Below are positions 1 through 64,000 of a stretch of 64,000 nt of DNA, one piece after another (position 1 is the stretch's first letter; the number at the start of each line of letters is the position of its first letter). The stretch lies in the NCBI GenBank assembly GCA_016192145.1, contig JACPUT010000004.1, positions 1 to 64,000 of the forward strand, in the 5' to 3' direction. The stretch comes from Acidobacteriota bacterium. Lineage in GTDB: Bacteria; Acidobacteriota; Holophagae; Holophagales; Holophagaceae. The position numbers and the translations under genes are program-made. Under the pieces are notes generated by a model. The model searched no databases, was not told the DNA's origin, and saw nothing but the letters and a program-made list of their open reading frames with translations.

Positions 1-565
1 AGCTGTGGCCGGGGTTGGCGGCATGGGCGGCCGCGAACAGGGCCGCCTGAAGGACGATGGCTGGCCAGAGACCGATGCTGTCCATGCCCTTCCGAAAAAA
101 GTATCCGCGATAGTCCGATTCTTCGAACAAACCGACCATGATGCACCAGTACACGCCCCAAACGACCGAGCCGTAGACGGCATTCGGGTTCCATTCGAAC
201 TTTGCGAGCCCTAAGGCCCAATAGGCGGCCATGGTGGCAACCCCCACCGCCGAGCCCAGGGCGAACCCCACGGCAAGACGGCGAAACCAAGCCTTGTTGA
301 TCCGAAGGCCCATGTACTCCCAGCTATGCCCTTGGGACTTTGCGAAGGCATGACCCAGAAAGATCGTGAACCCCAAGGCGGGCCACATGAAGAGGCACTG
401 AAAGAGGGGCTGCTGGTACATCGACTTCGATTCGTCGAAGGCGACGAGTTTGTACACGACCAACGGAAGCAGGACGCGGAAGAAGGTCACTGAAATCACG
501 GCGTAGACGAGCATCATCCAGATGCCGCGGACTCGGCCTTCGCCGTTCAGGAAGATGTTGCGCAT
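1..565 (-). CDS. CPBP-family intramembrane protease-like protein (partial)
   Basis: The reading frame enters from the left window edge, so the C-terminus is missing. The protein begins MRNIFLNGEG and alternates hydrophobic segments with short polar loops, as expected for a multi-pass membrane protein. It carries the two first CPBP (Abi) signatures: an EExxxR motif (EESDYR) and, further on, an FxxxH motif (FAAAH). Family members are related to Rce1-type prenyl-protein proteases; many bacterial ones are of unknown substrate, some linked to bacteriocin self-immunity. A GGAG sits just upstream of the ATG. A second CPBP protein follows on the same strand upstream (602-1510), so the two may form a small operon or a tandem duplication. 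Substrate cannot be told from sequence. Confidence 0.8.
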   Translation of the reverse strand, partial: MRNIFLNGEGRVRGIWMMLVYAVISVTFFRVLLPLVVYKLVAFDESKSMYQQPLFQCLFMWPALGFTIFLGHAFAKSQGHSWEYMGLRINKAWFRRLAVGFALGSAVGVATMAAYWALGLAKFEWNPNAVYGSVVWGVYWCIMVGLFEESDYRGYFFRKGMDSIGLWPAIVLQAALFAAAHAANPGHS

Positions 566-601
566 GGGATGCTCCATGGATGGAATCGCGGGGCGGCGGG
601 G

Positions 602-1510
602 TTAGTTCGACTCAGTGGCTTGGGAAAGGGGCCAACGGCTGATCCAAAGGGCCATCGCCAGAAACACGGTCACCCCAAGCACGCTGCCTTCGACCCCGAT
701 GACACCCCCGTGTAGCCAGCGGGTGTACCCAACGTCCTTCGACAGAAAAGGCCCGGGCATGGGAATACTCCCGCTGCAGGGGAGGCCGGTCAGCGTGCTT
801 GATACCCAGTTCCATACGAAGTGGATGGCGATGGGCGCCCAAAGATTGCCCCATCGAAGGGTGGCCCATCCACAGATCAGTCCCAAGAGGGTGGTGCTGA
901 TCCCCAGAAGCCAGTAGCCCGGGCCTGCCGTACCTCTCAGCCCTGCAGCGGAGATGAAGTGAAGGGCCCCGAATCCGATGGCTTGAATCCAATTGGCCCA
1001 GGCGTCGCCAAACGGCCCATGCAGCACACCCAGATACAGGCCCCGGGCCCACAGTTCTTCAGAGGCCGATTGAAACAGCACCCACGGAATCGAGGTGACC
1101 AAGGCAACCCAGGTGAATTCGGGATTCCGGGTGACCGTCACCGACCCCAAGGCGATCATTCCCAGCCACGCGGCCAACGCCGCTGCGGCCGTGATGCCGG
1201 CCGCTGGCACGGTTCCCTTACTCGATCTCCCCAATTGCCCAGGCAGAGGAACTGGAAGACCGACCTTTCGAAACGCCCACCAAGCCAAGGCCAAGGTCGC
1301 GATTGAAGTGGGCAACATGGCCCAGGGAATGACGAGGTCCTGGACAGTGAACGATGGGGACAGCCCTTCGACCCATCGGTAGATGCGGGGCATGGTCAAG
1401 CGGCCTACCCATGTGTGGGCGTAGTGAGCCAACACCACAGCGATGAGGGCGAATGCGGCTTTCGCCGTAGGTCTGAACGATCTGGTTTGTGAATTCAATG
1501 GGATACCCAT
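602..1510 (-). CDS. CPBP-family intramembrane protease-like protein
   Basis: About 302 residues from the chosen ATG (MGIPLNSQTR); the frame is open further upstream to 1669, but that extension is polar and low in complexity, so the internal start is preferred although no clear ribosome binding site precedes it. Several hydrophobic segments are visible. CPBP signatures: EELWARG (EExxxR type) near the middle, then FGALHF (FxxxH) and IAIHFVWN in the last third. It lies 36 bases upstream of the partial CPBP gene at 1-565 on the same strand. Probable membrane protease or protease-like protein, substrate unknown. Confidence 0.75.
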   Translation of the reverse strand: MGIPLNSQTRSFRPTAKAAFALIAVVLAHYAHTWVGRLTMPRIYRWVEGLSPSFTVQDLVIPWAMLPTSIATLALAWWAFRKVGLPVPLPGQLGRSSKGTVPAAGITAAAALAAWLGMIALGSVTVTRNPEFTWVALVTSIPWVLFQSASEELWARGLYLGVLHGPFGDAWANWIQAIGFGALHFISAAGLRGTAGPGYWLLGISTTLLGLICGWATLRWGNLWAPIAIHFVWNWVSSTLTGLPCSGSIPMPGPFLSKDVGYTRWLHGGVIGVEGSVLGVTVFLAMALWISRWPLSQATESN

Positions 1511-1586
1511 GGGGTGATGACCCGGTTCGAAAGGCGCAATGCGGGAGCTGGAGCCCAGACAATCACCCCCGATGCCGACGTCTCGA

Positions 1587-2216
1587 TCAGCCCTTAAAGA
1601 GGTCTTGGACCCTTTGGAACTGGGCTTCGGCCAGTTTCTGGAGGTCCGCGCGGAAATCCCGCGTGGCACGCAGGGCGGTCAACGACGCCTTTACGAAAAC
1701 GTTCCCCGGATCGCTGGCAGCGTCTTGCTCGAACCGCGCGATGCGCTTCGCTCGCCACTGATCCGCATTCCGCTCTTCGCTCGGAATGCCGAAGAATTTC
1801 ATCTTCGCGTCGCCAATGGACTCCCGCCGAACGTAGTCGGCCATGCCTTTGGACTTGTCCTTTACGGACGCATTCAGTTTCTGAATGACTTCAGCGCCCT
1901 TGGTCAGGTTCGTCCGCCAGATTTTCAGATTGGCTTCTTCCTCGGATTGGGCGCGGGCCAGTTCGGCATCCCGGGCATCCAAGGGCTCGACGCCTTCGAT
2001 CGTCTTGTACGACAGGATCCTGGCGACATCCGGATCGCTTTTCAGTTTCGTTCGAGCTGCGCGAATAAGTTCGTACTTCTTTTGAACGAATTCAGCGAAG
2101 ATCGCCTGGACCTTGTCGCCCTTAGCTGCGACCGGATCGCCCGCCGGTTTGCAGTTCAAAAAGGCCCCCATCGTCAGGACGAGGGCGGGGAGAAGGACAT
2201 TGCGGGAAACAGGCAT
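1587..2216 (-). CDS. Small exported or lipoprotein-like protein of unknown function
   Basis: About 209 residues from the ATG giving MPVSRNVLLPALVL, which begins a plausible signal peptide; an upstream in-frame ATG (to 2252) would put a polar stretch before the signal and is less likely. A cysteine follows the hydrophobic core (AFLNC), but the residues before it are a poor lipobox, so lipidation is uncertain. The mature part is rich in Lys, Glu, Ala and Arg and looks helical. I do not recognise a family. It ends 76 bases upstream of the CPBP gene on the same strand and may be cotranscribed with it. Confidence 0.6.
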   Translation of the reverse strand: MPVSRNVLLPALVLTMGAFLNCKPAGDPVAAKGDKVQAIFAEFVQKKYELIRAARTKLKSDPDVARILSYKTIEGVEPLDARDAELARAQSEEEANLKIWRTNLTKGAEVIQKLNASVKDKSKGMADYVRRESIGDAKMKFFGIPSEERNADQWRAKRIARFEQDAASDPGNVFVKASLTALRATRDFRADLQKLAEAQFQRVQDLFKG

Positions 2217-2466
2217 GCGGCACCTATGGGGTTGGAAGGCCTTGCTGGACACTTTTGGAAGCTGCGTGGCAGACCGATGGCCAACCCGTCATCCCGTGGA
2301 TGACAGGTGAAACCCTATGGAATGCCATCAACGAAGGTGTAGGAGCGGTGTCGACAATCGATGCTGGCATGCCGGCTTAGAAGTTTTCAACATAGGGATT
2401 TAGGTATTTATCTTTGTATTGAAATTACGGACCTTGGAAACAATCCCCCATTGGACTGGGGGACGC
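2217..2466. other. Intergenic region, AT-rich near its right end
   Basis: No gene is supported here. The segment 2385-2450 is clearly AT-richer than its surroundings and lies just upstream of the rightward regulator gene, so it probably holds that gene's promoter; I cannot assign -35 and -10 boxes with confidence. A TGTCGACA palindrome occurs at about 2349-2357. It could be a transposon end motif or chance. Confidence 0.3.
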
Positions 2467-2838
2467 ATGGCGCGGCCAAAACGCGAGGACGAATGGGTGC
2501 CAGTGACGGTTCGCATGGCCGCCAGCGCGGCCCTGCGCCTTCGGGTGGCTGCCGTTAAGCAGGGTAGGAATCAGGGCAGGATCTTGGATGACTTGGTCAT
2601 GGCGCATCTGCCACCGGTCCAAGGGGCCCCTACCAAGAAGGCCCCGACCGCTTGGACCATTGAGCGCCTGCAGCGGGAACTGGATGCCTGCGGGGCCAAC
2701 CAGTCGATGCTGGCCCGAGAATTGGGGATCTCATCCCGCGCGGTGAACAACTGGGTTGGCAATGGCAGCATCCCCATCGGCCGCCAGGAAGAGATTCAAG
2801 ACGCCATCCGAAGGCTACGGAAGCACCCAAAATCATGA
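2467..2838 (+). CDS. RHH-like + HTH regulatory protein (paralogue of 8658-9146)
   Basis: About 123 residues starting MARPKRED; the ATG is preceded by GGGGGA. The N-terminal part (residues 10-50) reads like a ribbon-helix-helix module: a strand VPVTVRM, then helices around ALRLRVAAVKQG and ILDDLVMAHLP. The C-terminal 50 residues hold an XRE-like helix-turn-helix (SMLARELGISSRAVNNWV). The same domain order and clear similarity in the HTH half occur in the gene at 8658-9146, for example LARELGISSRAVNNW against LAREIGILPKAVSDW. The two flank the accessory block, which suggests a shared role in controlling the element. Targets unknown. Confidence 0.65.
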   Translation: MARPKREDEWVPVTVRMAASAALRLRVAAVKQGRNQGRILDDLVMAHLPPVQGAPTKKAPTAWTIERLQRELDACGANQSMLARELGISSRAVNNWVGNGSIPIGRQEEIQDAIRRLRKHPKS

Positions 2839-2895
2839 TGGGCCAGGGTTCAAAGTGATTCCCCCCCTGCCCCACACCCCTTAGGATTCAAGGGC

Positions 2896-3171
2896 ATGGG
2901 TCGCGTCGTCATCCAAACCACTCCAGGGTCGATCGAAGAGGCCCATCAGACTTTCTGCGAATTTGTTGAGCGGACCGGGCTAACCCGGTCAAATGTGGCG
3001 AAGGCCTGTCTTTGGTACGCGGACCAAGCAGAACGATTCAACATGGATGCGACGGCGGCTTCATATCGCGACAGTGCTCGCAAGACGAAGGCGGGATTGC
3101 TACCAATGCCCAACGAGCACTCCTGCCCCGCGGCTATTCCAAAGCCCGTGAAACTACGATCCTCTGAGTAA
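2896..3171 (+). CDS. Small hypothetical protein
   Basis: 91 residues beginning MGRVVIQTTPG. The central part (residues 13-50) is predicted helical and includes FCEFVERTGLTRSNVAKACLWYADQAE, split here by helix breaks, which is reminiscent of a small DNA-binding or antitoxin-like fold, but I recognise no family. It lies 57 bases downstream of the RHH-HTH regulator and 8 bases before the next gene, so the three are likely cotranscribed. Function unknown. Confidence 0.5.
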   Translation: MGRVVIQTTPGSIEEAHQTFCEFVERTGLTRSNVAKACLWYADQAERFNMDATAASYRDSARKTKAGLLPMPNEHSCPAAIPKPVKLRSSE

Positions 3172-3179
3172 GGAAGCCC

Positions 3180-3671
3180 ATGAATCTCACTGATTTCTTG
3201 GCAATTTACGCTTCAGCACTATCGACAACGGCCTTGGGCTGGAACGTAATTCAGTCGAGAACGAAGCTCAAGGTCGACATCCTGCCTGCCACCGAACTTT
3301 TGAATGGTGAACCACAATCTGGGGCGTTGATCTTTATCAGGAACAATTCTGGGCTTGATGTACATCTGGCTGGAGTCTCCATCCTGTTTCCCTATCGACA
3401 CCCAACCATCTATGAACGAATGTCCCACCTCTGGCAATTCAGGAGAATCCCAAGGCGATTGGGATGGATCCATTCAAACCTATCAAACTACTTCGTGGAC
3501 GCCGCGTGTCCCATGAGATTGGAACCTCGGCAAGCCCATAAAATCTTCATTCCTGATTCCACACTTGCCTGCATTTGCGTGAATGCGACACGACCTTTCA
3601 TCATGGCTTGTGTTCAGGATCAGCTTTGGAACGATGTCTATTCACAGAGTTTTGAAGTCCGATCGACTTAA
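3180..3671 (+). CDS. Small membrane-anchored hypothetical protein
   Basis: 163 residues. AAGGAAG precedes the ATG, 8 bases after the previous stop codon. The N-terminus (MNLTDFLAIYASALSTTALG) is hydrophobic and could be a single membrane anchor; the rest is soluble and mixed alpha/beta, with a strand-rich segment around SGALIFIRNNSG and the SILFPYRHP region, reminiscent of small beta-rich sensor or accessory domains of phage-defence islands. That comparison is a general impression, not a family match. Codon use is AT-richer than in the core genes. Confidence 0.5.
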   Translation: MNLTDFLAIYASALSTTALGWNVIQSRTKLKVDILPATELLNGEPQSGALIFIRNNSGLDVHLAGVSILFPYRHPTIYERMSHLWQFRRIPRRLGWIHSNLSNYFVDAACPMRLEPRQAHKIFIPDSTLACICVNATRPFIMACVQDQLWNDVYSQSFEVRST

Positions 3672-3851
3672 GAACTGATTCCACAGGTATTCGAGGCCGG
3701 CCTCTCCACAAGAACTGATATTTAGTATGGAAACCCAAAGAACCGGTTTGGACGAACACCTGTCATTGGATCGGTGAGGTAAACATTTGAGCAAGCGAGC
3801 ATTACCAGATGTATAATCAAAGTTCCCACTGCGGGTTCGTTCAGGCCCCAC

Positions 3852-4568
3852 ATGACCAAACCAGACTGGCAAATAGAGCACGAGCGCTTAACCATTTTCT
3901 GGGCCTCGAACCCAGCCGTGCCCACTTGGACGCAAATATTGGGAAGCGAACCGATTCGGGTAGAAACCGACAATGCTTCTCGCACGGTTCAAGAGATCGG
4001 TTCGATCGGATCCGCACAAGTTGTGCTCATCAATTCTCCCGGCAGAACTGATTTCATCCTCCAAGCGCCTGGACCAGCAGCGGGCGAGTTTGCACTTAAG
4101 GCGGATGATCCATCTATAGCCACTTATCGAGATGCCGCGGACCGTTGGCTTAGAGGTTTAGACCTTGGATTTTCTAGAATTGCCTTCGGGAGAGCACTGC
4201 TGTATTTCGTGGGAAACGGATCTGAAGGGTACGAAATCCTGAAACGGCACCTCCATAGTGTCTCAATCGTGCCGGGGCGGATGCGTGACTTTAATTATCA
4301 AGTGAATTGGCCTACGGATAGCAAAACCCGGCCAGGGGTCGAGGTGAATCGACTCACGAAGTGGGCGGTAACACGCTTCACAAGGATGCAGGTCGGGCTC
4401 CCGACAAGTGCGGAGACAACTTTTGCTACTCGGATGGAGATTGACCTGAGTACCCCGGTGATAACCGCACAGCCTGAATCGCCCTTGATTCTAGAACAAG
4501 CTTGCGATTGGCTTGCTGAATTCCGTGGTATCGCATTAGATATCCAGACAAACGGGGAACCGAAATGA
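3852..4568 (+). CDS. Hypothetical protein, first gene of an unknown three-gene cassette
   Basis: 238 residues (MTKPDWQIEHERL), no signal peptide or membrane segment. It is rich in beta-forming stretches, with a polar segment near residues 145-175 (NYQVNWPTDSK). No catalytic motif stands out and I do not recognise the family. The stop overlaps the start of the next gene by four bases (ATGA), strong evidence of translational coupling, so it and 4565-5197 should act together. Position among accessory genes next to a CBASS system makes a defence role plausible, but this is inference by neighbourhood only. Confidence 0.5.
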   Translation: MTKPDWQIEHERLTIFWASNPAVPTWTQILGSEPIRVETDNASRTVQEIGSIGSAQVVLINSPGRTDFILQAPGPAAGEFALKADDPSIATYRDAADRWLRGLDLGFSRIAFGRALLYFVGNGSEGYEILKRHLHSVSIVPGRMRDFNYQVNWPTDSKTRPGVEVNRLTKWAVTRFTRMQVGLPTSAETTFATRMEIDLSTPVITAQPESPLILEQACDWLAEFRGIALDIQTNGEPK

Positions 4569-5197
4569 CTCTCCTCGCTCTTAATCTGCCTGATGAATTC
4601 TTTCCCTGGGAAGAATCCACTTCACCAGGTAAGCACACCCGGCACTTCGACCAAATTGCACGAAGCTCAGACGATGCTGAATCAAATCCTGTCTCATTGA
4701 CCACGTGGACAAATTTTCAGCGTTTCCGGTCCTTCGAAGTCTTTTCGGGGGACAGCCTGACCCCAGTTCCTGTAATCGATCCAGTTCATCTCCTCCTTAA
4801 GGAAATTGAACAAGAAGGAGAAGAGCGGACCCGCAACTTATTTAAGGCCTACTTCCTTTCAAGGGGAGAGGCTCGTAAGCACCTTCGGAACTTTGTGGTC
4901 CATTCTCTTGCCATTTCGCCCCTCATTCACACGGCAATAAATGAATTTCGAAGGAAGGGCAACGAGGATCGTCTAATAGATGCGGGGGCCATGCTGGAAG
5001 ATTTCCCGCCATCTGAATCGTATTCAGCTCTTTGCGAATTAGCCGATCTGGACATCAAGGAAAACTACGTTTTCCTTCGCGCTGCAGATTCAATCGAATG
5101 CACTCGCGAACAGCGGGCTGACCTTCTCAATCGATTCGCGTGCAGTCGTTTTCCGGAAGTCGCTGCGGCGGCCAATTCCTTCCTTAGAACCGAATAG
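4565..5197 (+). CDS. Hypothetical protein, coupled to the preceding gene
   Basis: 210 residues (MTLLALNLPDEF), starting inside the ATGA overlap with 3852-4568. The N-terminal 75 residues are acidic and aromatic; the second half is helical with leucine-rich amphipathic segments (RTRNLFKAYFLSRGEA; AINEFRRKGNEDRLIDAG), reminiscent of helical repeat folds. No known motif was recognised. Function unknown; tight coupling implies a partner of the preceding protein. Confidence 0.5.
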   Translation: MTLLALNLPDEFFPWEESTSPGKHTRHFDQIARSSDDAESNPVSLTTWTNFQRFRSFEVFSGDSLTPVPVIDPVHLLLKEIEQEGEERTRNLFKAYFLSRGEARKHLRNFVVHSLAISPLIHTAINEFRRKGNEDRLIDAGAMLEDFPPSESYSALCELADLDIKENYVFLRAADSIECTREQRADLLNRFACSRFPEVAAAANSFLRTE

Positions 5198-5223
5198 GTA
5201 TTACACGGCCACTGTTCATTCGA

Positions 5224-5853
5224 ATGAAGATGTTTCGAGAATCTATCTGCAAAGCCAACTGCGGCAGTTGGCAGGGATCGCGCGTTTCCACCTGGCTGAT
5301 TCGAAAATTCGGTTGCTCCCCAAAAGCAATCCAAGATGGATCTGCGAACTCGGTGGACCTGCTCCCAAACCTATTTTCACTTTCGGTCGACGAACCCGTT
5401 TCCGTGTATGAAGTACGATCGGATCATTCAGAGGCCATAGCACTATCAGCACTAGCGGTAGGAGGGGTTGGATCTGCCTCGAATCTATACGGGATTCGCC
5501 TTGCGTGGGAGGACCTTAAAAGGCTTGGCATCCGTTATGAGAAGACCGAAGGGACAACAGGATTGAAAGAACTCGATCAACACCACCTCGATATCTTCGG
5601 AGGAAGGGAAAAGTTTGAACCTCTTATTGAGATTGTCTTGAAGAGGCAAACCCGGGGAATGGATGGGATCCGAGTTTTGCAGGAACGGCAGGTGAAGTCT
5701 CAATGGACAATGATGGAAACGATGACGGATGGCATCACTATAGAGATGCGGAAAAAGCTCCAAGACAAAATTTCGAAAATATCTAGTAAGGGACCCGATG
5801 ACATTCAGTCCCTTAGGGACTATTGGGAAATTCAGAGAGCTGCCCCACGCTAA
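5224..5853 (+). CDS. Hypothetical protein, possibly frameshifted near its 5' end
   Basis: 209 residues as an open frame from the ATG at 5224. From about residue 50 onward it reads like a normal protein (NLYGIRLAWEDLKRLGIRYEK). The first 60 residues look less protein-like, while another frame, open from upstream of 5197 to about 5408, reads convincingly (SNEDVSRIYLQSQLRQL) and then stops, but has no good start codon. One reading is that the true gene starts upstream in that frame and a single-base change split it; another is that both are by chance. It follows the coupled pair by 26 bases and probably belongs to the same cassette. Family not recognised. Confidence 0.4.
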   Translation: MKMFRESICKANCGSWQGSRVSTWLIRKFGCSPKAIQDGSANSVDLLPNLFSLSVDEPVSVYEVRSDHSEAIALSALAVGGVGSASNLYGIRLAWEDLKRLGIRYEKTEGTTGLKELDQHHLDIFGGREKFEPLIEIVLKRQTRGMDGIRVLQERQVKSQWTMMETMTDGITIEMRKKLQDKISKISSKGPDDIQSLRDYWEIQRAAPR

Positions 5854-5970
5854 ACCCCAGCTAGAGAACAGTAACCGCGCGCACTTTCTCGTTTTCGGTT
5901 TAGGGGCTGAACTGGGGGAGTGGGTGACCAAGGTCTCCGACGGATGTGCATTTTCACCATCCGTTAGAAC

Positions 5971-6873
5971 TCATCGCTTAAATCCCTTTACAAGGGCTTC
6001 TTGAATGAGCTCTTCCGCCGTGTGGTTCATATGATCCTCGTGCTTGCCCTGAAGGCGTCGATAAACCCAATCAAACACCAGGGGACTCCGCTTGCGATTC
6101 TCGAAGATTTCATCTTGAAGAGCACGTGAACCACTCGCGATTTCAGCCTCAGGATGGCCAGAGAGCGCCTTAGCCCAGAGGGCTTCTGCATATTCCTTCA
6201 GGCTCTTTAGGCGAACCGAAGAATCGTTCAGATCCTGGATTTGCTTCATGCCGAACACAAACGTGGAGGATAGGGGAGCAATGATTTTTAAGGTCCAATC
6301 TTCAAGCGTCATCCATCGGAATCCAAGCGCGAGGGAGAAAACAAATATCGCGAGGAAGAACCCTATGAGCCAAGCCCGATACCGCCTTCGCAGGTCCTGA
6401 TCCCAACGACAATTCGATCGCTGGCAAATAAGCCGCCCGATATAGTCCGGCACCTTGGAGATCACAGCCGGATACCAACCGGGAAGCGGTGGCATGCGGT
6501 GCGACCGTCGTTTGTAGAGGTCAGAGTATTCCTTCACCAGTTCTGGGTCCTGCCGCTTGCCCACCTTCAGCTCGCTCCAAGGTAGGTCCAGTACATCGCA
6601 ATCGAATGCCTCCTGCACTCCAGCAGCTTCTTGCTGACGCCGTTTCTGCCATGGTGACAACCAGAAATTCGAAAGAAGCACTGCAATGATTCCCCACAGG
6701 GCGGTGTAGCCCTTCACCGCTGGAAGCAGGAATGCGATGATGGTAGTGGCGGCGGCCACCGGCCCGCTGAGCACCATATTGGCAGTGAGCACACGCTTCG
6801 ACACTTGGTACAGCTGTCGTTGAGCAGCAAGCCGATTGAGCTGTAGATCCTGGTTCTGCGTAGAAGTGATCAC
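5971..6873 (-). CDS. S-4TM family putative pore-forming CBASS effector
   Basis: 300 residues with four hydrophobic segments: two near residues 29-51 and 55-72, then two near 165-190 and 198-216. Hallmarks of the S-4TM family are visible between and after them: VLDLPWSELKVG, the LICQRSNCRWDQ segment with RRRY after it, and a C-terminal helical part (ALQDEIFENRKRSPLVFDWV). In CBASS, the partner CD-NTase makes a cyclic nucleotide on phage infection and such membrane effectors are thought to disrupt the inner membrane, killing the infected cell. The CD-NTase lies six bases upstream on the same strand, so the pair is an operon. The family call is from recalled motifs. Confidence 0.8.
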   Translation of the reverse strand: MITSTQNQDLQLNRLAAQRQLYQVSKRVLTANMVLSGPVAAATTIIAFLLPAVKGYTALWGIIAVLLSNFWLSPWQKRRQQEAAGVQEAFDCDVLDLPWSELKVGKRQDPELVKEYSDLYKRRSHRMPPLPGWYPAVISKVPDYIGRLICQRSNCRWDQDLRRRYRAWLIGFFLAIFVFSLALGFRWMTLEDWTLKIIAPLSSTFVFGMKQIQDLNDSSVRLKSLKEYAEALWAKALSGHPEAEIASGSRALQDEIFENRKRSPLVFDWVYRRLQGKHEDHMNHTAEELIQEALVKGFKR

Positions 6874-6879
6874 GCGGGC

Positions 6880-7830
6880 TCACAGGTAGTAGGTAGGAAA
6901 GGCGTTGTCGTAGAGGAGGCGCCACCAATCGAACGCCTCGGAGATCTTTCCTTCTTTTGTGCATTCCCTTGCCTTGTCCGCGCGAGTCGACGCAGTCGTA
7001 AGCTTGGAAAGAGCATCCTCGCGGTCCGCTTGGCTCTTACAAGCGGGGATTAACCCGCAAATCCCCATTGGGTCTTGCATAGCGGCGAGGTCGGCGGATA
7101 ACAATTGGGCCAGGATTATGCGGACATCGATGTCGTACTGAATCGACGACTCATCAGCGGCATACTTCGCGACACGCAGTTCGAGGTAGAAGGAGGAGAT
7201 CGGAACATTCCGGTAGTACTTCCAGGCTTTCAAAAATCGGATCAAGGCTTTAGCCCTGCCTCCGAACTTCTGGTCCACCCCACGGACGTATGCGTTATGA
7301 GCATCAGGACTTGAGCGCATCCACCCACCAGCACAATCAGAGATGTCGTAGACCTTATACCCGTCCTTGGTACCGACATCATCAGCCGGCACAACTTCGG
7401 TTCGTTCGGAAACGGAGGTGCCGAATGGCACCGCCACAGCGGGGCACCTCACGCAAACACCTGTGGTAGGGAAACGGGTGTCCAAGGCAGCTCGAACCTT
7501 CACCAGAGTCGAAGTCGAATTGGCCGTCAGCTGGTCGGTCGGAAGTGATGCGAGGTAGTCGACATCACTGAAGCCCGAAATGCTGGTTCCATTGCCAAAC
7601 GAGCCGATTCGTACAAATCGCTTCAGCCCAAAGTTGCTCTGAAGGCATGCCTCTATGGATGCTCGGTGGCGCTTTGCCGCTTCCGATTCAATTGAGGACG
7701 GGGTCAGCTTGGTGAGGAAATCCCGAAAGCCTTCATCAATTGTTCTTGGCAACGCACACCTCAAGTCGTTCGAGCCGGACTGAACTTTAGAAACGGGTGA
7801 TTCCAAATCTCCGGTCACCAGGTTTCGCAT
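6880..7830 (-). CDS. CD-NTase (cGAS/DncV-like nucleotidyltransferase) of CBASS
   Basis: 316 residues. The nucleotidyltransferase signature is clear: GSFGNGTSISGFSDVDYL at residues 76-93, with the GS motif and metal ligands D89 and D91, and the third acid E145 in RTEVVPADD. The later helical part (KALIRFLKAWKYYRNVPISS) is typical of the OAS-like C-terminal domain. Such enzymes make cyclic di- or trinucleotides that activate the cell-killing effector. The S-4TM effector follows with a six-base gap. No ubiquitin-like E1/E2 (Cap2/Cap3) or HORMA/TRIP13 genes are adjacent, and the C-terminus (FPTYYL) lacks the terminal glycine used by Cap2, so this looks like a minimal type I system. The nucleotide product cannot be told from sequence. 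Confidence 0.88.
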   Translation of the reverse strand: MRNLVTGDLESPVSKVQSGSNDLRCALPRTIDEGFRDFLTKLTPSSIESEAAKRHRASIEACLQSNFGLKRFVRIGSFGNGTSISGFSDVDYLASLPTDQLTANSTSTLVKVRAALDTRFPTTGVCVRCPAVAVPFGTSVSERTEVVPADDVGTKDGYKVYDISDCAGGWMRSSPDAHNAYVRGVDQKFGGRAKALIRFLKAWKYYRNVPISSFYLELRVAKYAADESSIQYDIDVRIILAQLLSADLAAMQDPMGICGLIPACKSQADREDALSKLTTASTRADKARECTKEGKISEAFDWWRLLYDNAFPTYYL

Positions 7831-7894
7831 TTCTCACGGAAAGCATTTATACATCAGATGGAACCCTGGTTCGGAATCACGATTCCCAATTGGT

Positions 7895-8122
7895 CTAGGC
7901 GTGGCTGACCACCAATTGCCAAAGGATTTTCCCTTGAGCCGTAGTGTGCTGATGATGGTTCTGCGGTGGAAGTTTATTCCCATTGGCAATCGCGATCTCA
8001 CTCGCGCACCCCTTGCACCGATAGATTCCAGGGTGAGGCGCATCCACACCCGGTTCGTGGAATTTGTCGAATGCCGGGTCGTTGCTCAGCTGGATGAATG
8101 AGGAATTCTTGTAGAGAGCCAT
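7895..8122 (-). CDS. Small zinc-ribbon-like protein
   Basis: 75 residues (MALYKNSSFIQL). It holds a C-x2-C pair (YRCKGCASE) followed by a His-rich motif (PPQNHHQHT) and ends LWQLVVSHA. The layout recalls a widespread family of 70-80 residue proteins sometimes listed as protein L, of unknown function; the Cys and His residues suggest metal binding. It lies 64 bases upstream of the CD-NTase on the same strand, so it may be cotranscribed with the CBASS operon, though the family is found in many contexts. Another frame over the same bases (7834-8049) was rejected because it lacks these motifs. Confidence 0.65.
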   Translation of the reverse strand: MALYKNSSFIQLSNDPAFDKFHEPGVDAPHPGIYRCKGCASEIAIANGNKLPPQNHHQHTTAQGKILWQLVVSHA

Positions 8123-8180
8123 AGCGGATTAGTCTCCGAATGAATGGGCAGGTACAATTTTGGAGGGGAACTTCAGACCG

Positions 8181-8357
8181 CTATTTGCCGAGGTATTGCT
8201 TCACCCTCACCACCAACGGCCCCACAGCCTTCACGGCTTCCTTCAACTTGGCTGGGGAGACGTTGAACTTCTTGGTCCAGTAATCGAGCTCCCAGGATTC
8301 GTTGACGTTGACCTTGGTAGGGTCCTCGGGCTGGCGGATCTTCAGGTTGTCGGTCAT
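8181..8357 (-). CDS. DUF3606 domain protein
   Basis: 58 residues: it begins MTDNLKIRQPEDPTKVNV, continues with WELDYWTKKFNVS and ends VVRVKQYLGK. This is the full DUF3606 domain, a short helical domain found as stand-alone small proteins; its function is not established. The start is supported by AGGAGA about nine bases upstream of the ATG. It is the first minus-strand gene of the cluster leading to the zinc-ribbon and CBASS genes, with a 58-base gap. Confidence 0.8.
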   Translation of the reverse strand: MTDNLKIRQPEDPTKVNVNESWELDYWTKKFNVSPAKLKEAVKAVGPLVVRVKQYLGK

Positions 8358-8657
8358 CGGGCTTCTCCTGGACCCATTCCATCGTGGTAAGGGGGTGAGA
8401 ACTCAGGAGAACATGACTTCAGAATGTTTTGGACGTGATTCTTGTCTTATTTTTTGCCTATGGTGCCCCCCATTGCAAGCAGACTGAAACGAGCCATGAG
8501 CACAACCAAGCGTTAACAGCTTCGTTGCCGCCAATGGGGACGGGTAATTGTCGTCGGGTACCCCTTCGAAGTTTGCCGTGCCTCGATACGATCTGAAGCG
8601 CCGGCGGTTCGTGCAATATGGTTGCTTGCCATTCCTTTCTATCCACAGGCGGGTCGG
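8358..8657. other. Intergenic region between divergent genes
   Basis: No gene is supported. The region must hold the promoters for the leftward DUF3606/CBASS cluster and for the rightward regulator at 8658. An AT-rich patch at about 8440-8462 is the best promoter candidate, but no convincing -35/-10 pair was identified. Confidence 0.3.
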
Positions 8658-9146
8658 ATGCCCCACGGGGAAATAGGTTCAGACGAGTTGGGGCTCTGGA
8701 TCTCAGTGGGCCCCGAGGCCAAGGGGCGGCTGGCCTATGCCTCAACGGTCACGGGGATTCCGGTTGATCAGATCGTAGAAGAATTCATCCTTCGTGGATT
8801 TCCCCCGGTTCCAAATCTAGGCTCTGGGGATTCACCGACGACCCCGGGGGCCTGGGGGCTTGATTCGAAGGGAGTCGGGGTTGGATCAATGAGGGCAAAA
8901 GAGCCCTTGCCAGGGGCAGTGGATCCCCCAACTGGCGCCGAAGAACGAATGCAGCCTACGTGGAGCTTCAAACAGTTCGCTCACGAAATGAAGCGTTCCG
9001 ACATCACCCAGAGCGAACTTGCCCGGGAGATTGGGATCCTCCCGAAAGCGGTCAGCGATTGGTACAAGCGGAAGAGGATTCCCTTGGACCGACAAGGTGC
9101 CATCCAAAGCGCCATTTCCAAGATCCGGGCCCGTAAGAAGGAGTAG
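8658..9146 (+). CDS. RHH-like + HTH regulatory protein (paralogue of 2467-2838)
   Basis: About 162 residues from the ATG giving MPHGEIGSDELG. Residues 10-45 (LWISVGPEAKGRLAYAS and the following helix around IVEEFILRG) look like a ribbon-helix-helix module. A low-complexity Gly/Pro-rich linker follows, then a C-terminal HTH (QSELAREIGILPKAVSDW) and a basic tail. The C-terminal 50 residues match those of the regulator at 2467-2838, including the IPLDRQGAIQSAI/IPIGRQEEIQDAI segment. It lies about 540 bases upstream of tnsAB, with an inverted GTTCACC repeat in between, so it is a candidate regulator of transposition. Confidence 0.65.
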   Translation: MPHGEIGSDELGLWISVGPEAKGRLAYASTVTGIPVDQIVEEFILRGFPPVPNLGSGDSPTTPGAWGLDSKGVGVGSMRAKEPLPGAVDPPTGAEERMQPTWSFKQFAHEMKRSDITQSELAREIGILPKAVSDWYKRKRIPLDRQGAIQSAISKIRARKKE

Positions 9147-9194
9147 CAAGCCTGACCCCTTGACGGGGGAGGCTTACCCCTGGCAAAGTCCTTA

Positions 9195-9252
9195 GTTCAC
9201 CCTGGGGGGGGTAGGGGGGGGTATTGAAGTGGGGAGTTCACCCTTGGTGAAC
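9195..9252. promoter_or_regulatory. GTTCACC operator-like sites with G8 tracts upstream of the transposition genes
   Basis: A perfect inverted repeat, GTTCACC-CTT-GGTGAAC, occupies 9236-9252, and a further GTTCACC half-site lies at 9195-9201. Between them are two runs of eight G separated by TA (about 9204-9221). The layout looks like an operator for the adjacent RHH-HTH regulator; the G tracts could slip or form a quadruplex. No binding data are available. Confidence 0.4.
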
Positions 9253-9359
9253 GACCCGGAGAAGCCTTGCCAAAGGCTTCTAAAATAAGTCTAAGAATTT
9301 CTTTAAGAAAACCGCATCTGACAGTGTGGTGGCTCGTCGCGGAAAGGACGCTGATGAGA

Positions 9360-9472
9360 CTCCAAGGGACACTCCAGGCGGGACTCCAAAATTGGCTCCA
9401 GGCTAGCCTCCAGGCAGGGCTCCAAACAAAGCTCCAGGCGGACCTCCAACTGGAACTCCAGGTTTCACTCTT
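9360..9472 (+). repeat. Nine CTCCA units at exact 12-bp spacing
   Basis: CTCCA recurs at 9360, 9372, 9384, 9396, 9408, 9420, 9432, 9444 and 9456, always 12 bases apart, followed by A or G; the six other bases of each unit vary. In one frame this encodes LQxx tetrapeptides within an open frame 9267-9695 that would start at TTG and overlap the tnsAB start. Leucine is always CTC while Gln alternates CAA/CAG. It may be a coding tetrapeptide repeat or an array of protein-binding sites near the start of the transposase operon. See findings. Confidence 0.75.
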
Positions 9473-9688
9473 GAACCTGTGCTGCGATACCTGTGGATCC
9501 CTTTCCGGGCTTGCCTTCCCGCTAGGCCAGCTTCAATGGATCCAAGGAGCCATCCAGCCAGCTGACCGCATCAACATGTGGTCCGTTGTCAGCGGCCGTA
9601 CCCACGAAGCCATGAAGCAAGCCATGTCCTCGCACATGGTCCATACCAAGTTCAATTCCTGGCAAGGCCGCCACCCAGTGGGGGCTCC

Positions 9689-12505
9689 ATGCTGAGCGAC
9701 CAGGAACGTCAGTCGCTTTATCAGGAGCTGAGCATCCCCCATCAGGGGTGCCAATTGGTGGAACGGGCGCGTGTGAATGCCCCGGTGCGCAAGGTGAAGT
9801 CCAGTGGCCGAAATGTGGTCACCCACTATGCAAGCCGAAAAATGAATCGGCTCGTATCACTGGAAAGCCGGCACGTGGAATTCCCGGCGGCCATCTTGTA
9901 CGAGCACGATAACTCGATCTTGGAGTTCTATCCCCAACCGGTCGCTTTGGATTTATGGCTCGACAGTGATGAATCGACCGACAAGTACCGCCTTCAGCAC
10001 ACCGTCGATTTTCTGGCGATCACGAAGGACCGGATCTTCCTGGACGAATGGCGACAAGACGAGCGGCTGAAAAGGATCATGAAGGAACAGCCGGGGCGAT
10101 ACCGGTTTGATGGGACGCATTGGAGTTACCCCGCCCTTGAAGCTGAACTCGCCAAGAAAGGAATCACCTACCGCCTGCGCGCCGCCAGTGAACTGCCTGG
10201 TCATCGTGCCGAAAACCTGCGATTCCTATCGGACTACCTAAACGTCCAGACCCCCCAAGTGGGGGAGCTGCCTCTGGCAGCCTTGACCCGCCTTCTGGCC
10301 GAAACGCCTGTGTGGGATCTCATCGACCTCATCAACGCCGGAGTGGCGGACCACGGCTCGTTTACTTCGGACGACATCTACAAGGCGATCGCCGAAGGAC
10401 ACTTGTACTTCGATTTCGAAGGAGACCTCCTTGGGGACACCGACCGCGCCGTGGTGTATCGCGACAAGGCCGCCTTCGCCTTCCACCAATCCCTGGGTGG
10501 GTCGCCCACGGAATTGGTCGAGCGCCTGGACGCCACGCTGGAGATTGGGGCTAAGGTTCACTACGAAGGAAATAGCTTCGAAGTCGCCCTGATGGGGAAG
10601 GACCACGTGGTCTTGATGGGCGGAGGCAAGACCACCGAACTCTCCCTCGATGTGGTCCTGAAGCTCCACGATGAGGGGCGACTGACGATCCTCAACGCCC
10701 ACCCCACATCCCCATCGCGCCCCCACCCGGTGGAATATCCCGGGCCCCAGCAGATGGAGAAGATCGTCCAGCGGTTGGACTGGTTGGAAACGGCGAAGAT
10801 TGCCCCGGATGCGGTTCCTATATCCATCCGTACCCTTCAGCGGATGCGCCGCCGCATGCGCTTGGCGGACGATTCGATCTTGGACCGACACCTTGCCTTG
10901 GCTGATGGTTATGCGCGATGCGGAAATCGGAATCGAAAGCTACCCGAAGAAATTCTGGCGCTTGTTCACCATGTGATCGATCGCCTTTACAACAAACAAA
11001 ACGGGCCGAACAAGGCTGCCGCCTACCACCTCCTCAAGTCCGCCATGGTTGGAATCCAGTCGCCGGGCCTTGACGAAGGTACCTTGGCCCTAGCCTCGGC
11101 AATTCCGAGTGGGACGCGTCCCCCTTCGAAGAAGACCTTCCTGCGGGAAATTGCGAAACGTGAGTCCGTCCTGGCCCGGGAGGGTAGCCGGTCCGCGTAC
11201 CAGAAGGCACCGATCGTTGATTACCTCGAAAGGGAAGTGCCGATCCACGGGTACCGCCCGTTCGAACAGGTCCACATCGATCACACACCCTTGGAAATCT
11301 TGGCCAGGTCGCCGGAGGAACGCGATTCTATCGGCGGGGTATGGCTGACACTGGCGATCGACGCGGCCACCCGAAAGGTGCTGGGGTTCTACCTGGCCTT
11401 TGAGGCGCCCAGCTATAAGTCGACGATGATGGTTTTGCGCGACCTTGTCCTCCGGCACCACCGCATGCCAGACCTGCTCGTCTTGGACAATGGCGCAGAC
11501 TTCACCTCCCATCAGCTTCGGCGCCTTTGCCGGGTCTGCGGATGCAGCATCCGGCACCGCCCGAAGGGTCGGGCTCGCCATGGATCCGTGCTTGAACGGT
11601 TCTTCGGCACCCTTCACACCCAAATGATCCATCGCCTCGACGGCAATACCCAAGCGTACAAGCGGCACCGCCTGATGACGCCTGCCGTGAACCCGAACCG
11701 TTTCGTGAGCTGGACGCTCGTGGCCCTTCATGGGCTGATGGAACACTTCTTCGAAAAGTTATACGGGACTGAAAACCATCCGGCTCTTGGGGAATCCCCG
11801 AACGAACACTTTGAGCGGCGAATGGTCGAAACCGGCGCACGCCTGATGAAGCGCATGGAATACAACCGATCCTTCCTCGTTGAGACCTGCCCTGAAGCCG
11901 ATGGCGGCCCCACAAGGGTGGTGGACAATCTGCGCGGGGTTAAGGTGAACCACCATTGGTACTGGGACGATGCTCTGAGCGCACGTGACCTATCTGGAAA
12001 GGAAGTCCAGGTTCGCGTCGACCCTTGGGACCCGCGCGTGGTCTACGTCCTCATCGGTCAATTTTGGGTCGAATGCCGGTCTAAACTCCATGCCCTGATG
12101 AAGAACTACACCGAAATCGAGCTGAGGTATGCAGTGGAACAACTTCGGAAACGGCACGGGGTCAAGAAAAAGGACATGACTCCGGAACGTTTGGCCGAAT
12201 GGATGCGGGCCTATGATGTCGCTTCTTTCGACCCAAGGCTTGCCAAACAGCAATCCGAAATGAAGTACTTGTACCGGTCATTGGGACTGACGGAAATCAA
12301 TGATCCGCTCAATCCCCACCCAAAAGCGGTACCTGCCTTGGGCTACGAATCCACCGCTCAATCCGACATGTTGCATTCCAAACCTGAGGAAGCCGGTCGC
12401 CACAACGCCGGAGGTTTGGCTAAGCCATTCGCACCTACCCTGCCCCCCGGGAAACGGATCCAGCCAGTTGATCAGATCGTTGAGGAATCGTATGACTTGT
12501 TGTGA
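9689..12505 (+). CDS. tnsAB: Tn7-like transposase, TnsA-TnsB fusion
   Basis: 938 residues from the ATG (MLSDQERQSL) preceded by GGGGG; the frame is open upstream but that stretch is not protein-like. Residues 45-170 resemble the TnsA endonuclease: E59, D107 (HTVDFLAI) and DEWR at 119-122, where TnsA normally has E/Q-x-K, so the lysine is replaced by Arg122. The rest is TnsB: a DDE integrase core with D531 (VHIDHTPLEI), D600 (LVLDNGADF) and E636 (GSVLERFFG), spaced DD(35)E, then a C-terminal beta-barrel-like and helical tail. TnsA cuts the 5' ends and TnsB joins the 3' ends in cut-and-paste transposition; fused TnsAB forms are known in some Tn7-like lineages. tnsC overlaps the end by 14 bases. 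Confidence 0.88.
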   Translation: MLSDQERQSLYQELSIPHQGCQLVERARVNAPVRKVKSSGRNVVTHYASRKMNRLVSLESRHVEFPAAILYEHDNSILEFYPQPVALDLWLDSDESTDKYRLQHTVDFLAITKDRIFLDEWRQDERLKRIMKEQPGRYRFDGTHWSYPALEAELAKKGITYRLRAASELPGHRAENLRFLSDYLNVQTPQVGELPLAALTRLLAETPVWDLIDLINAGVADHGSFTSDDIYKAIAEGHLYFDFEGDLLGDTDRAVVYRDKAAFAFHQSLGGSPTELVERLDATLEIGAKVHYEGNSFEVALMGKDHVVLMGGGKTTELSLDVVLKLHDEGRLTILNAHPTSPSRPHPVEYPGPQQMEKIVQRLDWLETAKIAPDAVPISIRTLQRMRRRMRLADDSILDRHLALADGYARCGNRNRKLPEEILALVHHVIDRLYNKQNGPNKAAAYHLLKSAMVGIQSPGLDEGTLALASAIPSGTRPPSKKTFLREIAKRESVLAREGSRSAYQKAPIVDYLEREVPIHGYRPFEQVHIDHTPLEILARSPEERDSIGGVWLTLAIDAATRKVLGFYLAFEAPSYKSTMMVLRDLVLRHHRMPDLLVLDNGADFTSHQLRRLCRVCGCSIRHRPKGRARHGSVLERFFGTLHTQMIHRLDGNTQAYKRHRLMTPAVNPNRFVSWTLVALHGLMEHFFEKLYGTENHPALGESPNEHFERRMVETGARLMKRMEYNRSFLVETCPEADGGPTRVVDNLRGVKVNHHWYWDDALSARDLSGKEVQVRVDPWDPRVVYVLIGQFWVECRSKLHALMKNYTEIELRYAVEQLRKRHGVKKKDMTPERLAEWMRAYDVASFDPRLAKQQSEMKYLYRSLGLTEINDPLNPHPKAVPALGYESTAQSDMLHSKPEEAGRHNAGGLAKPFAPTLPPGKRIQPVDQIVEESYDLL

Positions 12506-13610
12506 ATTCAACCCCAAGGCCATCAGTTGGGACCAGGCCCTCCACTTGACCAGCGAAGGGAAGAAGGCCTACTTCAAAGCGGCCTGTGTCGCCCACCCCA
12601 GGATCAAATCCACCATGGAGGTGGTCCAATCGCTCACAAGCCCTGGAACTGGGGCAAGGATCGTGTTCCTGATTGGACCCACCGGAGTTGGCAAGACGGC
12701 ATTGGTGCGGTCCCTTGCCGAACGTTACCGCCGCGAATACGCGAAGGAGATGGAAGCGGATCGGGGTTTCATCCCCTTCGGGGCCGTGGAGGCTCCAGGT
12801 TCCGGCGTAAATAAGTTCGCTTGGCGAGAGCTGTACAGGCTGATGGGCGCCGCGCTTTGCGAACCCTTGATGGATCGGAAGCAGGAAACCCTGAGGCTGG
12901 ATGGGCGGACCCAGGTCCGTAACGCCGCCCACGGATCTACCGTGGCGGCGATGGGTGTCGCAGTGCGACAGGCGCTCCTCCACAGGCGGACCAAGCTCTT
13001 CGTGATCGATGAGGCTGTCCACATGACGCGGGAACGCAAGACCACGCCCTTGCCGGCAGTCATGGATGCCTTGAAGACGTTGGCAAACATTGACAATTAC
13101 TGTGAGCAGATTCACCCCGGCCAGGAGTTGACCCTTGTCTTGGTGGGGTCTTACGACCTAGTTCCCCTGATGGAACTGTCGGGCCAGCTGGCCCGCCGGA
13201 CTGAAATCGTCCACTTCACCCGTTACGGCCTGGACGATTCGGACGATCGCATGGCGTTCCAGAAGACGATCCGTTCCTTGCAGAAGCACATCCCCATGGA
13301 GGGCGTGCCCGACTTGGCAATGCATTCAGAAATGCTCCATCTCGCCTGCATGGGTTGCGTTGGGATCCTGAAGGACACCCTAATGACTGCGCTTGGGTTA
13401 GCCCTGAAGGCCGGGAAATGGGAACCCCATCACCTGGAACTGGCGATTCTGTCCCCTGCCAAATTGAAGGTGATCCTGAAAGAGAACTTGGCAGGCGAGA
13501 CGCTTCTGGAACGGTCTGGGTACATGAACCGGTCCTTCGCGACCCTGGAAGCCATGCACCGGAAGGTGACGGCCGAACACCAATCGATCTTGCAACGGGC
13601 CATCTCATGA
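12492..13610 (+). CDS. tnsC: Tn7-like transposition AAA+ ATPase TnsC
   Basis: 372 residues from the ATG giving MTCCEFNPKA, overlapping the end of tnsAB by 14 bases. Walker A is GPTGVGKT (residues 62-69) and Walker B LFVIDE (169-174). TnsC-type ATPases (TniB/MuB relatives) form filaments on DNA and couple target selection by TniQ/TnsD to the transposase. Its stop overlaps the tniQ start by four bases (ATGA), which completes a tightly coupled operon. Length fits the TniB/TnsC range. Confidence 0.88.
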   Translation: MTCCEFNPKAISWDQALHLTSEGKKAYFKAACVAHPRIKSTMEVVQSLTSPGTGARIVFLIGPTGVGKTALVRSLAERYRREYAKEMEADRGFIPFGAVEAPGSGVNKFAWRELYRLMGAALCEPLMDRKQETLRLDGRTQVRNAAHGSTVAAMGVAVRQALLHRRTKLFVIDEAVHMTRERKTTPLPAVMDALKTLANIDNYCEQIHPGQELTLVLVGSYDLVPLMELSGQLARRTEIVHFTRYGLDDSDDRMAFQKTIRSLQKHIPMEGVPDLAMHSEMLHLACMGCVGILKDTLMTALGLALKAGKWEPHHLELAILSPAKLKVILKENLAGETLLERSGYMNRSFATLEAMHRKVTAEHQSILQRAIS

Positions 13611-14980
13611 CTTCGACGGGCCTACCTTCACCGGGACATGGGACGCCCCCTAAGAGGGGCGAATGGTTTACGTCATTCCGGTCCACCTTGTTTTCCTTGA
13701 AACCCTTGGGACTGGGGACGGGTAATCGGGAAAGCCTCAACAGTTACTTTCTCCGGCTTGCAGACGCCCACGGGTTAAGCCCCAGGGTGTTGGCCTCGGA
13801 ACTGATTGGGCCTGCCATGGGCGTGATCCAACCCGAAGGGAAGTGGGCCGCCTTTCGGCTATGGAAGGAGGCCTGCTTCAACGGATCCGGCCAAGTCCCG
13901 GCGACTTGGGCAGCGGCGCTTGGCCGGCTGACTTCTGTGCAACACCTGGAATGGCACAGCCTCCTACCTTTGGCGGGCTTGGTGCCGGACCGCAACCTCA
14001 CTGCCAAATCAAACCGTTGGTGCCCGGCCTGCCTAAAGGAGGATGAGGCCCATGGGACCCCCTATGGACGGCTGCTGTGGTCCATTGCGGCCGTCGAGGC
14101 TTGCCCCACCCACCGGATCCTTCTTGTATCCGAATGTGGTTGCGGGCAAACGTCCGCTTCACAGCCCTGGCAGAGCAAGTCCCTGCCCCATGTCTGCGCC
14201 CACTGCGGTGGGGATTTGGCACACTGCAGTGGAGCCGTGCGTCTGCCCGCTGAAGCCTGGCAGGTCGAACGGGCCCGCCTCATCTCTGAATTTTTAGGCA
14301 GTGTGGCCTTTGACCCCCGATACCCTCCTATCCCGAACGGAGGGGTTGCCAGGTTCCTTTGGCGGGCCGTCGAAGCCTTTGGGGGAAATGCCTCCAAGCT
14401 GGCGGATGGGTTCGGCCTCGGAAAATCGGGCTTTTGCGACTGGCTGAACGAACGCCACATGCCGTCCTTCCACCAGATCGTGCTCCTCGCCCAAGGATTC
14501 AGTTGTTCAATCCTGAACGTGCTAGCGGGTGACGCCCACTTGGCCAAGGCTCCCAAGGTGGGTTGTGTGCCCAAAAAAGCTCCCCGAAAGCGCCCTGCCA
14601 AGCGGGACTGGTCTGCCATCCAAGCCTATTTGGCAGAATTGCTGGCCAAGGATCCCGGACCGGAAGGGCCCCCATCCCCGTCTGAAGTTGGACGTCACCT
14701 GGGGGTGGATCCGAGCCTCCTGTACCGCCACTGCCCCGATGAACAGGAAGCCCTGGCCAAGCGCCGGGCAGATTGGGAGGTCCGCAACCGCGCGGAAGTG
14801 CTGACAGCTCGGACCACCTTGATCCGGGAGGCGGCCTTCAAACTGGCAGCCGAAGGGACCTCCCCGTCTTGGAAAGACGTGAAATACGCCTTGGCCGGCA
14901 AGGTGCACATCGTCGCACCTGAACTTCGGTTGGCATGCCGCAAGGCGATCTGTGAAGCGAGGAACCAGATGGGGGAGTAG
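13607..14980 (+). CDS. tniQ: TniQ/TnsD-type target-selection protein
   Basis: 457 residues from the ATG within the ATGA overlap (MTSTGLPSPGHG). The N-terminal half has the TniQ pattern: ESLNSYFLRLADAHGLSP, then zinc-binding clusters with CPACLKED, CPTHRILLVSECGCG and CAHCGGDLAHC. The second half holds HTH-like segments (around residues 280-320 and 360-400: SEVGRHLGVDPSLLYRHC) expected of a TnsD-like protein that binds a fixed attachment site. The tRNA-Leu gene 260 bases downstream is the natural candidate site. No CRISPR effector genes accompany it. Confidence 0.85.
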   Translation: MTSTGLPSPGHGTPPKRGEWFTSFRSTLFSLKPLGLGTGNRESLNSYFLRLADAHGLSPRVLASELIGPAMGVIQPEGKWAAFRLWKEACFNGSGQVPATWAAALGRLTSVQHLEWHSLLPLAGLVPDRNLTAKSNRWCPACLKEDEAHGTPYGRLLWSIAAVEACPTHRILLVSECGCGQTSASQPWQSKSLPHVCAHCGGDLAHCSGAVRLPAEAWQVERARLISEFLGSVAFDPRYPPIPNGGVARFLWRAVEAFGGNASKLADGFGLGKSGFCDWLNERHMPSFHQIVLLAQGFSCSILNVLAGDAHLAKAPKVGCVPKKAPRKRPAKRDWSAIQAYLAELLAKDPGPEGPPSPSEVGRHLGVDPSLLYRHCPDEQEALAKRRADWEVRNRAEVLTARTTLIREAAFKLAAEGTSPSWKDVKYALAGKVHIVAPELRLACRKAICEARNQMGE

Positions 14981-15055
14981 GTTCCAACCCCGGGGGGCTG
15001 ACCAGCCTAAGGGGCCAGCTCTGACCGGAAGGTCCGTCCAGGAATCGATGATCGT

Positions 15056-15089
15056 CAACGGGACCCGCACCAACGTGCGGGTCCCGTTG
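15056..15089 (+). terminator. Strong hairpin downstream of tniQ
   Basis: Perfect 15-bp stem, CAACGGGACCCGCAC with its complement GTGCGGGTCCCGTTG around a CAAC loop, 75 bases after the tniQ stop. The following bases are GC and T mixed rather than a T-run, so it is a terminator-like or protective hairpin of the tns operon rather than a textbook intrinsic terminator. Confidence 0.55.
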
Positions 15090-15167
15090 CGTTCATTGGT
15101 GCTTCGGGCACGCCAAGTTCAGATGGACTGGGCCCCAAGCCCAATTCCTGTCGCCAGTGGCGTTGAA

Positions 15168-15203
15168 GAACCATAGTGTGTCGTTCGCGACAAACTATGG
15201 TTC
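15168..15203. repeat. Inverted repeat with TGTCG core, candidate transposon end
   Basis: GAACCATAGT and ACTATGGTTC form a perfect 10-bp outer stem around an inner TGTCG-TTCG-CGACA stem-loop, with one G/A mismatch between. It is 38 bases from the tRNA-Leu 3' end. Tn7-like and Tn5053-like ends begin TGT and end ACA, often TGTCG, so this may mark the right end; equally it may be only a terminator hairpin. No T-run follows on either strand. Confidence 0.45.
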
Positions 15204-15210
15204 CACTTCA

Positions 15211-15237
15211 CACAGGCCCCGCGTCGCGGGGCCTGTG
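15211..15237. terminator. Bidirectional terminator-like hairpin beside tRNA-Leu
   Basis: Perfect 12-bp stem CACAGGCCCCGC / GCGGGGCCTGTG with loop GTC, five bases from the 3' end of the leftward tRNA-Leu gene. Most likely the tRNA transcript terminator or processing hairpin; short T stretches are weak on both sides. Confidence 0.5.
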
Positions 15238-15241
15238 CTCT

Positions 15242-15329
15242 TGGTGCCGGCGGCCGGACTCGAACCGGCACTAGGGGTCGCCTAACAAGATTTTGAGTCT
15301 AGCGTGTCTACCAATTTCACCACGCCGGC
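15242..15329 (-). tRNA. tRNA-Leu (CAA)
   Basis: 88 bases including the encoded CCA. Acceptor stem GCCGGCG pairs with CGCCGGC, the D-arm has AAATTGGTAGA, the anticodon loop is CTCAAAA with anticodon CAA, a long variable arm (TAGG/CCTA stem) marks a class II leucine tRNA, and the T-arm is GCCGG-TTCGAGT-CCGGC. The second pair of the anticodon stem is a U-U mismatch. The transposition operon ends beside its 3' end, so it is the likely attachment gene. Confidence 0.93.
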
Positions 15330-15363
15330 AGGGACATCCAGTCTAGCGCAGCCGGGGCGAAGC

Positions 15364-17073
15364 TCAAGCTCCCGTGAGGGGAATGCGGCGCCCCCAGCCG
15401 AAGGCCTTGGGGCTCACCTTGAGCGCGAAGGGCAACTGGCGCCGCTTGTACTCCGTCTGTTTCAGGAGGCGCAGCACCCGGGGCATCGCGGCGCGGGCGC
15501 CAAGGAGATCGTCGCCTTCCAGCAATTCCGCTAGGTCCGCATGCAGCCCCTCCGTGGGGCGCCCCGCTTCCAGGTGGGCTCCGAGGATCGCATCCAGCTG
15601 GCGATAGGGGAGGAGGCTCGCCTCGTCGGTCTGACCGGGACGCAGCTCCGCCGTCGGTGGCCGTTCGAGGACGCCCTTGGGGATCGCCTCGCCCAGCTCA
15701 TGGGCCAGGGCGTAGACCCGGCCCTTCAGGCAGTCCCCCAGGAGGCCGAAGGCCCCGATCCCATCCCCGTAAAGCGTGAAGTAGCCCGTGGCCGCCTCGC
15801 TCTTGTTGCCGGTGTTCAGCACGGCCACGTGGGAGGTGCCCAGGCGCGAATGCACCGCGGGCTCGCTGGTGAGGGCCATGAGCAGCAACCCGCGGCTGCG
15901 GCTCTGGAGATTCTCGTCGGTGAGGGAAAAGGCACGATCCGGAAACACGCCCTCCAGGGCCGCCACGGCGCCCTCGAAGGGGCGGCCCGCATCCAGCTTC
16001 AGGAAGGGGATCCCGAGGAACCGCGCCTCCGCTTCGGCCAGGGCGCCGCTGATGTCGCTGCTGAACCGCGTGGGAAGGGCCACGCCCAGCACGCGGCCGG
16101 GGCCCAGGGCCTCCGTGGCCAGGGCCGCCACCACGGCACTGTCAATGCCGCCGGAAAGGCCCACGACCACGGCCTCCAGCCCCTGCTTGCCCAGGTTCTG
16201 CTGCAGCCCCACCCGCAGGGCCTGGCGCAGCCATGCGGCCTCGGTGGGTTCATGGAAGGCGGAGCCGGCCGCATCCGTTTCCACGTAGACGATGCCTTCG
16301 GCGAAGGGTGAGGTGCCTTGGTAGCCGCCGGCGGGCTGCACCAGGCCCGTGCCGCCGTCGAAGAGCAGCCAGCTCTCGGCCCCGGCCCGGCTGGCATAGG
16401 CGATGGGCACGCCGTGTTTCCGGGCCAATCCCTGGAGCAGGCGCTTGCGCTGGGCGGCCTTGGAGGGGACGGCCCAGGAGGGCGCGCGCCCGGCGGGGTG
16501 CCAGGAACCCAGGTGCCCCGGGCTGGCGCTGGCGTTGAGGAGGATGGTGGCGCCCGCCCCCACCAGATCGGCCACGGGATCCGCCGTGTAGTGCAGCGGC
16601 GCGTCGGAGAAATCCGGATCCGCCCAGATGTCCTCGCAGATGCTGAGCCCCACCTTCCAACCCTGGAATTCCACGAGGGGCGGGACCTCCTTCGAGGGTT
16701 CGAACCAACGGTGTTCATCGAACACGTCATAGCTGGGCAACACGCGCTTGCGGGCCACGGCGCGCACCACACCGGATTCGCACCACCACAATTCATTCCA
16801 AAGGCGGCCCGAGGGGGCGGGGCTGCAGGTGCCCATCACCAGGGGTACCCGACCCGCCAGGGCCGCGAGGCGCCGGGTCTCGGCCTCGATGCGGCGGCGA
16901 AGCCCCGATTCCCAGAGGTGGTCCTTGGCCATGTAGCCCACCACGGCGAGCTCCGGGCTGAGCACGAGATCCGCACCCTGGGCCACGGCTTCCGCGTAGG
17001 CGGCCTCCAGGGCGCGGCCATTGGCTTCGGGATCGCCAAGGTGGGCGTTCAGCTGGAGCAATGCGAGGCGCAT
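15364..17073 (-). CDS. nadE: Glutamine-dependent NAD+ synthetase
   Basis: 569 residues, the full two-domain form. The N-terminal glutaminase (carbon-nitrogen hydrolase) domain shows SPELAVVGY with the catalytic Glu and LSICEDIW with the nucleophilic Cys. The C-terminal ATP-pyrophosphatase domain has the P-loop VVGLSGGIDSAVV and the LNTGNKSE motif. It converts deamido-NAD to NAD using ATP and glutamine-derived ammonia. The start codon (MRLALLQLNAHLGD) agrees with the family. It is the first clear core gene right of the island, and converges on the tns operon with the tRNA between. Confidence 0.95.
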   Translation of the reverse strand: MRLALLQLNAHLGDPEANGRALEAAYAEAVAQGADLVLSPELAVVGYMAKDHLWESGLRRRIEAETRRLAALAGRVPLVMGTCSPAPSGRLWNELWWCESGVVRAVARKRVLPSYDVFDEHRWFEPSKEVPPLVEFQGWKVGLSICEDIWADPDFSDAPLHYTADPVADLVGAGATILLNASASPGHLGSWHPAGRAPSWAVPSKAAQRKRLLQGLARKHGVPIAYASRAGAESWLLFDGGTGLVQPAGGYQGTSPFAEGIVYVETDAAGSAFHEPTEAAWLRQALRVGLQQNLGKQGLEAVVVGLSGGIDSAVVAALATEALGPGRVLGVALPTRFSSDISGALAEAEARFLGIPFLKLDAGRPFEGAVAALEGVFPDRAFSLTDENLQSRSRGLLLMALTSEPAVHSRLGTSHVAVLNTGNKSEAATGYFTLYGDGIGAFGLLGDCLKGRVYALAHELGEAIPKGVLERPPTAELRPGQTDEASLLPYRQLDAILGAHLEAGRPTEGLHADLAELLEGDDLLGARAAMPRVLRLLKQTEYKRRQLPFALKVSPKAFGWGRRIPLTGA

Positions 17074-17167
17074 GGAAGGTTCCAGTTCCAGGAAGGCGCG
17101 AAGCGCCTGAAGGGGACGGCGCTCCGGTGGAGCGCTGGATCACTGGGAAAGTGTAGCCGCGGGCCGC

Positions 17168-18304
17168 TTACCAGCGGATGGCCGCCAGGGTGCCGCCTTC
17201 CGTGCGCCGCACGAGTTGGAGATCGGCCCCCATGGCACTGGCCCACTTCAAGGCCAGGGGAAGCCCCAGGCCGGTGCCATCGGGGCGGCCGCTCTCGAAG
17301 GGCCGGAGCATTTGCACCACGGTCTCTTCGCCCATGCCGGGGCCCTGATCCAGGATCTCCACGAGGTCGGGGGCGATGCGAACCCGCACTTCGCCCCCAC
17401 TGGGGGTGGCTTGGCAGGCATTTTCCAGCAGATTGATCAGGGCCTGCTGGAGCAGGATCGGATCGCCCAGGGCAGCGCCCTGCCCTTCCATCACCAGCCG
17501 CCGCCCCTGCGCCAGGGGCCGCCGCTGGACCTCCTGGGCCGCGGCTTCAGCCACCTCCCTCAGATCCAGCTCCTGGAGGCGGGGCTCCAGGGGCTTGGCC
17601 CAGAGCATGAACCGGTGCACCACCTGGCCAAGGGCCTCCGCCTCTTCCAGGACGGCCGCGGCGGCCTCGGTGTGGCCACTGCGGGCCAGGAGCTCGCCGT
17701 GCCCCCGGATGACCGCGAGCCCGTTCTTCAGCTGATGGGCCACGCCCGCAGTCATCTCCCCGAGCTCCGCGAAGCGCGCCTGCAGCTGCTGGCGCCGGGC
17801 CTCCGCCTCGACCTCGCTCACCTCCTCGAACTGCAGGAGGGCCCCCACCATGTCGGGGGCCTCGATGCGGTGCATGCGCCAGACCTGTCCATCGGCCTCC
17901 ATGCGGATGCGGGTGCCAGGCTGGGCCTGTAGCCCCTCCTTGAGCCAGGGGTGGGGCTCGAACACGAAATCCGCGGACAGGCCCCCCACGCCCGCCGTGA
18001 CGCCCAGCAGGCCCTGGCCCGCCCGGTTCAAGGTGGCGACCTTGCCCTGCTGATCCACCCAGAGCAGCCCGAAGGGCAGCGCGTCCAGGAGCCGCTCATG
18101 GACGGTGCGGAGCTGGCCCAGGGAAGCCGCCAGCTCGCCGCGCTCGTGGAGGCTTCGGCTCACGGCCCCCAGCAGCACCCCTTCGGGATCGCCCTTGGGC
18201 CGCCGCATCCGCGCCCACCGCAGGATCGTCACGGATACGCCCCAACCCAGGATGACCAGGGGCATCGCCAGGAAGAGCCAGATGAGGAGACGGGAGGGGG
18301 ACAT
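17168..18304 (-). CDS. Membrane sensor histidine kinase with PAS domain
   Basis: 378 residues from the ATG giving MSPSRLLIWLF; the frame is open upstream but overlaps the divergent gene. One N-terminal membrane helix (residues 7-30), a PAS-like domain (about 65-170, LLDALPFGLLWVDQQGKV), then HisKA with the phospho-acceptor H-box AGVAHQLKNGLAVI and HATPase_c with the N-box LINLLENACQATP, DQGPGM and GTGLGLPLAL. The HQLKN form is typical of NtrB-like kinases. No response regulator is adjacent, so the partner is unknown. Confidence 0.88.
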   Translation of the reverse strand: MSPSRLLIWLFLAMPLVILGWGVSVTILRWARMRRPKGDPEGVLLGAVSRSLHERGELAASLGQLRTVHERLLDALPFGLLWVDQQGKVATLNRAGQGLLGVTAGVGGLSADFVFEPHPWLKEGLQAQPGTRIRMEADGQVWRMHRIEAPDMVGALLQFEEVSEVEAEARRQQLQARFAELGEMTAGVAHQLKNGLAVIRGHGELLARSGHTEAAAAVLEEAEALGQVVHRFMLWAKPLEPRLQELDLREVAEAAAQEVQRRPLAQGRRLVMEGQGAALGDPILLQQALINLLENACQATPSGGEVRVRIAPDLVEILDQGPGMGEETVVQMLRPFESGRPDGTGLGLPLALKWASAMGADLQLVRRTEGGTLAAIRW

Positions 18305-18385
18305 GGGGGATCGCCGATGGGGGTTGGGGTGCCTCCGATAGCCTACGGCTACCGCAAGGACCCCGCAGCCTGAAACAATGGATCC

Positions 18386-19210
18386 ATGGATCAGCACCCT
18401 ATCTACGTGGTGAGCGGCGGCAGCGGCGAGACCGGGCTGCGGATGGTCCAGGCGGCCCTCACGCAGTTCCGGCACGGGGATCAGAGCCTCATCCGGCGCT
18501 TCCAGAACGTCCGGACCCACGAGGATCTCGAGGCGATCCTCACCAAGGCCCAGGATAAGAAGGCCGTCATCGTCCACACCACGGTGTCCCGGGATCTCCG
18601 GTTCTACCTGGAGGATCGCTGCGCCGAGCTGCGCCTCACCCAGGTGGATCTCTTCGCCAACCTGCTGGATACCCTGGCCCTCTACCTGCGCGAGGCGCCC
18701 GATGAGAAGCCGGGCCTCTTCCACGCCCTGGACGAGAAGTACTTCAAGCGCATCGAGGCCATCGAGTTCGCCCTCAAGTACGACGATGGCCAGGATCCCG
18801 AGGGCCTGCGCGAGGCGGATATCGTGCTCGTGGGCGTCAGCCGCACGAGCAAGACGCCCCTCTCCATGTACCTGGCCATGGAGGGCCACAAGGTGATCAA
18901 CGTGCCCCTGGTGCCCGGCGTCGCCATCCCCGCGCTGCTCAACGAGATCCCCCAGGGCCGCATCGTGGGCCTCACCATCCAGGCCGAGCGCCTCCAGGAG
19001 ATCCGCGTGCACCGCCTCAAGCGCATGGGCGCTTCCGGGCACAGCGACACCTATTCCGACCTGGGCCACATCCTGGGGGAGCTCACCTTCGCCGACGAGG
19101 TGTTCAAGCAGCACCGCCGCTGGCCCGTGCTGGACGTCACCGGCCGCAGCATCGAGGAGACCGCGGGCCTCGTGTTGGATCGCGTCTTCGGGAAGGAACG
19201 GGGCGCGTGA
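18386..19210 (+). CDS. PEP synthase/PPDK regulatory kinase-phosphorylase (DUF299)
   Basis: 274 residues. The P-loop GVSRTSKTPLS sits in the middle and the C-terminal half has the conserved GLTIQAERLQEIR and a YSDLGHI segment of the DUF299 family (PpsR or PDRP). These enzymes switch pyruvate-phosphate dikinase or PEP synthase off with ADP-dependent phosphorylation and on by Pi-dependent dephosphorylation. Which of the two targets this cell has cannot be told here. Its stop shares bases with the start of the GNAT gene (TGATG), indicating an operon. The divergent sensor kinase starts 81 bases away. Confidence 0.9.
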   Translation: MDQHPIYVVSGGSGETGLRMVQAALTQFRHGDQSLIRRFQNVRTHEDLEAILTKAQDKKAVIVHTTVSRDLRFYLEDRCAELRLTQVDLFANLLDTLALYLREAPDEKPGLFHALDEKYFKRIEAIEFALKYDDGQDPEGLREADIVLVGVSRTSKTPLSMYLAMEGHKVINVPLVPGVAIPALLNEIPQGRIVGLTIQAERLQEIRVHRLKRMGASGHSDTYSDLGHILGELTFADEVFKQHRRWPVLDVTGRSIEETAGLVLDRVFGKERGA

Positions 19211-19638
19211 TGGAGCTGCGCTGGATCCCCTTCGGAAGCCCCGAATACCGGGAGGTGGTGGAGCTGCGCCGCCGGGTGCTGCGCATCCCGCTGGGCCTGG
19301 ACTTCACGCCGGAGCAACTGGCGGGCGAAGGTCAGGACCTCCATCTCACCGCCACCGAAGACGGTAACCTCTCGGGCTGCCTCATGCTGTCGGACCACGG
19401 CGGCGGCGTCGTCCAGATGCGGCAGGTCTGCGTGGAACCCAACCAGCAGGGCACCGGCGTGGGCGCGGCCCTGGTGCGGGAATCCGAAGCCGAGGCCCGG
19501 CGACGGGGCTACCGGCGCATGATGCTCCACGCCCGGGACATCGCCGTGGGGTTCTATGAGCGGCTGGGATACGAACGGGTCGGCGAGCCCTTCGTCGAGG
19601 TGTCGATCCCGCATCAGGAAATGGCCAAGGCACTCTGA
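19210..19638 (+). CDS. GNAT family N-acetyltransferase
   Basis: 142 residues from the ATG that overlaps the upstream stop by one base; a GTG three bases earlier is an alternative. The acetyl-CoA binding motif is clear: VCVEPNQQGTGVGAALV, with the following helix and AVGFYERLGYERVG typical of the GNAT fold. Substrate not predictable. Coupled to the DUF299 gene. Confidence 0.88.
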   Translation: MELRWIPFGSPEYREVVELRRRVLRIPLGLDFTPEQLAGEGQDLHLTATEDGNLSGCLMLSDHGGGVVQMRQVCVEPNQQGTGVGAALVRESEAEARRRGYRRMMLHARDIAVGFYERLGYERVGEPFVEVSIPHQEMAKAL

Positions 19639-19656
19639 TATTCGGAAGGGCCACTT

Positions 19657-19732
19657 AACAGGATGGACAGGATTAACAGGATGAAAGAGCCGATATTCGG
19701 GCTCCCATCCTGTTCATCCTGTCCATCCTGTT
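19657..19732. repeat. Palindromic intergenic repeat (AACAGGATG type)
   Basis: Two 27-base arms, each three near-copies of AACAGGATG, at 19657-19683 and 19706-19732, complementary with one mismatch, around an inner GAGCC/GGCTC stem. It separates the convergent GNAT and FAD-dehydrogenase genes and could act as a transcript end. The sequence resembles dispersed extragenic palindromes seen in many environmental bacteria. Confidence 0.8.
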
Positions 19733-19752
19733 CCAAGCCCGCCTGGAACAGC

Positions 19753-21396
19753 TCAATACTCGTTCGCCAGATCTGCCGACTTGATCTGTTTCTCAAAGGG
19801 TGCGAAGACCGGTGCCCCCGCCGTCTGGGCGATCCACTCGGCCACCCGGATTCCATCCACGGCCGCCGAGGTGATGCCGCCCGCGAAACCCGCGCCCTCA
19901 CCGCAGGGATAGAGACCGGGATGGTCGAGGCTCTGGCCGTCGTCGCCGCGAAGGAGCTGGATGGGGCTGCTCGTGCGGCTCTCGATGGCGAGCATGGTGG
20001 CCTGGGCGGAGGTGTAGCCGTGGAGCTTCTGGTCGAAGACGGGCAGGGCACCCGCCAGCTGCTCCAGGATGAAGGGGGGCAGGCAGGTGCGCAGGTCCGC
20101 CGCCACGGCGAAGGGGCGGAAGCTGGTGGCGGGCAGCTTGCCCGTGGCGCGGCCCTTGAGGAAGTCCTGCACGCTCATGGCCGGGGCGCCGTAGGTCTCC
20201 TTGGCGGCCCGGAAGGCGGACTGCTCCCACTTGCGCTGGAAGTACATGCCTCCGAGCAGGTGGTCGCTGCCGAAGTCGCCGACGTTCACCTTGGCCACGA
20301 TGCCGCTGTTGGCGAAGCCCGAGTCGCGGGCCGCGTTGCTCATGCCGTTGACGACGACGCCGCCCTCTTCCGAGGCGCATTGGATCACCTCGCCGCCGGG
20401 GCACATGCAAAAGGAGTAGGCGGCGCGGTTCACGCCGAAGTTGCAAACCAGCTTGTAGTCCGCCGGGGGCAGGCTGGGGTGGCCCTTGCTGGGGCCGTAC
20501 TGGGCCTTGTCCACGAGATCCTGGGGATGTTCCACGCGCACGCCCATGGCGAAGGGCTTCTGCCGCATGGCCACGCCATGGCGGTGCAGCATCTCGAAGG
20601 TGTCGCGGGCGCTGTGGCCCGGGGCCAGCACGATGGCGTCGCAGGGCAGCTCCTCGCCGCCGGGCAGCACCGCGGCCCTGACGCGGCCCGCCTCGTCGAA
20701 GCGGATGTCCAGGAGGGGCGCCTTCCAGCGGTAGCGCGCGCCGCGCTTCTCCGCGTCCTTGCGCATGAGCACGGCGCACTTGCGGATGACGTCCGTTCCC
20801 ACGTGGGGCTTGGCGAGGTAGGCGATCCGCGGGTGGGCGCCGAACTTCACGAAGGTGTCGATGACGTAGCGGGTGGCCGGGTGCCCGATGCGGGTGGTGA
20901 GCTTGCCATCTGAAAAGGTGCCCGCCCCGCCCTCGCCGAACTGGGCGTTGGCGTCGGGCCGCAGGCGGCCGTGCTCCCAGAGCTCGTTCACCCCCTGCAC
21001 GCGCTCGCTCATATCGGGGCCCCGCTCCAGCACGATGGGCTCGATGCCGTAGTCGAGCAGGCGCAGGGCGCAGAAGGTGCCGGCGGGGCCGCTGCCCACG
21101 ACGACCACCCGGGGCTTCCGGGGGACGGAACCCACGGAGTAGGACGGAGCAAGGGGGGCGGCATCCACCTTCGCCCCGGGCGGTGGCACGGCCATCGAGA
21201 GATCCCGATCCGTCTCGAAGCTGATGGCGCAGAGGAAGCGGATGGAACCCTTGTGGCGGGCATCCAGGCTGCGGCGCTCCAAGGCGGCGCCCCGGTAGTC
21301 GGCGGGCTTGCCGCCCAGGGCATGGGCCAGGGGCTTCGCCAAGTCGAGCTTTTCTTCGCCGAGCGCCAGGGGGAAGTTGGAGATCAGGAACCGCAT
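19753..21396 (-). CDS. FAD-dependent dehydrogenase (COG2509-like)
   Basis: 547 residues from the ATG giving MRFLISNFPLAL. The dinucleotide-binding motif VVVGSGPAGTFCALRLLD lies near residue 95, followed by ERGPDMSERV; FGEGGAGTFSDGKL and, near the C-terminus, PCGEGAGFAGGITSAA complete the FAD-binding fold of this large uncharacterised oxidoreductase family. The N-terminal 90 residues form the extra domain usual in these proteins. The substrate is unknown. The ATG is preferred to an upstream one at 21462 that would add an unlikely extension. Confidence 0.88.
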   Translation of the reverse strand: MRFLISNFPLALGEEKLDLAKPLAHALGGKPADYRGAALERRSLDARHKGSIRFLCAISFETDRDLSMAVPPPGAKVDAAPLAPSYSVGSVPRKPRVVVVGSGPAGTFCALRLLDYGIEPIVLERGPDMSERVQGVNELWEHGRLRPDANAQFGEGGAGTFSDGKLTTRIGHPATRYVIDTFVKFGAHPRIAYLAKPHVGTDVIRKCAVLMRKDAEKRGARYRWKAPLLDIRFDEAGRVRAAVLPGGEELPCDAIVLAPGHSARDTFEMLHRHGVAMRQKPFAMGVRVEHPQDLVDKAQYGPSKGHPSLPPADYKLVCNFGVNRAAYSFCMCPGGEVIQCASEEGGVVVNGMSNAARDSGFANSGIVAKVNVGDFGSDHLLGGMYFQRKWEQSAFRAAKETYGAPAMSVQDFLKGRATGKLPATSFRPFAVAADLRTCLPPFILEQLAGALPVFDQKLHGYTSAQATMLAIESRTSSPIQLLRGDDGQSLDHPGLYPCGEGAGFAGGITSAAVDGIRVAEWIAQTAGAPVFAPFEKQIKSADLANEY

Positions 21397-21596
21397 GGTC
21401 GCTCCGGCGAAGGGGGTTCCAACGGGAACCAAGGCCGGATTCCATTCTACGTCCCAATCCACCCTGGGCGAAGCCAGGGGGAGCGGATGACGCCTCCAAC
21501 CCCGGAGAAGGCCGGTGGCCCAGGAAAGGGGGGACGGGGGTTGGAAATGGCCCCGCCGAAGGGCGATCCTGTTCTCTCATTCCTTGGGAGGCTCCC

Positions 21597-22508
21597 ATGA
21601 ACGGTCCCTTGGCGGGAAAAGTCGTGGTGGCAGGAGGCAGCGGCTTGGTCGGGCGCCACCTGGTAGCCACCCTGCGGGCGGGGGGCATGCCAGTGGTGGT
21701 GCTGACGCGCAGGCCCGGGGGTTCCATGGGCGGGGCGGAAACCCGGGGCTGGGATCGCCTTCCCGAGGCGCTGGAAGGCGCCTCCGCCGTGTTCAACTTC
21801 GCGGGGGAAGGCATCGCCCACCGCTGGACGTCGGGGCGCAAGGCGCGCATCCGCCAATCCAGGGTGGAGGCGACCCACCGCCTGGTGGAGGCCCTCGGTC
21901 AGATGGAACTCCCGCCTCCGGTGCTCATCAATGCCTCCGCCGTGGGTTGGTATGGGTCCCGCGGGGGGGAAGTCATCGATGAGCGCACCGGCCCTGGGAG
22001 GGATTTCCTGGCCCAGGTCTGCCGGGCCTGGGAGGCGGAAGCCGATAAGGCCCAAGCCTACGGGGTCCGGGTGGTGAAGCTGCGCTTGGGCGTCGTCCTC
22101 GCCCGGGGGGGAGGCGCCCTCCCGAAGATGGCCCTGCCCGTGAAGCTCTTCCAGGGGGCCAAGCTGGGGCATGGGCAGCAGGGCCTCAGCTGGATCCACA
22201 TCGAGGATCTGGTGGCCATGCTCCTGGAAGCGGCCCGGAATCCGGCCTGGTATGGCGCCATCAACGCCTGCTCGCCCCGCCCCCTCACCAACGAATCCTT
22301 CACCCACCTCCTGGGCCGGACCCTCCATCGCCCCATCCTGCCCGTGCCCGGGGCGATCACCCGCACGGCCCTCAGGCTCCTGTACGGCGAAATGGCCCAG
22401 GCGATGCTGCTCCAAGGCGCCTTCGTTTATCCGAGGCGCGCCGCGCAGCTGGGGTTCAAGTTCCGGTTCGCTGAACCGAACCGGGCCCTCGCGGACCTCC
22501 TGGGCTAA
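21597..22508 (+). CDS. TIGR01777-family NAD-dependent epimerase/SDR
   Basis: 303 residues with the N-terminal Rossmann motif VVVAGGSGLVGRHLV, NFAGEGIAHRW and the SDR-like INASAVGWYGSRG with conserved Tyr. The C-terminal LLYGEMAQAMLLQGAFVYPR segment is typical of TIGR01777 (SDR39U1) proteins. A GGGAGGC precedes the ATG. Exact reaction unknown. Converges with miaB, whose stop lies only one base beyond its own. Confidence 0.9.
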   Translation: MNGPLAGKVVVAGGSGLVGRHLVATLRAGGMPVVVLTRRPGGSMGGAETRGWDRLPEALEGASAVFNFAGEGIAHRWTSGRKARIRQSRVEATHRLVEALGQMELPPPVLINASAVGWYGSRGGEVIDERTGPGRDFLAQVCRAWEAEADKAQAYGVRVVKLRLGVVLARGGGALPKMALPVKLFQGAKLGHGQQGLSWIHIEDLVAMLLEAARNPAWYGAINACSPRPLTNESFTHLLGRTLHRPILPVPGAITRTALRLLYGEMAQAMLLQGAFVYPRRAAQLGFKFRFAEPNRALADLLG

Positions 22509-22509
22509 T

Positions 22510-23820
22510 TCAGGCCAGCTCTCCGAACAGCTGATGGGGCCCGGCCCCCGTGATGGTGACGCTCACCCGTTCTCCCAGCGGCAGCAGGCGGGCGGGGCCC
22601 GAGGCGATGTGGACGTTCCTCCAATCCGCCGTGCGGGCCAGCCAGGCGCCGTTTTCGATGGGGCCTTCGCTTTCGATGCGGGCCTGCAGGGTACGGCCGA
22701 TGAAGGCGTCATTGCTGGCGCGGGTCAACTCCATCTGCCGCGCCTGGAGGATGCGCAGGCGCTCGGATTTCACCTTGGGGGGCAGGTCATCCCGCAGGCG
22801 CAAGGCGGCGGTTCCGGGGCGGGGGCTATAGATGAAGCTGAAGGAGATGTCGTACTTCACGGCCTCCAGCAGATCCATCGTCGCTTGGAAATCCGCATCC
22901 GTCTCGCCCGGGAAACCCACGATGAAGTCGGTGCTGAGGGCCAGCTTGGAGCGGCCTTCCCCGAGGAAGCCCAGCCGCTCTAGGTACTGCTCGACGGTGT
23001 ACTCGCGGAGCATGCGCTTGAGCACGGCGTTGGAGCCGCTCTGCACGGGCAGGTGGAGGAAGGGGGCCACCTTGGGGTTGGTCACCAGGGTGCGGGCCAG
23101 TTCTTCCGTGAAGTTCATGGGATGGCTCGTGGTGAAGCGGATCCACTCCAGGCCCTCGATCTCGGATACACGCCAGAGGAGGTCTGAAAAGGTGCAGCCA
23201 CCCGCGAAGGAGTTCACGTTCTGGCCCAGCAGTTCCACTTCCTTGTAGCCCCGGGCGACGAGGCCTTTCACCTCGGCGACGATGTCCTGCCAGGGTCGGC
23301 TGCGCTCCACCCCGCGGGTGGTGGGCACGATGCAATACGTGCAGGCGTGGTTGCAGCCCTCGATGATGGTGACCAGGGCCTTGGCCGTGCTGCGGCGGCG
23401 GGCCACCTCGGGGGGGAAGAGGTGGTTGTCCGGGTACTCGCCCGTGTCGATGACGCGCTTGCGGCCGGCTTGGACCTCTTCGATGACCTTGGGAAGCTGC
23501 TGCAGGGCCATGGTGCCCAGCACGAAGTCGATCTGGGGGGCGCGCTTGAAGAGGGCCTCCTCCTCCTGCTGCGCGAGGCAGCCCGTGAGGCCGATCATCA
23601 GGGGCCGCTGCTCCTTCTCCTTGCGCAGGCGCCCCAACTCCGAATGGACCTTGTGCACGGCCTTTTCGCGGATGGAACAGGTGTTGAGCAGGACCAGATC
23701 CGCCTCGGCGCTGCTCCCCACGGCCTCGTAGCCCTGCTTTTCGAGGAGCCCGGCCAGACGCTCACCGTCGTGGTCGTTCATCTGGCAGCCCCAGGTCTCG
23801 ATGTAGAACTTCTGGCTCAT
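22510..23820 (-). CDS. miaB: tRNA-2-methylthio-N6-dimethylallyladenosine synthase MiaB
   Basis: 436 residues: N-terminal UPF0004 domain (IETWGCQMNDHDGE with the first cluster Cys, then NTCSIREKA), radical SAM domain with CNHACTYC, and a C-terminal TRAM domain. It adds the methylthio group to i6A37 of tRNAs reading codons starting with U, using two Fe-S clusters. Length and order match the family. Nearby tRNA-Leu(CAA) is one expected substrate class. Confidence 0.95.
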   Translation of the reverse strand: MSQKFYIETWGCQMNDHDGERLAGLLEKQGYEAVGSSAEADLVLLNTCSIREKAVHKVHSELGRLRKEKEQRPLMIGLTGCLAQQEEEALFKRAPQIDFVLGTMALQQLPKVIEEVQAGRKRVIDTGEYPDNHLFPPEVARRRSTAKALVTIIEGCNHACTYCIVPTTRGVERSRPWQDIVAEVKGLVARGYKEVELLGQNVNSFAGGCTFSDLLWRVSEIEGLEWIRFTTSHPMNFTEELARTLVTNPKVAPFLHLPVQSGSNAVLKRMLREYTVEQYLERLGFLGEGRSKLALSTDFIVGFPGETDADFQATMDLLEAVKYDISFSFIYSPRPGTAALRLRDDLPPKVKSERLRILQARQMELTRASNDAFIGRTLQARIESEGPIENGAWLARTADWRNVHIASGPARLLPLGERVSVTITGAGPHQLFGELA

Positions 23821-23885
23821 CCGAATTCCCCGAACCTTCCATTCTATCGGGCCGAGGGGGATTCCCCGAGCCTCCTTGGGAATCG

Positions 23886-24470
23886 TTAACCCCTGGGCAG
23901 GGTGGCCACGAGCATAGGGCCCTCCATGGATAGCCTACCTCCTCGCGTCTTGAGGATCACGAGGGCATGGTGGGCGGCCAGGTCGCGGTGCCTGGCATCA
24001 CCTTCCAGCAAGCTTTCCGGAACGTCCTCCAGAGGGCTCCATCGCAGGGTCCAGGCTTCCGGGGTGGCCGATGCCTCCAAGCGCAGGGATTCCGGTGCCA
24101 CCAGCGGCATCAGCTGGCGGCAGACCGCCGCCGCCAAACCGACAAAGGTCGGAACGGGCCACCCTTCCCCTTCGACACTCACGTTCACCGGGCAGCGATG
24201 GAGGGAGCTCATCGGCGCCAGTCGCGCTTCGAGGGCTTCGCGGAAGGCGCCGGCCGCGGCGGGCTGCTCATCTTGAGCCACGCCCAGGATCAGGGCCCGG
24301 GCCGTGGCGACGAGGTGCAAGCCCTCGCTGACGACCGCTTCCAGGCGCTGGCGATCCCGCTCCTTCAGGGGTTTGCAGGGGTCCGGGTTGAGATCCAGGA
24401 TTCCCCTCATGCCCCCGAAGGCATTGTTGAGGTCGTGGAGGGCGGCGCGCCAGAGCAGTTCCTGATTCAT
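23886..24470 (-). CDS. Histidine-kinase-like protein without recognisable ATP lobe
   Basis: 194 residues. The N-terminus (LWRAALHDLNNAFGGMRGIL) has the H-box pattern of a histidine kinase dimerisation helix, with candidate phospho-His in LHDLNN, and a second long helix follows. The remaining part resembles a reduced HATPase-like fold but lacks clear N and G boxes. It may be a phosphotransfer or degenerate kinase. It is divergent from the MshEN-domain gene, with about 110 bases between them. Confidence 0.6.
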   Translation of the reverse strand: MNQELLWRAALHDLNNAFGGMRGILDLNPDPCKPLKERDRQRLEAVVSEGLHLVATARALILGVAQDEQPAAAGAFREALEARLAPMSSLHRCPVNVSVEGEGWPVPTFVGLAAAVCRQLMPLVAPESLRLEASATPEAWTLRWSPLEDVPESLLEGDARHRDLAAHHALVILKTRGGRLSMEGPMLVATLPRG

Positions 24471-24580
24471 GTTCCGGCTCCCCAGGGGCGATGAAAGAAG
24501 GTCGACTCCGGAGTTTGGCTCCAGGAATCAATGGACTTAGCCACATAGGATCGTATCCTGCCAACAGGAGAATCCCCCTG

Positions 24581-25513
24581 ATGCAAGCCCCCACGAAGCG
24601 ACTCGGCGAGATGCTGGTGGACTCCGGCCTGATCACGCCCGGGCAATTGCAGAGCGCCATCACGCATCAGAAAATCGCCAAGGGCAGGCTGGGTTCGAAT
24701 CTCGTGGCCCTGGGGTTCATCAGCGAAGAGATCCTCATGGATTTCCTGGCCCAGCAGACGGGGACGCCCCGGGTGGATATCCGTTCAGTCACACCCCCCG
24801 CCCAGCTGCTGCGCCTCATCCCCCAGCGGATGGCGGAGCAGTTCACGATGCTGCCCGTCTCCTTCAAGGAGCCAAAGAGCCTGGTGCTGGCCATGTCCGA
24901 TCCGCTGGACCTGAATGCCCTCGATAGCGCCCGCTTCGCTTCAGGCATGAACGTGGAACCCGTGGTGGCTTCCCATTCCGCCCTGCGCCAGATGATCCCC
25001 CAGCTCTACGGGAAGCTCGAAAGCGCTTCCAACACCCCGACGGTGCTGGAGGTGGGTGAGGGCATGCTGCCCGATGACGGGCTGCCCATGCCGGGCTTCG
25101 ATCTCCCGCTTCCCGTGAAGATCCCCCTCATGCAGGCCCCGCCACCCTCGCCATCCCCAGCTCCCACCTCCACGTGGACCCCGGATCCCTTCTTTGATTC
25201 CCTCCCGAACTCCGCTTCGCCCCTGAGCAGCAGCGCTCCGACCGCCCACCTCGCGGACCCCTTCGGTTTATTCGAGGATGTGCCACCGCCGATGCGGCCC
25301 GGACTCCAGGCGGCCCCGCCTCCTGGGGTCGTGCAGAGCCGTACCCTGGAAACCTCCCTCCGGAGGTTGGACAGCTACGATTCCCGGGTCCTGATCCTGG
25401 GCCTCATCAAGTTCCTGCAGCGGCGGGGCATCGCCAATGAAGGCGAGCTGGAGCGCTTCATCGGGAATCTCGTGGAGAGCGGCGAGATCAAGGAGACTTC
25501 GGGCGGGCGCTGA
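24581..25513 (+). CDS. MshEN / GspE N-terminal domain protein
   Basis: 310 residues from the ATG preceded by AGGAG; an in-frame ATG 30 codons upstream gives a poor extension. Residues 4-150 match the type II secretion/type IV pilus ATPase N-terminal (MshEN) domain: LGEMLVDSGLITPGQLQSAI, GFISEEILMDFLAQQTG and LLRLIPQRMAEQF. The ATPase domain is absent. A Pro/Ser-rich linker and a short helical C-terminal module (about 265-310, RVLILGLIKFLQRRG) follow. MshEN modules can bind cyclic di-GMP, which fits with the PilZ gene convergent downstream. Confidence 0.75.
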   Translation: MQAPTKRLGEMLVDSGLITPGQLQSAITHQKIAKGRLGSNLVALGFISEEILMDFLAQQTGTPRVDIRSVTPPAQLLRLIPQRMAEQFTMLPVSFKEPKSLVLAMSDPLDLNALDSARFASGMNVEPVVASHSALRQMIPQLYGKLESASNTPTVLEVGEGMLPDDGLPMPGFDLPLPVKIPLMQAPPPSPSPAPTSTWTPDPFFDSLPNSASPLSSSAPTAHLADPFGLFEDVPPPMRPGLQAAPPPGVVQSRTLETSLRRLDSYDSRVLILGLIKFLQRRGIANEGELERFIGNLVESGEIKETSGGR

Positions 25514-25534
25514 ACACCCTCGGGAAGGAACCCC

Positions 25535-26239
25535 TCAGTGGTCCGCCTGCCGCAGGCTCTCGCTGCGATCGGTCCTCCGAACCTGGATGAAGGTGCGCAG
25601 GTTTTCAAGATCCGGTTCGCTGGCTTTCAGGATCGAAATGCCAAAGCGGGTCGGATAGGAATCATCCTCCAGGTGCGTGAAATGGCGCACCTCGCCTTCG
25701 CAGGTGAAGGGCGAGCCATTGGGAAGGGTGGTATCCACCTTCACCAGGGTGTGGAACTCGAGGACGAGCACTTCCTTCATGGCCAGGCCCAGGCCCGCCT
25801 CCGTGAGGTTCAGCAGGAGGCCCTGGAATTCCTGCCGATCAACCCTCACCTTCGCGGCCAGCGGCGTCTGCTGGGGCGCCGCCACGCGGATCTGACGGCG
25901 GGGATGGCGTTGGATGCCCTCCGAAGGCCAACCCACCCTGAGGATGGGGGCCAGATCCCCTTCCCCATGGAGGGGGGCCAGGAAAGGAGCATCGAAGCTC
26001 ACCACATCATCGCCCATCAGGAGGGTGAGGGTCATGGGGGTGCCAGTCTCCGGCAGTTGGTCCCTGCGCTTGGCCCCCGTGATCTGGAGGGCCTGGCCGG
26101 GTTCGATCTCCCGGAGCTGGAGGTCCCCGATCATCCGGTGCGACCCATGGGCCCGCAGGCTGGCGGGGGCGTGCTGATCTTGGGCGCTGCGCAGCAGGGT
26201 GTGGATGTCGGAGTCCGATAGACGCTGGAGATTTCCCAT
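25535..26239 (-). CDS. PilZ-domain protein (YcgR-like)
   Basis: 234 residues from the ATG (MGNLQRLSDSDIH) preceded by AGGAGAGG. An N-terminal YcgR-type beta domain (to about 115) is followed by PilZ: RHPRRQIRV gives the RxxxR-like c-di-GMP motif and LLNLTEAGLGLAM the D/NxSxxG-like motif, here NLTEAG. Such proteins respond to cyclic di-GMP and often act on motility or surface polymers. It converges with the MshEN gene and lies 41 bases upstream of the phosphoesterase on the same strand. Confidence 0.75.
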   Translation of the reverse strand: MGNLQRLSDSDIHTLLRSAQDQHAPASLRAHGSHRMIGDLQLREIEPGQALQITGAKRRDQLPETGTPMTLTLLMGDDVVSFDAPFLAPLHGEGDLAPILRVGWPSEGIQRHPRRQIRVAAPQQTPLAAKVRVDRQEFQGLLLNLTEAGLGLAMKEVLVLEFHTLVKVDTTLPNGSPFTCEGEVRHFTHLEDDSYPTRFGISILKASEPDLENLRTFIQVRRTDRSESLRQADH

Positions 26240-26280
26240 GGCAATGCCTCTCCTGATCCATCGGAAAGCCCTGTAAGGTC

Positions 26281-27021
26281 TTAAATTCCCTGCCTCAGCC
26301 GATCGGCCAGGGCCGGGTGGAGGCCCGCGGCCTCGATGGCCTCGGCGGCGCCGGCCCAGTCGTACTCCAGCCGATGGAGGCGCACCCTGGAGCGGCGGGG
26401 ATCGCAGGTCATGAAGGAGAGCCGCTGGTCCCGGTCCCGGGGTTGCCCCAGGGAACCCGGATTGGCGAGGTAGCGGCAGCCCGGCCGGAGGGGGAACCAC
26501 TCCTCTGGCGTGAGCCGGATCCAGGAGAGGCGGTGCAGTTCCTCGTCCAGTTCGTAGAGGCCCGGAAGGTGCGTGTGGCCGAAGAAGCAGAGGGAGGCCT
26601 GGAACCCCTCGAAGGCCTGGAGGGCCTCCCGGGTGTTCAGCAGGTAGGCGTCTTCATCCAGGGGCGAGCCGTGGGCGATCTGGTAGTCCTCGCCCACCCA
26701 GCCTGGCCCCTCGGGCAGATCCCGGAGGAAACGGAGGTGATCCTTTCGGAGGCGGTCGTAGGTCCATTCCGCGCTCTGGCGGGCGGGGAGGCTGAACCCG
26801 CTGGGCAGCTCCAGGCCGCTGCACACCTTGTCGTGGTTGCCCCGGACCATGAAACGGGGGCGCATCTTCCGCACGCGGTCCAACACCTGGTTGGGGTTGG
26901 CGCCGTAGCCGACGAGATCCCCCAGGATCACGAAACGCCTCACCCCGCGACGGCGGGCGAACCGTTCCACCACCCTCATGGCGTGAAGGTTTGAGTGGAG
27001 GTCGGAAAGGATGAGATCCAA
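26281..27021 (-). CDS. Metallophosphoesterase, YfcE-like
   Basis: 246 residues with the calcineurin-like signature: LILSDLHSNLHA at the start, VILGDLVGYGANP, VRGNHDKVC, a single HGSP segment (IAHGSPLD) and FGHTHLPG. Two metal ions are bound by these Asp, His and Asn residues. Related proteins are phosphodiesterases or phosphatases; substrate unknown. It lies immediately downstream of the fused thiE-aroK gene, 20 bases apart on the same strand, so it is probably in the same transcript. Confidence 0.88.
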   Translation of the reverse strand: MDLILSDLHSNLHAMRVVERFARRRGVRRFVILGDLVGYGANPNQVLDRVRKMRPRFMVRGNHDKVCSGLELPSGFSLPARQSAEWTYDRLRKDHLRFLRDLPEGPGWVGEDYQIAHGSPLDEDAYLLNTREALQAFEGFQASLCFFGHTHLPGLYELDEELHRLSWIRLTPEEWFPLRPGCRYLANPGSLGQPRDRDQRLSFMTCDPRRSRVRLHRLEYDWAGAAEAIEAAGLHPALADRLRQGI

Positions 27022-27041
27022 TGGTTTATCGGGGGAAAAAG

Positions 27042-28199
27042 TTAGCTTACCCCGGCGAGGATCGCCTGGGCCAGCGCTTCTGGAGGTCGGCCGAAGGAGG
27101 AGATCGCCTCCGCCCGGGACCAGGCCTCCAATCGCTGCCGGCAGCGCGCCATGAAGCGGGCCTCATCCTGGGCCAAGGGGCGGCCCGCATCCCGGGCCAC
27201 CCGCGACCAGCAAGCCCGGGGCGGCTCCGCCAGCCAGAGGGGTTTGACGCCCGCCCGGGCGGCGGCCTCGCGGATTTCAGGGTGCTCCCAGGCGCCCCCA
27301 CCCAGGGAAACCACGGCGGGAGTGGCCAGGAGGGAGGGCAGAATCCCCCGCTCCAGCTCCCGGAAGGCGGGTTCTCCACGAGAGTCGAAGATCTCCACCA
27401 CGGTGGACCCTTCCCTCGCTTCGATCTCCGCATCCAGATCCCGGTAGGGCAGCCCCAAGCGCGAGGCGAGGAGCGGCCCCATGCTGCTCTTGCCCGCCCC
27501 ACTGGCGCCGAGGAGGAGGATCCCCTGCCCTGGGCCCACCACGGGCCGGGCGCGCCACCGGGCGAGTTGAACCTGCCAGCCGAGGTCCTTGGGATCGGCG
27601 GCCGCATGGACCGCACCCACCATCGCGAGGCTCTCCGCGCCGGCTTCGAAACAGACCTCTGCATCCGCCAACCCCAGGCCCCCGATGGCGATGGGGGCGA
27701 TGCCCTGCGCTTCCAGAAGGGTGCATCCCAGCCGCAGCCCCGCCAGCCCGATGGGCTCGGCATGGCCGCCCTTGGTGGCCGTGGCCCGGAAGGGCCCCAC
27801 CCCCGCGTGATCGCAGGCGGGATCGACGGCCCTCCACTCCTCGGCCCCATGGGTGGAGGTGCCCAGGTGCACGGCCTCCAGCCCCGGCTGGCGGCGGGCC
27901 TCGCCCGGGGGAAGGTCGCCTTGACCCAAGTGGAGGCCCCACGGGGCCAGGCTCTCCCGGGCCAGGAGCTGGGCCAGATCCGCGCGGTCATTCACGACGA
28001 TCCGGGGCCAGCCACCCTCCGCCCGGGCCCGTTGGAGGATGCGCCGGAGGCTGTCCGCCAGCGCTTCCACCGGCAGGGCCTTGGCGCGCACCTGCACCAG
28101 GGAGAAGCCCGCCGCACCGAGCCGGGAAACCTGCTCTTCCAGGGGCTCGGGTCGGGTTTCATCGGTCAGGGGGTAGAGGGCCGGAAGGTGCAGGGGCAT
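27042..28199 (-). CDS. Fused thiamine-phosphate synthase - shikimate kinase
   Basis: 385 residues in one uninterrupted frame. Residues 1-205 are ThiE-like: GLHLGQGDLPPGE, STHGAEEW, HAGVGPFRATATKGG and IGGLGLADA, a TIM-barrel that joins the pyrimidine and thiazole halves of thiamine. Residues 215-385 are AroK: Walker A LLLGASGAGKSSMGP, YRDLDAEIE, GEPAFRELE, VSLGGGAW and the lid GRPLAQDE; it phosphorylates shikimate in aromatic amino acid synthesis. The fusion is unusual, as the two pathways are unrelated. aroB lies 5 kb away. Start chosen at MPLHLPALYPLTDE; upstream residues are not ThiE-like. Confidence 0.88.
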   Translation of the reverse strand: MPLHLPALYPLTDETRPEPLEEQVSRLGAAGFSLVQVRAKALPVEALADSLRRILQRARAEGGWPRIVVNDRADLAQLLARESLAPWGLHLGQGDLPPGEARRQPGLEAVHLGTSTHGAEEWRAVDPACDHAGVGPFRATATKGGHAEPIGLAGLRLGCTLLEAQGIAPIAIGGLGLADAEVCFEAGAESLAMVGAVHAAADPKDLGWQVQLARWRARPVVGPGQGILLLGASGAGKSSMGPLLASRLGLPYRDLDAEIEAREGSTVVEIFDSRGEPAFRELERGILPSLLATPAVVSLGGGAWEHPEIREAAARAGVKPLWLAEPPRACWSRVARDAGRPLAQDEARFMARCRQRLEAWSRAEAISSFGRPPEALAQAILAGVS

Positions 28200-28321
28200 A
28201 CCCCGATCATTCCTCAAGGGGCCTCCGGGCGCGAGACACGCATCACCGTTTGCAACTCGGATCGCCTGACGAGGAATAGGTTCGAAGGTGGATGGTCCCC
28301 GCCACCCGCCCCGAGGAAGCC

Positions 28322-29386
28322 ATGACCGTCCTGACATCGCGTCCCTTCCAAGAGCTTGCCCGGCTGGTGGGCAACACCCCACTGCTGGCCCTGGAGTTGG
28401 ATTTCCGGGGCTCCCGCCGGCGCATCTACGCCAAGGCCGAGCACTACAACCTCACCGGCAGCATCAAGGACCGCATGGCCCTCCACATCCTGCGCACTGC
28501 CGTCGAGGACGGCGCGCTGAGGCCCGGCGCCCCCATCGCCGAAGCCACCAGCGGCAATACCGGCATCGCCTTCGCGGCGCTCGGCCGAGCCCTGGGCCAT
28601 CCCGTCACCATCTTCATGCCCGACTGGATGTGCCAGGAGCGGAAGGATCTGATCCACTCCTACGGCGCCGAGGTCCGGCTGGTGAGCGCCCAGGCGGGCG
28701 GCTTCCTCGGCTCCATCGCACTGAGCGAGGCCTGGGCCGCCGAGATCCCGGGCGCCTTCCTCCCCTGCCAGTTCAGCAACGAGGCCAACGTGGAGGCCCA
28801 CCGCCTCAGCACGGGCCCCGAGATCTGGGCCCAACTCCAGGCCCTGGGCCTGCGGCCCCAGGCCTTCGTGGCCGGGGTGGGCACTGGGGGCACCGTGATG
28901 GGCGTGGGCCGGTTCCTCAAGGCCATGGATCCCGGAGTGAAGGTGCACCCCATGGAGCCCGCCAACTCGCCCACGCTCCGCACGGGCACCAAGGTCGGCA
29001 AGCACCGCATCCAGGGCATCTCCGACGAATTCATCCCCGCCATCGTGAAGCTGGACCAGCTGGATGGGATCCTCAGCGTGGACGACGGCGATGCGATCCT
29101 CATGGCCCAGAAGCTGGCCCGCCTGGGCCTCGGCGTGGGCATCAGCTCCGGCGCCAACCTGATCGCCGCCCTCATGGCCCAGGAGGAGCTCGGGCCCGAC
29201 GCCGTGGTGGTGACCGTCTTCAGCGACGACAACAAGAAGTACCTGAGCACCGACCTCATGCGGGAGGAGCCCGTGAAGCCGGGCTTCCTCAGCCCCGAGG
29301 CGGAGCTGGTGGGGTTCCAGACCGTCAACCGGGTCTGCGGATTCTGCCCCATGAACGAACCCCTACCTGCCTGCGGGGGGCGCTGA
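28322..29386 (+). CDS. PLP-dependent cysteine synthase family protein
   Basis: 354 residues from the ATG giving [15 protein letters not shown] lysine in [10 protein letters not shown], phosphate loop [10 protein letters not shown] and [10 protein letters not shown] mark the O-acetylserine sulfhydrylase/CBS fold. The protein is about 40 residues longer than typical CysK/CysM; the extra C-terminus contains [17 protein letters not shown] with three cysteines. The acceptor substrate is not certain: cysteine synthesis is likely, a cystathionine-beta-synthase-like role possible. Divergent from thiE-aroK with 122 bases between, which must hold both promoters. Confidence 0.85.
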
Positions 29387-29420
29387 GCAGCGGGGCCGGA
29401 ACGCTGGCATCGGCTCTGCA

Positions 29421-31208
29421 TCAGGCCGCTTCTTCATCTCCAAACTGCAGGCGCACCAGCTTCGCGTAGTGGCCGTCCTGGGCCAGCAGTTGCCGGTGGG
29501 TCCCGCGCTCGATGAGGCGGCCCTGATCGAGCACCCAGATCTCGTCGGCATCCTGGATGGTGCTCAGGCGGTGGGCGATGGTGAAGGTGGTCAGGGTGTG
29601 GCTGATGTCCTTGATGACGTGCTGGATGCGGGATTCCGTCTCGCTATCGATATTGGCGGTGGCCTCGTCCAGCAACAGCACCTCGGGTTGGCCATAGAGC
29701 ATGCGGGCGAAGGCCACGAGCTGGCGCTCTCCCGCCGATAGCTTCTGCCCCCGTTCGCCCACCTGGGTCTCCAACCCCTGGGGAAGGCGCTGGATGTAGT
29801 CGTGGAGCTGGCTGCGGCGGAGCACTTCCTCCAGGCGCGCGGGGTCCTCTTCCCGGTCCAGCAGGATGTTCTCCTTGAGCGAACCGCTGAACACGAAGAC
29901 ATCCTGCAGCACGAGGCCGAAGAGGCCCCGGACGCCCTTCAGGCCCAGCTCGCGGAGGTCGGCGCCATCCATGGAGATGCGTCCCTTCGTCACGTCGTAG
30001 AACCGCATGAGCAGATTGATGAGCGTGCTCTTGCCCGCTCCGGTGTGCCCCACCACGGCGATGCGGCGGCCCTTGGGGATGGTGCCCGAGAGCTCGGCCA
30101 CCACTTCGCGGCCCTGGGTGTCGTAGGCGAAGGAAACCCCCTCCAGACGGATCTCCCGCTGGAACGTGGCGGGTTTCGGGGAGGCCGCTTCGCGGATCTC
30201 CTCGTCGTTGTCGAGCAGCTTGAAGATGCGCTCGCTGGAGGCCAGGGCCGTCTGCATCACGTTGTACCGCTCCGCCAACTCGCGGATGGGCCGGAAGAAG
30301 CGGTTGCTCTGCTGCACGAAGGCGAACAGCAGCCCCCAGGTGAGGGCCCCACCCTGCAGCTTGATCCCACCGAAATAGATGAGCGCGGCCAAGGTGGCGC
30401 TGGTGATGAGCTCCACCACGGGGAAGAACACGGCGTAGGCGAAGATGGTGCGGAGGAAGGCGCGCAGGTAGCTCTCGTTCAGCTCCGTGAACTTGGCGTG
30501 GCTCCGGCCCTCCTGGGCGTTCACCTGCACGAGGCTCATGCCCGAGAGCTGCTCCTGCAGGAAGGCCTGGATGGCGGCGTAGCGCCCTTGCGTTTCCCGG
30601 AAGGCCTCGCCGGCCCGGCGGCGGAAGATCTCGGTGGCGATGAGGAGGAAGGGCATGATGCCCAGCGCCACGAGGGCCAGGCCCGCATGGGCCCGCGCCA
30701 TCCAGATGACGATGGCCAGCAGGCTCATGGCATCCCCGAGGATGGCCACGAAGCCCGAGGCGAACATCTCGTTCAGGTTCTGGACGTCGCTCGTCACCCG
30801 CGTCATGAGGCGGCCCACCGGATTGTGGTGGAAGAAGTGGGTGCTGCGCCGCATCAGGTGGGAGAAGAGCTGGTTCCGGAGGTCGAGCATGGCCCGTTGG
30901 CCGATGAAGGCCAGCAGCCAATAACGGACCCCCGTGATCGTGAACCCGAGCACGAGGACGCCCAGGAAGGTGGCCACCAGGGGCCCAGCCCCCCGCAGGC
31001 TGCCATTCGCCACGTGATCGTCGATGAGCCGCCGGGTGAATTCCGCCGGCAGCACCTCCAAGTAGGCCCCCGCCGCCATCAGGAGCATCAGGAACAGCAG
31101 CCCCACCCAATAGGGCCTGAGGTAACCCACCAGCCTCCAGAGCAGGGCCCGCCGATGGGGCCGGGCCTCCACCTGGTCCGAATGGAAGAAACCGCTGGAT
31201 TCCGACAT
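29421..31208 (-). CDS. ABC exporter, fused permease and ATPase (MsbA-like)
   Basis: 595 residues from the ATG giving MSESSGFFHSDQ. Six membrane helices occupy about residues 20-320, then the nucleotide-binding domain: Walker A VVGHTGAGKSTLI, signature LSAGERQLVAFARML and Walker B VLLLDEATANID with the H-loop IAHRLSTI. Homodimers of this type export lipids, drugs or peptides. No adjacent accessory gene shows the substrate. Start chosen downstream of a possible ATG at 31238. Confidence 0.9.
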   Translation of the reverse strand: MSESSGFFHSDQVEARPHRRALLWRLVGYLRPYWVGLLFLMLLMAAGAYLEVLPAEFTRRLIDDHVANGSLRGAGPLVATFLGVLVLGFTITGVRYWLLAFIGQRAMLDLRNQLFSHLMRRSTHFFHHNPVGRLMTRVTSDVQNLNEMFASGFVAILGDAMSLLAIVIWMARAHAGLALVALGIMPFLLIATEIFRRRAGEAFRETQGRYAAIQAFLQEQLSGMSLVQVNAQEGRSHAKFTELNESYLRAFLRTIFAYAVFFPVVELITSATLAALIYFGGIKLQGGALTWGLLFAFVQQSNRFFRPIRELAERYNVMQTALASSERIFKLLDNDEEIREAASPKPATFQREIRLEGVSFAYDTQGREVVAELSGTIPKGRRIAVVGHTGAGKSTLINLLMRFYDVTKGRISMDGADLRELGLKGVRGLFGLVLQDVFVFSGSLKENILLDREEDPARLEEVLRRSQLHDYIQRLPQGLETQVGERGQKLSAGERQLVAFARMLYGQPEVLLLDEATANIDSETESRIQHVIKDISHTLTTFTIAHRLSTIQDADEIWVLDQGRLIERGTHRQLLAQDGHYAKLVRLQFGDEEAA

Positions 31209-31267
31209 GGGGGGATTGTCCCATGAATGCCGAAGCACTCCGGAGTGGACTGTAGGAAACTGGAGCC

Positions 31268-33037
31268 ATGCGCGCCTCGATCCTCCTCCCCCTGGGCCTT
31301 GCCCTCATCGCCCCCCTTTCCGCCCAGGTGCGGCCGAAGATCGTCGCGGAGACCTCCGCGGAGGCCCGCCTCCGCGGTGACGTCACCTTCCTCGCCTCGC
31401 CGAAGCTGAAGGGCCGCGGCAACGGCAGCCCCGAACTCCAACAGGCGGCGGCCTTCATCGTGAAGCGCCAGAAGGCCCTGGGGCTGAAGCCCGTCGTGCA
31501 GACCTTCGGCTTTCCCGCCAGCCTCCAGGTGGAGGCCGCCAAAGCCACCTTCATCCAGGGCGACGAGCGCATCGAGTGGACCCGGGGCAAAGATTTCGAG
31601 CCGCTGGGCCTCAGCGGCGACAGCCTCCCCCAACCCCATGCCCTGGTCTTCCTCGGCTATGGCGTGAAGACCCAGGGCTACGACGAGTTCCAGGGCCTGG
31701 CGCTCAAGGGACGGGTGGTGATCATCCGCCGCCGCGTGGCCGAGATCCCCGCCTTCGCGCACCTGGCCCCCGGCGAGAAGACCCTGCCCTTCCGCCTGCG
31801 CCGCATCCAGGAGCTGGGTGCGGCCGGAGTGCTGGTGATCGAGGAGGAAGGGACGCCGCGGATCCCACGCATCGAAGATGGCACCGCGCCCCTCACCCTC
31901 CCCGTGCTCAGCGTGCGCAAGGGGCTCCTGGATGCGGCCCTCGGCGATCTGGAGGCCGCCTACAAGGCCATTGCCGAGACGGGCACACCCCGGGTGAAGG
32001 ACCACGTCTTCGCCCCCTGGAAGGCCCTCTCCCTGGAACTCCGGATCCTCCGGAAGGAGGGTCAGGTGCCCAACGTCGCCACCCTGGTGAAGGGGCGCGA
32101 CCCCAAGCTCAAGGGGCAGGTGATCGTGCTGGGCGCGCACCTCGATCACCTGGGCATGGGCGAACGCCACAGCCTCGGCGGCGCGCAGGCCTTCGGGCTC
32201 GTGCATCCCGGCGCCGATGACAATGCCTCCGGCTCCGCGCTCCTGATGGAGCTCACGCGGCGCCTGGTGAAGAAGCCCGCGAAGCGCCCCATCCTCGCCC
32301 TCCACTTCGGCGGCGAGGAGGAAGGCCTCCTGGGCAGCCAGTTCTGGCTGAAGAATCCCACCCAGGACCTCACCACCGTGCGCTTCATGGTGAACTTCGA
32401 CATGGTGGGCCGCCTGGATCCCGCGAAGCCCGCGCTCTCCATGGGCGGCCTCGGCGCTCCCAAGGCCGCCGTGGATCACGCCGCGGACCTCGCCCCCAAG
32501 GGCTGGACCGTGGGCCGGGAGCTCGGCGCCGCCGTGGGTGGCAGCGACCACATGAGCTTCTCCCAGGCCAAGGTGCCGACGTTCTTCTTCTTCACGGGGC
32601 TCCATGACGCCTACCACCGGCCCACCGATGCGGCGGAAACCATCAACACCAAGGGCCTCGCCCAGCTGGCCGACTTCGCCGAGAAGGTGGTGCGGGATCT
32701 CGCCGAGGCGCCGGAGCTGCCCGCCTTCGATCCGGAAACGGCCAAGCTGCCCGCCCAGGCCCGCAGCCCCATGCGCATCGCCTTCGGCACCATTCCCGAC
32801 TACAGCCCCAACCCCACCGGTTTCCGCATCAGCGGCGTGTCCAAGGGTGGAACCGCGGAGGCCATCGGCCTCCAGGCCGGCGACATCCTCACCTCCTTCG
32901 GCGGCAAGCCCACCAAGGACATCCAGGACTACATGGCCGCCCTGGGCGCCTTTTCCCCGGGTGATCAGGTGGTGATCAAGTGGCTTCGGGAGGGAAAGGC
33001 CATGGAGGCCACCGCCACCCTCAAGGGCCGGGACTGA
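31268..33037 (+). CDS. Secreted M28-family aminopeptidase with PA and PDZ domains
   Basis: 589 residues with a signal peptide (ASILLPLGLALIAPLSAQ). After a PA-like insert (about 110-215) comes the M28 catalytic region: GAHLDHLGMG, HPGADDNASG, FGGEEEGLLGS, NFDMVGRL and GGSDHMSF supply the two-zinc ligands and catalytic Glu. The last 90 residues are PDZ-like (GTAEAIGLQAGDILTSFGG). Likely an extracytoplasmic aminopeptidase. Divergent from the ABC exporter; its stop overlaps aroB by one base. Confidence 0.88.
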   Translation: MRASILLPLGLALIAPLSAQVRPKIVAETSAEARLRGDVTFLASPKLKGRGNGSPELQQAAAFIVKRQKALGLKPVVQTFGFPASLQVEAAKATFIQGDERIEWTRGKDFEPLGLSGDSLPQPHALVFLGYGVKTQGYDEFQGLALKGRVVIIRRRVAEIPAFAHLAPGEKTLPFRLRRIQELGAAGVLVIEEEGTPRIPRIEDGTAPLTLPVLSVRKGLLDAALGDLEAAYKAIAETGTPRVKDHVFAPWKALSLELRILRKEGQVPNVATLVKGRDPKLKGQVIVLGAHLDHLGMGERHSLGGAQAFGLVHPGADDNASGSALLMELTRRLVKKPAKRPILALHFGGEEEGLLGSQFWLKNPTQDLTTVRFMVNFDMVGRLDPAKPALSMGGLGAPKAAVDHAADLAPKGWTVGRELGAAVGGSDHMSFSQAKVPTFFFFTGLHDAYHRPTDAAETINTKGLAQLADFAEKVVRDLAEAPELPAFDPETAKLPAQARSPMRIAFGTIPDYSPNPTGFRISGVSKGGTAEAIGLQAGDILTSFGGKPTKDIQDYMAALGAFSPGDQVVIKWLREGKAMEATATLKGRD

Positions 33038-34080
33038 TGCGGCTGGCCGTTCCCAGCGGGTTCGCCACGGAGGTCCACGTCCTGGACCTCCCCAGCCCCG
33101 AGCTGCTCCCGGAAGGCCCGTGGGCGCTCGTTGGCGACCTCGCCGTGCAGGCGCACTGGCGGGAGGCGGGCCTCCCGGAGCCCGAAGGCAGCTGCTGGGT
33201 GGCGGTCACCGAAGCCGGCAAGCGCCTCTCGACCCTGGAACCCTGGCTCGAAGCCTGGGCCCGCATCCCCCTGCACCGGGATGCCACCATCGTGGCCGTG
33301 GGCGGCGGCGTGCTCACCGACATGGCGGGGCTCGCCGCGGCCCTCTACATGCGCGGCATCAAGTGGCAGTCCTGGCCCACCACGCTGCTCTCCATGGTCG
33401 ACGCGGGCCTGGGCGGCAAGACCGCCTGCGACCTCGAGGCGGGCAAGAACCTCGTGGGCGCCTTCCACGCCCCGGAACGGCTCGTGGCCTGCACCCGCTT
33501 CCTGGAAACGCTCCCCCCCCGGCAGATCGAGAGCGGGCGTTGGGAGCTGATGAAGACGGCCGTGCTCCTCAACGACCTCGCCTGGGCCCAGGAGCTGGGC
33601 AGCACCGCCACCCCCCGCCCGGCCTGGATCGAGCGGGCCCTCGCCTTCAAATCGGGCATCGTCGATCGCGATCCCCGGGAGCACGGGGAGCGGCGCCTTC
33701 TGAACCTGGGCCACACCCTCGGCCATGCCCTCGAAAGCGCCTCGGGCTACGGCCTGCTCCATGGCGAGGCCGTGGGACTGGGCCTGCTGGCGGCCTGCCT
33801 CCTGGCCCCCCTGGAAGGCCTCAAGCCCTTCCCGCCCGAATTGATCCAGACCTGGGCCGAGCGGCTCGCCCCCTTGGCGGATCAGGTGGCGGAGTGGGAG
33901 GACCTGCTCCCCTGGCTGCTCCGGGACAAGAAGGGGAAGGGGGGCACCATCGCCTGCGTGCTGCCCCGACCCGATGGGCCCGCCCTCATCCGCCCGCTCC
34001 CACCGGAAGCCTGGGCCGAGCCCACCCGCCTCCTTCGTGAATGCCTAGGTGCGTGTCAGAGCAGGAGCCTCCGTGCTTGA
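33037..34080 (+). CDS. aroB: 3-Dehydroquinate synthase
   Basis: 347 residues from the ATG in a TGATG overlap with the M28 gene. NAD-binding VAVGGGVLTDMAGLAAA, TLLSMVDAGLGGKT, and the zinc-site RRLLNLGHTLGHALE with GLLHGEAVGLG match AroB. It converts DAHP to 3-dehydroquinate, the second step of the shikimate pathway. The overlap with neighbours on both sides suggests one transcript with the peptidase and the TPR gene. Confidence 0.93.
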   Translation: MRLAVPSGFATEVHVLDLPSPELLPEGPWALVGDLAVQAHWREAGLPEPEGSCWVAVTEAGKRLSTLEPWLEAWARIPLHRDATIVAVGGGVLTDMAGLAAALYMRGIKWQSWPTTLLSMVDAGLGGKTACDLEAGKNLVGAFHAPERLVACTRFLETLPPRQIESGRWELMKTAVLLNDLAWAQELGSTATPRPAWIERALAFKSGIVDRDPREHGERRLLNLGHTLGHALESASGYGLLHGEAVGLGLLAACLLAPLEGLKPFPPELIQTWAERLAPLADQVAEWEDLLPWLLRDKKGKGGTIACVLPRPDGPALIRPLPPEAWAEPTRLLRECLGACQSRSLRA

Positions 34081-35947
34081 TCGTCGTTTCATCGCCCTTG
34101 CCTTCGCACCGGCCCTCCTGGCTCAGCAGCCCGCAGAGGACGTGCGGGCCCTCTTCCTGCGGGCCCGCGCCCTCCAGCTGAAGGGCAAGCCCGAGGACGC
34201 CAAGGCCGCGGCGGCCCTGTACCGACGGGTCGTCGCGCAGGAGCCCGGCAGTTCCGAGGCCCACTTGCGCCTCTCCGAATCCCTGCGGGATTCCGGCGAG
34301 CTTGAAGCCGCCCTGGCTCCGGCCCTGCGTGCCGTGGCGCTGGCCCCCAAGGGCGCGGAGGCCGCCGCGCATCTGGGGTTGCTCCAGTACCACCGGGCGA
34401 AAGCGGGCACCGGCAAACCCCGCGAAGCCATGGATGCCCTGAGCGTGGCGGGTGCCCGCCTCCCGGCGGATATCGAAGTCTGGTATCGCCTGGCTGAACT
34501 CTCCGAGCAGGAGAAGGATGAAGCCCTCGCGCTCAAGGCGTGGAGCCGCCTCGCCCGCCTGCGCCCCAGCGCCCAGGAGGCCTGGGAGCGGGTGGCCTTC
34601 CACGCCAAGGCCCTCGGGCGGTATGAGGCCCGGCGGGAGGCCATCCTCACCCTCGGGCAGCGACGCCTGGGCGGCCCCGATGGCATGCGCATCCTGCGCC
34701 TGCTGGAGGAACTGGCGCGGGATCAGGTGGAGGCCTCCTACCTCGCCCATGCGGAGGAGACCTTCCTCTGCCTCACGCGCAACCTGCCCGAGGAAGCGGG
34801 CCTCTGGGAGAACATCGGCCTCGTGCGGCTCCAGGCCCAGCGATGGAAAGAAGGCCTCGAGGCCCTCGACCGCGCCGAGGCGCTGAAGGATTCCACGCGC
34901 ATCGGGTTCAACCGCGCCTACGCCCTCCTGCATCTGGATCGAGAGGCGGAAGCGGAGGCCCGCCTCAAGGCCCTCCTCGATGAAGGCCTGAGCGGTGAGA
35001 CGGAACTGTTCAAGGGCCAGGTGGCCGGCCTATACGCACGCGCCCTCCTCCTCCAGGGAAAGAACGAAGCCTTCCTGGCCTGGGAGCGCGGCGCCACCCT
35101 TCCCGCCCCCGTGAAGCCGGAGATGGCCTCCCTGAAGGTGCAGGCCCTCCTCCGGCTGAAGAAGTGGGAGGAGGCCTACGCGGCCCTCCAGGAGGGTGTG
35201 AAGGCGCACCCGGGCGGCGGGCTCTTCCGCGAGGCCAGGGCCATGCCCGAAAAGGTGCTGGGGGGAGGGTTCCTCCACAAGCGCGCCCGGGAGAAGGCCT
35301 TGCGCCACCTGGAGCGGAGCGCCACCGCCCAGCTCCATGCCGAGTTCGAGCAGTGGGCCCTCTGCCTCAAGGCGGCCCAGGAGGCCCGGGCCCTGAGCCA
35401 GGCCCGCGCGGTGGATCTGCTCCTCCTCCAGGCCAATGCCCTGGACAACCTGCGCAAACCCAAGGAATCCATGCTGGTCCTCCGGGAGGCGCAAAAGCTG
35501 GAGCCCGGCAACGCCACGCTCCAGAACAACCTGGGGTATCTCCTCCTCGAACAGGGGGGCGACCTCGATGAGGCTGGCCGCCTCATCGAGGTGGCTTCAA
35601 GAGCCCAACCGAAAAACGCGAGCATCACGGATTCCCTGGGCTGGGTGCAGTTCAAGCAAGGAAAGGTGGCCGAAGCCGAAACGACCCTGCGCCGCGCCGC
35701 CACGTTGAACCCCTACAGCGCCGAAGTGCGCAAGCACCTGGGAGAGGTGCTGCTGGCCCAGGGCAAGCTCCACGAGGCCGCCGAGCAGTGGGAGCGGGCC
35801 CTCGCCTACCCCTTCCCCGATCGCCCGGTCCTGGAGAAGCGATTGGCCGAGCTCAAGGTCCGCATTGCCAAGCTGGAGGCCGAGGGCAATGGGCCCGAAG
35901 CCAAGGTCCCGCCCACGGAGCCCGTCGAGGAGGCCGAGGAGGATTGA
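34073..35947 (+). CDS. Tetratricopeptide-repeat protein
   Basis: About 624 residues. A GTG start at 34073 with AGGAG six bases before it is preferred, overlapping aroB by eight bases; a GTG at 34049 is an alternative. A short hydrophobic segment (RFIALAFAPALLAQQ) looks like a signal peptide. The rest is TPR-like helical repeats, for example AAALYRRVVAQEPGSSEAHL, NIGLVRLQAQRWKEGLEAL and NNLGYLLLEQGGDLDEA. Probably an exported or periplasmic scaffold; partners unknown. Confidence 0.8.
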   Translation: MLDRRFIALAFAPALLAQQPAEDVRALFLRARALQLKGKPEDAKAAAALYRRVVAQEPGSSEAHLRLSESLRDSGELEAALAPALRAVALAPKGAEAAAHLGLLQYHRAKAGTGKPREAMDALSVAGARLPADIEVWYRLAELSEQEKDEALALKAWSRLARLRPSAQEAWERVAFHAKALGRYEARREAILTLGQRRLGGPDGMRILRLLEELARDQVEASYLAHAEETFLCLTRNLPEEAGLWENIGLVRLQAQRWKEGLEALDRAEALKDSTRIGFNRAYALLHLDREAEAEARLKALLDEGLSGETELFKGQVAGLYARALLLQGKNEAFLAWERGATLPAPVKPEMASLKVQALLRLKKWEEAYAALQEGVKAHPGGGLFREARAMPEKVLGGGFLHKRAREKALRHLERSATAQLHAEFEQWALCLKAAQEARALSQARAVDLLLLQANALDNLRKPKESMLVLREAQKLEPGNATLQNNLGYLLLEQGGDLDEAGRLIEVASRAQPKNASITDSLGWVQFKQGKVAEAETTLRRAATLNPYSAEVRKHLGEVLLAQGKLHEAAEQWERALAYPFPDRPVLEKRLAELKVRIAKLEAEGNGPEAKVPPTEPVEEAEED

Positions 35948-35982
35948 GGGGGGAATGAACCTCCCCCATCCCCGCGACACCC

Positions 35983-36441
35983 ATGATCCTGATGCTGCCC
36001 CTCCTCGCCCCGCCCCCGATCCAGGCAACCGCTCCCGTCCCCTTCCGGGCCCTCTATGGCTGGGGCTATGTCGGCGCCGAAGGCGAGGGCCAGGGCACCC
36101 TCGCCGTGCTCATCGAGCCGGGCACCGGCAAGGTGGTGCTGGAACTGCACGGCCTGGGCGAGCGGCTGGTGCTCCTCACCGGCGACGCCGCCGCGGGCTA
36201 TCGGGTGCAGGTGCCCCGGCAGAAGCTCGATGCCAGCGGCCCCACCCTCGCGAGCCTGCCCCTGCCCTTCCTGCCCCACGTTGGCAGCGCGGAGGCCCTG
36301 CGCCTGCTACTCACCGAAGGCCGGGGAGCCGGCGTGAAGGTCACCCAACGGGGGGCCCACGGCCCGCTCAAGCTCCACTACGTGGGCAAGGACCCCAAGG
36401 GACAGGAGGAGCAGGTCTGGCTTACCAGGAAGGAGCGTTGA
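35983..36441 (+). CDS. Hypothetical protein
   Basis: 152 residues; the start (MILMLPLLAPPPIQA) could be a short signal peptide. The body is predicted beta-rich with a Gly-rich pattern (GWGYVGAEGEGQGTLAVLI). No family recognised. It follows the TPR gene by 35 bases and overlaps the convergent S1/P1-type nuclease by 20 bases at the 3' end. Confidence 0.6.
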   Translation: MILMLPLLAPPPIQATAPVPFRALYGWGYVGAEGEGQGTLAVLIEPGTGKVVLELHGLGERLVLLTGDAAAGYRVQVPRQKLDASGPTLASLPLPFLPHVGSAEALRLLLTEGRGAGVKVTQRGAHGPLKLHYVGKDPKGQEEQVWLTRKER

Positions 36442-37279
36442 CCGCTTCCTTCGGTTGGGGCCGGCCGGCTTCGATCCAGGCGGCGAGCCAGATCCCGGAG
36501 AGGCGCTGGCTGGACTCGGAGAGCCGGCGTTCCACCACCGGCCCTTGCAGGGCCCAGAAGTTCCGCCAGTAACCTCCACTGCGCGGGGGCTGTTCCCGGG
36601 TCTCCCCACGCGCAGCCTCCAGATCATCCTTCAGGAGCTGGGGCACCAGGGAGAAGCTCTCGCCCAGCCACCGCCAGGGGCCCTTCGAGGGATCCTCCGG
36701 GGCGGCCGGGGCGGGCTTGACCGCCTCCTCTTCCGCGTAGCGCTCGACCAGGCCCGATTCCCAGCGGCCATGGAGGCCGCGCTGATCCGTGAGCTGGCCA
36801 TCGTGGTTCACCGTGGCGTGGAGCGGCACATGGAGGTCGGCCACGTAGTGGCCCAGCCACGCGCTGGCCTCCGCGACCTTGTCCGCATCACCGGAGCGGA
36901 ACGCCTCCACCAACCCGCGGTAGCGATCCTGGATCACCCAGGGGGCGACCCCCGCCTTCTGGAAAGTGGCGCCGCCCACCTTGGCCAGCGCTTCATCCTG
37001 GTCGTGGGGAATGCCCGAAAAGCCACCGTAGAGCTCCACGTTCACGTAGTGCCGGGGCCCTTCCTTGCGGTCGTGGGCCCGCCAGGCGTCGGGCTCGATG
37101 GAGCCCTCGCGGATCCGCTCCTCCCGCCCCGCGTACCAGGACCGGAGCTGGGGTGGCAGGGCCAAGAGGGCCCGCGAATTTACGATGCGGTGGCCCTTCT
37201 CACCCCAGGCAAGGAGCGGCGTGACGCCGGCGATGAAAAGGAGTAGGCCGGTGAAGGAGCGGTGGGCAGATCTCGACAT
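36422..37279 (-). CDS. S1/P1-type zinc-dependent nuclease
   Basis: 285 residues with a signal peptide (TGLLLFIAGVTPLLA). The mature N-terminus WGEKGHRIV and the later motif LGHYVADLHVPLHAT followed by GRWE are the zinc-binding hallmarks of S1/P1 nucleases (related to phospholipase C). Such enzymes degrade single-stranded nucleic acids or remove 3' phosphates outside the cytoplasm. Related bacterial proteins are sometimes annotated as phospholipase C-like, which cannot be excluded. Confidence 0.85.
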   Translation of the reverse strand: MSRSAHRSFTGLLLFIAGVTPLLAWGEKGHRIVNSRALLALPPQLRSWYAGREERIREGSIEPDAWRAHDRKEGPRHYVNVELYGGFSGIPHDQDEALAKVGGATFQKAGVAPWVIQDRYRGLVEAFRSGDADKVAEASAWLGHYVADLHVPLHATVNHDGQLTDQRGLHGRWESGLVERYAEEEAVKPAPAAPEDPSKGPWRWLGESFSLVPQLLKDDLEAARGETREQPPRSGGYWRNFWALQGPVVERRLSESSQRLSGIWLAAWIEAGRPQPKEAVNAPSW

Positions 37280-37294
37280 TGAATGCCTTTGCTG

Positions 37295-37364
37295 AACCGC
37301 GAATGACGCGAATGCACGCGAAAGAAAGACGGCTCATTCGCGTGAATTCGCGTCATTCGCGGTT
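37295..37364. repeat. Palindromic intergenic repeat (CGCGAATG type)
   Basis: Two 28-base arms at 37295-37322 and 37337-37364, complementary with one mismatch, each made of three CGCGAAT-like units, around a 14-base loop. It begins 16 bases upstream of the nuclease start (minus strand) and its right end reaches into the stop codon of lepB. This kind of element is frequently scattered between genes in environmental bacteria. Confidence 0.8.
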
Positions 37365-38211
37365 ACTTCGGAATCAACCCCGTGCGTTCCCAGCGGGTGC
37401 GGACGAGGAAGTAACGGGCGGCATCCACGTAGTTGGCCACGACGTCACCGGGGTTGGTGGGGACGTTGGCCTTCTGGTTATCGTCGCCGCCTTCCCGGTA
37501 GCTCCACCACACCATGAAGGGCCGCCCCCGCAGGTGATCCATGGGGAGGAAGCCCCAATACCGGCTATCGGCGCTGTTCTCGCGGTTGTCCCCCATGGCG
37601 AAGACATGCCCGGGGGGCACCGTGATGGGGCCCAGGTTGTCCATGAACGAACCATCCTCGGTGAGGTCGGTGCGCCCCTGCTTGGGCATCACCACCACCT
37701 CCGGGTCGGCGAAGCGCCAGAGCCCCGAAGGCTGGATGGTCTCCCCGGCGTCGCGCCCCAGCGGCCAGGGGCCCGGGGTGGGGCCCGAGGGGGTCTGGGC
37801 GCCGTGGTGCTCGAAGTCGCCCGTGATGAGCTTCCCGTTGATGTAGAGGCGGCGGTTCCGGAGCTCGAGGGTATCGCCGGGCAGCGCCGCGCAGCGCTTC
37901 ACCCAGTCCTGGTCGCGGTCATAGGGCCAGCGGAAGACGATGATGTCGCCGCGCTCCACCTTGCGCATGGGGAAGAGGGTGGATTCCCAATCCCACTGCG
38001 GGGTGGCGAAGATGAATTTATTGGCGAGCAGGTGATCCCCGATCATCAGGGAGTTGCGCATGCTGGCGGAGGGGATGGTGAAGTTCTGCGCCACGAAGGT
38101 TTTCATGAAGAAGACCACCACCATGGCGAAGAGGATCACCTCCGCGTTGTCCCGGAGGAATCCCTTCCGGACTCCCGGGGGCAGCTCGCTCTCGTCGATC
38201 TTCTTGCTCAC
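37363..38211 (-). CDS. lepB: Signal peptidase I
   Basis: 282 residues with one N-terminal membrane helix (NAEVILFAMVVVFFMKTF). Catalytic Ser in IPSASMRNSL, Lys in VKRCAALPGD, and the box GDNRENSADSRYWG near the C-terminus identify type I leader peptidase (family S26). It cleaves signal peptides at the outer face of the inner membrane. A long insert between the Lys box and the final box is seen in some Gram-negative forms. Confidence 0.93.
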   Translation of the reverse strand: MSKKIDESELPPGVRKGFLRDNAEVILFAMVVVFFMKTFVAQNFTIPSASMRNSLMIGDHLLANKFIFATPQWDWESTLFPMRKVERGDIIVFRWPYDRDQDWVKRCAALPGDTLELRNRRLYINGKLITGDFEHHGAQTPSGPTPGPWPLGRDAGETIQPSGLWRFADPEVVVMPKQGRTDLTEDGSFMDNLGPITVPPGHVFAMGDNRENSADSRYWGFLPMDHLRGRPFMVWWSYREGGDDNQKANVPTNPGDVVANYVDAARYFLVRTRWERTGLIPK

Positions 38212-38289
38212 GCAGACTCCGGAATGGCTAGGTCATCAAACCATGAAGGGGATCCCGGGCCGCAGCCCGAGGCGGGCCGGGGATGGGCG

Positions 38290-38897
38290 TCATTTCGTTG
38301 GGGGCCGATCATCGGTCATGCCCATGTCCACCAGCCGGCTCACGGCGACCCAAGCGCCATCGCGCCAGGCCAGCACCTCCACCTCGCCCAGCCCCCGCAG
38401 CAGCAGCGCCCGCTGGCGGCCATCCGGGCCCGAGGCCTCGACCCAGATGCCCACGGGATCGAGAAATCCCTTCACCTTCGCCGGGTTCTCCCAGGCGCCG
38501 GGTCCGAGCACCCGGAATGCCACCTTGCCATCGGCGCTATTCCACTGGGTCACGCGGTCGGGAAAGCCCTTGGGCAGGATCCAGGCCAGGCGCTTCCCAT
38601 CCTCGGCCAGCCGCTCGACCCCACCGTCCTCCACCCGGAGGAAATCCCGGACGGGGGGAACCTGCATGGAGCTGCGGGTGAGCTTAATGAGCCCGGCCTT
38701 ATCCGGATCCAGGAGCCCTTCGGCGACCCGCACCTGGATGCGGCCTTCGCGCCGCTTTTCGGGTGTTGGCAGGCTGGGATCCTCGAAACCGAGGGTGCAG
38801 CCCTCCTCCCAGGGGACGTAGATGGCCGGAGCCTCCTGCCGCTTGAACTTGCAGGCCGGCAGGAGCAGGAGCAGGGCGAGCGGCGCCAGGCGGCGAA

Positions 38898-38901
<4 letters not shown>
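38290..38901 (-). CDS. Putative lipoprotein
   Basis: 203 residues from a GTG that overlaps the tex stop by four bases (GTGA). The N-terminus MIRRLAPLALLLLLPAC has a good lipobox (LPAC). No family recognised in the mature part. Coupling to tex suggests it is translated from the tex transcript, which is unusual for a surface lipoprotein. Confidence 0.7.
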
Positions 38902-41393
<2,492 letters not shown>

Positions 41394-41449
41394 CGGGGAC
41401 TCCAGCTCCCAATTTCGGGAGAAAGAGCCATTCTAGCGGCTCCGGCCCG

Positions 41450-42781
41450 TTAGGGAGACTGGGTCCCGAGGCCGAGCAGATTCTCCAGCATGGGCTTGAG
41501 GATTCCGTCAAAGTCCACGGGGAAGGGCACGAGGCCCTCCACTCGGCCCCCCTTCAGGGCCAGTTTGGCCTTGACGTCATCCCCTTCGGTGACCAACACG
41601 GCCACAAGCGCCTCTCCTTTGAAGGCTTCCTTCAGCTTGGCGATCACTTCCAATCCCTCGTGCGGCCCCACCCTATGGCCCACGAGGATGGCATTCAGGT
41701 TATGGCGCCGGGCGACGTCCAGGGCTTGCACCAGGCTGCGGGCTTCATGAATCCCGCGGTAGCCCTCCACTTGGAGGGTGGCAGTCAGGATGGCCCGGTC
41801 CAACTCGTCCGGATGGACGACGAGGATCTGGCGGGTGCGCTTCCGGAGTTGGGAGAGGCGATCCGGGGCCCTCATGGCCACTTTGATCTCCAGCAGCTCC
41901 CGATCGCTCAGGGCGTCTTCCACCTCGCTTGGGGGCGAGGGTTCCTCGAAGGCTGGAATGTCCTCTTCCTCAAGCGATTGAAAGTCTGGGTTCGCTTCCT
42001 GCTCGCCCCGGCGGCGCTTCCGCGGGAACCCCCTCCCGAAAGTCGGGAGCCGCTGGGAAAGCAGCTTGGCGATGTACTGCATCTCCAGGCTGCCCATGCC
42101 CTCGAAGGTCAGGCCGGCCACCACACCTTCGGGAATCGCGTTGAAGTGGGCGATGGTGGCGCTGCACTCCAGGGTCGGGGTGTGGGGGAGATCCTGGATC
42201 CGGATCAGCGCCATTTTGCGCCCCGCCCCCAGGAGATCCCCCTTCACCTGGATGCGCCGGTCCTGCTTGATATCCATGACCCGATCCACGCGGAAGGCCA
42301 GGCCGCCCATGGAAATGTTCAGGATCGGCCCGGACAGCCCCAGGCCCTGGAACAATTCCTCGAGCACCGCCACGGTGGGCCGCTCTCGCCGGGAGAAGCG
42401 GGTCCGCATCAGGCCCCGCCGTTCCGCGTGGAAGATGGCTTCGGGGAGCTTGAACTCCCGTTGCAGGTAGCCCCCCAGCCCCGCGAATTTCGCCGTGGCG
42501 CGGAAGCGTTGGCCATCCAGGGGAAAGTTCAAGTGCACCACCTGTCCAACCTTCCAATCCCCCGGGGGCTGGTGGAGGAAGCTGAGGGTGAATGTCTCCT
42601 TTTCCTCGCTCACCAGCTCCACCTTGACGGTGCTGCCGAAGGGATCGTTCTCTTTCAAGCGGAGGGCCAGGGGCGTCCTCACGCGCGCCAATTCCTCCAA
42701 CCATGCGAGAATCTGCTCCCCATCCCGGAGGGATGGCTCGCGTTCGGGCTGGGCCCCGCCCAGGAGGGATTTGAGCACCAT
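41450..42781 (-). CDS. PilZ-domain and receiver-like domain protein
   Basis: 443 residues from the ATG giving MVLKSLLGGAQP; the frame continues upstream without a better start. Residues 110-230 look like a PilZ domain: TRFSRRERPTVAVLEEL (RxxxR) and LNISMGGLAFRVD (xxSxxG), so c-di-GMP binding is likely. A charged linker (about 235-310) leads to a C-terminal receiver-like domain (RQILVVHPDELDRAIL, NAILVGHRVGPHEG). In this domain the usual phospho-Asp appears as the stretch LNAILVGHRV without a clear Asp, so phosphorylation is doubtful. Confidence 0.75.
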   Translation of the reverse strand: MVLKSLLGGAQPEREPSLRDGEQILAWLEELARVRTPLALRLKENDPFGSTVKVELVSEEKETFTLSFLHQPPGDWKVGQVVHLNFPLDGQRFRATAKFAGLGGYLQREFKLPEAIFHAERRGLMRTRFSRRERPTVAVLEELFQGLGLSGPILNISMGGLAFRVDRVMDIKQDRRIQVKGDLLGAGRKMALIRIQDLPHTPTLECSATIAHFNAIPEGVVAGLTFEGMGSLEMQYIAKLLSQRLPTFGRGFPRKRRRGEQEANPDFQSLEEEDIPAFEEPSPPSEVEDALSDRELLEIKVAMRAPDRLSQLRKRTRQILVVHPDELDRAILTATLQVEGYRGIHEARSLVQALDVARRHNLNAILVGHRVGPHEGLEVIAKLKEAFKGEALVAVLVTEGDDVKAKLALKGGRVEGLVPFPVDFDGILKPMLENLLGLGTQSP

Positions 42782-42838
42782 GCCCAGTGGATCGGCTTGG
42801 CCAAAGCCGCACTGTAGCCATGTCGTTACAATCGATCC

Positions 42839-43966
42839 ATGCCTGCCGCCCCCCTCCGGAAACTGAAGATCGTCGACCTCTCCCGAATCCTCGCCGGCCC
42901 CTTCGGGACCCAGCTCCTGGCTGATTTCGGGGCCGAAGTCCTGAAGTTGGAGCCCCCGGATGGCGACCCCACCCGTGGCTGGGGCCCCCCATTCGATGAG
43001 GGGAACACCGGGGAGAGCGCCTATTTCCGAGCGGCGAACCGGGGCAAGCGGAACGAGATCATCGATCTGCACACGCCCGAAGGCAAGGCCCGCCTCGAGG
43101 AGCTCCTCGTGGACGCCGATGTGCTCGTCGAGAACTTCCTCCCGGATAGCGCCGATCGCATGGGCCTCACCTGGGAACGCCTCCACCGCATCTACCCCAA
43201 GCTCATCGTGGCCTCCGTTCGGGGCTTCGCTTCGGACGTAGCCGCCTCCCGCCGGGCCGGTTACGACTTCATCCTCCAGGCCGAGAGCGGCTGGATGAGC
43301 ATCACGGGCGAGGAAAGCGGCCGCCCCATGAAGGTGGGGGTGGCCCTGGTCGATGTCCTCGCGGGTCTCTACCTCGCCAACGGCATCCAGGCCGCCCTCC
43401 TGCACCGGGAACGCACGGGGGAGCCCCTGCACGTGGAAGTGCCCCTCATGGAAGCCGCCATGTCCGGCCTCGTGAACGTGGCCGCCAGCACCCTCATGAC
43501 GGGTGAGCGGCCCGCCCGCTACGGCAACGGGCACCCGCAGATCGTGCCCTACCAGACCTTCCCCTGCCGGGATGGCGAGATCGCCATCGGCGTGGGTTCC
43601 GACAAGCAGTTCGAGATCCTCGCCCTCTGGCTGGGCCTCGATCTGGAGGGAAATCCCGACTGGCGGCGCAACCGCGGCCGGGTGGAGGATCGCATTCGCC
43701 TGGTGGGTGAAATCGAGACGAGATTCGCCCCCCTGGGTGCGGATGAGGTCGTCGCCTTCTGCGACCAGAACGCCATCCCCGCCAGCCGCGTCCGCACCGT
43801 GGACGATGTCCTCTTCCGCAAGGCCGGTGAGCTGCATCACCTCATCCAGCCGCTGCTGGATGAGGACAGCGGCCGCATGGTGCCCACCCTCGCCAGCCCC
43901 GTGTTGCTCAATGGCCAGCGGGCCTGTGCCCCCTTGGCCCCGCCCCGGCTGAAGAAGCGCCGATGA
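42839..43966 (+). CDS. CaiB/BaiF family CoA-transferase
   Basis: 375 residues, class III CoA-transferase: IVDLSRILAGPFGTQLLADFG at the N-terminus is split here by its loop, followed by NRGKRNEIIDL and ENFLPDSADRMGL, with the catalytic Asp position in RRAGYDFILQAESG (YDFILQ). The acyl substrate is unknown. Divergent from the PilZ/receiver gene with 57 bases between; its stop overlaps the next gene by four bases (ATGA). Confidence 0.88.
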   Translation: MPAAPLRKLKIVDLSRILAGPFGTQLLADFGAEVLKLEPPDGDPTRGWGPPFDEGNTGESAYFRAANRGKRNEIIDLHTPEGKARLEELLVDADVLVENFLPDSADRMGLTWERLHRIYPKLIVASVRGFASDVAASRRAGYDFILQAESGWMSITGEESGRPMKVGVALVDVLAGLYLANGIQAALLHRERTGEPLHVEVPLMEAAMSGLVNVAASTLMTGERPARYGNGHPQIVPYQTFPCRDGEIAIGVGSDKQFEILALWLGLDLEGNPDWRRNRGRVEDRIRLVGEIETRFAPLGADEVVAFCDQNAIPASRVRTVDDVLFRKAGELHHLIQPLLDEDSGRMVPTLASPVLLNGQRACAPLAPPRLKKRR

Positions 43967-44367
43967 AACCGCGCCACGGATTGCGGCCCCTCTCGGGGCA
44001 AGCCGCCGGGATCGGCCCCGACGCCCGTACCGTGGAGGCCGAAGCCCGGCTTCGGCGGGCCTGGGACTTCATCGTCGGTCCCCACTTGGCGGATCGCACC
44101 TGCCTGCTCACCTTCCGCCGGGGCATGCTCACCATCGGCTGCTGGGACGTGACCATGATCGGCAGCCTTCGCCAGGCTGCCGAAGGGGCCTGGCCCCAAG
44201 TCCAGGCCCGCCTCCTCGAAGCCCTGCGCCTCCGGGCCACCAGCGTTCAAGTGCTGCCCTGCGATCCCCCCGCTCCCGAAGCGAAGCCCGAGCCCCAGGG
44301 CCCCCTGACCTTCGACCTCCTGCTCGACAGGCTCCAGGGCGCCGGCCGCAGGCACCGTCGCTCCTGA
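43963..44367 (+). CDS. DciA-like (DUF721) protein
   Basis: 134 residues, starting in the ATGA overlap with the CoA-transferase gene. The central region RAWDFIVGPHLADRTCLLTF, broken by a loop, then RRGMLTIGCWD fits the DUF721/DciA pattern. DciA loads the replicative helicase DnaB in bacteria that lack DnaC. Evidence is limited to this short match, and no other replication gene is nearby. Confidence 0.65.
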   Translation: MKPRHGLRPLSGQAAGIGPDARTVEAEARLRRAWDFIVGPHLADRTCLLTFRRGMLTIGCWDVTMIGSLRQAAEGAWPQVQARLLEALRLRATSVQVLPCDPPAPEAKPEPQGPLTFDLLLDRLQGAGRRHRRS

Positions 44368-44421
44368 GCCCCTACCGCGATGCCGGTGGACGAAGGCGGT
44401 CCGCCGCGCTATGCTCAATCC

Positions 44422-44572
<151 letters not shown>

Positions 44573-44584
44573 GTGGGATCGCGG

Positions 44585-44804
44585 AGACAGCGCGGGGCGC
44601 TGTCTGTGGGGAGACGACGGTTTTGGCGCTACGGCCGCTTTGGCGCAGGCGCCGGAATCCCTTGATTGACGCGGGTTCCCGCGCGTTGCGGCGGCGTGCG
44701 GTTGACGCGCTCGGTTTGGCGCAATTTTGCGCTTCCTGTCCGAAAGCAGCAGGATGTTGCGCCTGCTTTGGCGCGAAACCGTCCGGTTTCCAGCCGGAAG
44801 TGGC
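44585..44804. promoter_or_regulatory. Prophage left-end region with TTTGGCGC and GTTGACGCG repeats
   Basis: No gene. A 9-bp stem hairpin AGACAGCGC/GCGCTGTCT lies at 44585-44605. TTTGGCGC occurs four times at 44622, 44639, 44715 and 44767. ATTGACGCG (44665-44673) and GTTGACGCG (44701-44709) also occur, the same motif that is repeated inside the transposase gene. Mu-type ends hold several transposase binding sites, and these repeats are the best candidates. Confidence 0.6.
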
Positions 44805-45533
44805 CTACCAGTCCTCTTCCGGAGGATCGGTGTCGAGGAGGTAACGACCGACCCAGACGACGCGGCCCAGGATCATCTGGTGCAGCGGGGCCCCCTCCAG
44901 GTCCACCATGACCGTCGGATAGGCCCGGTTGTCGGAGGCCAGAACCAGCTGGCCTTTGGCCTTATCCAGGCGGACGCGCTTCACGCGGGCTTCGTTGTCC
45001 TCGGGGCTTCGGCGGACCAGGTAGATGCCGTTGTTCTTGGGTTCCATGCGGATCTGCATGGCCGCGTTCAGGAGCACGATTTCCTTGTCCTGGATCGTGG
45101 GGCTCATGGACTCCCCGCGGCAGAGCAGGAAGAACAAATCCTCCTCCTTCCCGCCACCACATCGCTGAAGGATCCGGGCTGCGAAGTCGCGCCTCAGCGC
45201 GTAGCGGCTGGCGTCCGGGCCTGGATCCTGCACCTCGCCGCCGGATCCGCAGGTGGCCGCGCCCACGATCAAGGGACGATCCAGGAAAGCCTCCTCCATG
45301 GAGGCCTGGCGGGCCGCGCCATCGGCCCACATGGGGCCTTCTTCCGATTCTAGCCAATTGATAGAAGCGCCCGTCACGGTGGCGAATGCCACGAGGGCTA
45401 CGAAATCGGGTTTCCGTTCTCCTGATTCCCACCGGGTCGCGGTAAGGGGAGTCATCTTCAAACGGTCTGCCAGCGCGGCCTGGGACCACCCGCGGGCCTT
45501 CCTCACGGTTCTGATTCTTTCGGATAGTTCCAT
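44805..45533 (-). CDS. Phage repressor, XRE HTH with S24 autocleavage domain
   Basis: 242 residues. The N-terminal HTH (WSQAALADRLKMTPLTATRW, residues 16-35) is followed by an S24/LexA-type domain: a possible cleavage pair Cys95-Gly96, catalytic Ser142 (RGESMSPT) and Lys185 (ARVKRVRL). Such repressors keep lysogeny and cleave themselves on the SOS response, unlike the classic Mu c protein. It is divergent from the Ner gene, so both share the operator region 45534-45642. Confidence 0.85.
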   Translation of the reverse strand: MELSERIRTVRKARGWSQAALADRLKMTPLTATRWESGERKPDFVALVAFATVTGASINWLESEEGPMWADGAARQASMEEAFLDRPLIVGAATCGSGGEVQDPGPDASRYALRRDFAARILQRCGGGKEEDLFFLLCRGESMSPTIQDKEIVLLNAAMQIRMEPKNNGIYLVRRSPEDNEARVKRVRLDKAKGQLVLASDNRAYPTVMVDLEGAPLHQMILGRVVWVGRYLLDTDPPEEDW

Positions 45534-45567
45534 GTTTTCGGCTCACACCAAGGGATAGCAATTTCTG

Positions 45568-45595
45568 TTGACGGCCACGCTCCGTTGGATATCAT
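45568..45595 (+). promoter_or_regulatory. Candidate early promoter for the Ner-transposase operon
   Basis: TTGACG at 45568-45573 and TATCAT at 45590-45595, with 16 bases between, fit sigma-70 -35 and -10 boxes for the rightward early operon. The -35 box lies in a GTTGACGGC sequence close to the GTTGACGCG repeat, so a binding protein could compete with RNA polymerase. In the divergent repressor/Ner control region. Confidence 0.5.
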
Positions 45596-45642
45596 CCTGG
45601 ATAGGCGGTTCGTCCGCAATCCCATCCAATGGAGATTACCTC

Positions 45643-45972
45643 ATGCCCCGTAAACCTGTCCACAGGCGGGTGGCCTACGGCCTGCCCCCCAGTGAAGAAG
45701 CCCGGTTGGAAAGCTTCTTCGGCATCCAAAAAGCCTTCGCCGGGGTGGTGAACCCCGACGGCAGCCTCAAGCCCGCGGCCATCAAGGCGCTCTTCGAGCG
45801 GTTCCAGATCAACTTCAAGGCCTTCGCGGGAGGGCTGGGCGTCAGCGACGCCTTTCTTCACGCCGTCATCGCCCGCCGCAAGCGGAACGTGAGGGTCGAG
45901 AACGCCATCGCGGAGCGGCTTGGCTTCGATCCTCATCGCCTCTGGGGCCGCAGTCCCCTCGACGCAGCCTGA
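45643..45972 (+). CDS. Ner-like HTH regulator
   Basis: 109 residues from the ATG (MPRKPVHRRVAYGL) with GGAG upstream; an upstream in-frame start gives an unlikely extension. The C-terminal part GVSDAFLHAVIARRKRNV and AIAERLGFDPHRLWGRS is typical of Ner/Nlp family HTH proteins, which in Mu turn off early transcription and the repressor promoter. It precedes the transposase gene by nine bases. Confidence 0.7.
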   Translation: MPRKPVHRRVAYGLPPSEEARLESFFGIQKAFAGVVNPDGSLKPAAIKALFERFQINFKAFAGGLGVSDAFLHAVIARRKRNVRVENAIAERLGFDPHRLWGRSPLDAA

Positions 45973-45981
45973 GAGACTCCC

Positions 45982-48294
45982 GTGGCGGCCTTGAATCCCA
46001 TGTCGGTTGACGCGATGGTTGACGCGACCCTTCGACCCTCGCATCAACCCAAAATCCGAGCGCGTCAATCGCTGAAACCCTCGGCAGGCCTCGTTTCCGG
46101 GTCCGGCGCGGCCGGGGCCTCGGTTGACGCGGTTGATGCGATGGTTGACGCGACGGTTGATGCGGTGGCCGCCCGCACGGTTGACGCGCCCGAACGTCTC
46201 CTCCCGCTGGCCGAGGCGGCGCTGCTCACGGGCACCACCAAGCAGAACCTCCATAAGCGGCTGGCCAAGACGGGGCTCTTCCGGGAACAGCTCTGCGAAA
46301 GCGGCCCCCACAAGGGCCGCATGATGAAGGTGATCCAGGCTGACGACCTCTTCCGGCTCTACCCGGAGGCCCGCGCGCGCTTCGAGGCCCGGACGAAGGC
46401 CCTGGTGACCATCCAGGAGGCCAAGGCAAGCCCGGCTGCCCCCGCGCCAGTGCCAGCGCCCGCCTCCGACGCTGAGTCCATGGCTTCGTTGAAGGATTGG
46501 CAGCGCCGCCGGATGGACGCCCGGATCACGATCCTGCGCCATCTCGACCACCTGCAGCGGGACCTGGGCTTGCCCCGTGACCGGGTGATCGCCCGGCTGG
46601 TGTCCGACGCAGATGCAGGGCGCCTTCCCCAGGATCTCCAGCCCTTGATCACCCTCGCCAACGCCCGCTCCGGCCAGCAGGGCAATCGGACGCTCTCCCG
46701 CCGGACCCTGCAACGCTGGGCCAAGGAAGCCCGACAGGGCCTCCAGTGCCTCGCCCCCAAGGCAGTGGCCTTTCAGGAGCCGCGCTGGGCGCGTGCCCTC
46801 CTGGACCTTTATCGCCAGCCCCAAAAGCCGAGCCTGCGCTGCTGCGTGGGACTTCTGCCCGGCGTCCTCCCCGTCAGCGTGACACCGCCCAGCTACTCCG
46901 CCGCGATGCGATGGATGACGAAGGTGGGCGAGATCGAGAAGAACCGGGGTCGGGTCCTGGAACGGGAGCTGAAGGCCCAGCTTCCCTTCAAGCGCCGCAC
47001 CTTCGCGGACCTTCTCCCGTTGGATGTCGTCTCCGCTGATGGCCACACCTTTGATGCCGAGGTCCGCCATCCCAACCACGGGCGGCCCTTCCGCCCGGAG
47101 ATCACCACGGTCGTGGACATCGCCACCCGCAAGGTCATCGGCTGGAGCGTCGGCCTGGCGGAGAGCGCCATCGTGGTCGCAGACGCCTACCGGCACGGGG
47201 TGCTCACCCACGGCGTCCCCGCCCTCTTCTACGCGGACAACGGCTCGGGTTACGACAACGCCCTGGTGCGCGCGCTGCTGGAGCGGATCGGCACCACCAT
47301 GAGCAACTCGCTTCCCTACAACTCCCAGGCCCGAGGGGTCATTGAGCGCCTCCAGAGGACCCTCTGGGTCGAGATGAGCGCGAAGCGCCTGCCTACCTAC
47401 ATCGGCCGGGACATGGATCGGCAGGCCAAGCAGATCGTCTACAAGCACACCCGCAAGGTGGAGGATTCCTCCGCGCTCATTCCCTGGGAAGCCTTCCTCG
47501 CCTTCGTGGACGCGGTCGTGGCCGCCTACAACGCCCGCCCCCATTCCTCCCTGGGAAAGCTGAAGGATGAAGGCACCCGGCGCGTCCGGTACCTGGCTCC
47601 CCTCGAGTCCTGGCAGATCTTTACGGACCAGGGCTGGACTCCCGAGGCCACGGTGGAGCGCCTGGACGAGCTGATGCCCCAGGAGGTTCGCAGCGTCCAG
47701 CGCGGCGAGGTGAACCTCTTCGGGAACGTCTACTTCTCGCGCGCCCTGACCGAATGGAACGGCTGCAAGGTCCGCCTGGCCTACGACGTCCACGACGGCG
47801 CCCGCATCTGGGTCCGGACCCTAGAAGGAATCTTCATCTGCGAGGCGGGCTTCCAGGCAAACGCCACGCGCTACTTCCCCGAGAGCGTCGTCGAGCGGGC
47901 CCGCACCGCGCGCCTGCAGGGCCAGTTGAAGCGCCTGGAGGACAAGGCCGGGCGCCTTCTCCCGAAGGAGGGCGGCCCCCAGGCCGAACTCAATGGACAG
48001 ACTCCCATCGATATCGAGGAAGTCACGGCTGAAACCATGGAGGTCAGCGCCCAACAGCTCCGCAAGCTCGGCCTGGAAGATCCCGTCGAGGTTCCTGGCG
48101 GCGAGGCCGACACACAGGAGTCCCCCAACCCGCGCCGCCGCCCCTTCTTCAAGGACGGGAAGGAATACGCCCTCTGGATCCTGGATCACCCGGAGGAAGC
48201 GGATCCGGAGGAACTGGCCGAAGTCCAGGTCCGCCTCCGCAAAGACCCCCTCTACCAAACCTGGCTCGGCCGCGACAGCGCGGCCTCAGCCTGA
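45982..48294 (+). CDS. Mu-like transposase A
   Basis: 770 residues from a GTG with GAGAG upstream; an ATG six codons on (46000) is an alternative. The N-terminal 70 residues are low-complexity VDA/VDAM repeats. A winged-helix-like DNA-binding part follows (LAEAALLTGTTKQNLHKRL), then the DDE integrase core: D353 (VVSADGHTF), D419 (FYADNGSG) and E455 (GVIERLQRTLW), spaced DD(35)E rather than the wider Mu spacing. The C-terminal Mu-type domain ends with a short acidic helical tail. It should cut and join the phage ends and drives replicative transposition with MuB. Confidence 0.9.
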   Translation: MAALNPMSVDAMVDATLRPSHQPKIRARQSLKPSAGLVSGSGAAGASVDAVDAMVDATVDAVAARTVDAPERLLPLAEAALLTGTTKQNLHKRLAKTGLFREQLCESGPHKGRMMKVIQADDLFRLYPEARARFEARTKALVTIQEAKASPAAPAPVPAPASDAESMASLKDWQRRRMDARITILRHLDHLQRDLGLPRDRVIARLVSDADAGRLPQDLQPLITLANARSGQQGNRTLSRRTLQRWAKEARQGLQCLAPKAVAFQEPRWARALLDLYRQPQKPSLRCCVGLLPGVLPVSVTPPSYSAAMRWMTKVGEIEKNRGRVLERELKAQLPFKRRTFADLLPLDVVSADGHTFDAEVRHPNHGRPFRPEITTVVDIATRKVIGWSVGLAESAIVVADAYRHGVLTHGVPALFYADNGSGYDNALVRALLERIGTTMSNSLPYNSQARGVIERLQRTLWVEMSAKRLPTYIGRDMDRQAKQIVYKHTRKVEDSSALIPWEAFLAFVDAVVAAYNARPHSSLGKLKDEGTRRVRYLAPLESWQIFTDQGWTPEATVERLDELMPQEVRSVQRGEVNLFGNVYFSRALTEWNGCKVRLAYDVHDGARIWVRTLEGIFICEAGFQANATRYFPESVVERARTARLQGQLKRLEDKAGRLLPKEGGPQAELNGQTPIDIEEVTAETMEVSAQQLRKLGLEDPVEVPGGEADTQESPNPRRRPFFKDGKEYALWILDHPEEADPEELAEVQVRLRKDPLYQTWLGRDSAASA
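46006..46188. repeat. GTTGAYGCG repeat cluster inside the 5' end of the transposase gene
   Basis: GTTGACGCG or GTTGATGCG in direct orientation at 46006, 46018, 46123, 46132, 46144, 46156 and 46180 (spacing 12 or 9 bases, then 24), plus inverted copies CGCATCAAC at 46040-46048 and CGCGTCAAT at 46061-46069. Two further copies lie at the phage left end (44665 and 44701). Translated, the repeat is VDA/VDAM. A protein-binding array doubling as coding sequence is likely. Confidence 0.75.
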
Positions 48295-48325
48295 ACTCCT
48301 CACCCACGCCCTTTTGGGAGGCTTC

Positions 48326-49072
48326 GTGAAACGTCAGTTCGTCAAACTCAGCAACCTGCACCGCTTCATGGCAGGCTTGGACGCCTTGGAAAAGCGCGCC
48401 GCGCCAGAGGCCTGCATCATGGTCGTCACCTCCGAGCCCGGCTATGGAAAGACCCAGACCCTCCTCTGGTATTCCACGCAGAGCGCCGACGCCATCTACC
48501 TCCGCGCAAAAAGCGGCTACACCCGCCATTGGTTCCTCTCCGACCTCCTCCAGGAGCTGGGCGGCGTACCCACGCGGAGCAACGAGGAAATGTTCAAGGA
48601 AGCCGTGAAGCGCATGAAGGGCCGCAACTACGTCCTCATCCTCGACGAAGTGGAGCACGCCCTGGCCGACGCCCACGTCCTCGAAGCCCTCCGCGACCTG
48701 TCGGACATGCTGGAGACGCCGCTGGTGATGGTGGGCATGGACCAGGCCCAGGCGAAAATCGCCAAGCACCCCCAGATCTCCAGCCGCGTGGCCGTGGTGG
48801 TCCACTTCCAGCCTGCCAGCGTGGAGGACATTGCCCAAACGGCTAAAGATCTCCTGGAGGGCGTGACTCTCCAGGAGGATCTGGTGAAGGAGATCCAGAC
48901 CCAGACCAAGGGGCGGATGCGCGAAGTGATGAACGCCCTCGCCGTCTGCGAGCGCCTCGCCCGCCAGAGCAAGGCCGCCACGCTCTCCAAGGCCGACATG
49001 GATGGCCAGGAGCTGACCTACGACTGGCAGGCCAAGAAGGCCCGCGTCACCAAACTCAAGGTGGCCCGATGA
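48326..49072 (+). CDS. MuB-like AAA+ ATPase
   Basis: 248 residues from GTG with GGGAGG five bases before it. Walker A SEPGYGKT at residues 36-43 and Walker B VLILDE at 103-108. MuB-like proteins bind target DNA and hand it to the transposase, giving target immunity. The C-terminal part (TKGRMREVMNALAVCERLAR) resembles the helix-rich C-terminal domain. It follows the transposase by 31 bases and its stop overlaps the next start (ATGA). Confidence 0.85.
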   Translation: MKRQFVKLSNLHRFMAGLDALEKRAAPEACIMVVTSEPGYGKTQTLLWYSTQSADAIYLRAKSGYTRHWFLSDLLQELGGVPTRSNEEMFKEAVKRMKGRNYVLILDEVEHALADAHVLEALRDLSDMLETPLVMVGMDQAQAKIAKHPQISSRVAVVVHFQPASVEDIAQTAKDLLEGVTLQEDLVKEIQTQTKGRMREVMNALAVCERLARQSKAATLSKADMDGQELTYDWQAKKARVTKLKVAR

Positions 49073-49638
49073 ATCCCAGCAGTCAGATGGTCTTGGAAGC
49101 CCTGAACAAGCGGCTTGGGTTGTTCCGCAGCCAGGAACTTCGAGAAATGACCGGACTCTCCAAAGACCAGGTCCACAGCGCCATCAGCACCCTCGTCAGG
49201 CGCGGGCACGCGGAGCGCATGGGTGAAGGTCGCGTATTTGCGACCAAGGAAGGGCTGCTCTTCCTGGAGGCGGGGAAGACGATCACATCGGGCCCGAACA
49301 AACCACGGGTCATTGAGAGCGAAGGAACAAGCCTTCGGTTCCGCCTCTGGAAGGCCATCCGTATGGCGCAGAAGGCCTCCGTCTCTGAACTCCTGGAACT
49401 GGCGGCCCGCGGATCCGAGCAGAACGCACGACAGAACGCCCGGCAGTACCTGCACGCCCTGGTGAAGAGCGGCCACATTCTTCTCCTCACCCGGCGCGCC
49501 GCCTCGGAATGGCCCGTCACCACCGGCGAGAGCCGTTATTGCCTCGTTCTCAACACGGGCCCCCGGGCCCCCCAATACAACCGCCGACAGAAACGCATCT
49601 TCGATCCCAACACCGGGGAAACCTTCGACCTGGCGTGA
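49069..49638 (+). CDS. Winged-helix-like phage protein
   Basis: 189 residues, starting in the ATGA overlap with the MuB-like gene. The first 70 residues form a winged-helix-like domain (LFRSQELREMTGLSKDQVH, then HAERMGEGRVFATKEG). A second helical part, around ASVSELLELAARGSE and ARQYLHALVKSGHIL, looks like another winged helix. Probably a DNA-binding early protein of the prophage; no Mu counterpart recognised. Confidence 0.6.
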   Translation: MNPSSQMVLEALNKRLGLFRSQELREMTGLSKDQVHSAISTLVRRGHAERMGEGRVFATKEGLLFLEAGKTITSGPNKPRVIESEGTSLRFRLWKAIRMAQKASVSELLELAARGSEQNARQNARQYLHALVKSGHILLLTRRAASEWPVTTGESRYCLVLNTGPRAPQYNRRQKRIFDPNTGETFDLA

Positions 49639-49751
49639 ACACCGCCGGGCTCTGATCTCGACCCCTGAACAACGCCCCTTCGGTTTCCGAAGGCGGGCTG
49701 GGCCGTCTCGGCTCGGCCTCTCTCTCGTCTCCCTTTTCTTTGGAGGGCCCC

Positions 49752-50288
49752 ATGGCCACCACCCGCATCAAACCCACAGCCACCATCATCCGCAGCCTGG
49801 AACAGGCCGACGGCGCCCTGCACCAGATCGGCTCCCTGGAGCACCAGCTTCAGCAGGAGCAGGCCGACCTGGCCCAGCAGATCGAAGACATGAAGAAAGC
49901 CCTCCTGGAGCGCCAGGAGCCCCTGGTTTCCCGCCGCGAAAAGTTGCTGGAGGCGCTCGAAGCCTACGCCACCCATGAGAAGGAGGAGCTGTTTCCCGAT
50001 GGAGAGAAGCGCAGCATCGACCTCCCCTTCGGGACGCTGGGCTGGCGGCGCTCCAGCGAGGTCAGCCTCACGAAGAAATGCACCGTGGAGCACCTGGAAG
50101 GGCTGGGCCTCGCTGGTTGCGTGAACCTAAAGAAGACCGTCTCCAAGGCCGAGCTGGGCAAGCTGGACGACGCCCGGTTGCTGGAAGCGGGCGCCAAGCG
50201 GAACGAGAAGGATGGCTTCTTCGTGGAGCTGAACCGCGAGCGCCTGGAGGAGAGCTTCCGCAACGCCCAAAACCGGCGGAGCGCCTGA
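49752..50288 (+). CDS. Host-nuclease inhibitor Gam (Mu Gam family)
   Basis: 178 residues from the ATG with GGAGG seven to eleven bases upstream. Long coiled-coil N-terminus (EQADGALHQIGSLEHQLQQE, QIEDMKKALLER) and the Mu Gam C-terminal part (RRSSEVSLTKKCTVEHLEGLG, broken by turns, then NLKKTVSKAEL). Gam-like proteins bind DNA ends and protect linear phage DNA from host nucleases. A small hairpin (CCTTCGG/CCGAAGG) lies 70 bases upstream, in the leader. Confidence 0.85.
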   Translation: MATTRIKPTATIIRSLEQADGALHQIGSLEHQLQQEQADLAQQIEDMKKALLERQEPLVSRREKLLEALEAYATHEKEELFPDGEKRSIDLPFGTLGWRRSSEVSLTKKCTVEHLEGLGLAGCVNLKKTVSKAELGKLDDARLLEAGAKRNEKDGFFVELNRERLEESFRNAQNRRSA

Positions 50289-50313
50289 GGCTGACCCCTC
50301 CATCCGGTGCGAA

Positions 50314-50339
50314 ACGCGCCCTTGTTTTCAGGGGCGCGT
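50314..50339 (+). terminator. Hairpin between gam and the sigma-factor gene
   Basis: ACGCGCCC and GGGCGCGT form an 8-bp perfect stem around a T-rich loop (TTGTTTTCAG), directly after the gam gene. It could attenuate transcription into the sigma gene. It has no T-run, so the role is tentative. Confidence 0.35.
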
Positions 50340-50386
50340 CCGCGGGGCGTGGCGGCCTCGCGCTGACGAGCAGCCAGGGATATCGA

Positions 50387-51070
50387 ATGGAACCGAACAC
50401 CGCACAACCCCTTTCCGTCCTGGTGGAGATCCAGGGCCGCGCCTATGACTGGTCGCCGCAGGAGGGCCTCGACCCGGCCGCGGTGCTCACGATCAAGGGC
50501 TACATCTACCAGCAGGCCCTGCGTCTGGCGGGCCCGGCACATGGTCTCGGGCTCTCCCTGGACGACCTCGTCCAGGAAGGACACCTGGGCGCCCTCATGG
50601 CCGCACGCCGCTTCGACCCCACCCGGGGAGTCCGCTTCCTCACCTACGCGGGCTGGTGGGTGAAGCAGCGGATGATGGCCGCCCTCGGCCAGGACACCAT
50701 CTTCATCCCCATCCGGGCCCGCGAGGCGCTCAGGAAGGCGGGCGAACTGCCCCCCTGCGCGAGCCTGGACATCCCCGTCGGCTCCGAGGAAGACCATGCC
50801 TGGGTGGACCTCCTCCCGGGGGAGGCTCCGTGCCTCCAGGCTTCCGCCGAGGCCCGCGACCTGCGGGAGCAGATGCTCCGCGCCCTGGAGCAGCTTCCTT
50901 CTGGTGAACGCAGCCTGCTGATCCGGCGCTATGGGCTGGAAGGGCAACGGGAGGAAAGCCTGGGTGCGCTATCGGCGGCCCTGGGCGTGACGCGCGAGAC
51001 CGTGCGCCAGCGCCAGATCAAAGCGGAGCGCCGACTCCGCCGCCTCATGCGGAAGAAACGGTCTGCTTGA
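50387..51070 (+). CDS. Phage-encoded sigma-70 family RNA polymerase sigma factor
   Basis: 227 residues from the ATG giving MEPNTAQPLSV, with AGGGA upstream. Region 2 spans residues 40-100 (LSLDDLVQEGHLGALMAARR, FDPTRGVRFLTYAGWWVKQR), and region 4 the last 55 residues (ERSLLIRRYGLEG, AALGVTRETVRQRQIKAERR). Region 1.1 is missing, so it is an alternative-type sigma. Its place in the early/middle genes, before GemA and Mor, suggests it redirects host RNA polymerase to phage promoters. Start codons further upstream would overlap gam in another frame. Confidence 0.88.
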   Translation: MEPNTAQPLSVLVEIQGRAYDWSPQEGLDPAAVLTIKGYIYQQALRLAGPAHGLGLSLDDLVQEGHLGALMAARRFDPTRGVRFLTYAGWWVKQRMMAALGQDTIFIPIRAREALRKAGELPPCASLDIPVGSEEDHAWVDLLPGEAPCLQASAEARDLREQMLRALEQLPSGERSLLIRRYGLEGQREESLGALSAALGVTRETVRQRQIKAERRLRRLMRKKRSA

Positions 51071-51105
51071 AACCGCCCCCATTGAAACCAACATCTGGAG
51101 ACCCG

Positions 51106-51522
51106 ATGAATCCCGAGCGCCTGCGCCAGCGTGACCTGGCCCGCATCCACCTCGCCAAAAAGCAGCTTGGCATGGACGACAACATGTACCGCGCGATGCT
51201 GGTCGACCTCACCGGAAAGCCCTCGGCCGGTGAGATGGACCGCCGCGAGCGCTGGACGGTTCTTCAGGAGCTGGGCCGCCTCGGTGGCTTCGGAGCCCGG
51301 AAGGAACACTCGGGGAAGCCCCAGGCACCTTCTATAGAGAAAACCCGCCTGATCGCCAAGATCGAGGCCCAGCTCGCGAACGAGGACCGCCCCTGGACCT
51401 ACGTCCACGCCATGGCGAAGCGGATGTTCGGCGTGGACCTGGTGCAGTGGTGCCACCCCGATCAGCTTCGGAAGATCGTCGCGGCGCTGGCTTACGACGC
51501 CCGGCGGAAGGAGCCCCGATGA
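51106..51522 (+). CDS. GemA / Mu gp16 family protein
   Basis: 138 residues from the ATG with CTGGAG upstream. The start RQRDLARIHLAKKQLGMDD and later TYVHAMAKRMFGVDLVQWC are typical of the Mu gp16 (GemA, DUF1018) family, a regulator that modulates host gene expression and DNA topology in Mu. The stop overlaps the dam gene start by four bases (ATGA). Confidence 0.85.
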   Translation: MNPERLRQRDLARIHLAKKQLGMDDNMYRAMLVDLTGKPSAGEMDRRERWTVLQELGRLGGFGARKEHSGKPQAPSIEKTRLIAKIEAQLANEDRPWTYVHAMAKRMFGVDLVQWCHPDQLRKIVAALAYDARRKEPR

Positions 51523-52391
51523 TCGGCGTGGAGCGCGCGTTGCCTGCCCCAATTTATGGAAGGCCTTTCCGCGGCCTATGGCGCAGCAGTATGGATGCTC
51601 TGGGGATGACGACGACCGCTTCCATCACGCGCCCCGTGCTCCACTACCTCGGATCCAAGTGGGCCATCGCCCCCTGGGTGATCCAGCACCTCCCCAAGCA
51701 CACAACCTACGTCGAGCCCTTCGGAGGCGGCGCGGCCGTTTTGCTGCGGAAGGAACCCAGTCTCGTCGAGGTCTACAACGACCTGGATCACGCGGTGGTG
51801 AGCTTCTGGCGCGTGCTGCGCGAGCGCCCCCAGAAGTTCATCGAGCTGCTCCAGTCCACGCCCTGGGCCCGCGAGGAATACCAGCTCGCCTGGGAGCCTT
51901 GCGAGGACGAGATGGAAGCCGCCCGCCGCTTCTTCATCCGCTGCTGGATGTCCTACTCGGGCGGCTCGGACCGCCCCTCGGGCTGGCGCGCCAATGCCCG
52001 GACCCGCTCCGGTCTGATTCCCTATTGGGGGCAGGAGGAGCGCCTCTTGGCCGTGGCCGAGCGCATGCGATCCGTCCAGATTGAGCACGACGACGCCCTC
52101 AAGGTGATCCGCCGCTTCGACGGCCCCGATACCATCCACTACTGCGATCCTCCCTACGTTTCCACGACTCGAACCTCTGGAAGCGGTTACGCCTGCGAGC
52201 TTTCCGTGGAGGGTCATCAGGCGCTTCTGGACACGATGCTGGATGTCCAGGGGAAGGTGGTGCTCAGCGGCTACCCCAGCCCGCTTTACGAACGCGAACT
52301 GGAACCCCGTGGCTGGAAACGCGTGAGCCGCGAGAGCCGTACGCGGGACCCCAAGGCGAAGCGGACGGAATGCCTCTGGATCAAGCCCTGA
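51519..52391 (+). CDS. DNA adenine methyltransferase (D12 class)
   Basis: 290 residues if started at the coupled ATG; the conserved part begins at an ATG 29 codons later (51606, MTTTASITRPVLHYLGSK), so the true start is unsettled. SAM motif YVEPFGGGAAVLLRKEP and catalytic DPPY (HYCDPPYVSTTRTSG) are clear. It probably methylates adenine in GATC-like sites, which may protect phage DNA or control late promoters as Dam does for Mu mom. Coupled to the gp16 gene. Confidence 0.88.
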   Translation: MIGVERALPAPIYGRPFRGLWRSSMDALGMTTTASITRPVLHYLGSKWAIAPWVIQHLPKHTTYVEPFGGGAAVLLRKEPSLVEVYNDLDHAVVSFWRVLRERPQKFIELLQSTPWAREEYQLAWEPCEDEMEAARRFFIRCWMSYSGGSDRPSGWRANARTRSGLIPYWGQEERLLAVAERMRSVQIEHDDALKVIRRFDGPDTIHYCDPPYVSTTRTSGSGYACELSVEGHQALLDTMLDVQGKVVLSGYPSPLYERELEPRGWKRVSRESRTRDPKAKRTECLWIKP

Positions 52392-52463
52392 CCCCGCCCT
52401 GAAGATCTCGGCAGACAAAGGGGTTCGCCCGCCGATACTTCCGCTTTGGAGGTGGAGGCGGGC

Positions 52464-52823
52464 ATGGCTGTTGTATATCCGGAGATCCTGACGGACCTGG
52501 GCGAGCATCTGGCGGAGAAGCTGGAGGAGCGGGGCCTGGAGCCGGAAAAGGCCTCGGACCTGGCCTTCACGGTAACCGAGTTCCTGCGCCGCTACTGGGG
52601 CGGCCAGGAGGTCTACATCCCCAAGGCCGAGCACCTTGAACAGGCGAGCCGGGACCAGCGGATCTACGACCACTTCCTCGCCGGATGGACCTTCATCCAG
52701 CTCAACCGGGAGTACAACCTCACGGAGCAGCGCCTGCGCCAGATCATCCGCGCTGCACGCCTCTCGCGGCGGCAGAAGACCGTCCAGCCCTTCCTCCCCA
52801 TCGGACTCGATCCGGCGTCCTGA
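52464..52823 (+). CDS. Mor-family transcription activator
   Basis: 119 residues from the ATG giving MAVVYPEILTDL, with GGAGG before it. C-terminal half has the Mor/C pattern: RYWGGQEVYIPKAE, RDQRIYDHFLAG, and the HTH EYNLTEQRLRQIIRAARL. Mor (middle operon regulator) activates middle and late transcription in Mu; this protein may be the late activator here. A TTG start six codons upstream is also possible. Confidence 0.82.
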   Translation: MAVVYPEILTDLGEHLAEKLEERGLEPEKASDLAFTVTEFLRRYWGGQEVYIPKAEHLEQASRDQRIYDHFLAGWTFIQLNREYNLTEQRLRQIIRAARLSRRQKTVQPFLPIGLDPAS

Positions 52824-52845
52824 GTGTTTCGGAACACCTGAGCCC

Positions 52846-52866
52846 GCCCCCGCCTGGGGGCTTTTT
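52846..52866 (+). terminator. Intrinsic terminator after the Mor-like gene
   Basis: GCCCCC-GCCT-GGGGGC stem-loop followed by TTTTT. It closes the early/middle transcript before the lysis genes, which therefore need their own promoter, probably under Mor. Confidence 0.85.
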
Positions 52867-52963
52867 CATGCCCATGCATTCCGGAATCGCTTTCAGGAGC
52901 CGGAGTCATCGCGCGCACGAAGTTTTCGACTTCGCGGGCCTGCCCGCGCATGGAGGAAGACCC

Positions 52964-53521
52964 ATGCCCCTCACTCCGTCCGACATCGCGCGGACCTGCC
53001 GTGTGCCGAAGAAAAACGCGGACATCCATTGGCACTGGATCCAGGACGCCCTCCGCCAGCAGGGCATCGCCGGGGACCTCTCGGAAGCCGCTGCCGCGGC
53101 CACCATCGCCATCGAGACGGCGCGGAGCTTCCTGCCCATCGGCGAGCTGGGGGGCCCGGCCTACTTTACGCGGTTGTATGAGGGCCGCCACGACCTGGGG
53201 AACACGGAACCCGGCGACGGCGCCCGGTTCCATGGTCGGGGCTTCGCCCAGCTCACGGGCCGCGCCAACTACCTCCACTACGGCCGCCTCATCGGCGTGG
53301 ACCTGGTGGCCGATCCCGACAAGGCCCTCGATCCGGACATCGCCGCCGAGGTCTTCGCGCGGTTCTTCAAGGAACGGGGGATCGACCGCCTCGCCGAGGC
53401 CCACGAGTGGCTCCGGATCCGCAAGCGGTGGAACGGCGTCAACCGGCACACGGGCCTTCCCAACGGCTGGGAGGAATTCAACGCCTGCGTCGTCGGGCTT
53501 CTGGAGGCGCTCCATGTCTAG
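52964..53521 (+). CDS. Endolysin, GH19-like muralytic enzyme
   Basis: 185 residues from the ATG (MPLTPSDIARTC) with GGAGGAAG upstream. The chitinase class I/GH19 pattern shows in AAAATIAIETARSFLPIGEL, EGRHDLGNTEPGDGARFHG and GRGFAQLTGRANYL, with the catalytic Glu probably Glu in IAIETA. It should cut cell wall peptidoglycan at lysis. The holin gene overlaps its 3' end by eight bases. Confidence 0.85.
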   Translation: MPLTPSDIARTCRVPKKNADIHWHWIQDALRQQGIAGDLSEAAAAATIAIETARSFLPIGELGGPAYFTRLYEGRHDLGNTEPGDGARFHGRGFAQLTGRANYLHYGRLIGVDLVADPDKALDPDIAAEVFARFFKERGIDRLAEAHEWLRIRKRWNGVNRHTGLPNGWEEFNACVVGLLEALHV

Positions 53522-54086
53522 TTTTGATTGGAAGGGCGCCCTCGGGAAGGTCGCGCCCTGGCTGGCGACCACGCTGGGCGGCCCAGGCGCCGGGCTCGCG
53601 GTGGAAGCCCTCTGCAGAGCCACGGGCCTCGAACCCAGCCCGGAAAACGCCCGGAAGGCCGCTGAGATGGCGGCGGCGGGATCCCTCACCGGGGAACAGT
53701 TCCTGGCCCTCCAAAAGGCCGAGGCCGAGCACATGGAGCGCATGCAGGCCATGGGCTACAAGCAGCTGGCCGACCTGGAGGAGATCGCCTTCAGGGACCG
53801 CGACTCCGCGCGGAACCGCGAGATCCAGGTGCGCGACCACACGAACCAGATCCTCGCCTACGCCATCACCGCCGGGTTCTTCGGGACGCTCGGCTACATC
53901 CTGAACTTCGGCCTGCCCCAGCAGAACGAAGCCGCCAAGAACGTCCTGCTCATGCTGGTGGGCTCCCTCGGCACCGCCTGGACGACGGGTGTGGTCGGCT
54001 ACTACTTCGGCAGTTCCTCCGGCTCCGATCGCAAGACTGACCTCATTGGCCGCCTCAGGGACGACGCTTCCGGGGAGGGCCGATGA
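53514..54086 (+). CDS. 3TM-type holin
   Basis: 190 residues (MSSFDWKGALGKV). N-terminal amphipathic part, a charged coiled region (RDHTNQ), then two strong membrane segments: LAYAITAGFFGTLGYILNF and NVLLMLVGSLGTAWTTGVVG. Matches the 3TM holin family used in phage and gene-transfer-agent release. Starts within the endolysin gene and overlaps the next by four bases (ATGA). Confidence 0.78.
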   Translation: MSSFDWKGALGKVAPWLATTLGGPGAGLAVEALCRATGLEPSPENARKAAEMAAAGSLTGEQFLALQKAEAEHMERMQAMGYKQLADLEEIAFRDRDSARNREIQVRDHTNQILAYAITAGFFGTLGYILNFGLPQQNEAAKNVLLMLVGSLGTAWTTGVVGYYFGSSSGSDRKTDLIGRLRDDASGEGR

Positions 54087-54322
54087 GCCGACGCAAGCCT
54101 ACGGCCGTCCTCCATGGCGGCGGGAACGAACAGCTCCTAGGCGAGATGAAGGGCAAGCTGGACATGATCCACGAGGCCCAACTTGCCCATGGTGCCAAGC
54201 TCGACGCCCTGGACACCCGCCTCCGGAAAACGGAGAACCGCACCGCGGTCATGGGCGCCGCCGCGGGACTGTGTATGGCGGTCTGCGTGGAATTCGTGAA
54301 GGGCATCCTCCGGAGGCCCTGA
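54083..54322 (+). CDS. Small single-membrane-segment phage protein
   Basis: 79 residues. A coiled N-terminal half (LLGEMKGKLDMIHEAQLAHG) then one membrane segment near the C-terminus (MGAAAGLCMAVCVEFVKGIL). Coupled to the holin (ATGA overlap), so likely a lysis accessory such as an antiholin or spanin-like protein; this is inference from place. Confidence 0.6.
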   Translation: MSRRKPTAVLHGGGNEQLLGEMKGKLDMIHEAQLAHGAKLDALDTRLRKTENRTAVMGAAAGLCMAVCVEFVKGILRRP

Positions 54323-54820
54323 ATGGCCCACCCACCTGAAATGAAACAGCGGATCCGGGCCCTCTACGTCCACGAGGGCCTGGGCCTGGAGCAGGCGGCG
54401 CAGAAGCTGAAGGTCAGCCCCCGCACGGCCTCCCGCTGGAAGCAGGAAGCCTTCGATGCGGGCGACGACTGGGACAAGGCGCGCGCGGCTTCCATGCTCG
54501 CGGGCGAGGGGGCCGAGGCCGTGAGCCGGGTCGTGCTGGAGGAGTTCCTGAAGCTGTTCCAGAGCACCCTCCAGGAGGTCACGGCGGAGCAGATGCGGCC
54601 CCTGGAGAAGGCCGAGGCCATGAGCCGCCTCGCCGACGCCTACACCAAGACCATCCGCGCCATCCAGAAGAGCGCGCCCGAACTGAACCGCCTGGCGGTG
54701 GCCAGTGAGGTGCTGCAGCTCCTGGCAAAGTTCGTCCGGGACCGCTTCCCGGCCCATGCGGCGGCCTTCATGGAGGTGCTGGAGCCCTTCGGCGAGGCGC
54801 TGGTGAAGACCTATGGATAG
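54323..54820 (+). CDS. DUF1804 protein, terminase small-subunit-like
   Basis: 165 residues with an N-terminal HTH (YVHEGLGLEQAAQKLKVSPR, then TASRWKQEAFDAGDDWDKAR). This is the DUF1804 pattern of Mu-like phages, and its place directly before the large terminase points to a packaging small-subunit role. It follows the previous gene with no gap and its end overlaps the terminase start by eight bases. Confidence 0.8.
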   Translation: MAHPPEMKQRIRALYVHEGLGLEQAAQKLKVSPRTASRWKQEAFDAGDDWDKARAASMLAGEGAEAVSRVVLEEFLKLFQSTLQEVTAEQMRPLEKAEAMSRLADAYTKTIRAIQKSAPELNRLAVASEVLQLLAKFVRDRFPAHAAAFMEVLEPFGEALVKTYG

Positions 54821-56525
54821 GGCACTCTCCAAGCGCGAGTTTCTGGCCGGGCTCTCCGCGCTCGCCGCAGAGCTGCGCCAGCAGATCGAGGCCAAGGTCG
54901 ACGGTTTCGACCCCGATCCGGGCGCTCAGGAGGCTCGGAAAGCCGAAGCCGCCCGCAGCATGGCCTTCTTCGCGCAGACCTACTTCCCCCACTACTGCGC
55001 CGCCGCGCCTTCCGTGATGCACGAATGGCTCTTCGGGCGCCTGGTCATCCTTGGCCGGGGGACCGGCCTGCAGCCTACACCCCCGGACCCCCGCGCTCGC
55101 TCGGGCGAAGCCCTCGACTCGCTTCTCGCGGCCCGCGCCAAAGCGGGCGTCAAACTGGCCCTGGCGGCGCCCCGCGGCGAGGCCAAGAGCACCCTCGTCA
55201 CGCAGATCTTCGTGCTGTGGTGCGTGGTTCACGATCTGCGCCACTACGTCCCCGTGATCATGGACGCCTTCGACCAGGCCGCCACGATGCTGGAGGCCAT
55301 CAAGGTCGAGCTGGAAGCCAACCCGCGCCTGAAGCTGGATTTCCCCGCCGCCTGCGGCGAGGGCCGGGTGTGGCAGGCCGGGGTCATCGTCACCGCCAAC
55401 AACGTCAAGATCCAGGCCTTTGGTTCCGGCAAGCGCATGCGCGGCCTCCGCCACGGCCCGTTTCGGCCCGACCTCGTCATCTGCGACGACCTGGAGAACG
55501 ACGAGAACGTCCGCAGCCCCGAGCAGCGGGACAAGCTGGAGTCCTGGCTGAAGAAGACCGTCCTGCGCCTGGGGCCCGCCGACGACAGCCTCGACGTGAT
55601 CGTCATCGGCACGATCCTCCACTACGATTCCGTCCTCTCCCGTCTTCTGAAAAACCCCCTCTGGGAGAGCCGGAAGTTCCAGGCTGTGATCCAGTGGCCC
55701 GAGCGGATGGACCTCTGGGACCGCTGGGAGGAGACCTTCCGCAACGAGGGCGGAGAGGCCGCCGAGGCCTTCTACGCCGGACACAGGGCCGACCTGGAGC
55801 GCGGCGCCGTTGTCTCCTGGCCCGCCATGCGGCCCTTGAAGAAGCTCATGGAGATCCGCGCGCGGGACGGGCACGCGAGCTTCGATTCGGAGCTGCAGAA
55901 CGATCCCATCAGCGAGGAGGGCGCGCCCTTTGCGTCCGTGACCTACTGGGTGGAGGAGAGCCCCCGATGGATCTTCGTGGGGGCCTGCGATCCCTCCCTG
56001 GGCAGGCTCGGGAATCACCGGGACCCCTCCGCCATCCTCGTGGGCGGCTTCGACCGGCAGACGGGAACCCTGGACGTGGTGGAGGCGCAGATCTGCAAGC
56101 GCCTGCCCGACCGCATCATTGAGGACGTCATCGCTGCCCAGAAGCGCTGGAAGTGCATCGCCTGGGCCATCGAGGCCGTCCAATTCCAGGAATTCCTGCG
56201 CACGGAGCTGGTGAAGCGCAGCGCGCAGCGCGGCGTCCCCGTGCCCGCGCTGCCCGTGATCCCGCACACGGACAAACAGCTCCGCATCGAATCGCTCCAG
56301 CCCCACGTGGCCAATGGCCTCATCCGCTTCCACCCCCGGCTCATCACCCTGTTGGAGCAGCTGCGGCACTGGCCCAAGGCGGATCACGACGACGGCCCCG
56401 ACGCCCTGGAAATGCTCTGGAAGATCGCCTATGCCCATGGCCAGCCCTTCGCCTACGAGGCCGTGGGCAGGCCCGGTGAAACCAGCTTCCGGCGCGAGCT
56501 GCGCCAGCAAAAAGGGGCCTGGTGA
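54813..56525 (+). CDS. Terminase large subunit (Mu gp28-like)
   Basis: 570 residues. Walker A-like APRGEAKSTL at residues 119-128, Walker B LVICDDLE at 221-228; nuclease acids in VGACDPSLGRL and DHDDGPDALEML. It drives DNA packaging into proheads and cuts DNA headful. Coupled to DUF1804 upstream and to the portal downstream (one-base overlap). Confidence 0.9.
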   Translation: MDRALSKREFLAGLSALAAELRQQIEAKVDGFDPDPGAQEARKAEAARSMAFFAQTYFPHYCAAAPSVMHEWLFGRLVILGRGTGLQPTPPDPRARSGEALDSLLAARAKAGVKLALAAPRGEAKSTLVTQIFVLWCVVHDLRHYVPVIMDAFDQAATMLEAIKVELEANPRLKLDFPAACGEGRVWQAGVIVTANNVKIQAFGSGKRMRGLRHGPFRPDLVICDDLENDENVRSPEQRDKLESWLKKTVLRLGPADDSLDVIVIGTILHYDSVLSRLLKNPLWESRKFQAVIQWPERMDLWDRWEETFRNEGGEAAEAFYAGHRADLERGAVVSWPAMRPLKKLMEIRARDGHASFDSELQNDPISEEGAPFASVTYWVEESPRWIFVGACDPSLGRLGNHRDPSAILVGGFDRQTGTLDVVEAQICKRLPDRIIEDVIAAQKRWKCIAWAIEAVQFQEFLRTELVKRSAQRGVPVPALPVIPHTDKQLRIESLQPHVANGLIRFHPRLITLLEQLRHWPKADHDDGPDALEMLWKIAYAHGQPFAYEAVGRPGETSFRRELRQQKGAW

Positions 56526-58132
56526 TGGCCACACTCTTCGATGCGAATGGCAACCCCATAGACAAGAAGCTCCTTACGAAGGAGCTGGCCGCGCCGAGCC
56601 TCACCTCTGTGCGCCAGATCGTAGCGGAGCATCCCAGCACGGGCCTGACGCCCCAGAGTCTCGGCCGCCTCCTGCGGGTCTCAGAACACGGTGATCCCTT
56701 GGCCTACCTGGCCCTGGCCCAGGACATGGAGGAGAAGGATCTCAACTACCGCGCCCAGCTCCAGACCCGCAAGCTCGCCTGCGCGGGTCTGCCCCTGGTG
56801 GTGGAAGCTGCCAGCGACGCGGCGGAAGACCAGGCGGACGCGGAGCTGGTGCGGGAAGTAATCGGCCAGGAAGGGGTGGAAGACATCCTCACGGATATCC
56901 TGGATGCGCTCGGCAAGGGCTTCTCCGTCACCGAGATCCTATGGGACACCAGCGGAAGGACGTGGGTTCCGAAGGAGCTGGCCTGGCGCGACCCGCGATG
57001 GTTCCAGTTCAGCTTGGACGACGGATGGACCGTGCTCCTGCGGGACGTGGGCCTCCCGAAGCCGCTCCCGCCCTACAAGTTCATCGTCCACCGCCCGAAG
57101 CTGAAAAGCGGCATCCCCATCCGCGGTGGCTTGGCGCGGGCCTCCGCCTGGGCGTGGCTCTATGGGAACTACGTCCTCAAGGACTGGGTCTCATTCTGCG
57201 AGCTGTTCGGCCAGCCGATCCGCGTGGGCAAGTACCCCGCGGGCCTCGACGAGGACCGCATTGAGATCCTGCGCCGGGCCGTCTCCAACATCGGAACGGA
57301 CGCGGCGGCGGTCATCCCGGAAGGGATGATGATCGAGTTCGTGCAGGCCGCCAGCAAAGGCGAGAGCAGCGGCCTCTACGAGAAGCTCCTGCGCTACCTC
57401 GACGAGCGGGTGACCCTCGCCGTGCTGGGCCAGACGCTCACCTCGGGGCAAACCCGGGGCGGTGGCGGATCCATGGCCCTCGGAGAAGTCCACAACCTGG
57501 TGCGCCTGGATCTTCTGAAGGCCGACGCCCGGCAGCTCGCCTTTTCACTGAACCGCGATCTGGTGCGGCCCCTCATTGACCTCAACCGTGGGCCGCGGGA
57601 GCGCTACCCCAAGCTCCGCGTGCATGTGGAGGAGCCGGAGGATCTGGCCCTCCTCGCCGACAGCCTCGCCAAACTCGTGCCTCTGGGCCTGAAGGTTGAG
57701 CAGAGCGTCGTCCGGGACCGATTCGGATTCCCCGATCCTCCCGAGGGGAAGAATGTGGATCTGCTGACCCCGCCCGCCCAGAGCGCCCCGAAAGACGCGC
57801 CCAATCCGGCGAAGGCGGAGGCCGCCGAAGCAGCCCAGGCCCGCGAAGCCTGCCCCTCCTGCGCCCACACCCGCGCCAACACACTGGGCGAACCTGCTGA
57901 TCCCGCCGATCTCCTGACGGACCAGCTCGAAGCCCAGGCCCACGGCGCATTGGCGAAGCTCCTGGAGCCCGTGAAACGCCTGGTGCAGGGCGCGCAGAGC
58001 CTGGAGGAGATCCGCGACGGCCTGCTGGAGTTGTATCCCGCCATGGACAATGCAGGCTTCGCGGAGCTGTTCACGGAAGCCATGACCGCAGCGGCCCTCG
58101 CGGGACGCTTCGAGGTCGGCCGTGGCCGATGA
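56525..58132 (+). CDS. Portal protein (DUF935, Mu gp29-like)
   Basis: 535 residues from the ATG that overlaps the terminase stop by one base; a GTG three bases earlier would also work. DUF935 features: LTPQSLGRLLRVSEHGDPLA, LDALGKGFSVTEILWD, and a Thr/Gly-rich TLTSGQTRGGGGSMALGE. It forms the portal ring through which DNA enters the head. C-terminal 120 residues are Ala/Glu/Pro-rich, with ACPSCAHTR. Confidence 0.88.
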   Translation: MATLFDANGNPIDKKLLTKELAAPSLTSVRQIVAEHPSTGLTPQSLGRLLRVSEHGDPLAYLALAQDMEEKDLNYRAQLQTRKLACAGLPLVVEAASDAAEDQADAELVREVIGQEGVEDILTDILDALGKGFSVTEILWDTSGRTWVPKELAWRDPRWFQFSLDDGWTVLLRDVGLPKPLPPYKFIVHRPKLKSGIPIRGGLARASAWAWLYGNYVLKDWVSFCELFGQPIRVGKYPAGLDEDRIEILRRAVSNIGTDAAAVIPEGMMIEFVQAASKGESSGLYEKLLRYLDERVTLAVLGQTLTSGQTRGGGGSMALGEVHNLVRLDLLKADARQLAFSLNRDLVRPLIDLNRGPRERYPKLRVHVEEPEDLALLADSLAKLVPLGLKVEQSVVRDRFGFPDPPEGKNVDLLTPPAQSAPKDAPNPAKAEAAEAAQAREACPSCAHTRANTLGEPADPADLLTDQLEAQAHGALAKLLEPVKRLVQGAQSLEEIRDGLLELYPAMDNAGFAELFTEAMTAAALAGRFEVGRGR

Positions 58133-59327
58133 TCTGGCCCTGGAGATTGGTCTCGGCCGCATGCCCTTCCGGAAGGCCATCGCGTTCTTCCAGGAGAAGC
58201 AGCCTCTCCCTTCCCAGGCCAGCACGGATCTGGTCCATGCCATGCACGACCGGGCCTTCGTCATCGCAGGGGTCACCCGCCAGGACGTGCTTTCCGACGT
58301 CCAGGGACTCGTCCTAAAGGCGCTGAAGGAGGGCACGCCGCTGGCTCAGTTCCAGAAGGACTTCGAGCTGGTCATCCAGGGAAAGTGGGACCCGAGCCAA
58401 GGCACGGCCTGGCGCTCCCGCGTGATCTACGAAACCAACATCCGCACTGCCTACGCAGCGGGGCGCTACAAGCAATTGCTGTCCATGCGGGACACGCATC
58501 CCTACTGGACCTACCACCACGGTGACGCACGGCGCCCTCGGCCCCTGCATCTGGCCTGGAATGGCCTCACGCTCCGCTGGAACGATCCCTGGTGGCAAAC
58601 TCATTTCACGCCGAACGGATGGGGCTGCACCTGCTTCATCACCGGCTCGGACGAGGTGGACCTGGAGACCATGGGCAAGACCGGGCCCGACGCCGCGCCG
58701 CCGGAAAGGATGCGGGAGGTGCGCTACGGCGACCGGATGATCCGGGTTCCCGAAGGCGTGGATCCCGGCTGGGGCTATGCGCCGGGCGAGAACTGGTCCA
58801 AGTGGCCGGTGGAATCGCCCGCGCCGGGCTCTACCTGGAATCCGCTCACGCCCGGCACCTGGGAAAGCCTCGAACGGCCGAAGGCCCTGCCGGTGGATGA
58901 GGCCAAGGGATCGCTCCTGCCTAAAACGAAGGACCCCGAGGCTACGGTGGCCGCCGTGAAACAGCTCCTCGGAGGCGAGCAGAAGGTCTTCCGTGTGGGC
59001 TCTGGGGACTGGGCGATCCCCTTGGTGGCGGATGCGCGCCTTTTGGCGCAGGATCTGCCGCTGGCCCAGGCCCGTAGCTTGGGGCTGCTGGCGGACCTCC
59101 TGGAGGACCCCTTTGAAGTGTGGACGGGGTTTCTGGAGGAAGAGCGCACCGGCCAGGTGATCCTTCAGCACCGCCTGATCAAAGCCGTGGAGGTGGGCGG
59201 GAAGAAGCTCCTGCTACTGGCCAAGGGCAATGGCAAGGGTGTGCTGGAAGACTGGGAAGCCCTGCCCATGGCCGATGCCGCTGCCGTGAACCACGAGCGA
59301 TGGGGGCTGCTGGTCTATGGGCGCTGA
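58122..59327 (+). CDS. MuF head-morphogenesis protein with C-terminal toxin-like nuclease domain
   Basis: 401 residues from a GTG (VADDLALEIG), overlapping the portal end by 11 bases. Residues 1-190 are MuF-like: VIYETNIRTAYAAGRYKQLL, THPYWTYHHGDARRPRPLHL and GWGCTCF. Residues about 275-401 (VFRVGSGDWAIPLVADARLL, to NHERWGLLVYGR) resemble the phage barnase-EndoU-like (PBECR2) domains that sit at the C-terminus of many MuF proteins and are thought to be RNase-type toxins. Such fusions are inferred to be injected with DNA. The toxin call is by recalled family pattern and needs testing. Confidence 0.75.
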   Translation: MADDLALEIGLGRMPFRKAIAFFQEKQPLPSQASTDLVHAMHDRAFVIAGVTRQDVLSDVQGLVLKALKEGTPLAQFQKDFELVIQGKWDPSQGTAWRSRVIYETNIRTAYAAGRYKQLLSMRDTHPYWTYHHGDARRPRPLHLAWNGLTLRWNDPWWQTHFTPNGWGCTCFITGSDEVDLETMGKTGPDAAPPERMREVRYGDRMIRVPEGVDPGWGYAPGENWSKWPVESPAPGSTWNPLTPGTWESLERPKALPVDEAKGSLLPKTKDPEATVAAVKQLLGGEQKVFRVGSGDWAIPLVADARLLAQDLPLAQARSLGLLADLLEDPFEVWTGFLEEERTGQVILQHRLIKAVEVGGKKLLLLAKGNGKGVLEDWEALPMADAAAVNHERWGLLVYGR

Positions 59328-59832
59328 GAATCGCACAGCGCTGCTGACGCTGGAGATCCGCGATCAGCAGGCCTTGGCCGGACTGGCGAAGCTTCGGGCG
59401 GGCCTGCGCAGCAGGACAGGCCTCCTGAACACCCTTGGCGAAACCCTCGTGGAGAGCACCAAGCAGCGCATCCGCGACGGCGGGCCCGCGCCGGACGGCA
59501 CACCCTGGAAGCCGCTCCAGCCCCTCACCCTGGAGCTGAAGCAGAACAAGGATCGCGGAATCCTCTGGGATTCTGGAATGCTCAAGGACACCCTTGCCTT
59601 CGACCTGGAGGGGGACGAGGCCGTGGCTATCGGCAGCATGATGATCTACGCGCGCATCCATCAGGAGGGCGGCACCATCAAGCCGAAGGCGGGCAGGAAG
59701 GCGCTGAACGTGCCGGGACGGGGCCTCCGCCGGTCGGTGAACATTCCCGCGAGACCCTACCTGGGGATGTCGTCTGCCGATAAGGCGGTCTTGGAGCGGA
59801 AGGTCATCGCCTGGTTGAAGAGCATTGCCTGA
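59317..59832 (+). CDS. Virion morphogenesis protein (Mu gpG-like)
   Basis: 171 residues (MGAENRTALLTLEI), starting 11 bases before the MuF stop. Typical gpG pattern: LRSRTGLLNTLGETLVESTK, then IYARIHQEGGTIKPK and RPYLGMS near the end, the latter shared with phage tail-completion proteins of the gpG/gpS type. It likely acts at head-tail joining. The next head gene is displaced by the reversed gene at 59841-61454. Confidence 0.82.
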   Translation: MGAENRTALLTLEIRDQQALAGLAKLRAGLRSRTGLLNTLGETLVESTKQRIRDGGPAPDGTPWKPLQPLTLELKQNKDRGILWDSGMLKDTLAFDLEGDEAVAIGSMMIYARIHQEGGTIKPKAGRKALNVPGRGLRRSVNIPARPYLGMSSADKAVLERKVIAWLKSIA

Positions 59833-59840
59833 TGGGCCCC

Positions 59841-61454
59841 CTAAATCTTGGAGGCGACTTTGTGAAGTTCCGAGTTATACGCCTCGCTATTCATGTAATC
59901 CCATTCGGATTCAGGTATGGGCGCGATCTCACCATTTGTCTGCTTGAAGTAATAGACCTTGTCCAGCTCAAGCGACTTAACCAAACACAGGCTGGTGACC
60001 ACCCTCCACACAGGGTTCGTCGCCCTCCCGTGAAGGGTCATTTTGATCGCAAAGGTCTCCTCCTCTATGTAACTGGGAGCCATGGGAGGAACCAGCACCT
60101 TGAGATCTTGGTTCGCAGCAATGGGGTTGTGTTCGATGGCACGCCTAACGGGCATGAAATCGTATTCAAAGGCCGGAGCATGCCAAGACTTGCCGCCGTC
60201 ACTGGAGAGCAATCCCATCCTGGGGTTGTACAAAAGGTCCTTGGTGGTGAGGGAGGCGAAATACTTGTTATAGGCCATCGAAAAATGCTCGATCTCCGCA
60301 TCGAACGGAAAGCTGTTCCTGATATTCATCTTGATTTGCCTGTCCGGCCTTGCATCGCCCGGGTTGATCCAAATCGAGCCTGTTGAGAGGGCGGAGAAAA
60401 TGTTGACCCCAATCCCCACAGCAATTGGGATTCCTAAGATCATGCCTACCTTCGTGTACCAAGAAGGTTTTCTCTTGGACTGATTCTCCTCTGTGCTACT
60501 TACTTTGGATGGCTGATTGGTGGACCAGCGTTTGCTGAAGGCGACCCCCAGGGCAATCGGAGTGCAGCTGAGCACGACCTCTCTCCCTTGTTTCAACGAT
60601 TTGACCTGCAGGAAGGCGGCACAAGTTTGACGTCCCGAGAAAGAGACGGTCATTGATGTGGTTCCAAACATATCTCTTGAATCAACGAAGAACTCGATGG
60701 ATACACCGTTTTTCTTGAGATGCACCCGGCGATGATCATTGGTGCGCGTCTCCGATGCGGACTTAAAGTTGAACGCACCTTGAACGAAGATCAGCGATCC
60801 GGGTTGAACCAGCTCTCCAATTTGTTCTGTTTTCCAACATTCCCGTTCCAAATGAAGGGGTGGCTGCATGCGGACTAATTGATCGACCAGGGCCACGTAG
60901 AGCTTGTGGAACCGTTGGTCATCTCCATGAGGCATACAGTCATAGATTGAGTTGCCCACGTAGGAATCTGCTCCAGAATCCTCCGCCGCTAGGATCGGAA
61001 TACCATGACGATCGACGATTCCGCGCTCCACACAAAGGGCCATGAGATCCGCATCACCATCAGAGAGGGCTTCAGGAGACACCATCTGAATGACCCTGGC
61101 ATGGTTGATGTACCCCCAGGTGACTCCAATGGAGGCGAGTGGGGATCCTTTCGCCAAGGCGAGCTGCCCAGAAACAGAGGCCGTGATTTCTCTGTTGGAT
61201 TTTACTTTGGAAACCCAGGCGGCCTTCGCGTGCCGGAGGGCCGAAGGATCGAGATTCTTAGACATGCTTCTCGTTGTGTGGGCCTCATCGTGGTGCCTTG
61301 CGCAAAGAGCAACAAGGTTCTCTTCGACGTTATTGGAATGATCCCCGTCGATATGGTGAATCTGGCAACCCGAGGTCTGACATACCGCGCATACCCACTG
61401 GCTCTCGTACAAGACCTTCTGCACTAACTGGGCTGGGATGCGCTTTCTCGCCAT
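59841..61454 (-). CDS. HNH-nuclease plus membrane-segment protein, likely a moron
   Basis: 537 residues on the strand opposite to the phage late genes. N-terminal HNH: VCAVCQTSGCQIHHIDGDHS, then NLVALCARHHDEAH. A long middle follows with no family recognised, then one membrane segment (TKVGMILGIPIAVGIGVNIF, about residue 345) and a C-terminal exported-type part of about 180 residues. Codon use is AT-richer than the phage genes. GGAGGA lies upstream of its start, as does an inverted repeat at 61476-61496. Opposite orientation, odd composition and position between packaging and scaffold genes point to an acquired cargo gene. A defence or superinfection-exclusion role is inferred. Confidence 0.75.
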   Translation of the reverse strand: MARKRIPAQLVQKVLYESQWVCAVCQTSGCQIHHIDGDHSNNVEENLVALCARHHDEAHTTRSMSKNLDPSALRHAKAAWVSKVKSNREITASVSGQLALAKGSPLASIGVTWGYINHARVIQMVSPEALSDGDADLMALCVERGIVDRHGIPILAAEDSGADSYVGNSIYDCMPHGDDQRFHKLYVALVDQLVRMQPPLHLERECWKTEQIGELVQPGSLIFVQGAFNFKSASETRTNDHRRVHLKKNGVSIEFFVDSRDMFGTTSMTVSFSGRQTCAAFLQVKSLKQGREVVLSCTPIALGVAFSKRWSTNQPSKVSSTEENQSKRKPSWYTKVGMILGIPIAVGIGVNIFSALSTGSIWINPGDARPDRQIKMNIRNSFPFDAEIEHFSMAYNKYFASLTTKDLLYNPRMGLLSSDGGKSWHAPAFEYDFMPVRRAIEHNPIAANQDLKVLVPPMAPSYIEEETFAIKMTLHGRATNPVWRVVTSLCLVKSLELDKVYYFKQTNGEIAPIPESEWDYMNSEAYNSELHKVASKI

Positions 61455-61475
61455 GCTCAGTCCTCCAACCCGAAG

Positions 61476-61496
61476 TAGGCCAATCCACTTGGCCTA
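61476..61496. promoter_or_regulatory. Operator-like inverted repeat upstream of the HNH-membrane gene
   Basis: TAGGCCAA-TCCAC-TTGGCCTA: a perfect 8-bp inverted repeat with a 5-base centre, 22-42 bases upstream of the leftward gene. It may be its operator; the gene likely has its own promoter here. Confidence 0.45.
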
Positions 61497-61530
61497 TGAT
61501 CTTCGGAAGCCCCTCTCCTACCAATCCCTA

Positions 61531-61589
61531 ATGCGCTTTCCCTGGGGGTATCCCCCGAGCGCATGACCTTTGAGGCTCCCCGGAGCCTC
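61531..61589 (+). promoter_or_regulatory. Paired hairpins in the gpI leader, second one masks the ribosome site
   Basis: ATGCGC/GCGCAT with an inner GGGGG/CCCCC stem (61531-61564), then GAGGCTCC/GGAGCCTC (61572-61589). The GGAG ribosome binding site (61582-61585) of the gene starting at 61591 lies in the second stem. This could end the leftward moron transcript or restrict translation of the protease gene. Confidence 0.55.
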
Positions 61590-61590
61590 G

Positions 61591-62628
61591 ATGTCCCTTC
61601 CCAAAGCCAGCCACGCGAGCCAGCTACCCGAATGCTGCGCGGGCGAGGCTCTGGCCGAGTGGTACCAGCTTCTGCCCATCGGCACCTTCAGCGGGCGCGA
61701 CGGACGTGGGCCCTACCGTATCACCGACCCCGCCACCCTCCTGACGGCCTTTTCGCGCTGGTCCTGCGACCTCTGCGTGGACTACGAGCACCAGTCCCTG
61801 GACGCTGCTCAGAAGGCGGGGCCCATTCCCGCGGCTGGATGGATCAAGGCCCTGGAAGTAAGGGCGGATGGTGTCTGGGCGCGCATCGCCTGGACGGAGA
61901 CGGCTGCGGCCTGCCTCCAGGCGAAGGAATACCGCTACCTCTCCCCGGTCTTCAGCTACGACCCCAAGAACGGCGAGGTGCTCGCGCTCACGGGAGCCGG
62001 GCTCACCAACACCCCCAACCTGCACCTGCGGGCGGCTGCAAGCCGCCAGGGAGACCCCATGAACGAGCTTCTGGAGCGGCTTTGCGTGCTCCTCGATGTG
62101 CCTGTCACCACCTCGGCTGAGGATGTGCTGGGCCGCCTCAAACCAATTCTCGCGGAGCATTCCGCTTCCGTTTCCGCAACCCACCACCTCGCCAAGAGCG
62201 TGGGCCTGGCCGAAGGCTCCAACCTGGCCACCGTGGCGCAGGCGGTGCAGTCCCGCCTGGCGCAGCCCCCGGACCCGGCCCAGTACGTGCCCAAGGCCGT
62301 CTATGACCAGACAGCCCACAGCCTGGCCCAGCTCCAGGACCAGATGAAGGCCGGGGAAGTCCGCGCCCTCGTCAGCACCGCCATGAGCGCAGGGAAGGTG
62401 CCTCCGGCCCTGGAAGCCTGGGCCTTGGAATACGCCAAGCGCGACACGGCGGGCTTCAGGAGCTACCTGGAGACCGCCCCCGTGCTCGCCTCGGCCTCTC
62501 ACGCCACCGGATCGAGCCCCGAGCGTGGCACCGGCGCCAGCGACCTCACGCCCGAGCAGGAGGCCGTGCGCGTGGCCTGCGGCCTGGACCGTGCCGCCTT
62601 CCTCAAGACCCTCAACGCCCAGGAGTAG
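61591..62628 (+). CDS. Mu gpI-like protease/scaffold
   Basis: 345 residues from the ATG giving MSLPKASHASQL; a TTG seven codons upstream lies in the hairpin. The N-terminal 150 residues fit the Mu I protease: LLPIGTFSGRDGRGPYRI, VDYEHQSLDAAQKAGPIPA, and KEYRYLSPVFSYD. The C-terminal coiled, Ala-rich part after GDPMNELLERL is the scaffold (Mu Z) part, likely also made alone from an internal start at 62058. It shapes and then matures the prohead. Confidence 0.85.
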   Translation: MSLPKASHASQLPECCAGEALAEWYQLLPIGTFSGRDGRGPYRITDPATLLTAFSRWSCDLCVDYEHQSLDAAQKAGPIPAAGWIKALEVRADGVWARIAWTETAAACLQAKEYRYLSPVFSYDPKNGEVLALTGAGLTNTPNLHLRAAASRQGDPMNELLERLCVLLDVPVTTSAEDVLGRLKPILAEHSASVSATHHLAKSVGLAEGSNLATVAQAVQSRLAQPPDPAQYVPKAVYDQTAHSLAQLQDQMKAGEVRALVSTAMSAGKVPPALEAWALEYAKRDTAGFRSYLETAPVLASASHATGSSPERGTGASDLTPEQEAVRVACGLDRAAFLKTLNAQE

Positions 62629-62631
62629 CCC

Positions 62632-63033
62632 TTGTCCGCCCTCACTTCCGATCTCAGCACTCCCTGCCGCCTCGGGCGCCAATACGTCCACCCCTTGGCC
62701 GCAGGCGTGAAGGCCTACTCCGGCGGCATCGCCGTCCTGGACGCCGCGGGCACCTGCAGGCCCGCCATCACCGCGACGGGCCTCACGGCCTGCGGCGTCT
62801 TCCAGGAGACGGTGGACAACCTCCTCGGCAGCGCGGGCGAAAAGGTCGTCCGGGTAGAGAAGGGCGTCTTCGGTTTCCTCACGGACGGAACGATCAACCG
62901 CACTCGCATCGGTCGGGTGGTCTACCTGCTCGACGACCAGACCATCGCGGCCACGAACGGTTCGGGCACGCGAAGTCCTGCCGGGACGCTGGACGACTTC
63001 GACGGCAACCACGCCTGGATCCGCTTCGAGTAG
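62632..63033 (+). CDS. Head decoration-like protein
   Basis: 133 residues from a TTG start with AGGAG six bases before it, inside the stop region of the gpI gene (which ends three bases earlier). Small beta-rich protein with Gly/Thr-rich strands (GGIAVLDAAGTCRPAITATG, GVFGFLTDGT). Its size and place between scaffold and major head protein fit a capsid cement protein of the DUF2190 kind. Confidence 0.65.
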   Translation: MSALTSDLSTPCRLGRQYVHPLAAGVKAYSGGIAVLDAAGTCRPAITATGLTACGVFQETVDNLLGSAGEKVVRVEKGVFGFLTDGTINRTRIGRVVYLLDDQTIAATNGSGTRSPAGTLDDFDGNHAWIRFE

Positions 63034-63067
63034 CGCGGCCCTTCACCCCCTTCCCGGAGACCCCTGC

Positions 63068-63946
63068 ATGATCCTTAACCAATCAAACCTCGCCATCCTC
63101 TACCAGGCCTTCAAGACCTCTTTCCAGCTGGGCTTCGACACCTACGAGCCGCAGTACGGAAGGATCGCCACCACGGTTCCCTCCACCACGCGCACTGAGA
63201 ACTACGGCTGGCTGGGGCAGTGGCCGCGCATCCGGGAGTGGGTGGGCGACCGCCAGGTGCAGAACCTGGCGATGTACAACTACTCCATCACCAACAAGCG
63301 CTTCGAGACCACGGTCTCGGTGCCGCGCACGGACATCGAGGATGACCAGTACGGCGTCTATTCCCCGATGATGCGCGAGCTGGGTTATGCCGCGAAGGTC
63401 CACCCCGACGAGCTGGTCTTCGCGCTGCTGGCAGCGGGGTTCACCACGCCCTGCTACGACGGCCAGAACTTCTTCGATGCCGACCATCCCGTGGACGGCA
63501 CCACCGTGAGCAACGTCCAGGCGGGGAGCGGCAATCCCTGGTTCCTGCTGGATACCAGCCGCAGCCTCAAGCCGCTCATCTACCAGCTCCGCAAGGCCTA
63601 CACCTTCACGCCCCTGGTCGGGGAAGATGATCCCAACGTCTTCTTCAAAGACGAGTACGTCTTCGGGGCGGACGGGCGCGGGAACGTGGGCTTCGGCTTC
63701 TGGCAGATGGCCTTCGGCTCCAAGGCCGCCCTCGCCAAGGATGCCTTTGTGGCGGCCCGGGCCTCAATGACCAGCCTGCGCAGCGACCAGGGGCGGCCCC
63801 TCGGCATCCGGCCCTCGCTGCTGGTCGTGGGCCCCAGCAACGAGCAGCAGGCCCTGGACCTCATCAAGGCCGAGCGCAATGCGGCAGGGGCCACCAACAC
63901 GCTCTTCAACGCCGTCGACATCCACGTCACCCCCTATCTCCCTTGA
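63068..63946 (+). CDS. Major head subunit (Mu gpT-like)
   Basis: 292 residues (MILNQSNLAILYQAF). Matches gpT: AFKTSFQLGFDTYEPQYGRI, ENYGWLGQWPRIREWVGDR, NKRFETTVSVPRTDIEDDQY and QNFFDADHPV. It is the capsid shell protein. GGAGA lies upstream of the start. Confidence 0.92.
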   Translation: MILNQSNLAILYQAFKTSFQLGFDTYEPQYGRIATTVPSTTRTENYGWLGQWPRIREWVGDRQVQNLAMYNYSITNKRFETTVSVPRTDIEDDQYGVYSPMMRELGYAAKVHPDELVFALLAAGFTTPCYDGQNFFDADHPVDGTTVSNVQAGSGNPWFLLDTSRSLKPLIYQLRKAYTFTPLVGEDDPNVFFKDEYVFGADGRGNVGFGFWQMAFGSKAALAKDAFVAARASMTSLRSDQGRPLGIRPSLLVVGPSNEQQALDLIKAERNAAGATNTLFNAVDIHVTPYLP

Positions 63947-63954
63947 GGTGAACC

Positions 63955-64000
63955 ATGGCCGATCCCAAACCCATCCCCGGCCTCCGCGTCCGAAGTGTTC
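63955..64000 (+). CDS. Mu-like late protein, N-terminus only
   Basis: Only the first 15 residues are in the window (MADPKPIPGLRVRS). GAGGTG precedes the ATG and it follows gpT by eight bases. The start fits the small proteins that follow gpT in Mu-like phages, but the family cannot be confirmed. Confidence 0.5.
   Translation, partial: MADPKPIPGLRVRSV

Follow-up and report, generated by a model that had tools for sequence, protein, structure and literature searches.

A putative transpositional enhancer inside the transposase gene of a Mu-like prophage from an Acidobacteriota bacterium

Introduction

The transpositional enhancer of phage Mu is bound by the N-terminal Ialpha domain of the transposase MuA (PMC3362531, PMC3562280), which acts in transpososome assembly (PMC3562280), and the bending of the enhancer DNA by IHF aids transposition (PMC5847225). 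According to a survey from 2021, the enhancer-binding domain so far appears to be specific for Mu (PMC8705779). In our literature search we did not come across any transposable phage described as having its enhancer within the transposase gene; however, this search was limited and such absence is weak evidence. Direct repeats of 9 bp are bound head to tail by BldC, which represses by coating them (PMC5859096).

Here, we describe a repeat array in the transposase gene of a Mu-like prophage that lies partly in a stretch of 64,000 nucleotides of an Acidobacteriota genome (hereafter the window). It shares with the Mu enhancer (E, O1-O2) the multi-site character, the position nearer to the left end and the separation from the end sites, because in this 44.7-kb phage only 1.4 kb separate it from the left end, and its repeated word differs from the end-site sequence TTTGGCGC. 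As in Mu, the neighbouring transposase belongs to the MuA family and starts with a winged helix of the same fold, and the IHF consensus occurs in the betaproteobacterial arrays of this type, though not in the acidobacterial ones. However, the Mu enhancer lies between c and ner and is shared with the repressor operator, whereas the present array is placed within the transposase coding sequence and its word is independent of repressor and Ner. Unlike the Mu enhancer, it consists of short, nearly exact words whose layout is fixed, it adjoins its presumed reader, and it is swapped together with this reader. Phage D108 differs from Mu in the control region and the transposase N-terminus together, but there the repressor changes as well and ner lies in between, whereas in the phages described here array and winged helix change and the similarity of repressor and ner is retained. 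A paper on the D108 control region is cited in PMC3820752. The closest cultured transposases, with about 41-43% identity, belong to D3112-type phages (Casadabanvirus). The 5' end of the D3112 gene A showed no such array, and the repeats annotated in D3112 A were dismissed as a counterpart, because they are located in the 3' part of the gene and are unrelated. In canonical relatives the transposase starts directly with the Ialpha-like domain, unlike in the array phages. Finally, the MerR-like protein BldC has a similar winged helix (Z 6.0) and binds direct repeats (PMC5859096), but it is a free-standing transcription regulator, whereas the present winged helix is part of a transposase.

Results

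The prophage and its left end

The Mu-like prophage comprises 44,685 bp, of which only the left part is inside the window. It is bordered on both sides by the 5-bp target duplication CTGTC and has the ends TGTG.../...TACA; the TGTGGGG start was also found in the related phages L017, L020, L022, L025, L028, L048 and L014. The genes follow the Mu-type order, i.e., repressor on the reverse strand, then the Ner-like gene, A, the MuB-like gene and, further downstream, Gam. The following features were assigned:

44605..44611, forward strand: left terminus of the phage, TGTGGGG... start (window 44600-44611)
Contig position 89289, beyond the window (L108:5280-5294): right terminus of the phage, ending with ...CCGTTACA
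44622..44774, forward strand: TTTGGCGC left-end sites at 44622, 44639, 44715 and 44767, probably bound by the transposase as end sites
44665..44673, forward strand: ATTGACGCG, a copy of the array word with one mismatch, 60 bp from the phage end
44701..44709, forward strand: GTTGACGCG, a lone exact copy without counterpart in relatives
44805..45533, reverse strand: S24/LexA-type repressor with Cro/CI-type HTH (PF00717 E=1e-11, PF01381 E=3e-11)
45643..45972, forward strand: Ner-like small HTH protein, encoded between the repressor and transposase genes, a position it shares with Ner of Mu and D3112 (PF13693 weak)
45982..48294, forward strand: transposase A of the MuA family, start GTG 45982 or ATG 46000
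48326..49072, forward strand: putative MuB-like ATPase, an ORF directly 3' of A with a P-loop-like motif (GYGKT, Walker-type)
49740..50288, forward strand: Mu Gam-like protein (PF07352 E=1e-31)

The assignment of transposase A is based on the match to Mu-transpos_C (PF09299, E=6e-18, above the cut-off), while the match to rve (PF00665, E=3e-5) stays below its cut-off; it is about 41% identical to A of D3112 over residues 165-693. The MuB family membership of the following gene product is inferred from its position. Inverted copies of TTTGGCGC are found close to the right end of the prophage, and L005, L014, L017 and L022 likewise have TTTGGCGC/G repeats at their left ends.

The earlier note on this DNA had listed two further copies of the array word at the phage left end. 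Both exist, one of them with a mismatch, but they are not conserved in the relatives. At +60, where the window has ATTGACGCG, the end-type sequence TTTGGCGCGG stands in L017 and L022, and the copy at 44665 is probably a variant end site. The left ends of these two phages contain no exact copy of the word, and none occurs outside the array in the examined stretches of L005, L025 and L048. We therefore rejected the left-end copies as members of the array, since they are not conserved and one of them is a probable variant end site; they probably lie outside the array proper, and the enhancer interpretation does not need them.

The insertion sites deserve a separate remark. The window prophage (flank 44425-44605) as well as L017, L020 and L022 are inserted approximately 90-125 bp downstream of tRNA genes (Pro, Pro, Pro and Ser; flanks L109, L110 and L111), and three of these four prophages adjoin the common host sequence CCTCCGAGTGGGATCGCGGAGACAGCGCGGGGCGCTGTC. 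Such an insertion at the side of tRNA genes is unusual for a Mu-like phage. It is not a general habit of the group, as no tRNA is present in the 2.4-2.7 kb left flank of L014 and L048.

The array in the transposase gene

The window contains 10 exact copies of the word GTTGAYGCG compared to 0.93 expected copies, and none of 100 shuffles reached 10. The array itself extends over 46005-46188 at the 5' end of the transposase gene and contains eight exact copies and one with a mismatch. Hence, the seven direct and two inverted copies reported earlier could be confirmed, with all seven direct copies and one inverted copy being exact and the other inverted copy (46061) reading ATTGACGCG. The sites are arranged as follows:

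46005..46026, forward strand: sites 1 and 2, GGTTGACGCG, direct, 12 bp spacing
46040..46069, reverse strand: sites 3 and 4, GTTGATGCG and ATTGACGCG, inverted, 21 bp spacing
46122..46152, forward strand: sites 5-7, direct, spacings 9 and 12, end of the layout common to the GGTGCAGCG phages (see below)
46155..46188, forward strand: sites 8 and 9, direct, additional copies in the window phage only
46195..46428, forward strand: winged-helix domain, MuA Ialpha-like, directly 3' of the array and its predicted reader

In the 221-bp array region the most frequent 8-mer appears 6 times, compared to a mean of 1.68 and a maximum of 3 in 1000 dinucleotide shuffles. The direct sites are spaced by 12, 105, 9, 12, 12 and 24 bp, i.e., always by a multiple of 3. 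Valine is encoded by GTT in 8/9 cases within the array but in only 5/87 (5.7%) in the remaining transposase and the other early genes (P = 1e-9), and the one further VDA of the transposase, which lies outside the array, uses the codons GTGGACGCG. The inverted copies encode residues unrelated to VDA. Because of the strong GTT bias compared to the 6% elsewhere, the array is, judged by its codons, a DNA-level element, the sites of which are under DNA-level selection.

Words and geometry in related phages

Related phages were found by transposase searches of viral contigs, genomes and phage records. They possess an array at the same place that is made of another word, and about ten different words are present across the set, which includes phages from acidobacteria and betaproteobacteria:

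L017: word GTTGTCGCG, one base off the word of the window
L005, L022, L025, L048: word GGTGCAGCG
L014: word GGTTCCTCT
L029: word GGTTCCGCG
L028: word AGGCGACAA, with a degenerate form in L020
L019: word GTTGCCCTG
L015: word GGTGGAAAC, array across the ner-A junction
L124: word GGTTGGCAA, array across the ner-A junction
L118 remnant: word GGTGCGAAC, array across the ner-A junction

In 12 of 13 regions, the window included, the observed 8-mer count was reached in none of 1000 shuffles; the degenerate array of L020 is not significant in this test when taken alone. The detection of exact words was also applied to the c-ner regions of Mu and SfMu as positive control and returned no excess, therefore degenerate sites escape this method and a missing signal elsewhere carries little weight. 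In a cross-match matrix each region matches its own word, with wide cross-matching only between the window and L017, whose words differ at position 5 in all five aligned sites. Likewise, L015 and the L118 remnant differ by identical base changes at several homologous sites, here in largely non-coding DNA.

The layout is shared more widely than the word. Seven core sites with identical spacings of 12 (direct-direct), 22, 21 (inverted-inverted), 62, 9 and 12 are present in the window phage, L005, L022 and L025, and most of this layout recurs in L048 and L017. In L014, L029, L019 and L028 the inverted pair has again the 21-bp spacing while the remaining gaps differ. When aligned by layout, the window and the GGTGCAGCG phages are only 29-40% identical, inside or outside the sites and no better than chance, therefore the layout is kept without the sequence. 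Among the GGTGCAGCG phages identity reaches 97% in the sites versus 54% between them, and third codon positions are 94% identical inside the sites, 49% between them and 43% in the adjacent downstream coding sequence. The earlier note had proposed this comparison of codon choice with site conservation and had regarded VDA residues kept with different codons as contrary evidence. The opposite was found, because the third positions are conserved inside the sites and no relative keeping VDA in other codons was found; the encoded residues rather shift along with the word (VDA, GAA or VPL) in an unchanged layout. The transposase frame stays open through the array in the relatives, and several sites of L015 and L124 fall outside this frame.

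Arrays containing the IHF consensus WATCAANNNNTTR were found in L015 and in the two L118 remnants, and in the c-ner region of Mu this pattern identifies one site (position 947). The consensus was not found in the array of the window and the other acidobacterial arrays.

The winged helix next to the array

The 222 residues following the array were modelled with AF2 (pLDDT 89) and compared with solved structures. The model has a winged-helix fold at the transposase N-terminus. Foldseek found no match at E<0.001 with the winged-helix model. A second-look structural aligner placed 1tns (MuA Ialpha) first of 999 chains (rmsd 3.3, 74/76 residues), but its Z of 6.2 is modest and nearly tied with DNA-bound BldC (Z 6.0), and such values may indicate a common fold only; the DNA-binding domain of the Mu repressor followed with Z 5.6. 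The Pfam family HTH_Tnp_Mu_1 has no match in the window protein, matches below the cut-off in L015 (E=0.0015) and L124 (E=0.0035), and clear matches in the canonical relatives L098, L030 and L043.

The identity of the winged-helix HTH separates phage pairs with the same word from those with different words completely (AUC 1.000; 12 phages, with 7 same-word pairs that are not independent). Lower values were obtained for the wing (0.90), the repressor (0.81), Ner (0.76), the end-binding Ibeta-gamma part (0.74) and the repressor HTH (0.54). Moreover, the identity of L025 and L029 amounts to 82.8% across 5.9 kb on the downstream side and to 72% on the upstream side, including repressor and ner, but their similarity is lost across 324/341 bp that correspond to array and winged helix, and the same applies to L025/L028. 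The swapped cassette contains no other gene. As these alignments indicate, array and winged helix are exchanged as a cassette between otherwise similar phages.

Discussion

We consider it likely that the array represents a transpositional enhancer that the transposase gene itself contains and that is read by the N-terminal winged helix, of the MuA Ialpha type, of the encoded transposase. The suggestion of the earlier note that the enhancer may sit in the transposase gene itself is thereby supported, with presumed binding and activity, by the word following the winged-helix HTH of the transposase and by MuA 1tns as top structural match of this domain. Several transposase subunits would sit on the TTTGGCGC end sites via their Ibeta-gamma domains, and the end-bound subunits would also grip the array with its approximately seven sites in a direct block, an inverted pair and a second direct block. 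Left end, array and right end would then be brought together before cleavage, as in Mu. Unlike in Mu, the array is separate from the repressor operator region and moves together with its presumed reader as one unit, hence every phage has a word of its own. It is also conceivable, although we suggest this tentatively, that array and reader act as an exchangeable identity tag, with each transposase assembling only on its own genome.

The main rival is an autoregulatory operator, on which the winged helix would shut off or roadblock its own gene without any role in end synapsis. The array position at the 5' end of A and the close structural match to BldC, which represses by coating direct repeats (PMC5859096), are in line with it, and the evidence on the binder suits it equally well. 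However, approximately seven rigid sites in mixed orientation exceed the needs of a simple operator, and the functionally known relative MuA Ialpha serves transpososome assembly (PMC3562280). Autoregulation as the explanation seems rather unlikely to us, but it is compatible with an enhancer role and the two are not mutually exclusive. Far less probable is that the VDA repeats form a functional peptide with the DNA repetition as by-product, which is hardly credible despite the direct spacings in multiples of 3 and the frame that is open in the relatives. The unrelated residues from the inverted copies, the GTT bias (P=1e-9), the encoding of VDA, GAA or VPL in the same layout and the sites of L015 and L124 outside the transposase frame stand against it, and no relative was seen to keep these peptide repeats while its codons vary freely.

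The array could also be the operator of the phage repressor or Ner, for which Mu provides a precedent, as its repressor and Ialpha share operator sites, and repeat arrays lie between repressor and ner in several canonical relatives. We regard this as very unlikely, because Ner and repressor are 64-78% identical among L025, L028 and L029 despite differing words, whereas L028 and L020 share a word with only 36% (Ner) and 37% (repressor) identity, and separate palindromes were seen by eye in the repressor-ner gaps of L005 and L017. Similarly improbable is hitchhiking, i.e., that another factor binds the array, which would then only be linked to the winged helix. The two adjoin, and this linkage alone could make them travel together, but the swapped cassette contains no other gene. 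Furthermore, the prophages L017, L020 and L022 of the single host genome G053 have end-binding domains with 94-97% identity but three words and three helices, and three words in one host genome argue against a host factor of fixed specificity as binder. The breakpoint between L017 and L022 even falls within the winged-helix domain, with 96% identity in the wing and 56% in the HTH, and the array stays with the HTH, not with the wing. Pure linkage becomes less probable with this breakpoint and with the concerted changes of the word, and the tracking and the swaps speak against a fixed-specificity host factor, Ner and the repressor as readers, as far as can be judged from sequence comparison.

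With the enhancer reading, the apparent enhancer described here combines approximately ten words, a conserved geometry, a co-inherited reader and the split from the repressor operator. The natural swaps offer a way to test the enhancer role apart from repression, to study how Ialpha reads DNA, and to test whether the enhancer serves transposable phages that share a host as a code for recognising themselves. If the identity tag were true, related transposable prophages with a near-identical catalytic body and end sites but different word/helix cassettes could share one cell, and none of them would mobilise the others or cause mispairing.

Some minor observations concern the relatives. An additional small Cro/CI-like HTH gene is situated between ner and A in L017 (L017:1097-1453) and was not found in the other members examined. 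In the L019 remnant, a second transposase-like frame (reverse strand, approximately 2130-2911), IS630-like by eye, apparently interrupts transposase A. The Craterilacuibacter genome (L118:1490-2120) harbours two adjacent remnants of array phages with the words GGTGGAAAC and GGTGCGAAC. Several 8-mers (CGGTTCCC and others) recur approximately every 30 bp upstream of a Mu-like transposase in L030:1-1240. The canonical Mu-like relatives L004, L032, L038, L047, L052, L059, L077, L090 and L098 instead have 8-10 bp repeat arrays around the gap between repressor and ner, each phage with words of its own.
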